Of a DNA stretch of 25,385 nt, positions 1-25,385 are shown one piece after another (within the stretch, counting starts at the first letter, position 1; the number at the start of each line of letters is the position of its first letter). The stretch is from a virus. Below the pieces are notes generated by a model. It was not told the origin of the DNA. It made no database searches and was given only the letters and a program-made list of their open reading frames with translations. Location: IMG/VR virus record IMGVR_UViG_3300012919_000036, positions 1 through 25,385 of that record. One strand, 5' to 3'. The position numbers and the translations under genes were made by a program.

Positions 1-397
1 GGTCTGTTGTCCCTGCATACAAATCTGGATAGTAAAGATGCACTTCACTGCCCCACACTTCGTCTACTTTGCTTAGTCCGTCCTGTATAACTACCTCAGC
101 CATCTTCCGTCCTTGGACATGTACAAGATTTGTCTTGTTTGGTAGTTCTTCTCCTTTGGTGTAGTTTTCTAAAAAGCCGTGCATGGAGGTACCAACACCC
201 GCGGCTTCTTTGGTTATCTGCTTGGCTTTTTCTTCACCTACACGCTGACGCCAAGCAATCAGGTGTGTCTTGTCAGATGTTGCATCAAGTATTGTAGTAA
301 CACTGGGAACTTTTCCACCCCCAGGTGTTGCATACAATCTTTTTTTACCATCAATTCTTGTAAGGTCTTGATAGTCATAGACTCTGTTGATCTTCAT
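1..397 (-). CDS. PD-(D/E)XK exonuclease (RecB/Cas4/MGME1-like), 3' end off window
   Basis: An open frame starts at ATG 397 and runs off the left edge after 132 residues. The visible part fits the N-terminal half of phage RecB/MGME1-type nucleases: an early VPSVTTIL segment (residues 30-37), a GTSMHGFLENY helix whose His73 matches the conserved His of this family, then SEVHLYYPDLYAGTTD (residues 117-132). In that last segment the final Asp132 would be the motif II metal ligand. The E-x-K motif would lie beyond the edge and is not seen. Such enzymes degrade or trim DNA ends during replication and recombination. A consensus sigma70-type promoter lies directly upstream, with the -10 only 6 nt from the ATG. 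There is no Shine-Dalgarno sequence, so a leaderless transcript is likely. The fold call rests on motifs only. Confidence 0.8.
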   Translation of the reverse strand, partial: MKINRVYDYQDLTRIDGKKRLYATPGGGKVPSVTTILDATSDKTHLIAWRQRVGEEKAKQITKEAAGVGTSMHGFLENYTKGEELPNKTNLVHVQGRKMAEVVIQDGLSKVDEVWGSEVHLYYPDLYAGTTD

Positions 398-403
398 GTT
401 TTC

Positions 404-432
404 ATTATACGTTGATTGTTGTGTGTTGTCAA
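404..432 (-). promoter_or_regulatory. Consensus sigma70-type promoter for exonuclease
   Basis: On the minus strand TTGACA (432-427) and TATAAT (409-404) are separated by exactly 17 bp, a perfect match to the bacterial housekeeping consensus. The ATG at 397 starts 6 nt after the -10, so it sits at the predicted +1. The promoter begins 5 bp after the stop codon of the gene at 437-1057, which separates the virion gene from the nuclease gene. Confidence 0.8.
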
Positions 433-436
433 CCTA

Positions 437-1057
437 TTACCAGCTGATAACCCATTTAAAAGTGTTGGTTGTTGCAGTATTTTTCTGTCTTTCAATTTGA
501 TAGCCTAAGCCTTGAAAATACTTGATAACCTGATTCATTTGATCAGTGTAGGCACGATTTGTAGCTGTGCCGTTCCATACATTGTAGTATGCTTTACTGG
601 TTGGATCAGTTGCAGTATATGTTTGTGCAGTTAATCCTAACGCAGTATTTGCCGTACCCGCTCCAACTACTACTGTAAATGTTGATGCCGCGGTAGTAGT
701 ATAGGTAATCACAAGATTGTTGCTGGCATTTTTACTTGCTACAACTCCTGTAACTCCTGCATCATTAATGTCTGCAATTACGCTGTTGAGATTTGTTCCT
801 GTTGTGCCTAGCGTAATTGTAACTCCAGCAATTATTACAGTTGGTGTTCCTGTAATAGTTGGATTGGCGGCACTGCCTGTGATAGTGATAGTAGGAGTGC
901 TTTCGGTCATAGTTGTACCATCACTAATGGTACTGCTATAGTGTCCATTATTAGCATCAGTTATAATCTGTTTCATTAGAGTATTTGTTTCATTTAGAAT
1001 TGTAAGATCTGCTCTAGCATCTAATTTTGCCTGTGTGGCGGTAATACTATAACTCAT
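437..1057 (-). CDS. Virion-type protein with flagellar hook-IN-like repeat
   Basis: This 206-residue protein is rich in Thr, Ala and Asn, as in beta-rich phage structural proteins. Residues 78-142 resemble the hook-IN motif of flagellar FlgK/FliD proteins and some phage virion proteins: a short beta hairpin, then SVIADINDAGVTGVVAS, then a NLVITYT strand and a closing NTALGLTA. The C-terminal part (about 155-206) looks globular and ends in a Trp (KWVISW). The start is fixed by an AAGGAG sequence 6 nt upstream of ATG 1057, and it overlaps the stop of the preceding gene as ATGA. It probably belongs to the virion (tail, fibre or head decoration), but no exact role can be read. Confidence 0.85.
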   Translation of the reverse strand: MSYSITATQAKLDARADLTILNETNTLMKQIITDANNGHYSSTISDGTTMTESTPTITITGSAANPTITGTPTVIIAGVTITLGTTGTNLNSVIADINDAGVTGVVASKNASNNLVITYTTTAASTFTVVVGAGTANTALGLTAQTYTATDPTSKAYYNVWNGTATNRAYTDQMNQVIKYFQGLGYQIERQKNTATTNTFKWVISW

Positions 1058-1383
1058 GCTAACTCCTTATCTACTTTCTTTTGTGCTAGTTTTTTAACTT
1101 TTTGTTTTGCTTTTTCTTCACCATCGCCTACGTTTACATCATTATCTCGATCAGTTACTATATTAATTGTTTCTAATGATGCGTCACGTACTATAGGAAT
1201 ACCTTGTAGCAAATCTAAAAGCTGTCCTCTGTTGATTGCGTGTCCGCTACGTCTAAGATCTTTCAACAAACTAACAAATTTTACTTCTTCCAAACCTTCG
1301 GCACTGATTGCAGTCAATAGACTGATAACATCATCACGAATATCATCAACTGTAGATTCATTTACAATCTGTGCAATAAGCAT
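1054..1383 (-). CDS. Conserved hypothetical, 109 aa
   Basis: I do not recognise a family. The N-terminal two thirds looks alpha/beta and globular. The last 30 residues (from about residue 78) are highly charged and Lys-rich (EEKAKQKVKKLAQKKVDKEL), likely an extended helix. An AAGGTAG ribosome-binding site precedes ATG 1383, and the stop overlaps the next start as ATGA. It lies between the acidic protein at 1393 and the hook-IN protein at 437, so it is probably cotranscribed with them from the late promoter near 2205. Confidence 0.8.
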   Translation of the reverse strand: MLIAQIVNESTVDDIRDDVISLLTAISAEGLEEVKFVSLLKDLRRSGHAINRGQLLDLLQGIPIVRDASLETINIVTDRDNDVNVGDGEEKAKQKVKKLAQKKVDKELA

Positions 1384-1392
1384 GACACTACC

Positions 1393-2172
1393 TTACGCTG
1401 TAGCTTCAGATTTGATACGCTCTAGCTCAGCTTTGGAGATTTTTCCGTCTTTGCTGGACTCTTGTACTGCCTTTAGTGCAAGTTTAATTTTGTCGTCCAT
1501 TGACTCTTTCATTTCTCTGCCAGCGTCTGCATCATCACCAGCTTCAGCATCTGCTCCACCAAAGTCGTCAGTTGGTTCCATTTCACCGTCACCATCTGTG
1601 TCAATGCCTGCATCAGGCATATCACCAAAACCACCATCCATATCAGTTGATGGTGCTTCGCCTTGCAGTACTAGTACTGCGTTGTCGTAGCTTTCTTTGG
1701 TTGACTTCATTGTGTCAAGTAGTCCTTGTAGTGCTCCAGTGGCACTTGATTCAAATGCACTTGCTTGATCCATGCCCATTTGCTCTTTCATGGCTTGTAC
1801 CAATGGCATCATGTCTTGTACCTGCATCTGTGCAATGTCTTCTGCCATTGCCTGTAGCTTGTCGCCAATTTCTTGAGCGGCTAGTACAACTTCTGCTTGG
1901 TCAACCATTTCACTGCCAACTGCTTCAGCAACAGGCTGGTTTGCCATCTGCTCAAGTCTAAGTTTTGCGGCTTCTTTTATGAATAGGTATAGGTTATATT
2001 TTGGACTTGAGATGTCACCTGCTTCAGCAAGTTTGGCATCTGCTTTTTGTCCTAATGCACGAACTTCGTCTTCTGTCATAGAATCCCAACGTCCGCTCCA
2101 ATCAAATCTTGACTCAAGAATGTTTTTCACTGAATCAAAATCATATTTTTTGTTCATATCGTTTATGTTCAT
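1393..2172 (-). CDS. Acidic Met/Gln-rich virion-type protein with EF-hand-like loops
   Basis: This 259-residue protein is of the type annotated as a virion structural protein in marine T4-like phages; this is from memory, not a search. The N-terminal 60 residues look globular. Residues about 85-165 form long Gln/Met/Ala-rich helices (DKLQAMAEDIAQMQVQ), typical of coiled coil. A very acidic linker follows and contains DTDGDGEMEPTD, which fits the 12-residue EF-hand loop pattern. A second partial loop, ESSKDGKISKAE, lies near the C-terminus. Calcium binding is therefore possible but unproven. The start has AAAGGA upstream, and a CTAAATA late box lies 33 nt before the ATG. A scaffold, core or internal head role is a guess. 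Confidence 0.85.
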   Translation of the reverse strand: MNINDMNKKYDFDSVKNILESRFDWSGRWDSMTEDEVRALGQKADAKLAEAGDISSPKYNLYLFIKEAAKLRLEQMANQPVAEAVGSEMVDQAEVVLAAQEIGDKLQAMAEDIAQMQVQDMMPLVQAMKEQMGMDQASAFESSATGALQGLLDTMKSTKESYDNAVLVLQGEAPSTDMDGGFGDMPDAGIDTDGDGEMEPTDDFGGADAEAGDDADAGREMKESMDDKIKLALKAVQESSKDGKISKAELERIKSEATA

Positions 2173-2204
2173 AGTAACTGATCCTTTATTTTATAGGCTA
2201 ACTG

Positions 2205-2211
2205 TATTTAG
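2205..2211 (-). promoter_or_regulatory. T4-type late promoter box (CTAAATA)
   Basis: The minus strand reads CTAAATACAG, a variant of the T4 late box TATAAATA read by the gp55 sigma factor. It overlaps the TAA stop of the gene at 2208-2648 and lies 33 nt upstream of ATG 2172, leaving a leader with an AAAGGA ribosome-binding site. A second near match, TATAAAATA, lies closer to the gene. Confidence 0.55.
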
Positions 2212-2648
2212 TGATTTTGTGACATTATTTCACGTTTAATTTGTTCAAGCTTCATTTGACTTTCTGAATGCTTGGCCCAATGTACTGGATTATCATATTT
2301 TTTAGCCTTTTGTCCATAACTAGTAGTTTCAAATAGTTTGGACATGTATTGATTATCCAAATTGATAGCAGTTTTAATAGAATTTTTATTAGCATTTATC
2401 AAACCGTCTACGATTACTTTGGCGGTTTTTGCAAGAGCAATGTCACCATATAATTTTTTATCACCATAATAAACATTATAAAAATGTTTTTGTTTTTCAC
2501 AAAAGGTTTGTTTTGTACGTGTAACTTTGAAATCACCAACAGTGATTGTGCCGTTTTCGTGTGAAGTCAGCATACTGGCTATAGTATCAGCATCCATGTT
2601 TTCAATTATCGCACGGAGTTTGCGGTCTAAGTCTGTAATTGCTACCAT
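2208..2648 (-). CDS. Conserved hypothetical, 146 aa
   Basis: The function is not recognised. The protein is a mixed alpha/beta, mildly basic sequence. A central part with alternating Tyr and Lys (HFYNVYYGDKKLYGDIALAK) is followed by helical, Asn/Lys-rich stretches and a C-terminal helix (KLEQIKREIM). ATG 2648 overlaps the preceding stop as TAATG, with AAAGGGAA upstream, so translation is probably coupled to the small gene before it. The surroundings are late/structural-type genes, but no signal peptide or membrane segment is visible. Confidence 0.8.
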   Translation of the reverse strand: MVAITDLDRKLRAIIENMDADTIASMLTSHENGTITVGDFKVTRTKQTFCEKQKHFYNVYYGDKKLYGDIALAKTAKVIVDGLINANKNSIKTAINLDNQYMSKLFETTSYGQKAKKYDNPVHWAKHSESQMKLEQIKREIMSQNH

Positions 2649-2863
2649 TAGTAATTCCCTTTGTTAAAATTATAGTATACAGTTTTGTTTTCGTCTATTT
2701 CTTTTTCAAAAATACCACGATTCACTAGTTCTTGTGATATGCATGCATCACGTTCACTAAGATCAGTTTTACAGAGTTTGCCTTCTGTACAACGTTTCAT
2801 TATTTTGTATTCTAAATTTGTAACTGGCTGGGGTATACCTGATGGTGGTGTAAACATTCTCAT
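2648..2863 (-). CDS. Small protein, possible winged-helix fold
   Basis: A 71-residue protein. After a Pro-rich start, residues 17-65 read like a small winged helix: helix (LEYKIMKRC), helix (KTDLSERDACISQELVNRG), then a two-strand wing (IFEKEIDENKTVYYNF). This could be a DNA-binding regulator, but the evidence is secondary-structure impression only. It overlaps its upstream neighbour as ATGA, with GGCAGG nearby, and its stop overlaps the next start as TAATG. Confidence 0.75.
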   Translation of the reverse strand: MRMFTPPSGIPQPVTNLEYKIMKRCTEGKLCKTDLSERDACISQELVNRGIFEKEIDENKTVYYNFNKGNY

Positions 2864-3345
2864 TTGACACCTGCCATCTTTTTAAGTTGTTCAATATCTC
2901 TTCTATTAGAATCAGCTTTTGCACTGTTATTTGCGGCCAATTCAGCGTTTTGTTGAGTGGTTAAAGTATTCTGCATTGTGGCGTTTGGTGCTTTGTATAA
3001 CCTAGCACCTTGTCCAGTTGGCTGAACATTTCTTTGAGTTGATACTGGAGGAAGTGTTTGCTTGGGTTGAGCTCGCATAGCCTTATTTGCATCAGTGGTA
3101 GATGGTGTAGCACTACTACCTCTCACACCATAACCTTCTTGCATGCCTATTTTATCCAACAGCATATTTCTAATTACTCTATCATCTTTATTTTCAATAG
3201 CATCACTGAGCTTGATAGCATCAGCTATTGAAAATGATTTGGCAAGTTGAGCCGCTTCTTTGGCTTCCATGTCATGATTGTGTTCCTTCTGCAAATAATT
3301 TTTTAGTGCAGTAGAAAAACTATCTCCATAATCATCTAATTTCAT
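2860..3345 (-). CDS. Conserved hypothetical, helical N-terminus and disordered C-terminus
   Basis: A 161-residue protein with no recognised family. Residues 1-70 are helical and charged (MEAKEAAQLAKSFSIADAIK, then KDDRVIRNMLLDKIGM). Residues about 75-135 are rich in Ser, Thr, Pro, Gln and Asn and probably disordered. A short charged helix (SNRRDIEQLKKMAG) closes the protein. It overlaps both neighbours by ATGA and is probably cotranscribed with the basic protein upstream from the late box at 3644-3651. A virion-associated or assembly role is inferred from context only. Confidence 0.8.
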   Translation of the reverse strand: MKLDDYGDSFSTALKNYLQKEHNHDMEAKEAAQLAKSFSIADAIKLSDAIENKDDRVIRNMLLDKIGMQEGYGVRGSSATPSTTDANKAMRAQPKQTLPPVSTQRNVQPTGQGARLYKAPNATMQNTLTTQQNAELAANNSAKADSNRRDIEQLKKMAGVK

Positions 3346-3638
3346 CGTCTCATTGCCTTGTTCATTCTTTGCACAGCTTTACTGGCTGGATTGAATCTTT
3401 TTGTAAATCTAGCTTTTCTAGCCATTCTAGCACCTTTTTGAGCTTTGGTACGCTTAAGAACAAAACGCTTTTTTAAATCTATTGGCTTACTGCACTGAGC
3501 AGGATTAGCCACTAATCTACCTTTTCTTTTGCCAAATGTACAACGATATTTCTTAGTAATACTACGACCCTTGCGAGCCCATACTATTTTGGCTTCAATT
3601 ACTGGTTGATCTTCATCTGTTAGCTCAAAAAGTTCCAT
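3342..3638 (-). CDS. Very basic small protein, possible nucleic-acid binding
   Basis: About 30 of the 98 residues are Lys or Arg, concentrated after residue 20. A short acidic N-terminus (MELFELTDEDQPVIEAK) is followed by a central part with two Cys (KYRCTFGKRKGRL, AQCSKP) and a strongly cationic C-terminal helix region (KGARMARKARFTKRF). I recall similar basic proteins in marine T4-like phages but no firm function. Binding of DNA or RNA, or packing inside the head, are reasonable guesses. There is no Shine-Dalgarno sequence; instead a late box (CTAAATA) ends 5 nt before the ATG, predicting a leaderless late mRNA. Confidence 0.85.
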   Translation of the reverse strand: MELFELTDEDQPVIEAKIVWARKGRSITKKYRCTFGKRKGRLVANPAQCSKPIDLKKRFVLKRTKAQKGARMARKARFTKRFNPASKAVQRMNKAMRR

Positions 3639-3643
3639 AATAG

Positions 3644-3651
3644 TATTTAGT
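3644..3651 (-). promoter_or_regulatory. Late promoter box (ACTAAATA) abutting start codon
   Basis: The minus strand reads ACTAAATACTATTATG, so TAAATA is followed by exactly 5 nt and then the ATG at 3638. With T4 late-promoter geometry (box about -13 to -6) the A of the ATG would be +1. The sequence around the start is the same as at 24128-24135. Confidence 0.65.
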
Positions 3652-3655
3652 TAAC

Positions 3656-3925
3656 TTAGGATATGTTCATTAAAATAACAACGATTGTGCTTAATAATCC
3701 TGCAATAACTGTGCCGGCACTGCCTATTATAACTTTGGTATTAGTAGCGGCATGTCGTTCAATGTTTATGGAATTTTGATTTATATTCTTCATCAATGTG
3801 TTGATGTTTTCTTCCATTCTCTCAATTCTACTCATCATACTACCAAGTTTTTCTTGTAGCACTTCATATCTTGCGGCACATAAATCTACGTGAGCTTCTA
3901 AATTTTCTTTTTCTAATTGAGACAT
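3656..3925 (-). CDS. Coiled-coil plus C-terminal membrane helix, XhlA/holin-like
   Basis: An 89-residue protein with two clear parts. Residues about 1-58 form an amphipathic coiled coil (EVLQEKLGSMMSRIERMEEN, then NINTLMKNINQN), and residues about 65-88 form one hydrophobic membrane segment (VIIGSAGTVIAGLLSTIVVI) at the C-terminus. This layout matches the haemolysin XhlA type of small phage lysis proteins, though the sequence match is by architecture only. It has the best late promoter in the window (TATAAATA) and a CAGGTGA ribosome-binding site. Late expression fits a lysis or membrane role. A membrane anchor for another virion or assembly protein is an alternative. Confidence 0.8.
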   Translation of the reverse strand: MSQLEKENLEAHVDLCAARYEVLQEKLGSMMSRIERMEENINTLMKNINQNSINIERHAATNTKVIIGSAGTVIAGLLSTIVVILMNIS

Positions 3926-3943
3926 TGTTTCACCTGCTGTTTA

Positions 3944-3951
3944 TATTTATA
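3944..3951 (-). promoter_or_regulatory. Perfect T4 late promoter (TATAAATA)
   Basis: The minus strand has TATAAATA at 3951-3944, identical to the T4 late consensus. It is followed by a short leader holding CAGGTGA and then ATG 3925. The box overlaps the last codons of the gene at 3947-4867. Confidence 0.75.
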
Positions 3952-4867
3952 CTTCAACAGACATTTGCCAGTCCTTAAAACGGCTCTGAGCAAGATCAAA
4001 ACTTACACCAAACTTATTTCCTGCTAGAATATGTTTTCTAAAGTCTTCTATATAGGTATATGGATCATCTATTAAATCCAGAGTTGGCCAAACTTTACGA
4101 TTTACACATTTAAGAATGTGTTTAATATAAGGATCTCTTATTTGATCAATTTCTTCTTTGTACATATAATCTGTTGGTGAGCTTTTGCTGAACAAACCAC
4201 TTGGTCTTACATTTTTCAGCAAATAAACTTTGATCCAGTCACTGATAACTTCTCTTAAACCATTGTGATACAAATCCAAGTCTTTCATTAATTCTAATAT
4301 TTTTACTATATCAAATATATCAGTGTTGTTGATGATTATATCAGCACCACTTTCATTATAGTTTTGTTCTACCAATGTGTTCACAGTAGTCAACATATTC
4401 CTAAACCAATCATATGAATCAGCATAGTTATCGTTGAAGTCAACTGCTTCGCCATTGAAACACCATCTATCAATTAACATTTGTATGTTAAAATTATCGC
4501 CAGGTTGTACTTGAACAATAATAGTTTCAGGATCATTTTTGACTTCAGCACTGACTTCGTGAAAAAACCATGCAGTTGGTCTGTTGGTGCCTTGTTTGAT
4601 AGCATGCCAAGTTTCCATATCCAACATCTCACGTTTTTGTTTATACCAAATGTGTGCTAATCTATGAGTAGTAGCCATTACTGCGGTATGACAATTACTT
4701 GTCCAACAGTAATTTATAAATTGATTGTCGGCAATCTTACTAACCAAATCATCACTGCGTTGAAAGTCTTGTCGGTCCCAGGTAATGTTTCTGCTGAAGT
4801 TTAACAACCTCATCAAAAAATTACCACTCATACCAGCGTTTGCTACTACAATTACATAATACTTCAT
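3947..4867 (-). CDS. P-loop-like (possibly sulfotransferase-like) protein, 306 aa
   Basis: The N-terminus (MKYYVIVVANAGMSGNFLMR) has a hydrophobic strand, then a glycine-rich loop and helix, as in sulfotransferase-type or degenerate P-loop proteins. The rest is alpha/beta with many Trp, Asn and Asp, and near residues 185-215 a helical DIFDIVKILELMKDLDLY stretch resembles the late helix of that fold. Two other proteins in the window (11910-12647 and 16507-17103) share this N-terminal layout. No catalytic residue can be assigned, so the fold is a weak call. The start overlaps the preceding gene's stop as ATGA. Confidence 0.8.
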   Translation of the reverse strand: MKYYVIVVANAGMSGNFLMRLLNFSRNITWDRQDFQRSDDLVSKIADNQFINYCWTSNCHTAVMATTHRLAHIWYKQKREMLDMETWHAIKQGTNRPTAWFFHEVSAEVKNDPETIIVQVQPGDNFNIQMLIDRWCFNGEAVDFNDNYADSYDWFRNMLTTVNTLVEQNYNESGADIIINNTDIFDIVKILELMKDLDLYHNGLREVISDWIKVYLLKNVRPSGLFSKSSPTDYMYKEEIDQIRDPYIKHILKCVNRKVWPTLDLIDDPYTYIEDFRKHILAGNKFGVSFDLAQSRFKDWQMSVEV

Positions 4868-5286
4868 TTTATTTCATTTACCAAAGTGTTACAATATTTT
4901 GCACTATCAACATCAATTACCTCATATGAGGTATCTCCGCAAATATTATCAATTACAGGTATATTTGCGATATCACTTTTGAGTTGTGGTATAGCAAATT
5001 CTGTATAAAAATCTAATGTCCACACTGGCATTTCTCCTTTGTAATTGGTGCCAAAACTATTGTCAACATTTTGTTTAGTTTGTGCAACCATTGGTTCAAA
5101 TACCTGTGTTCTGAAACTGCATGCTTGAATGAACGTATTAAAGTTTTGTAATTGTAAAAAACTTTTTGAATGTTTTTTGGGCCTGTTAGACGATAGCGTG
5201 ATGTCTATCAGTGTCATTATTTGATATTTGTATGTTGTTTCTACAAGGTTCTCATCATTGATGACTGCCTTACTTTTTGTGGGCAA
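4864..5286 (-). CDS. Conserved hypothetical, 140 aa, TTG start
   Basis: No family is recognised. The protein is soluble alpha/beta with an early IMTLIDITLSS strand region and a C-terminal stretch DTSYEVIDVDSAKYCNTLVN. The first usable start is TTG at 5286, backed by AAAGG about 7 nt upstream and by a 12-nt gap after the previous stop. The first internal ATG would remove about 23 residues. The stop overlaps the start of the P-loop-like gene at 3947 as ATGA, so the two products may act together. Confidence 0.75.
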   Translation of the reverse strand: MPTKSKAVINDENLVETTYKYQIMTLIDITLSSNRPKKHSKSFLQLQNFNTFIQACSFRTQVFEPMVAQTKQNVDNSFGTNYKGEMPVWTLDFYTEFAIPQLKSDIANIPVIDNICGDTSYEVIDVDSAKYCNTLVNEIK

Positions 5287-5298
5287 ATGTAAGCCTTT

Positions 5299-5940
5299 CT
5301 ATCTACCAGCTAATCTTCCTAGTGCATATCCGCCAACTGCTACAGCGGCCAACTTTTTCCAATTGAGTATTGGTTGTTTTACCTGCTGTTTTGTTAGACT
5401 GCCATCTCCAGCACCTAACATCTGCATTGTTGGATACAGTGTACTATATCTTCCATTTTGTGCATACCACTTGTTTATCATTGGCATCATAACCTTTTTG
5501 TTACTAGGTGGCATTTTGTTGTAATCTTGCACACGTCTACGAACTGATTTTACCGTTGTATTTTTGATACCTAAACTGCTTTCAATTCTCTGCAATGATC
5601 CTCTTGCAGTATTGTCTGTTAGTTTTCCATTAGCCATACTGCCCAAAAATCTTCTCACTTCAGGCTCATTTACTTTCTTTCCAGCTTGTTTGCTTTGAAA
5701 TATTGCATTGTACAAATCTGTACTGCTGACTCTTGCTCTATCAAAATTTCTACTTTTGATTGTATCAGCGGCATATTGTTGTGCATACTGTTTGTACTGT
5801 GGTTCATTATACATCACATATAGACTTGAAAGATCCATCATAGCAAAATCACCAAAGGTATCACTGCCCATGGCATCTGTTCTGCTTTTTGTCCTAAACT
5901 GTCCTGCTTCGGTTATTTCTTGTAAAAATTCATATGCCAT
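5299..5940 (-). CDS. Conserved hypothetical, 213 aa, hydrophobic C-terminal helix
   Basis: The function is not recognised. The N-terminal 60 residues are rich in Tyr, Met and Asp. The middle is basic and helical (TVKSVRRRVQDYNKMPPSNK). The C-terminal 20 residues contain a short Ala/Gly-rich hydrophobic helix (KLAAVAVGGYALGRLAGR), which could touch a membrane or pack against a partner. The start ATG overlaps the preceding stop as TAATG, so it is translationally coupled to the small gene at 5940. A structural role is possible but not shown. Confidence 0.8.
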   Translation of the reverse strand: MAYEFLQEITEAGQFRTKSRTDAMGSDTFGDFAMMDLSSLYVMYNEPQYKQYAQQYAADTIKSRNFDRARVSSTDLYNAIFQSKQAGKKVNEPEVRRFLGSMANGKLTDNTARGSLQRIESSLGIKNTTVKSVRRRVQDYNKMPPSNKKVMMPMINKWYAQNGRYSTLYPTMQMLGAGDGSLTKQQVKQPILNWKKLAAVAVGGYALGRLAGR

Positions 5941-6146
5941 TATTTTTTCCTGTTGTCGTGTTCATCCAATATATTACGCATTGTATCTGTTGCGTATGTT
6001 TTATAAAAACGTGGAGCAAACGCATGTATTACAACTCTAGTTGCCGCTTTTTCCAATTTGTATGCAATTTTTATAGCATGCCAAAAATGTTGCCAGCGTG
6101 TCATTCCTGCTTCTTCCATGTGTAGTTTACATTCTTTTGATAGCAT
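5940..6146 (-). CDS. Small DUF6356-like protein
   Basis: A 68-residue protein whose pattern (EAGMTRWQHFWHAIKIAYKL, then a short helix, then HAFAPRFYKTYATDT) resembles the small DUF6356 family found in marine phages. That match is from memory and unverified. It looks all-helical with an amphipathic middle helix, which might lie on a membrane surface. It is coupled to both neighbours by TAATG junctions. Confidence 0.75.
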   Translation of the reverse strand: MLSKECKLHMEEAGMTRWQHFWHAIKIAYKLEKAATRVVIHAFAPRFYKTYATDTMRNILDEHDNRKK

Positions 6147-7474
6147 TATTGAAAGTCCTTAGGTGCAAAATTGGCTTTGCTGAAATCTAATCTGTCTACA
6201 ATTTTTACAGCATTGCCCATATGATCTGCAACTACTACACCTTCACCAGGTGTAACTTTGTAACTGCCATCTGGTTGTTGAATAAACGCTTTCATCTGCA
6301 TTAACTTGTTAAGATGTTTAGTTAGTTCATCTTTGGCTTCCATGATACCCATGTACAAGTTATACAGGTTGTAAAGTTTTTGTTTGTTTTCTGCTACAAA
6401 AGTTTTTGCTCTTTGTAGGTCATCCATTTTACGCATGGCGGCTGGACCTTCTGGACCAGTTTTAAGAGTGCTGATTGCTTTGTCTGTATCAGCAACAATC
6501 TGTTGAATAAAACTGTTAAAAAATCTACTTGCATCTGTAAACTTGCCTGCTCTTACAGCTCTGTTAACATGAGTTAACAGTTGTTCGCCAAACTTTTTAA
6601 TAGGCGAATCTGTCAGCAATTCCCAATCTTCGTTGCTCATACTTTTTACTGCTCTACTACTAGCACCCAACATTTGCAGAATTGGTTTTGCCTCTGCTTT
6701 GCTGAGTCCTGCTCCGCTTACGTCTGTTACCACTGCATCATCAAACCATACATCTGGAGTTTCAGTAAGTCCTTCTATGTTGGCACCAAACTGTGCAGTC
6801 ATATCACCAACTGTTTCACCATCATATGCTGTGTGCCACACTATGCCAATTTTTGCGTTTCTAATACGTTCTGCAAGTTCAGAGTCAGCCGGTACAGCAT
6901 AGGTGATTGTATTAGGCTTGAATGTAAGATATTCTTCACCTTCTATCTTTTGTGCTTTCAATGTATCAGGTGTAAACATCAAGTCGCCCTGTAATACACC
7001 TTCTATGCCCAATTTAGGAAAATGTTCTAGTGCTGTTTTTAGTTTGTTACGCAAACTGCTACCATCTTTGTCATCTTTGTCAGCATGAAAGCGATCTACA
7101 TCTGATGGTTTTTTGTTGAGTTTTGGTTCACGTTTTCCAAACACACCTTTTGTGCCTACAAAAAATTGTCCGTCAGCAGGATCAGTGCCTGCTATAATGG
7201 CAGGAGCTCCATCCCACTTTACACTTACTACTGCTGGATTGCCACCACTAGCACCACCACTCATGGCATTAGCTAGTCCACTGATAAGTCTGATGGCGGT
7301 TTCAGCACCTTGTTTTTGCTGTGAAAATACAAGTTCTTCTGCATGCATCAAATGTGTATTTTTCCCACCAGTGGCTTCTTTTAGGTTATGCAGAGCTTTT
7401 TGTACAAGTCTGTCTTGTCTAGGACCACGCTTCTTTCTGCGTTTCCAACCACTTATAATTTCCTTAACCTGCAT
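6146..7474 (-). CDS. Nucleotidyltransferase/ligase-superfamily-like protein (KWDG motif)
   Basis: A 442-residue protein with the motif order of covalent nucleotidyltransferases (DNA/RNA ligases, capping enzymes). Motif I is VKWDGAPAI with candidate nucleotidylated Lys86. A motif III-like VLQGDLMF lies at 160-167, a motif IIIa-like IGIVWHTAY at 209-217, motif IV EGVVV at 411-415 and motif V AVKIVD at 422-427 (Lys424). About 190 residues of mostly helical sequence are inserted between IIIa and IV, unlike ordinary ligases. I recall similar proteins in phages under the label DUF6267. It may be an active enzyme on nucleic acid, protein or a small molecule, or a binding relic. The start at 7474 overlaps the upstream gene by 11 nt and has AGGAAG about 10 nt upstream. 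Confidence 0.85.
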   Translation of the reverse strand: MQVKEIISGWKRRKKRGPRQDRLVQKALHNLKEATGGKNTHLMHAEELVFSQQKQGAETAIRLISGLANAMSGGASGGNPAVVSVKWDGAPAIIAGTDPADGQFFVGTKGVFGKREPKLNKKPSDVDRFHADKDDKDGSSLRNKLKTALEHFPKLGIEGVLQGDLMFTPDTLKAQKIEGEEYLTFKPNTITYAVPADSELAERIRNAKIGIVWHTAYDGETVGDMTAQFGANIEGLTETPDVWFDDAVVTDVSGAGLSKAEAKPILQMLGASSRAVKSMSNEDWELLTDSPIKKFGEQLLTHVNRAVRAGKFTDASRFFNSFIQQIVADTDKAISTLKTGPEGPAAMRKMDDLQRAKTFVAENKQKLYNLYNLYMGIMEAKDELTKHLNKLMQMKAFIQQPDGSYKVTPGEGVVVADHMGNAVKIVDRLDFSKANFAPKDFQ

Positions 7475-7715
7475 TTTTTCTTATCTTCCTAATACCACGT
7501 TCAAATATTCCCATGTCGCGATTTTTTATACTGAGCATAAACCTTTTACGTAGATCAGCTTGTATTTTTTCATCAAAGTTACTTTCTATATACTCCAAGA
7601 GCTGAATAGCACCGCCAAGTACATTTTCACTACGATAGCTTAAAATTTGATCTTTACTGGTTTTTGGAGCAAGAGAATTTATTTCTTCTAGTATACTCCT
7701 GGTTTTCTTTTTCAT
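7464..7715 (-). CDS. Small conserved hypothetical, 83 aa
   Basis: A basic helical protein (MKKKTRSILEEINSLAPKTS at the start, RGIRKIRKNAG at the end) with no recognised family. It has the strongest ribosome-binding site of the left part, GGAGG 7 nt before ATG 7715, and a CTAAATA late box just upstream. It is thus probably the first gene of a late unit that continues into the KWDG protein. Confidence 0.8.
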   Translation of the reverse strand: MKKKTRSILEEINSLAPKTSKDQILSYRSENVLGGAIQLLEYIESNFDEKIQADLRKRFMLSIKNRDMGIFERGIRKIRKNAG

Positions 7716-7738
7716 GGCTCAGCCTCCAATTATAGTAG

Positions 7739-7745
7739 TATTTAG
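7739..7745 (-). promoter_or_regulatory. T4-type late promoter box (CTAAATA)
   Basis: The minus strand reads CTAAATACTACTATAAT just after the helicase stop codon (7748-7746). The ATG of the gene at 7464-7715 is 23 nt downstream of the box and has GGAGG. This separates the replication genes (helicase and primase) from the late genes on the left. Confidence 0.6.
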
Positions 7746-9125
7746 CTACTCTGCCTTTTTGAGTATACTTCGTAGCCTATCACTGCTATTAACTGCATTG
7801 TCCTGTGTTTCTGGTTGTGGTGAGTTTTGTCCTAATGTACTTTTCTTTTTCAGTGCATCATAGATGTTGTTGAAACTGGTATCTTCTGCTTCTTGTTCAT
7901 CTAGATCTGTAATACGCATACTGTCAATGTTAAAATCCAAATCAATCTTTTGTCCAACACCATTACTGCTACGTGTTTTCATAAATTGTATCTGTATTCT
8001 ACCACGTTCACGCATTGCTTTACTGCTGAATATACCAATCACGTTATCTGCTGTTTGTATTTTACTCAATCCACCTGCAATGTGCGAATGGTCAAATTCT
8101 ATTTCTTCTACTGCACTTCTATTCAACTGCGAAGCTGTAGCAAACAAATAGTTTCCTTCAACTGCAAAGTTTCTAAGTTCTTCACTTACAAATTTGTCTT
8201 TGATAAACAAGTCACTGGGTGGCACTTTCTTTTGTGCTGGCATCATCAAGTCCAAATAGTCTACTAGAACTGCGTCTATTTTCTTGCCACTGTGTACTTC
8301 AAATTCTTTTATGAAACTTCTTAGATCATTTGTTGTTATACCATTTGGCAGTTGTACAATTTGTATTCCAGCATTGTGTTTTGCGGCCATTTTAACTTTC
8401 AGTTCTACGTTGTCTGTGTCTTTCAAAACCTGTCTTGTTGTAAGCCCAGTCAACATTGCATCTAGTCGCATACTACAAAGTTCTTCGCTAAGTTCTAAAC
8501 TTACATACAAAGTATTGTAGCCCATGCCTGCCCAATTGAGTGCTAAGTTTTGTAAGAAAATACTTTTACCTGCACCCGAACCTCCTGCAAAAATGTTGAG
8601 TTCGCCATTGTTGAATCCACCATACAGTTTTTCATCAATGCTTTTCCAACCTGTGCTGGTTCCACCTTTGGCATCTTTTATTGCTTGCAGTCTGCTCTTT
8701 GGATCTGCCCAATAGTCTGTGCCTAAGTTTTTGTTCAAACTAATTGCTACTGCTTCTTTGACCAAATGTTCTACTGCACCATATTCGCTTTTATCCAACA
8801 TGTCTGTGCTTTTAAGAATTGCACCTTCAAGTCCTTTGTGTCTGCAGAATGTTTCAAAGTCATCTAAAAACCAATCTTTGTGTGCAGATCCAGTTTCACC
8901 TATATCCTGCAAATCCATATTGGTTATTGCTTTCACCTGTTCGTGTGTGGGCATTGCTCCATATTCACTGGCATGCTCCTGTATGAACTCCACTGTACTT
9001 CGCAATGGTCTATCAAAGTATTCAGGCTTTACAATGTTGTTCACACGCACAAAAAGTTCATGATCATTCATCATAAACTCCAAATACAATTTCTGTAATT
9101 CTTGACTATATTCTTTTACTTCCAT
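7746..9125 (-). CDS. 41: Replicative DNA helicase gp41 (DnaB-like)
   Basis: This is the ring helicase that unwinds DNA at the phage fork and pairs with primase gp61. A DnaB-like N-terminal helical domain covers residues 1 to about 130. The RecA-type motor has Walker A GGSGAGKS (181-188) and Walker B AVLVDYLD (285-292), counted from the ATG. A later KTRSSNGVG segment is the region for arginine-finger and DNA-loop functions in this family. The length (459 aa) fits T4 gp41. I start at ATG 9125; a GTG at 9131, giving two more residues and a GTGA overlap with the primase stop, is the alternative. The primase gene directly upstream suggests one operon. Confidence 0.95.
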   Translation of the reverse strand: MEVKEYSQELQKLYLEFMMNDHELFVRVNNIVKPEYFDRPLRSTVEFIQEHASEYGAMPTHEQVKAITNMDLQDIGETGSAHKDWFLDDFETFCRHKGLEGAILKSTDMLDKSEYGAVEHLVKEAVAISLNKNLGTDYWADPKSRLQAIKDAKGGTSTGWKSIDEKLYGGFNNGELNIFAGGSGAGKSIFLQNLALNWAGMGYNTLYVSLELSEELCSMRLDAMLTGLTTRQVLKDTDNVELKVKMAAKHNAGIQIVQLPNGITTNDLRSFIKEFEVHSGKKIDAVLVDYLDLMMPAQKKVPPSDLFIKDKFVSEELRNFAVEGNYLFATASQLNRSAVEEIEFDHSHIAGGLSKIQTADNVIGIFSSKAMRERGRIQIQFMKTRSSNGVGQKIDLDFNIDSMRITDLDEQEAEDTSFNNIYDALKKKSTLGQNSPQPETQDNAVNSSDRLRSILKKAE

Positions 9126-9127
9126 AT

Positions 9128-10123
9128 TCACCTACAATATTGTTTTGTTAGCACACGTATTTTTGTTGGACTTGTATGTACATTATCTAATATACTTCGC
9201 ACTGTAAACATCCTGCCATATTTTTGCTGAGCATCTACACAATCTTTACAATCTTCCCAAGGTGGAAAACTTACTCCCCAACCTCTCTCTATAGCACGTT
9301 GCACTAATTTTTGTCCTGCTTCATCCCTATCTGGACAAACTATCACTTCCTTATTTAGACTATCAATGATGTCGGCTTGACGTCTACTGCAAATATTACT
9401 TGCTATTGCTACACCACCTGTAACCAATGCATCAAATTGTCCTTCTGTGATGATTGTATAATGTCTTTCACGCTGTGCATCTAAATTAAACACATAATCT
9501 TTCTGTTGCTGTAAAAAATACTTTGGAGTATCCTTGTTTGGCACATCACCAATCCAACGTGCAGTATATCCAACAATTACATTTTTGTAGTAGAACGGCA
9601 ATATTATCCTGTCTGCAAAGTGTTTGAAATCGCTGTAGTACCAGTTTGCCAGTGTGTCCAGCTTTCTGGACGCAAGATATTGTAATGCTTCTTCTATTTT
9701 ATCGTCAATTGATACTAAGTCTAGTATACTTTTTGCATTTGGCGGTAGTTGTACTTCTTTCCAATCTATTTTTACTGTCTGAGCTTGTTCTACTGTACGT
9801 TTGTGCAGACTCTGTAGTTCATCTTCACGCATCAATTCCAAGTTTACACGCTGGATATCACTTTCATCTGCTCCAAATGTTTTCAACAAACCACGCAGTT
9901 TACCTGCTATCTGTCTACCACTGCTCCAACCAGTTTTAAACCCACAGTTGAAACAGTTGTATTGAAACTTGTCATCATCAAAAAAGAATCCGCCCCTGCC
10001 ACGTGTATCCGCATTTTCTCCGTTCTGCACACACATTGGACAGTTGCCAGATATCCATCCACTAGGATTGCTTTTCCAACCCATAGGAACAGTTTGTCTA
10101 ACAAACTCTAAAACAACACTCAT
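9128..10123 (-). CDS. 61: DNA primase gp61
   Basis: Makes RNA primers for lagging-strand synthesis with gp41. An N-terminal zinc-binding domain has Cys28, Cys31, Cys57 and Cys60 (CPMC and CFNC). A TOPRIM catalytic domain follows, with the conserved Glu227 in ITEGQFDAL and the Asp265-x-Asp267 pair in VCPDRDEAG. The length of 331 aa is normal for T4-type primases. There is no Shine-Dalgarno sequence, and the promoter upstream places +1 on or within a couple of nt of ATG 10123. The stop overlaps the helicase start region, consistent with coupled expression. Confidence 0.95.
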   Translation of the reverse strand: MSVVLEFVRQTVPMGWKSNPSGWISGNCPMCVQNGENADTRGRGGFFFDDDKFQYNCFNCGFKTGWSSGRQIAGKLRGLLKTFGADESDIQRVNLELMREDELQSLHKRTVEQAQTVKIDWKEVQLPPNAKSILDLVSIDDKIEEALQYLASRKLDTLANWYYSDFKHFADRIILPFYYKNVIVGYTARWIGDVPNKDTPKYFLQQQKDYVFNLDAQRERHYTIITEGQFDALVTGGVAIASNICSRRQADIIDSLNKEVIVCPDRDEAGQKLVQRAIERGWGVSFPPWEDCKDCVDAQQKYGRMFTVRSILDNVHTSPTKIRVLTKQYCR

Positions 10124-10131
10124 ATATGTAT

Positions 10132-10158
10132 ATTATACTCTAATTGTGATTTTGTCAA
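10132..10158 (-). promoter_or_regulatory. Sigma70-type promoter for primase-helicase
   Basis: TTGACA lies at 10158-10153. The -10 can be read as TATAAT (10137-10132, spacer 15) or TAATAT (10135-10130, spacer 17). Either puts the transcription start 0-2 nt from ATG 10123. The distance from TTGACA to the ATG is 35 nt, the same as at the exonuclease gene. The promoter lies in the last codons of the virion-type gene at 10133. Confidence 0.7.
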
Positions 10159-10957
10159 CGGTGCCGGTGTTATCCGCTGTGGCTTCATAGTAAAAACGTA
10201 CCTTGTAAAGATTGTGTACAAAATTTATTGCTCGCACACCTGAAGTTGGAGATGCATAGTTTTCATGCCCTGTAAGTCCATTTGTATCAATCAAAAAGTA
10301 ATCAGAATCAGTTGGTTCTGCTTCTACTGTCCCTTGTACGTATATTTTACCTTTAAAATTGGTAGTGTATATGGCCACTGTGTGTAATCCATCTCTTGAA
10401 CCTTTTAGTATACTGCCGTTGGTTGCACTACTATACTGTGGGTCTGTAGCACCAGCACCACCAGTAAAACTTGTCAAAGCTGTTACTTCTGGCATAGCCG
10501 GCAATGGTCCGTCACGTACTTCAACAGTGAATTGTCCTGTTGTATTCAACTGCGGACTCAGTAAAAATTCTTCGCCATCATTGTTAATGCTGGTAATTGC
10601 AAAATCATACAGTGTTGGACTTAGATTTGCAATATCTCCAGGCACTAGTTTAAAGGTTATTTTTGCATCATCGTAGCTGTCTACAATAGCGTTTTTGGTT
10701 ACAACTATAGTTTGATCATTTCTTTTTATCAATTTGCCTTTTATAGTAACGTTATTGATATCTGCTGTACGCCTACTTTTATCATTGATAACTAAATGTA
10801 TGTGGTTATCAACTCCTTTATTTAAAACGAAAGGTTGGTAAGAAGTAGGAGAATTTACCGTGGTACTACGCTTGTAGTATCGGTTATACTGAGAGTTACT
10901 AGTATCTTTATTAAGAGTTGCTTCTCCGGTATTGGTATAATTATATGCTGTAGCCAT
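10133..10957 (-). CDS. Virion-type beta-rich protein, BppU-like N-terminal domain
   Basis: A 274-residue protein rich in Thr, Asn, Ser and Asp with mostly beta strands. Residues about 50-135 (HIHLVINDK, DINNVTIKGKLIKRND, ITFKLVPGDIANL, TLYDFAITSIN) resemble the Ig-like fold at the start of baseplate BppU-type proteins. A Gly/Ala/Pro-rich linker follows, and residues about 185-274 form a second beta domain ending in DKITIRV. It is likely a baseplate, tail-tip or decoration protein. A TAAATA late box ends 5 nt before the ATG, supporting late expression and a leaderless mRNA. No signal peptide is seen. Confidence 0.85.
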   Translation of the reverse strand: MATAYNYTNTGEATLNKDTSNSQYNRYYKRSTTVNSPTSYQPFVLNKGVDNHIHLVINDKSRRTADINNVTIKGKLIKRNDQTIVVTKNAIVDSYDDAKITFKLVPGDIANLSPTLYDFAITSINNDGEEFLLSPQLNTTGQFTVEVRDGPLPAMPEVTALTSFTGGAGATDPQYSSATNGSILKGSRDGLHTVAIYTTNFKGKIYVQGTVEAEPTDSDYFLIDTNGLTGHENYASPTSGVRAINFVHNLYKVRFYYEATADNTGTVDKITIRV

Positions 10958-10962
10958 ACACT

Positions 10963-10968
10963 TATTTA
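10963..10968 (-). promoter_or_regulatory. Late promoter box (TAAATA) abutting start codon
   Basis: The minus strand reads GGTAAATAAGTGTATG. TAAATA is followed by 5 nt and the ATG at 10957, the same geometry as at 3644 and 24128. The two bases before TAAATA (GG) differ from the T4 consensus, so this is a weaker match. It lies in the 20-bp gap shared with the divergent plus-strand gene. Confidence 0.5.
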
Positions 10969-10977
10969 CCTATTATT

Positions 10978-11355
10978 ATGACAGTTATCTCATCACGTTA
11001 CAAAATGCTTTTAGAAAAGTTTCCATTCCTTACCATGGTCCGCTATGGTAATGATGAGTTTATTGGTATAGTTGCTAATGCAGACGGAACAGTGTTCAAC
11101 ATGTATTGCTGGGACCTAATCAAAAGCGATAAAGAAAAATTAAATTTCATAAAGCTCGGCGAAGAGTGGTGGTTTGAGTCTAATCATAGTATACCAATTA
11201 ATATTTTGCTACTTAACCGCTGGAAGTTTCAAAATGTTCTACGTAGCTTGAACTATAAAAATGTTGAAGTCGTATATGGACCTGTAACAAGTTTTGGAAA
11301 TCTAATAAAAAAACGCAGTAAAAGACGTAACATTCAACTACTGAAAAAAATGTAG
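10978..11355 (+). CDS. Conserved hypothetical, the only plus-strand gene
   Basis: A 125-residue protein with an alpha/beta N-terminus (TMVRYGNDEFIGIVANADGT), a central LGEEWWFESNHSIPINILLL segment rich in aromatics, and a basic C-terminus (KKRSKRRNIQLLKKM). I recall a similar protein in marine T4-like phages, but no function. No competing long frame exists here on the minus strand. It has no clear Shine-Dalgarno sequence. A possible extended -10 (TGGTATAAT, 10933-10941) inside the divergent gene could drive it. Its TAG stop abuts the stop of the DnaE-like gene with no gap, so the two genes converge end to end. Confidence 0.8.
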   Translation: MTVISSRYKMLLEKFPFLTMVRYGNDEFIGIVANADGTVFNMYCWDLIKSDKEKLNFIKLGEEWWFESNHSIPINILLLNRWKFQNVLRSLNYKNVEVVYGPVTSFGNLIKKRSKRRNIQLLKKM

Positions 11356-11913
11356 TTATTCACAAAGCAAATTCATGTGTACAACAACACTAACAGCATA
11401 GGCAATGGCATGTGCTTTTTTAAAATAGTATTCACCATCCGATGGCTTTATCCACACTTGCTCCATTATGGTAGTCCATGGAAGACCAGCTAAATGTCTT
11501 TTTGCAGGACGAATAATAGCAAGTGTAGCCGCTAGTTGATCAATTGAACTGGGCTTTAACTGTTGCAAAAGTTTATGATGTCCACTTAGATGAAATACTT
11601 TATCAACAAATTCTTTGTGTTCTAGTAATTCCCACAATGGTTGTTTTTCCATTAATTTGTTCAAATGTTGTTCATCACGTACACCTTTGTAGATACTTAC
11701 ATTTAGACAATCAATTTTAAAATAGCCCATATCTTCTGCAGTTTTATAATCAATTGTGCTTAGGCCTGTGATTGGATCCTGTGGCATTTCATGAAAGTAA
11801 ACTCCAGTATTGTGTTTTTTATCAGGCTCAATACTTGCAGGTACATGTTGAAACAAATCCAAGACTTTTTTTCTATCTGCAAAGTCTATATCAATATCTG
11901 TGTTTGCTATCAT
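11356..11913 (-). CDS. Miniature DnaE-like (C-family DNA polymerase palm) protein
   Basis: This 185-residue protein has the landmark motifs of bacterial DNA polymerase III alpha in the right order. DIDIDFADRKKV (6-17) matches the P-D-x-D-x-D-F motif with catalytic Asp8 and Asp10. KHNTGVYF (33-40) matches KHAGGVVIA. GYFKIDCLNV (63-72) matches the LVKFDFLGL motif with the third Asp at 68. VFHLSGHHKLLQQLKP (106-121) and ATLAIIRPAK match the VFQLES...LFRPGP region. YFKKAHAIAYAV (163-174) matches the GFNKSHSAAYAL motif. Between these, most of the palm insert, fingers and thumb are missing, and the PHP, exonuclease-binding, OB and tau-binding parts are all absent. A stand-alone processive polymerase is unlikely; it may be a nucleotidyltransferase, an accessory factor or a decoy of the host polymerase. 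The start overlaps the upstream P-loop-like gene as ATGA. Confidence 0.85.
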   Translation of the reverse strand: MIANTDIDIDFADRKKVLDLFQHVPASIEPDKKHNTGVYFHEMPQDPITGLSTIDYKTAEDMGYFKIDCLNVSIYKGVRDEQHLNKLMEKQPLWELLEHKEFVDKVFHLSGHHKLLQQLKPSSIDQLAATLAIIRPAKRHLAGLPWTTIMEQVWIKPSDGEYYFKKAHAIAYAVSVVVHMNLLCE

Positions 11914-12647
11914 ATTTTAAGTATCCTTGTGCAATAGTCTAAAAACATTGCATATTCTCTGTCCATAAATCTTGTATGCTCTATTTCTAGTGTACTACAT
12001 AATTTAGATAAGTCAAGATTAAAAATATCAACTGTCATATCAGGTTGATATGTATGATCTATATCTTGTGCAATAGCTCTAGCCTTAGGCAAGTCATCAT
12101 CTGTAGCATAATCTTTCCAACCCCAATGGTAGCAGGTTTGTAGTTTCCAAAATGCTATTCCTGGTTGCATCAAATATTTCCCCCATGATGTTTCCATATA
12201 ATTACGATAATCAGGGTCATTTTGATGATGATCTAATATATGCATATCAAAACTGTTTTGCACGTCATATATAGGACGTTCTGCATAACACTGCCAATAA
12301 TAATCAAATGCTTTTTGATTAGGCTCAACCAAAATACAAGTTGCAGGTGTCTTCCATTTTCTTTTGGTGGTAGGCCAAGAACCATAGCTTATGCCCCATA
12401 CGCCTGGAGCGGTCATTATTTTGTTCAATTCATCTAGTTCGCCACGTTCTTGGTGATAAATCCATTTATGAGTCCAATGCGTTTTATCACCACTGTGATT
12501 ATCCCACGGATCTTGATGCGGATCGTTTAACCATCTAAGATTACGCATAAAATTATTTGTAGAATAACTTGGAGATTGTTCAAGTATCCAACCTAATACA
12601 CTTGCTTCAGATCCATAATATCCAAAAACATGTACTAGTCTATCCAT
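11910..12647 (-). CDS. P-loop-like / possible sulfotransferase-like protein, 245 aa
   Basis: The N-terminus (RLVHVFGYYGSEASVLGWIL) shows a strand, Gly/Ser loop and helix layout like the proteins at 3947 and 16507. The protein is unusually rich in Trp, His, Tyr and Asp (many HW and WG pairs), and its C-terminal helix (DREYAMFLDYCTRIL) recalls the end of the 16507 protein. The fold call is weak and no catalytic site can be named. It overlaps the gene at 12635 by 13 nt, with AGGTAAG upstream of ATG 12647. Its stop overlaps the DnaE-like start, so the two are translated together. Confidence 0.8.
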   Translation of the reverse strand: MDRLVHVFGYYGSEASVLGWILEQSPSYSTNNFMRNLRWLNDPHQDPWDNHSGDKTHWTHKWIYHQERGELDELNKIMTAPGVWGISYGSWPTTKRKWKTPATCILVEPNQKAFDYYWQCYAERPIYDVQNSFDMHILDHHQNDPDYRNYMETSWGKYLMQPGIAFWKLQTCYHWGWKDYATDDDLPKARAIAQDIDHTYQPDMTVDIFNLDLSKLCSTLEIEHTRFMDREYAMFLDYCTRILKI

Positions 12648-12865
12648 TCACTTACCTGAAGTAACTTGTGTAATTTCTTTTTTGCTTCAGTGACGTTCAC
12701 AGCGGGAATCCATGCAGTACCTTGACTATGTGTTTCACTTATCCTGTTTAGTTCAAGTGTAATGTCATTGTTTGGTTCTTTGGACATTTTGACTATAGCT
12801 GGACACTTGAATTTAAGAATATGCACTTTAGTCTTAACATTTGGGAATTGAATTACATTACTCAT
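12635..12865 (-). CDS. Small conserved hypothetical, 76 aa
   Basis: No family is recognised. An N-terminal strand pair (NVIQFPNVKTKVHILKFKCP) is followed by a C-terminal helix (VTEAKKKLHKLLQVSEW). The ATG overlaps the preceding stop as ATGA, with CAGG nearby. It is translated in the middle of a tightly coupled chain from about 15049 down to 11356. Confidence 0.75.
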   Translation of the reverse strand: MSNVIQFPNVKTKVHILKFKCPAIVKMSKEPNNDITLELNRISETHSQGTAWIPAVNVTEAKKKLHKLLQVSEWID

Positions 12866-13158
12866 ACCTGGGCATCTTCACCATTGCCTAGTGGAAAACG
12901 CAACGGTTCACCTGTAACACTGTCCCATCTAAAACTACGCCAGGCTTCTTTGTCCATATCCCATACCACTTGTACTTCTTCATTTATTGCTCGTACTTTC
13001 TTTTGTGTGAGAGGATCTTTTGATGGAGGTGGTACATATCCTTCAGCAAGAGTACACCTCATTTTTCTTTTTGTGCCATCTTTCTTTGTAAACTCTACCA
13101 AAAACTCACTGTCAATTAATCTATCCTTGATCCATTGTTTAGTGCTTTCTTCAATCAT
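12862..13158 (-). CDS. DUF2693/WYL_2-like SH3-barrel protein
   Basis: A 98-residue protein with LVEFTKKDGTKRKMRCTLAE (residues 20-39) followed by a Pro-rich loop and VQVVWDMDKEAWRSFRWDSV. This pattern fits the small phage SH3/Sm-like barrel family called DUF2693 or WYL_2; the identification is by recall. I chose ATG 13158 because it overlaps the preceding stop as ATGA and has AAGGAAGCAGGA just upstream. ATG 13176 would add six residues lying inside the neighbour. Confidence 0.8.
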   Translation of the reverse strand: MIEESTKQWIKDRLIDSEFLVEFTKKDGTKRKMRCTLAEGYVPPPSKDPLTQKKVRAINEEVQVVWDMDKEAWRSFRWDSVTGEPLRFPLGNGEDAQV

Positions 13159-13826
13159 AGTCCTGCTTCCTTCCATATTTCTTCAGCCCAACCAACGCTG
13201 GCTCTGTCGTGTCTAGTTTTGTGTGTCCAATATTCTGGATCAATAAATTCAGCTATCCTACTTACTTGTTCATCATTTAGTCTATCAATGATTGCTTGTG
13301 CAGAATCACAAGTGTAAATTACCCATGGAGATATTTTTCCTGTTTGCACCATATGTACAAATCTATTGCCAGATACTGCATTGAAATAATCACTCCACAT
13401 TGCACTGTTTGTATCTGCCCAATCCTGCATGTGAAGAATACTTCTTTCTACACCACGTTCAACTGTTTCACTCTTAAGATAACGTTTTATCCACATTTCA
13501 AGCACACGATCACTGTACCAATCACTGAGCTTTACACTTTCTCTTATAAGGAACTCCACGTATTTGTCTGCTGGATCTATTTTGTTGTCATCTACGTACT
13601 TGCCAAACTTGACAAAATCACCATAGTACTGTGAATCACAAAATTCACGTATGGTTTTATCTTTTGTAGCACCTGTGGCCAATTTGTAAAAAGTTTGAAA
13701 AGCTCTATAGCCTAGTTGCACCTGTTTGTCCTCGCGATTCAACCATCTACGTTTTTTCTCACAGGTGTGAGCCGCCAACGTTGCTTCTCTTCTAAAACTT
13801 CTTTTACAGTATTCACATGTAAACAT
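13155..13826 (-). CDS. Zinc-finger-bearing conserved phage protein, 223 aa
   Basis: The N-terminus MFTCEYCKRSFRREATLAAH contains a C2H2-type finger variant: Cys4, Cys7, His20 and Cys22 (C-x2-C-x12-H-x-C). The remaining 200 residues are helical with many Trp and Tyr (YVEFLIRESVKLSDWYSDRV, MQDWADTNSAMWSDYF). I recall similar proteins in marine T4-like phages, with no known function. The finger suggests DNA or RNA contact. It is coupled to the upstream gene by TAATG and to the downstream gene by ATGA, within the replication-linked gene chain. Confidence 0.85.
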   Translation of the reverse strand: MFTCEYCKRSFRREATLAAHTCEKKRRWLNREDKQVQLGYRAFQTFYKLATGATKDKTIREFCDSQYYGDFVKFGKYVDDNKIDPADKYVEFLIRESVKLSDWYSDRVLEMWIKRYLKSETVERGVERSILHMQDWADTNSAMWSDYFNAVSGNRFVHMVQTGKISPWVIYTCDSAQAIIDRLNDEQVSRIAEFIDPEYWTHKTRHDRASVGWAEEIWKEAGL

Positions 13827-14296
13827 TATTTCAATAGTGCTTTGATCTCTTTTGGCTCCATGCCATATTCTTCAAACAATGCTTTCCAATCATCTTTGCT
13901 GTTTGTTTTCAACAGCAAATCAATTTCATCATCATTGTAGTGTGGATAGTGTTCTACAATCCACTTGCCAATTTTACTGCTTTTACCAGCACTGTGTGGT
14001 TTGATCCATGCATGTTGCCTACGCATTTTTCCAGCAGTGTGTCCAACAATTTGTAGCAGTCGTATTTGCAGTTCTGGATAGTGTCTGATTGTGTTGTAGT
14101 GTCTATTGCTGAATTCATTTACATATTCCAAATAGTGTTCTTGTAAACTAACGTCACTGCTCTGCAGAGCACTCATCCAACGTTGCAGTACAAATATGCT
14201 CAGCTTTTTCAATTCATCTTCGTTCAAGCTAGGAAACCACGTGGTATCTCTAGTATCAAGTACTCGCATCTCATTTTGAATACTCATATCTGCCAT
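13826..14296 (-). CDS. Possible clamp-loader small subunit (gp62-like)
   Basis: A 156-residue helical protein. The block HPELQIRLLQIVGHTAGKMR-like region (about 75-93), followed by HAWIKPH and then a basic GKSSKIGKWIVEHYPHYNDD segment, resembles proteins I recall as putative gp62-like clamp-loader subunits in marine T4-like phages. It also recalls the fixed K-R-x-x-x-W-x-K segment of T4 gp62, but the similarity is low and this could be a different conserved protein. No P-loop is present, as expected for gp62, and the large subunit gp44 is not in this window. TAATG junctions couple it to both neighbours. Confidence 0.75.
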   Translation of the reverse strand: MADMSIQNEMRVLDTRDTTWFPSLNEDELKKLSIFVLQRWMSALQSSDVSLQEHYLEYVNEFSNRHYNTIRHYPELQIRLLQIVGHTAGKMRRQHAWIKPHSAGKSSKIGKWIVEHYPHYNDDEIDLLLKTNSKDDWKALFEEYGMEPKEIKALLK

Positions 14297-14544
14297 TAGT
14301 GAAAAGTTTCCTTGCTTGGCTGTTTGTTAGGATTAGTAGTTGTTTCTATCACTGTATCCATCAATGCTATCCATTCTTCTTCTGTTAGTTGTTCTTGATA
14401 CATACGTGATGCTGTTGCCATCAAACAACCTGCTATTGCTAGAGGACTTGAACCCTTGTCAATCCATTTTAGTGTAAGTTCCATCAATTCAGTTGATATC
14501 TTCAACAACTCCATATCAGTTTCATCTTCTTCAATTATTTTCAT
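14296..14544 (-). CDS. Small helical conserved hypothetical, 82 aa
   Basis: An acidic start (MKIIEEDETDME) is followed by helices (LLKISTELMELTLKWIDKG, then SPLAIAGCLMATASRMYQEQ, then EEEWIALMDTVIETT). It is probably a small helical bundle that binds a partner. The first ATG (14544) lies 4 nt after the previous stop with no good Shine-Dalgarno sequence; an internal ATG at residue 11 is an alternative start. Its stop overlaps the next gene as TAATG. Confidence 0.75.
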   Translation of the reverse strand: MKIIEEDETDMELLKISTELMELTLKWIDKGSSPLAIAGCLMATASRMYQEQLTEEEWIALMDTVIETTTNPNKQPSKETFH

Positions 14545-14548
14545 TTTA

Positions 14549-15049
14549 TTATATCAATTTGTTTATGTCAAGTACCTCAGGTACTTTATTTGCATCTTTG
14601 ACAAAAAATGCACACCTTGGTTCTTTTTTATCTTCCAATGGTACTGCTAGAATATGTCCATATTTAAGTTTTGGAAAATACCATTTCATGTCTTGAAATA
14701 CTCCAGTAAAATCAACAGACAAATATTCTGCCATAAATCCTGTTATAGGATTCATTGAAAAAGCAGTAAAGCCTCTATCATTGATACTGGTAAGTGGCAT
14801 TACTTCTGGGTCGCCCATGTCAGGATCAGCTATTACTATGCTCCAATCTATTGGCATCATCAAACTATTACCAGCGATATTTAAAGTAATAGCAGGTGCA
14901 TTAAAACTTTCCAAGAATACCAATGGAACAAATATATAATCTGCTTGTGCTGGATTGGTATAGTCTATTACACAATATCTAAAATCATCAATCTGCTCAG
15001 GAATATTATCTAGCTCATATCCTTCATTTTCTATGGTTAATATCTTCAT
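14549..15049 (-). CDS. Conserved hypothetical, 166 aa, downstream of UvsW
   Basis: A beta-rich protein with runs such as DYIFVPLVFLESFNAPAITL, MPIDWSIVIADPDMGDPE and WYFPKLKYGHILAVPL, then a C-terminal CAFFVKDANKVPEVLD. I recall the same pattern in marine T4-like phages, always without a known function. It begins in a TAATG overlap with the stop of uvsW, so it is made with the helicase and may belong to replication or recombination control. No membrane segment or zinc site is seen. Confidence 0.85.
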   Translation of the reverse strand: MKILTIENEGYELDNIPEQIDDFRYCVIDYTNPAQADYIFVPLVFLESFNAPAITLNIAGNSLMMPIDWSIVIADPDMGDPEVMPLTSINDRGFTAFSMNPITGFMAEYLSVDFTGVFQDMKWYFPKLKYGHILAVPLEDKKEPRCAFFVKDANKVPEVLDINKLI

Positions 15050-16497
15050 TAATAATCAACTTTCTGCACTGAAAAAGGGTAGTGTGCTTCCCTGTAAAAC
15101 TTCTTACGTTGAGTAAGATGCCTTTTGCTAAACTTACAACTTGATGTTATATCCCAAATTTGTATATGATCTTTGTCCTTGGCTTTACGTATGCCACGAC
15201 CTATGCTCTGTATAACTCTTACAAAAGATTTACCAGGCTCAATAAGAACAAGATTGAAGATGCGAGGAATATTGATTCCCACCGCGGCAACTCCATAAGT
15301 CGCAATAACAACCATGTTTGTAGATTCGTTAATTTCTGTATAAGTGTCTTTTCTGTCTGCACTTTTCATTGCTCCTTTCACAAAGGTTGCGTTTGGTAGC
15401 AGTTCCTGTAGTTTTTCACCACACTTGATTCTGTCAACAAGCACCAATGTATTGCCATTTTGGCTCATTGCATCTATAAGGCCACTAATATAATTTAGCC
15501 TCTTTTGATCAGTTACCAAATATGTGAGCTCACTTTGATAGTTTGGAAAGTCAACTGTATCCTGCATTTGTACAATATCAATATTGCACTCTGCAAGCAC
15601 ACCTTCTTCCTGTAGCTCATGTGCTGACAGTTTGTTAATAACCTGCCCTAGTCCAGCACGTATGCCAAAGAACTCGTGTTGCTCTTTGGGTATTGTGCCT
15701 GTAAGTCCCCAACGCAATGGCACATTACTGAATGGACCTGTCAACAGTTTCTTTAACACATCTGCTTTTGCTTGATGCACTTCGTCTACCATAACACATA
15801 CAACACCCTGCAAAAACTCTGCTAGACTAATTTCACTGAGTCCATCTCTGTAACGTTTCTCCATGGTGTTCAAACTTTGCCATGTGCATATTGTATGTGT
15901 TTTGTTCATTTCTTTTTTGTCACCAAAATACACGCCAACATCTAAGCCCATATTCTCGTAATCTTCTGCGGTTTGTCTTACAAGATCTTTGTTGGGTACT
16001 ATAACCACTGTTCTTCCATACTGTTCTACACGTTCACTGAGTGCGGCCGTAATCAATGTTTTGCCAGCACCAGTGGCTATCTCTTGGACGCACTGTGGCG
16101 TATCCAAGAACTGATTGATAATAGCAACTTGATAATCACGCAGTACTATAGGTTCACCTTCTACAGGATGACCTTTGGGCCATGTTAGATTTGTATATGT
16201 ATTTTCATCAACTGGTTGTGTTGCAAAATCTACATGCTGTCTACGATCATCAAGATCTATTTCATAACCATCTGATTCAAGTATTGGTAGTATTTCATCT
16301 AGTAGATTAATATATGTACTTCCGCCCATTGAAAAAAATTGCACAGTACCATCCCAGCGACCTAGCTTGTATGCAGGAACATGATATGCATACGGCAAAA
16401 AGAACTTCAGCTTGTCCATGCACTTTCTTCTTGTGCTGGTGGCTAGTCCTTCTACTTTACAATTCACTTCATCTTTGAGTACAATTTTACATTTCAT
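15049..16497 (-). CDS. uvsW: DNA/RNA helicase UvsW
   Basis: Superfamily 2 helicase that remodels branched DNA and R-loops and helps switch the phage from origin to recombination-driven replication. A small N-terminal domain of about 100 residues precedes the motor. Walker A is ATGAGKT (141-147), motif II is DEVH (238-241) and motif III is GLTGTIP (264-270). The C-terminal lobe has NTLVLVDRIKCGEKL and QSIGRGIRKAK (motif VI, with the arginine finger). The length of 482 aa is close to T4 UvsW (about 500). It starts 9 nt after the preceding gene with no strong Shine-Dalgarno sequence. Confidence 0.95.
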   Translation of the reverse strand: MKCKIVLKDEVNCKVEGLATSTRRKCMDKLKFFLPYAYHVPAYKLGRWDGTVQFFSMGGSTYINLLDEILPILESDGYEIDLDDRRQHVDFATQPVDENTYTNLTWPKGHPVEGEPIVLRDYQVAIINQFLDTPQCVQEIATGAGKTLITAALSERVEQYGRTVVIVPNKDLVRQTAEDYENMGLDVGVYFGDKKEMNKTHTICTWQSLNTMEKRYRDGLSEISLAEFLQGVVCVMVDEVHQAKADVLKKLLTGPFSNVPLRWGLTGTIPKEQHEFFGIRAGLGQVINKLSAHELQEEGVLAECNIDIVQMQDTVDFPNYQSELTYLVTDQKRLNYISGLIDAMSQNGNTLVLVDRIKCGEKLQELLPNATFVKGAMKSADRKDTYTEINESTNMVVIATYGVAAVGINIPRIFNLVLIEPGKSFVRVIQSIGRGIRKAKDKDHIQIWDITSSCKFSKRHLTQRKKFYREAHYPFSVQKVDY

Positions 16498-16506
16498 AAT
16501 AGCAGT

Positions 16507-17103
16507 TTACACTCTTTCTTGCAATATGTCAAGGTTTGCTTTTGTCCATAAATTTGCAAATGCAACAAAATCATCAACTTGTAGTTCAACAGAAAAAACA
16601 GTTTCTATCCAGTCAAATAGTATTCTAACTTGCTTTGTACTGTTCCAAAAAATATTTGGTTCAATATGATAATAATGACAACCGTTCAACAGTTGATCTA
16701 TTTTTAGTTTATCGTAAATTTCTGTTGGCACTGCATTGTCAAGTTTTTTGCTTTTTATTTTGTTTACCCAATCAGCACTTTCTAAGGTTGTTGAACAAAG
16801 CACTATAATTGCACTATTCCAATCTTGCCAACTATTTTTTGTTTCAGATAAATCTTCAAGTTTATAGAAATGCTTTCTGTGTAGGTTAATGAGTTTGTCA
16901 TCAGTGATCCAATTTGTGTCGCCTTGTCTATCCAAGTGCTGATTATTAAAACAGTTAATACTTGGACCATGTAGATTCCATTTGTTAACACTTGAGATTA
17001 CCTTTGCTTTTTGTGTAACAAATGGTAATTGCTGACCAAGTGTCCAAGTTAAAAACTCACCACCAGATCCTGCACTGTAAATTATATCTAAAACTTTTTT
17101 CAT
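16507..17103 (-). CDS. P-loop-like / possible sulfotransferase-like protein, 198 aa
   Basis: The N-terminus MKKVLDIIYSAGSGGEFLTW has a hydrophobic strand, an AGSGG loop and a helix, like the 5'-phosphosulfate loop of sulfotransferases or a broken P-loop. The lysine of a true Walker A is absent. The C-terminal part (RILFDWIETVFSVELQVDDF, then LWTKANLDIL) matches the layout of the sister proteins at 3947 and 11910. A modifying enzyme is possible but not shown. The gene lies between two tandem hairpins (17118-17186) and uvsW. No clear Shine-Dalgarno sequence is present. Confidence 0.8.
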   Translation of the reverse strand: MKKVLDIIYSAGSGGEFLTWTLGQQLPFVTQKAKVISSVNKWNLHGPSINCFNNQHLDRQGDTNWITDDKLINLHRKHFYKLEDLSETKNSWQDWNSAIIVLCSTTLESADWVNKIKSKKLDNAVPTEIYDKLKIDQLLNGCHYYHIEPNIFWNSTKQVRILFDWIETVFSVELQVDDFVAFANLWTKANLDILQERV

Positions 17104-17117
17104 ATTACATATAGGGT

Positions 17118-17146
17118 GAGGAGAAGCCGTTTGTTGACTTCTCCTC
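17118..17146. repeat. Inverted repeat, 9-bp stem, 11-nt loop
   Basis: GAGGAGAAG (17118-17126) pairs perfectly with CTTCTCCTC (17138-17146). It lies in the 88-bp gap between the AAA+ ATPase stop and the start of the gene at 16507. There is no T-run after it, so it is not a standard terminator; it could slow the polymerase, block RNase or act on translation of the next gene. The arm facing the next gene is rich in anti-Shine-Dalgarno-like CTCCTC. Confidence 0.65.
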
Positions 17147-17147
17147 T

Positions 17148-17186
17148 ACGGTCCATTGGAGTGAGAGAGGGCGTAGGTTGGACCGT
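17148..17186. repeat. Inverted repeat, 8-bp stem, adjacent to first hairpin
   Basis: ACGGTCCA (17148-17155) pairs with TGGACCGT (17179-17186) across a 23-nt loop. A short alternative palindrome (TCCATTGGA, 17152-17160) overlaps one arm, so two mutually exclusive folds are possible. The stem begins 2 bp from the first hairpin, forming a tandem structure just after the AAA+ ATPase gene. Confidence 0.6.
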
Positions 17187-17191
17187 GACTC

Positions 17192-18031
17192 TTAGCTAAC
17201 CTTTCTCTTCATGCATGTAACCTCAACGTACCTTTTCCAGCCCTTGGGTTGATGCTTCATAAGATCAGCAATCTTTGTTACCATTCGCAAACTAACTTCT
17301 CTCAAGTTTTCTTTGTTTGCATCCATGTAATTCATTAGTGCAGTTTCCTGCCCCTTTTCGAACTTGTAGCTATTAAGCATACCATCTTTAACCAACTGCT
17401 TACACCTTAGGAACTTGTCCCTCATAGTATCAAGTGTAAGATCCAAATAGTGACACCTGGACATAATAGCATCTAGGTGGTCTTTTAGTTTACCTCGTGT
17501 ACCTTCAAACTTCAAGTTTGTAATAAAGATAACACTACCTTTAAATTCAAACCTATCAGGAATACCTTCACGTCTTAGCAGAGCACTATCTGTGTTCCAG
17601 CTCAACATTCTCCTAGCACCACTATCAAGTGCGGCCTTGAGCAAGTTCAATGATGTTTCATCATGTAATACTGTGTCACAGTCATCCATAACCAACACAG
17701 ACCCTTTGTCTGAGTTTTCATAAAGAACTTTGTACAAACCAATGGCACTCGAAGCACCTTTGATAACTTGGAAACGATCTCGCTTACCAGCCATCTTATC
17801 AAACATTCTGTTTTCGTTGAGCACCTGCTCAACACCAAATGACTTACCAACACCTGGAGGTCCAGTAACAACCATACCTCGCACAACACCATCAACTGAT
17901 GCTTGTGTCATGTCATTTAAAATATCAAATCGTTCACGTAAACGTTTGATCACTTGAGCATCTGTCTCGACTTTTTCAGCCTTCTTGACAGTTACTTTTG
18001 TATTTTTGGAAATTTTTAATTTAGTAGCCAT
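17192..18031 (-). CDS. AAA+ ATPase
   Basis: A 279-residue ATPase. A basic N-terminal tail (about 1-25) leads to Walker A GPPGVGKS (57-64), Walker B VLVMDDCD (112-118), a sensor-1 FITN (169-172) and a C-terminal helical lid. The pattern fits the small stand-alone AAA+ proteins of marine T4-like phages; it lacks features of the gp44 clamp loader or a protease. Substrate and partner are unknown. I start at ATG 18031, 9 nt after AAGGAG. A GTG at 18040 sits right on the Shine-Dalgarno sequence and is unlikely. It has its own sigma70-type promoter, so it is probably an early or middle gene. Confidence 0.9.
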   Translation of the reverse strand: MATKLKISKNTKVTVKKAEKVETDAQVIKRLRERFDILNDMTQASVDGVVRGMVVTGPPGVGKSFGVEQVLNENRMFDKMAGKRDRFQVIKGASSAIGLYKVLYENSDKGSVLVMDDCDTVLHDETSLNLLKAALDSGARRMLSWNTDSALLRREGIPDRFEFKGSVIFITNLKFEGTRGKLKDHLDAIMSRCHYLDLTLDTMRDKFLRCKQLVKDGMLNSYKFEKGQETALMNYMDANKENLREVSLRMVTKIADLMKHQPKGWKRYVEVTCMKRKVS

Positions 18032-18071
18032 GTGTCTCACTCCTTGACTGTTTTTTGTTACCTACACTATT

Positions 18072-18100
18072 ATAATACGACAGGGTGCATAAAAGGTCAA
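18072..18100 (-). promoter_or_regulatory. Sigma70-type promoter for AAA+ ATPase
   Basis: TTGACC (18100-18095) and TATTAT (18077-18072) are separated by 17 bp. The -35 overlaps the TGA stop of the gene at 18097. The leader of about 35 nt carries AAGGAG. It shares the AAAGGTTGACYT start with the promoters at 19213 and 19824 but lacks their palindrome. Confidence 0.75.
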
Positions 18101-18834
18101 CCTTTTATTTCCTCTATTTTCATATAATTTAACATTGTTTCCGTGCAATTCGTGTATTTGCTAAGTTCATGTCCTTTTACTCTAGCGGTTATACTCAGTG
18201 TTTTACCGTCCATTACTTTTGTAAGATCCGGATCTTTGTTCCAAAAGAACTTCACTATATGTTTATCATCATAAACTGTGGTAACAATAAAGTTACCAAA
18301 ATTACGTAGATATTTGATATCTATAACCTTCAATTCCATGCTAACACGTTCACCAACTTTGCCAACACGTTCGCTGGTGCGTTTGAACTTGCTCATCATA
18401 TCAGAAAATTCTTCACGTTTTTGATCTACAGTATAACTTTTTGGCAAACTCGCGGCAACACTTACACCAAATTTATCAACTGTTTGATTCATAATAAATC
18501 CAGCCACACGTTCTTCAAATCCGTTAAGAGTTGAACTAAGTTTTTTAAAAGTCAAACTTGACTGAAAATGTTCAATAATTTCATTTGCTCTTTTTGTAAT
18601 GCTAGGATCTGTTTCACAAAGTTCCAAACAGGCTTTTGCATGTTTGTCTTTGGCTTTGTTGCCATCTAGCATATAGCCAATCACAGTTTTGTTATCGTGC
18701 CAACGTGTTTCAGTTTCATTGTCCCACCAACCATTGCCACTGCTCACAAAGCCTTGATAGTCAGTGACTGCTACTGCGTATTCCATTACAATAGATATAT
18801 CAAATGTTGGTTTTTGTTTACCCACAAACGTCAT
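18097..18834 (-). CDS. Conserved phage protein with possible C-terminal OB-fold
   Basis: A 245-residue protein. Residues about 150-240 (MELKVIDIKYLRNFGNFIVT, then TLSITARVKGHELSKYTNCT, then ETMLNYMKI) look like a five-strand OB barrel of the type used to bind single-stranded nucleic acid. The N-terminal half is helical with a Trp-rich start. The function is not known; OB folds and the recombination-block setting make DNA binding a fair guess. I start at ATG 18834, inside the end of the 57-residue gene upstream, with GGAGCAAGAAG before it. The longer frame opens at a TTG at 18891 and only copies the neighbour's reading region. Confidence 0.8.
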   Translation of the reverse strand: MTFVGKQKPTFDISIVMEYAVAVTDYQGFVSSGNGWWDNETETRWHDNKTVIGYMLDGNKAKDKHAKACLELCETDPSITKRANEIIEHFQSSLTFKKLSSTLNGFEERVAGFIMNQTVDKFGVSVAASLPKSYTVDQKREEFSDMMSKFKRTSERVGKVGERVSMELKVIDIKYLRNFGNFIVTTVYDDKHIVKFFWNKDPDLTKVMDGKTLSITARVKGHELSKYTNCTETMLNYMKIEEIKG

Positions 18835-18991
18835 TTGCTTCTTGCTCCATCTGTTGTTCGCATTTTTCAAATTCTGCTCTTTTATCAGCAATCATTTTTT
18901 GTACTGTTTTGATAACCTGTAGTTGATCGCCTTGATCTAATTTATCAAGCAATAGTTCTAAATTATCAATATCTTGTAATAGTTCTGTCAT
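18818..18991 (-). CDS. Small coiled-coil protein, 57 aa
   Basis: A short gene reading MTELLQDIDNLELLLDKLDQ at the start and ending EANDVCG. It is almost entirely charged helix with heptad-like Leu spacing, so a coiled coil is likely, and has two Cys (44 and 56). Its ATG overlaps the preceding stop as ATGA, and its end overlaps the next gene by 17 nt, which supports it being real. The function is unknown; it may dimerise or bind a partner. Confidence 0.75.
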   Translation of the reverse strand: MTELLQDIDNLELLLDKLDQGDQLQVIKTVQKMIADKRAEFEKCEQQMEQEANDVCG

Positions 18992-19206
18992 TGTATATCC
19001 CAGCAGTCTTTTACTTTTCTAAATTTAATAGCTTCAATGCAACCCATTCTGTCCTTCATACCTAGCGGACCTTTTTCTTTCATAAACATCTTCATGGCTT
19101 TTTCTTTAGAAGCCTTTTTTGTCATGCCTACTGTTCTAAGTGTATAAGTTTTACGTCTTCCTTGAAGCGGTGTTACGTATGTAAATGTTAATTTTGTTTC
19201 TATCAT
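18988..19206 (-). CDS. Small basic conserved hypothetical, 72 aa
   Basis: A basic protein (IETKLTFTYVTPLQGRRKTY, then KASKEKAMKMFMKEKG) with an N-terminal beta pair and central Lys-rich helix; no family is recognised. I start at ATG 19206, which lies exactly 35 nt after the TTGACT -35 of its promoter and at the predicted +1. The upstream ATG 19224 lies inside the promoter and would not be in the transcript. The stop overlaps the next start as ATGA. Confidence 0.75.
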   Translation of the reverse strand: MIETKLTFTYVTPLQGRRKTYTLRTVGMTKKASKEKAMKMFMKEKGPLGMKDRMGCIEAIKFRKVKDCWDIQ

Positions 19207-19212
19207 ATTATT

Positions 19213-19241
19213 ATAGTAAGACATCTTGCTATAGAAGTCAA
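19213..19241 (-). promoter_or_regulatory. Sigma70-type promoter with near-palindromic operator
   Basis: TTGACT (19241-19236) and TACTAT (19218-19213) are 17 bp apart; a TATAAT lies 3 bp further down as an alternative -10. Between them the minus strand reads GCAAGATGTCTTAC (19229-19216), nearly palindromic and almost identical to the site at 19827-19840. The palindrome would cover the -10 upstream edge, a classic place for a repressor. Confidence 0.7.
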
Positions 19242-19249
19242 CCTTTTTA

Positions 19250-19447
19250 TTAATCTAAATCGCACTGCCAATAAGTACCATCAAACCAAGCACGAAGACC
19301 ACCTATAGGATAATCTTTATGCTCAAAGAATATGTAAGGACGACCACTTGCGTCTATTTTCTGTTCAATGATACTGGCTTCCTTTAAAGGTATTAGACGT
19401 TCTTCACCAGTATCTTCATAGTAAGCACTATTAAAAATACGTATCAT
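19250..19447 (-). CDS. Small conserved hypothetical, 65 aa
   Basis: A beta-rich small protein (YIFFEHKDYPIGGLRAWFDG, then TYWQCDLD) that may fold as a small barrel; no family is recognised. It is coupled to the upstream gene through TAATG. It ends just before the promoter at 19213-19241, so it is the last gene of its own small unit. Confidence 0.75.
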   Translation of the reverse strand: MIRIFNSAYYEDTGEERLIPLKEASIIEQKIDASGRPYIFFEHKDYPIGGLRAWFDGTYWQCDLD

Positions 19448-19794
19448 TATAATACCTCATTCCAACCAAAACTAGCACAAACAAATTTTTTACCCGACGG
19501 ATCTTCAACCACGTCACCAACACTAACTGAAAACATAGGCGCTAGTCTCTCAATGTTTTCTTCTGGACCTATATTACCTACTTCAAACACTTTTTCAATG
19601 CTGTCAGCAGTAATATTAGAAACATGTGTATACCAAGCATTATCAAATGCTTTTTTGGCTAACGCACCTGGATCATCACTAAATGACATATCAATTTTAG
19701 TCAGGTGTTTTTCAACAGAGTTATGCCCTTCAGCATTTACTTTGTTGTATTCAGCATCTGTAAGATGTATTTGGAAAAGTTTATATTTGTTCAT
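19447..19794 (-). CDS. Conserved hypothetical, 115 aa
   Basis: An alpha/beta protein (KYKLFQIHLTDAEYNKVNAE, then VGNIGPEENIERLAPMFSVS, then VGDVVEDPSGKKFVCASFGW). I recall the VGNIGPEENIERL...SVSVGDVV pattern from marine T4-like phages, without a function. GAGGT is present upstream of ATG 19794. It is read from the operator-bearing promoter at 19824-19852 together with the 65-residue gene, probably early. Confidence 0.85.
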   Translation of the reverse strand: MNKYKLFQIHLTDAEYNKVNAEGHNSVEKHLTKIDMSFSDDPGALAKKAFDNAWYTHVSNITADSIEKVFEVGNIGPEENIERLAPMFSVSVGDVVEDPSGKKFVCASFGWNEVL

Positions 19795-19823
19795 TACGAC
19801 CTCTTTTTTCTAACTATACATAT

Positions 19824-19852
19824 AGTGTAAGACATCTTACTTGAAAGGTCAA
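19824..19852 (-). promoter_or_regulatory. Sigma70-type promoter with perfect palindromic operator
   Basis: TTGACC (19852-19847) is followed after 17 bp by TACACT (19829-19824), a weak -10. Inside the spacer and -10 edge lies GTAAGATGTCTTAC (19840-19827), a perfect 6-2-6 palindrome on both strands. The same site recurs at 19216-19229. A phage or host regulator could bind here. Confidence 0.65.
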
Positions 19853-19861
19853 CCTCTTTTT

Positions 19862-20320
19862 TTAAAGAGTTACATCTTCTAAGCCGGCCGCTCGAATTTT
19901 GGTAATATTATTAAGTTGAAACTGTTTTGCATCTAGTGCCTTGATCAATCCAAGATATTTGTTGCGAACTAGTGCAAATTCATTGACTAGATGTTGTAGA
20001 TCTATTACATCAGTGTCTCCATCAGCAAACTTTTCAGCATCTCTACTGCTTAGAGCTCTATTGTAATTTTCTATATATGTGCGAAACTTTTTGCTTTTTA
20101 GTTTACGTAATTCAATATTGAGAAACTCCAATATTGCTTCAACTTCTTGTAGTTGATTAAATCTGTGTTCAACAATACCTGGAATTTCTCTACTATTACG
20201 TTCTAAGTTACCTTTAAGGCTACACTCAGGTCTAGCACTATCTAGCTCTTTGTTGTAGCTATCAATAGCATCAGGTAATTTACTTAGATCCTTTGTTAGT
20301 GTATTAAACCAACTACTCAT
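19862..20320 (-). CDS. uvsY: UvsY-like recombination mediator
   Basis: A 152-residue helical protein. The stretches KGNLERNSREIPGIVEHRFN, QLQEVEAILEFLNIELRKLK, TYIENYNRALSSRDAEK and LVNEFALVRNKYLGLIKALD follow a pattern I recall from UvsY of marine T4-like phages. UvsY loads UvsX onto gp32-covered single strands. Its place, two genes after uvsX, supports this. I start at ATG 20320, overlapping the stop of the acidic gene by 8 nt. An ATG at 20377 would add 19 residues that only mirror the neighbour's acidic tail. The assignment is from recalled pattern, not a search. Confidence 0.85.
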   Translation of the reverse strand: MSSWFNTLTKDLSKLPDAIDSYNKELDSARPECSLKGNLERNSREIPGIVEHRFNQLQEVEAILEFLNIELRKLKSKKFRTYIENYNRALSSRDAEKFADGDTDVIDLQHLVNEFALVRNKYLGLIKALDAKQFQLNNITKIRAAGLEDVTL

Positions 20321-20573
20321 CAAATTCTTCGTCGAGCCATTCGTCCTCGTCGTCCTCTGATTCATCAAACTCTGCATGTAAGTTTAATGCACGATCTAGA
20401 GAGTTGTCAAGTCCATAAAGTTCTTCATAGACATTATCAATATCAAATCCGTTGCTGAGAAGAGTTTGTACAAACCCTTCCGCGGCATCATTTCTATTTT
20501 TTCGTTCTATGTGTTGCTTTAGTGAACTCCAAATTTCAACTAGTAGTTCACTCTCGCTCGTCGATAATCTCAT
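20313..20573 (-). CDS. Small acidic protein between UvsX and UvsY, 86 aa
   Basis: A helical N-terminal region (LLVEIWSSLKQHIERKNRND, then AAEGFVQTLLSNGFDIDNVY) ends in a strongly acidic tail (ESEDDEDEWLDEEFDE). Acidic tails of this kind can mimic DNA or contact gp32-like or recombinase partners, but no function is known. The ATG overlaps the end of uvsX by 26 nt, with AGGAG 10 nt upstream. Similar small acidic genes next to uvsX occur in marine T4-like phages, as I recall. Confidence 0.85.
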   Translation of the reverse strand: MRLSTSESELLVEIWSSLKQHIERKNRNDAAEGFVQTLLSNGFDIDNVYEELYGLDNSLDRALNLHAEFDESEDDEDEWLDEEFDE

Positions 20574-21642
20574 CTACTGGAATCTCCTGTAATGGCTCTT
20601 CAATGGATTCAGGCATATCCTTAGTTCCCCATTCGTCCATTATTAATTGTAATTTATCACCTGTCCATTGTTTTCTGAAATAACTATGAACTTCGCCAGT
20701 AGCAGGACTAGTATATGCAAGTTTATTGCCAGTTTTTACAAGAAGTCCTAACTTTTCGCACAATTCAACAAATCCACTGTAAGGGTCCATACCTGTTTCG
20801 TAAGGTATTTTAATTTGCACACTTTCAAAAGGTTTAGCAAATCTTGTTTTCATTACCTTACAGGCGGCTCTAATACCGCGGACTTCACTGATTTTGTTGC
20901 CTGCTTCATCTTCTTTTAGTTTAAGTTTTCGCATAGCAACAACAATACTTGATGCATAGATAAAACCTTGTCCTCCGGATATTTTGTCATCTGGATCAAA
21001 CATATCTTGGCTTGCATAAGTGTGGTTGGTAGCAACCAAGCCGATATTATAATCACCAAACATGTTCACACAGTTTCTTACAAGAGCAGTAAGTGCCTTG
21101 GGTTTTCTACCCATGTCACCTTTCATATCACCCTTGGTAAACTGATCAACATCAGTTGGTGTCAGCATCATGCCCAAACTATCAATGATAAACAATACTT
21201 TGGGTCTATCCTCTTCGTCTTTGTCTGCATAATCAGATTTATATTCTTTAGTAAAGTCACTTATCACTTTTGCAACATCATCAATCATTGCTACATTAAG
21301 TTTCATAAGTTTATCTTCACTGGTATCAACATCTAGTGCTTTTAGCCATTGTTCATCAAGTGCATTTTCACTGTCAATTAATATACAGAATATACCTTGT
21401 TTTTGTGCTTCCCTAATCAAATTTCCACTACAGATAAAACTTTTACCTGCACCTGATTCTCCAGCAAATACTGTTACTTTGCCAAGAGGTACACCTTTAT
21501 TAAAGTCACCACTTATCAATTTGTTTAGGGTATAATTGCCTGTAGAAATCCACGTATCAGGATCTCTAAATCCACTACTGAGTCCAGGTACACTCTTTGT
21601 AATGCTTTTGCGAAATTTACTTACGTCAAAAGGTTTTGCCAT
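20548..21642 (-). CDS. uvsX: RecA-like recombinase UvsX
   Basis: Forms filaments on single-stranded DNA and performs strand exchange for recombination-dependent replication. A short N-terminal segment is followed by Walker A GESGAGKS (61-68), the catalytic Glu region ILIDSENALDE (about 87-97), Walker B VLFIIDS (149-155) and the L2/ATP-sensing region near VATNHTYASQDMF. The length of 364 aa is slightly below T4 UvsX (about 390). The C-terminus is acidic (EEPLQEIPVDEIIDERE). GAGGAG lies 6 nt before the ATG, and a stable hairpin sits just upstream. Confidence 0.95.
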   Translation of the reverse strand: MAKPFDVSKFRKSITKSVPGLSSGFRDPDTWISTGNYTLNKLISGDFNKGVPLGKVTVFAGESGAGKSFICSGNLIREAQKQGIFCILIDSENALDEQWLKALDVDTSEDKLMKLNVAMIDDVAKVISDFTKEYKSDYADKDEEDRPKVLFIIDSLGMMLTPTDVDQFTKGDMKGDMGRKPKALTALVRNCVNMFGDYNIGLVATNHTYASQDMFDPDDKISGGQGFIYASSIVVAMRKLKLKEDEAGNKISEVRGIRAACKVMKTRFAKPFESVQIKIPYETGMDPYSGFVELCEKLGLLVKTGNKLAYTSPATGEVHSYFRKQWTGDKLQLIMDEWGTKDMPESIEEPLQEIPVDEIIDERE

Positions 21643-21663
21643 ACTTTTCTCCTCTAATGAAAA

Positions 21664-21687
21664 GCAAAGGGACTTTCGCCCCTCTGC
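21664..21687 (-). terminator. GAAA-tetraloop hairpin between gp32 and uvsX
   Basis: On the minus strand GCAGAGGGGC, GAAA and GTCCCTTTGC form a 10-bp stem (two G-U pairs) capped by a GNRA-type GAAA loop. It is followed by CTTTTCATT, so it may be a partial terminator that limits read-through from gp32, or an RNA-stabilising end. The uvsX ribosome-binding site starts soon after, so some transcription must pass or restart. Confidence 0.65.
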
Positions 21688-21701
21688 TAATGTTTATCAA
21701 A

Positions 21702-22709
21702 TTAGTCGTTTTTTCTAGCTCTTATTTTTGCTAAAATATCCTGAGCACTTGGTTTATCACCTTCTGCTTCAGCAGGTGCTGGTGCAGGTGTTGGTGCAGG
21801 AGCAGGAGTTTCAGCTACTGGTTCTGCTGGTGCAGGAGCCGGTGCTGGTGTAGTTTCTGCTACTGGAGTTGGTGCTGGTTGAGGAGCAGGAGTGGCGTTT
21901 GGAGCACCTGCGGGTGCCGCCATTCCCATAGGACGATAAAATTGTCCAAACTCTTCTGGATCATAGAGTTGACCATCTACTGATGCTTCAAACATTCGCT
22001 TGATAGCATCTACTTGTTCAGCACTTGGTCTAGCAGGCATAAAGTCGTTTAGATTGAACAAACCATTTGCCTCAATAGCATCTAGTTCATTTTGATCCAA
22101 ACTACGTTCACGTCTTGACCAATTACTTGTACTGTAGTCAGCATATTGACCTTTTGTAGTTTTGTGAATTTTAAAGTCAGTACCTTCGTTGGTATCTGTT
22201 GGTAGAGCCGGAAAGTCCGGATCCATCAATGCTTGTTTTATAATATTAAAGATTTGCGGACCCATAATAAACCTTCGAATTGGATTCTCTGGTGTTGTGT
22301 CCTCTTGCAGATCACTGTTTACTACAAAGCCTTGGAAAATATAAGAACGCTTCTTCCAATACTTCCTACCCATGTCTTCAAGACTTGGATCTTTAAACCA
22401 TGCACGAACTTCGTTGAGTACTGGACATGATCCAGCTGGTTCCCACATTTCCATGCAAGGAACATTCACTGTTACTCGTTTGCCATCAGCTTGACCTTTT
22501 ACGCCAGCAAAATCCAAACGAATCATTTGACGTTCACGCCAAAAGAAATCGTTGGTTGTATCACCATCGTTTAAAAATCTAACTGTTGCGGAAGTATTTT
22601 CTGCTAAGTTCCAGAAAGGAAATATTGCGTTATCTCCACCTGCTGTTCTAGAACCGCCTGTATTTTCTTGTGCTAGTAGTTTAGCACGAATTTCTGCCAA
22701 TGTTGCCAT
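21702..22709 (-). CDS. 32: Single-stranded DNA-binding protein gp32
   Basis: Coats single strands during replication, recombination and repair. The N-terminus (MATLAEIRAKLLAQENTGGS) resembles the basic cooperativity segment. The OB-fold core holds FPFWNLAENTSATVRFLNDG, MIRLDFAGV, Cys85 and Cys95 (C-x9-C). Those two match part of the T4 zinc site, but the third Cys and the His are not seen, so zinc may be lost. Residues 265-316 are a Pro/Ala repeat linker, ending in DKPSAQDILAKIRARKND, a likely partner-binding tip. T4 gp32 has an acidic tail there instead. AGGAG precedes the ATG; a consensus promoter lies upstream. Confidence 0.95.
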   Translation of the reverse strand: MATLAEIRAKLLAQENTGGSRTAGGDNAIFPFWNLAENTSATVRFLNDGDTTNDFFWRERQMIRLDFAGVKGQADGKRVTVNVPCMEMWEPAGSCPVLNEVRAWFKDPSLEDMGRKYWKKRSYIFQGFVVNSDLQEDTTPENPIRRFIMGPQIFNIIKQALMDPDFPALPTDTNEGTDFKIHKTTKGQYADYSTSNWSRRERSLDQNELDAIEANGLFNLNDFMPARPSAEQVDAIKRMFEASVDGQLYDPEEFGQFYRPMGMAAPAGAPNATPAPQPAPTPVAETTPAPAPAPAEPVAETPAPAPTPAPAPAEAEGDKPSAQDILAKIRARKND

Positions 22710-22763
22710 AATGTTTCTCCTATATAAGCCTTAGTATTGCCAATTTGCTTGACTATAACTTTC

Positions 22764-22792
22764 AGTATACAGCCAAACAACAAAAGTGTCAA
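22764..22792 (-). promoter_or_regulatory. Consensus sigma70-type promoter for gp32
   Basis: TTGACA (22792-22787) and TATACT (22769-22764) are 17 bp apart, close to full consensus. The leader of about 48 nt holds AGGAG before ATG 22709. The 90-bp gap to the previous gene has no other feature. A strong promoter fits the high demand for gp32. Confidence 0.8.
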
Positions 22793-22799
22793 GTGAAAA

Positions 22800-24122
22800 T
22801 TAAAACTTTGGTATAAAATTTTCAAATGACTCTTCAAGTGATTCAACTGCCTGATGCTCTATGCTTGAACCTGATTCTTCAGCTTCTTTTGACATTGTAG
22901 CATTTTTATACAAATAGTCAATCACTTTCTTTACACCCATGATTAGTTTAGGGTGCATCATGTGAACATCATCGCTAATTCTAGCTAGATGATTGCTCAC
23001 TGTGTCGTCTGTTGTCCTCTGTGCTAAGTAACCTGCCATAGCACTGATTTTTGCAACGACTCCTGAAGGACCACTAAATTTAGCAGGGTCTTGTGCTTCA
23101 GGATTAGCCGGATCATCAGCTTCTACGCCTTTGAATCCGATCATCTTCTTGTCTTGTATATATTTTGCAAGAGCTACAGCATTGTCTCTTGCTTCAGTTT
23201 TTGCATCTGCTTCTTTCATCAAACGTGTTACTACGCCAAGTGCGTCATTAAGTCCTTCATCAAAATGTTTTGCTGTAAACCTTTCACGCATTTTATTGAC
23301 TTTTGCAGGTGATGTTGTTTGTTTGTTGTGCTTGTATTCACAACTACATGATTCATAATATGACTGACTTTGTAGTTTTTTGATGTGTTCGCGTATTTTG
23401 TTTTTCTGTTCTTTAACCACTTCAACTACATCATCATTGCCTTCTATTAAACCATTTTTGTTTACCCAACGTTCAAATTTGTACAAATCTGACAGTTCTT
23501 TGCTTTGTTCTATGATGTGTTGTCCAAAGTCATCATATGGAGTTCCGCCTTCTTTAACGTGTCGTAGCATTGCTCTAGCACCAGCTAGATGGTTATGTGG
23601 ATATTGAAATCTTTCACCCGCACTATTCTCAAGGTAAATTGCTTGGATGTTTCTGCTTCTACTACCACGTACTTCTTCATCTACTGCTTTTTTGTGTTTG
23701 ATTATAATCTTACTATCTTTGAGATCTTGATAACTTGTTTTGGAATAACCATATGGTTTACCATAACTTTCCATTGTATTTTGTTGCATAGCTACTTTTC
23801 CTTGATAAGCGAAATCCTTTGGTTCTATTTGTTTGCTGAACTTTTGTAGACTGAACTCTATTAAATTTTTGTTTGCTATAGCTTTTAGTCCATCAAACAG
23901 TTTTTTAAATTCTTGGATAGGCCGTTCGCCACCATAACTTACTCTAATTTCTGATTTTGACTCACTGGTATCATAGTGAATCATAATTTTGCTGTCTTTT
24001 AAATAAAAACGTTTTGCTTCATCTGAATCTAATGTGCTTTCACCCTCTTGGGTAAACAGTACAACATTTTCTCCAAAGGCTTTTACAAAATCAAAAATTT
24101 TATCAGATATGATGTTTTCCAT
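22800..24122 (-). CDS. Large conserved phage protein, 440 aa, late expressed
   Basis: No family is recognised. The first 120 residues are alpha/beta (NVVLFTQEGESTLDSDEAKR, then IRVSYGGERPIQEFKKLFDG). A basic middle segment (KDSKIIIKHKKAVDEEV, then GSRSRNIQAIYLENSAG) leads to a long helical region with two adjacent Cys (SCSCEYKH), and the C-terminus is acidic (EEESGSSIEHQ-like, ending FENFIPKF). I recall a similar large protein in marine T4-like phages. The late box TATAAATA ends 5 nt before the ATG, so it is late and probably leaderless. A virion or assembly role is inferred only from this. Confidence 0.85.
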   Translation of the reverse strand: MENIISDKIFDFVKAFGENVVLFTQEGESTLDSDEAKRFYLKDSKIMIHYDTSESKSEIRVSYGGERPIQEFKKLFDGLKAIANKNLIEFSLQKFSKQIEPKDFAYQGKVAMQQNTMESYGKPYGYSKTSYQDLKDSKIIIKHKKAVDEEVRGSRSRNIQAIYLENSAGERFQYPHNHLAGARAMLRHVKEGGTPYDDFGQHIIEQSKELSDLYKFERWVNKNGLIEGNDDVVEVVKEQKNKIREHIKKLQSQSYYESCSCEYKHNKQTTSPAKVNKMRERFTAKHFDEGLNDALGVVTRLMKEADAKTEARDNAVALAKYIQDKKMIGFKGVEADDPANPEAQDPAKFSGPSGVVAKISAMAGYLAQRTTDDTVSNHLARISDDVHMMHPKLIMGVKKVIDYLYKNATMSKEAEESGSSIEHQAVESLEESFENFIPKF

Positions 24123-24127
24123 AATAG

Positions 24128-24135
24128 TATTTATA
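24128..24135 (-). promoter_or_regulatory. Perfect T4 late promoter (TATAAATA) abutting start codon
   Basis: The minus strand reads TATAAATACTATTATG: the full T4 late octamer, 5 nt, then ATG 24122. It lies in the 17-bp gap after the terminase stop codon. With T4 geometry the transcript begins at the A of the ATG. Confidence 0.75.
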
Positions 24136-24139
24136 CGTT

Positions 24140-25385
24140 TTAGATCATTCCTATAGGCATTGGCATTCTTACATCTTCGTTTTCTTCACTAGGGCCTATA
24201 TCGTTCAACATGTTGAATGCATTTTCATCAAACTTAACTGCACTCTGTATCATACGTGTACACAGTATGGTTGCCATCACTAGATCATCAGTTTCACCTT
24301 CTTTGGCGGCATATGAATTTCCACGTGCTACAAACGTTTTTATTTCACGTACGAGATTTTTACTACGCACTTTCATGTGATCTGTTTCAATCCATTGTTT
24401 GAATTTTGCACAAGAACTTAATTTTGTCCTGTGTGTTGTTGTAAATCCTTTTCTAAATCTACGCACATTGCCAGCACGTTTTGGTTCGCTTAAAAATGTG
24501 CCTGGAAATTTGTCTTCGCCAAATTCATTAATAGCCACTAGAGCGGCCTCTCCTAGTGTGTTGTTCTCCACACTCCAATAGATTTCGCCTACTCCTTGAT
24601 CATTTATGTAATTAATGATGTCAAACATTATGCGAATTTGTTTTTGTACAGGTGTTTTGTTATGTTGCCATTCTGCTACTTGCTCCAAGCCAGGCAATGA
24701 GAAAACCTGTATGGCGGCGTTGTCACCACCCGTACCTAAACTAGGATCTAACCCAACAATATATGTATGTCCTTTGTTTGGAGTACTGTACCAACGTACT
24801 TGTCCTTGTCTTAGTTTTGGTTCTATACCTTCAAGATCAGGTAATTTTAAACTGTTTATAAGTGTTTCATCCCATGCAATAAATTCACATTCATGTTCGC
24901 GTCTAAATCGTTCTTCACCTATTTTTGCACGTTCACTGATTGCCCATGCATCATCACGTTCAGGATGTTCACTCCAGTGTACTTGAAAACTTTTGAATCC
25001 ATTTTTTCCAAGGTCTTGTTCTTCGCCGTATTCGTCAAGTGTTTTACACGCATCTTTCCATATACGAGCAAACTGATCATCATCTTGATTGGGTGTTGAA
25101 GTAATAAAACACTTACCACCTGTTGATAATGTTGGAGATAATGATGTCCAAAATTCTTGAGCTATTCTTGGTTGCACGAACGCAAACTCGTCTAAGTATA
25201 CTAGTGTAAGCGATAAACCACGTCCTGTATTGTCTGTTGTGGCTTGTGCAATTATACGTGATCCATTGTCAAACTCTAAACTACCTTTGTTGTACGCTGT
25301 AACACCAGCACGAATATGATCTGGACAGGTTTCGTACATGTATCTGATACGTTGCATAATTTCTTGAGCACCACTGTATTTGTGA
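24140..25385 (-). CDS. 17: Terminase large subunit gp17, 5' end off window
   Basis: Packages DNA into the head by ATP-driven translocation and cuts the concatemer. The frame is open at the right edge; 415 residues are visible and the N-terminus with Walker A is missing. Counting from the in-frame Met at 25357: Walker B TLVYLDE (51-57), coupling motif KCFITSTPN (82-90), then the RNase H-like nuclease with VGLDPSLGTGGDNA (Asp204), SVENN (Glu264) and ETDDLVM (Asp357/358). These match the T4 gp17 nuclease triad pattern. It ends just before a late promoter that drives the next gene. Confidence 0.95.
   Translation of the reverse strand, partial: HKYSGAQEIMQRIRYMYETCPDHIRAGVTAYNKGSLEFDNGSRIIAQATTDNTGRGLSLTLVYLDEFAFVQPRIAQEFWTSLSPTLSTGGKCFITSTPNQDDDQFARIWKDACKTLDEYGEEQDLGKNGFKSFQVHWSEHPERDDAWAISERAKIGEERFRREHECEFIAWDETLINSLKLPDLEGIEPKLRQGQVRWYSTPNKGHTYIVGLDPSLGTGGDNAAIQVFSLPGLEQVAEWQHNKTPVQKQIRIMFDIINYINDQGVGEIYWSVENNTLGEAALVAINEFGEDKFPGTFLSEPKRAGNVRRFRKGFTTTHRTKLSSCAKFKQWIETDHMKVRSKNLVREIKTFVARGNSYAAKEGETDDLVMATILCTRMIQSAVKFDENAFNMLNDIGPSEENEDVRMPMPIGMI

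Follow-up and report, generated by a model that had tools for sequence, protein, structure and literature searches.

Does a phage promoter whose predicted transcription start falls on the start codon mark a gene that is translated from a leaderless mRNA? The question is raised by a 25,385-base virus record from IMG/VR, referred to here as the window (the whole stretch that was analysed), in which an earlier note had placed the ATG of three genes at the predicted +1 and had read this as leaderless mRNAs by design. Almost all window genes lie on the minus strand. Products named by profile searches include an exonuclease, a primase, a DnaB-type helicase, a UvsW-type helicase, an AAA+ ATPase, a single-strand binding protein and a virion structural protein. 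The protein encoded at 20548-21642 matches RecA/UvsX-type recombinases, and its nearest named relatives are in jumbo phages (e.g. Atu_ph07, Phosso, RaK2, GAP32); no tRNA or Rfam elements were found in the window. Taken together, the comparisons described below make it very probable that conserved leaderless mRNAs are produced from a fixed subset of genes, under two promoter classes, in a lineage of large T4-related phages.

Four window genes (with start codons at 397, 10123, 16497 and 19206; Table 1) share the layout TTGACx-17-TAnnnT-6-ATG, with 35 nt from the first T of the -35 to the A of the ATG and with no Shine-Dalgarno (SD) motif at any of them. All four promoters are of sigma70 type (TTGACA plus TATAAT, spacer 17 ± 1). 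Relative to this consensus, the site at 397 matches in 12/12 positions, those at 10123 and 16497 in 10/12 and that at 19206 in 9/12. At the primase, the final codons and the stop codon of the upstream gene extend into the -35 and -10, and a perfect TATAAT also lies two bases upstream of the -10, with a 15-nt spacer. At ORF 19206 the -10 is weak and an in-frame ATG lies upstream at 19224, and the layout is not conserved, with 26 nt between -10 and ATG in a relative that is 90% identical (L086). The 35-nt distance and missing SD motif given by the earlier note for the exonuclease, the primase and 19206 are confirmed. In its gene list, 19206 is a case that relatives do not share, and the UvsW gene at 16497 and the genes with late promoters had been missed.

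Taken literally as TTGAC-N29-ATG, the pattern has no match in the window; a T-to-A spacing of 35 corresponds to TTGAC-N30-ATG. The latter occurs 5 times versus 1.6 expected (at least 5 in 3/100 shuffles), a modest enrichment that includes a chance intragenic match at 5066-5029. When a -10 and a gene start are also required, 4/8 promoter-gene pairs in the window fall at a single offset (~5e-6 under uniform offsets 0-60). The significance of the spacing is taken from this requirement and from the relatives, and not from the bare pattern.

Table 1. Promoters and start codons in the window, with offsets counted from the end of the -10 or of the late octamer to the ATG.
Feature	Coordinates	Strand	Layout
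Exonuclease	395..432	-	-35 TTGACA 432-427, spacer 17, -10 TATAAT 409-404, 6 nt, ATG 397-395
Primase	10121..10158	-	-35 TTGACA 10158-10153, spacer 17, -10 TAATAT 10135-10130, 6 nt, ATG 10123-10121
UvsW-like helicase	16495..16532	-	-35 TTGACA 16532-16527, spacer 17, -10 TAAACT 16509-16504, 6 nt, ATG 16497-16495
ORF 18988-19206 (weak case)	19204..19241	-	TTGACT 19241-19236, spacer 17, TACTAT 19218-19213, 6 nt, ATG 19206-19204
Virion structural protein gene, late-type	24120..24135	-	TATAAATA 24135-24128 (exact), CTATT, ATG 24122-24120
3638 gene, late-type	3636..3651	-	ACTAAATA 3651-3644 (two mismatches), CTATT, ATG 3638-3636
10957 gene, late-type, weaker	10955..10970	-	GGTAAATA 10970-10963 (two mismatches), AGTGT, ATG 10957-10955
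AAA+ ATPase	18029..18100	-	TTGACC-17-TATTAT, 40 nt with SD, ATG 18031
gp32-like single-strand binding protein	22707..22792	-	TTGACA-17-TATACT, 54 nt with SD, ATG 22709
ORF 19447-19794	19792..19852	-	TTGACC-17-TACACT, 29 nt with SD-like GAGG, ATG 19794

Three further sigma70-type promoters in the window precede genes with leaders. As the earlier note had stated, the gp32-like, AAA+ ATPase and 19447-19794 genes are preceded by ribosome-binding sites (offsets 54, 40 and 29, all with SD-like motifs), and for gp32 an SD is present in 63/63 orthologue upstreams.

Relatives of the window were sampled as 250 loci, fetched for RecA, primase, exonuclease and UvsW (four metagenomic sets), with gene starts set either by simple ORF calling or by aligning to the window protein. 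From the end of the -10 to the first in-frame ATG of a called gene, offset 6 is found at 107 distinct sites and offset 7 at 20. Other nearby offsets have mostly 1-8 sites, few fall at 8-15, and a second, broad mode extends from 17 up. Seventeen protein families contribute at least one case at offset 6. The combined counts at offsets 6 and 7 in the four sets (20, 62, 37 and 10) compare with means of 3.4, 3.2, 4.0 and 0.2 for permuted hexamers; in the primase set, which contains repeated related sequences, single permutations reach up to 17. The earlier note had made its proposal depend on an excess of the 35-nt spacing in relatives, and this excess is very large.

The layout is specific to certain genes. 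With orthologue starts placed by alignment to the window protein, it is found in 52/59 distinct upstreams of the primase, 37/60 of UvsW and 26/68 of the exonuclease, versus 0/63 for gp32, 0/43 for the AAA+ ATPase, 0/58 for DnaB and 3/88 for RecA; these counts are of distinct sequences and not of independent events, and are inflated by related phages. For the primase, UvsW and exonuclease together, an SD occurs in 0/115 leaderless-type starts versus 37/72 other upstreams (Fisher p ~2e-19, ignoring relatedness), and the start codon is ATG in 114/115 leaderless-type cases. The base at -1 is a pyrimidine in 50/52 primase and 37/37 UvsW cases. Among relatives, offset 6 is maintained while the spacer and flanking sequence change, and 22 UvsW upstreams that are <75% identical (picked by pattern) have the -35 and -10 in common and little else. 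In a quick UvsW tree, 38/60 rows are of leaderless type and five changes are needed. The leaderless-type rows belong to one environmental clade that includes the window; the orthologues outside it, from enteric, rhizobial and Vibrio phages and from another environmental clade, are leadered. At many of the exonuclease loci L176-L187 and L190-L194 the gene is preceded by a shared block, GTAATATATACAGAATG or a close variant of it, at offset 7 from the -10, and some of these loci have TTGACA 17 nt upstream.

At most primase loci the -35 lies within the last codons of the upstream gene, which encode Gly-Thr-x-Asp-Lys. Residue x is Leu, Val or Ile, with a codon that always ends in TT, so that TTGAC is kept. 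The Asp codon is GAC in 40/40 cases (14 clusters), versus 35% of Asp codons in these phages. TTGACA stands at an unchanged distance also in primase loci that lack the Gly-Thr-x-Asp-Lys C-terminus. The residue varies and TTGAC does not, which argues that selection is acting on the DNA at the primase -35; upstream coding constraint as the cause of TTGAC at this position is ruled out by the codon test.

A second promoter class follows the same rule at a different spacing. The T4 late promoter is an octamer, TATAAATA, with its first base at -13 (PMC2988020). This leaves five bases to +1, so that TATAAATA-N5-ATG places the ATG at +1. Such promoters, for which a -35 is not needed, are found in the window (Table 1). 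In the relatives, TATAAATA precedes an ATG at offset 5 in 33 distinct cases and at each other offset in 0-7, and permuted octamers give 0-2 cases at offset 5; the relaxed motif TAAATA gives 122 at offset 5. The late layout at 24122 is retained in close relatives (L246, L249, L253), and TAAATA-N5-ATG precedes most orthologues of the 3638 gene, down to 43% identity. In the 10957 family, the window, L086 and L088 have TAAATA-N5-ATG without an SD, and the rest have offsets of 16-25 with mostly SD-like leaders, with none in between. Two classes of different geometry, each with the ATG at its own +1, indicate that the transcription start, and not some unrelated rule of spacing, sets the distance.

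The independently annotated Pelagibacter (SAR11) phage HTVC008M serves as a separate test group, and the late-class layout, as judged from its genome, held there. TAAATA lies 5 nt before 12/197 of its starts, versus ≤3 for other offsets, and the genes at offset 5 include those for the tape measure, a DNA end protector, baseplate and head proteins. Offset 5 is found in 23/24 distinct upstreams of gp027 (tail tube cap) relatives, and offset 5 or 6 in 25/28 of gp053 (baseplate wedge) relatives. A late sigma factor, gp55, and a co-activator are annotated in HTVC008M; the window covers a fragment of its own phage. TAAATA-N5-ATG-type matches number one in T4, and none was found in P-SSM2. At several HTVC008M starts (L345-L347; 97061, 118253 and 135062) the distance from an early-type promoter to the annotated ATG is 11-12 nt, and either leaders of ∼5 nt or other start sites would follow from this.

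Sigma70-class layouts were also read in cultured phages. The primase of Pseudomonas phage PA5oct has TTGACA-17-TATAAT-6-GTG, an exception to the use of ATG, and an exonuclease-like gene of the same phage has TTGACA-17-TATAAT-7-ATG. The PA5oct promoters were read singly, since an additional in-frame GTG that immediately follows the -10 misled the automatic offset count. In Salicola phage SCTP-2 (L263, record 160185 and 160281), TTGACA-16-TAGCAT-6-ATG leads to an in-frame primase start 96 nt upstream of the annotated one. The upstream ATG agrees with the family N-terminus by alignment, and the annotated start looks wrong. The layout is not a property of all relatives: in GAP32, RaK2, 121Q, Munch, Vibrio 2.275, Atu_ph07 and Phosso, the genes examined are leadered. 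Whole-genome pattern counts in these seven isolates include many chance intragenic matches and were never used alone.

In the proposed mechanism, host-type sigma70 promoters (TTGACA-17-TATAAT) would make the A of the ATG the +1, and T4-type late promoters (octamer at -13 to -6) would do the same after 5 nt. No SD would be required: a ribosome, probably a 70S particle carrying initiator tRNA, would bind directly to the AUG at the 5' end. The predicted leaderless set includes the sigma70-class genes for exonuclease, primase and UvsW helicase, along with several late genes of structural type; gp32 and the AAA+ ATPase share the sigma70 promoter type and would retain longer leaders and SDs. The geometry, its conservation, the missing SDs and the missing short leaders are features of the genomes themselves, from which we infer transcription from the A and leaderless translation; the earlier note's reading, itself drawn from promoter geometry, is supported by the relatives and by the second class. 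Readthrough transcripts of upstream genes could carry these genes with a leader too. Possible motives for leaderless use are escape from SD-dependent competition, the setting of dosage, or a response to ribosome changes in infection.

Several promoters share bases with the end of the preceding gene (as the primase -10 does with a stop codon), as might be expected if genome compaction had pressed promoters onto start codons and translation proceeded mainly from upstream readthrough transcripts. Compaction should, however, give a spread of short distances, and the offsets instead form spikes at 6 (sigma70) and 5 (late), with few at 8-15. The distance is also the same in orthologues with quite different upstream sequence, and the 10957 family has offset 5, or 16 and more, with nothing between, and we regard compaction as unlikely. 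That the conserved blocks are non-SD translation signals, or reflect coding constraint on the upstream gene, and are not promoters at all, is suggested by TTGACAAA, which at many primase loci lies within the coding end of the upstream gene. This is extremely improbable, as a consensus -35 at 17-nt spacing persists without coding overlap, synonymous choice is fixed so that TTGAC stays, and the T4-late octamer obeys the same rule with another spacing.

Biologically close to the leaderless reading is a transcription start 1-3 nt upstream of the A, which would give a tiny leader and an mRNA that is not strictly leaderless. Sigma70 promoters vary in start site by 1-2 nt, which counts in its favor, as do the frequent offset 7 at the exonuclease and the 6 nt after TAAATA in gp053 relatives. 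The main spikes, at 6 and 5, are nevertheless one base wide, and a pyrimidine, the preferred kind of base at -1, almost always precedes the start codon; a tiny leader is judged very unlikely. A further proposal builds on leaderless translation: the leaderless genes may form a translational regulon, in which the phage would shift ribosome preference during infection toward leaderless phage mRNAs over SD-led host mRNAs, e.g. via its own bS21. HTVC008M, PA5oct and 12/36 IMG/VR records searched encode bS21, which was also noted in records W01, W02, W03, W07, W08 and W12. It is frequent in this phage group but missing from the enteric members, T4 and P-SSM2, and likewise from GAP32, RaK2, 121Q and Munch. 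Phosso, Atu_ph07 and Vibrio 2.275 carry bS21 and yet have leadered copies of the examined genes, so that its presence is no clean match to the layout. The link between bS21 and leaderless genes is weak for this reason, and a regulon of this kind is doubtful.

Leaderless phage mRNAs are familiar from the lambda repressor cI transcribed from PRM, which starts at the A of the AUG and has no SD. The genes described here resemble cI in being phage genes with the predicted +1 at the A of the AUG and no SD, and differ in that a set of replication and structural genes is involved, conserved over a clade, and not single lysogeny genes of temperate phages. PMC4631060 cites work in which lambda cI is named. 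Zheng et al. 2011 (PMC3160421) described bacterial 'TA-led' genes, read as leaderless, with a TANNNT -10 ∼12 bp before the start instead of an SD. The window genes at 397, 10123, 16497 and 19206 all have a TANNNT at this distance and, like TA-led genes, no SD; unlike TA-led genes, which were described in cellular genomes, the present cases are particular orthologous genes of phages, with a full -35, and extend to a phage-specific late class. The late sites resemble T4 late promoters (PMC2988020) in the octamer from -13, the AT-rich downstream sequence and the late sigma factor annotated in HTVC008M, but in T4 most such octamers are followed by a leader and an SD, whereas here the ATG is often at +1. 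In Lactococcus cremoris (PMC10986495), leaders are <5 nt or ∼40 nt, with 4-14 nt empty. The offsets described here are similarly bimodal, and their scarcity at 8-15 fits an absence of very short leaders, although the L. cremoris leaders were mapped by experiment in a cellular transcriptome and those of the phages are read from sequence geometry. For jumbo phages and cyanophages, the open-licence literature yielded no previous description of the design, although one published elsewhere could be missed; PMC5312081 remarks briefly that transcripts of phages often lack a leader.

If this reading is correct, abundant marine phages, including SAR11 phages, would rely on leaderless mRNAs for some of their replication and virion proteins, with promoter placement fixing the leaderless state in both promoter classes. 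The orthologues form a natural series, leaderless in one clade and SD-led in another, for asking why phages initiate without leaders and whether ribosome preference shifts on infection. Start codons could be corrected where SD-based annotation errs (e.g. the SCTP-2 primase), +1 sites could be predicted from genomes of uncultured phages, and the layout in PA5oct makes the prediction testable in PAO1.

Two other intergenic elements were seen in the window. A strong stem-loop with a T-rich tail lies at 21663-21688 on the minus strand, between the gp32-like and RecA genes. The intergenic stretch 17105-17190, upstream of the gene at 16507-17103, contains an inverted repeat (GAGGAGAAG ... CTTCTCCTC), and a stretch similar to it precedes UvsW in L246.
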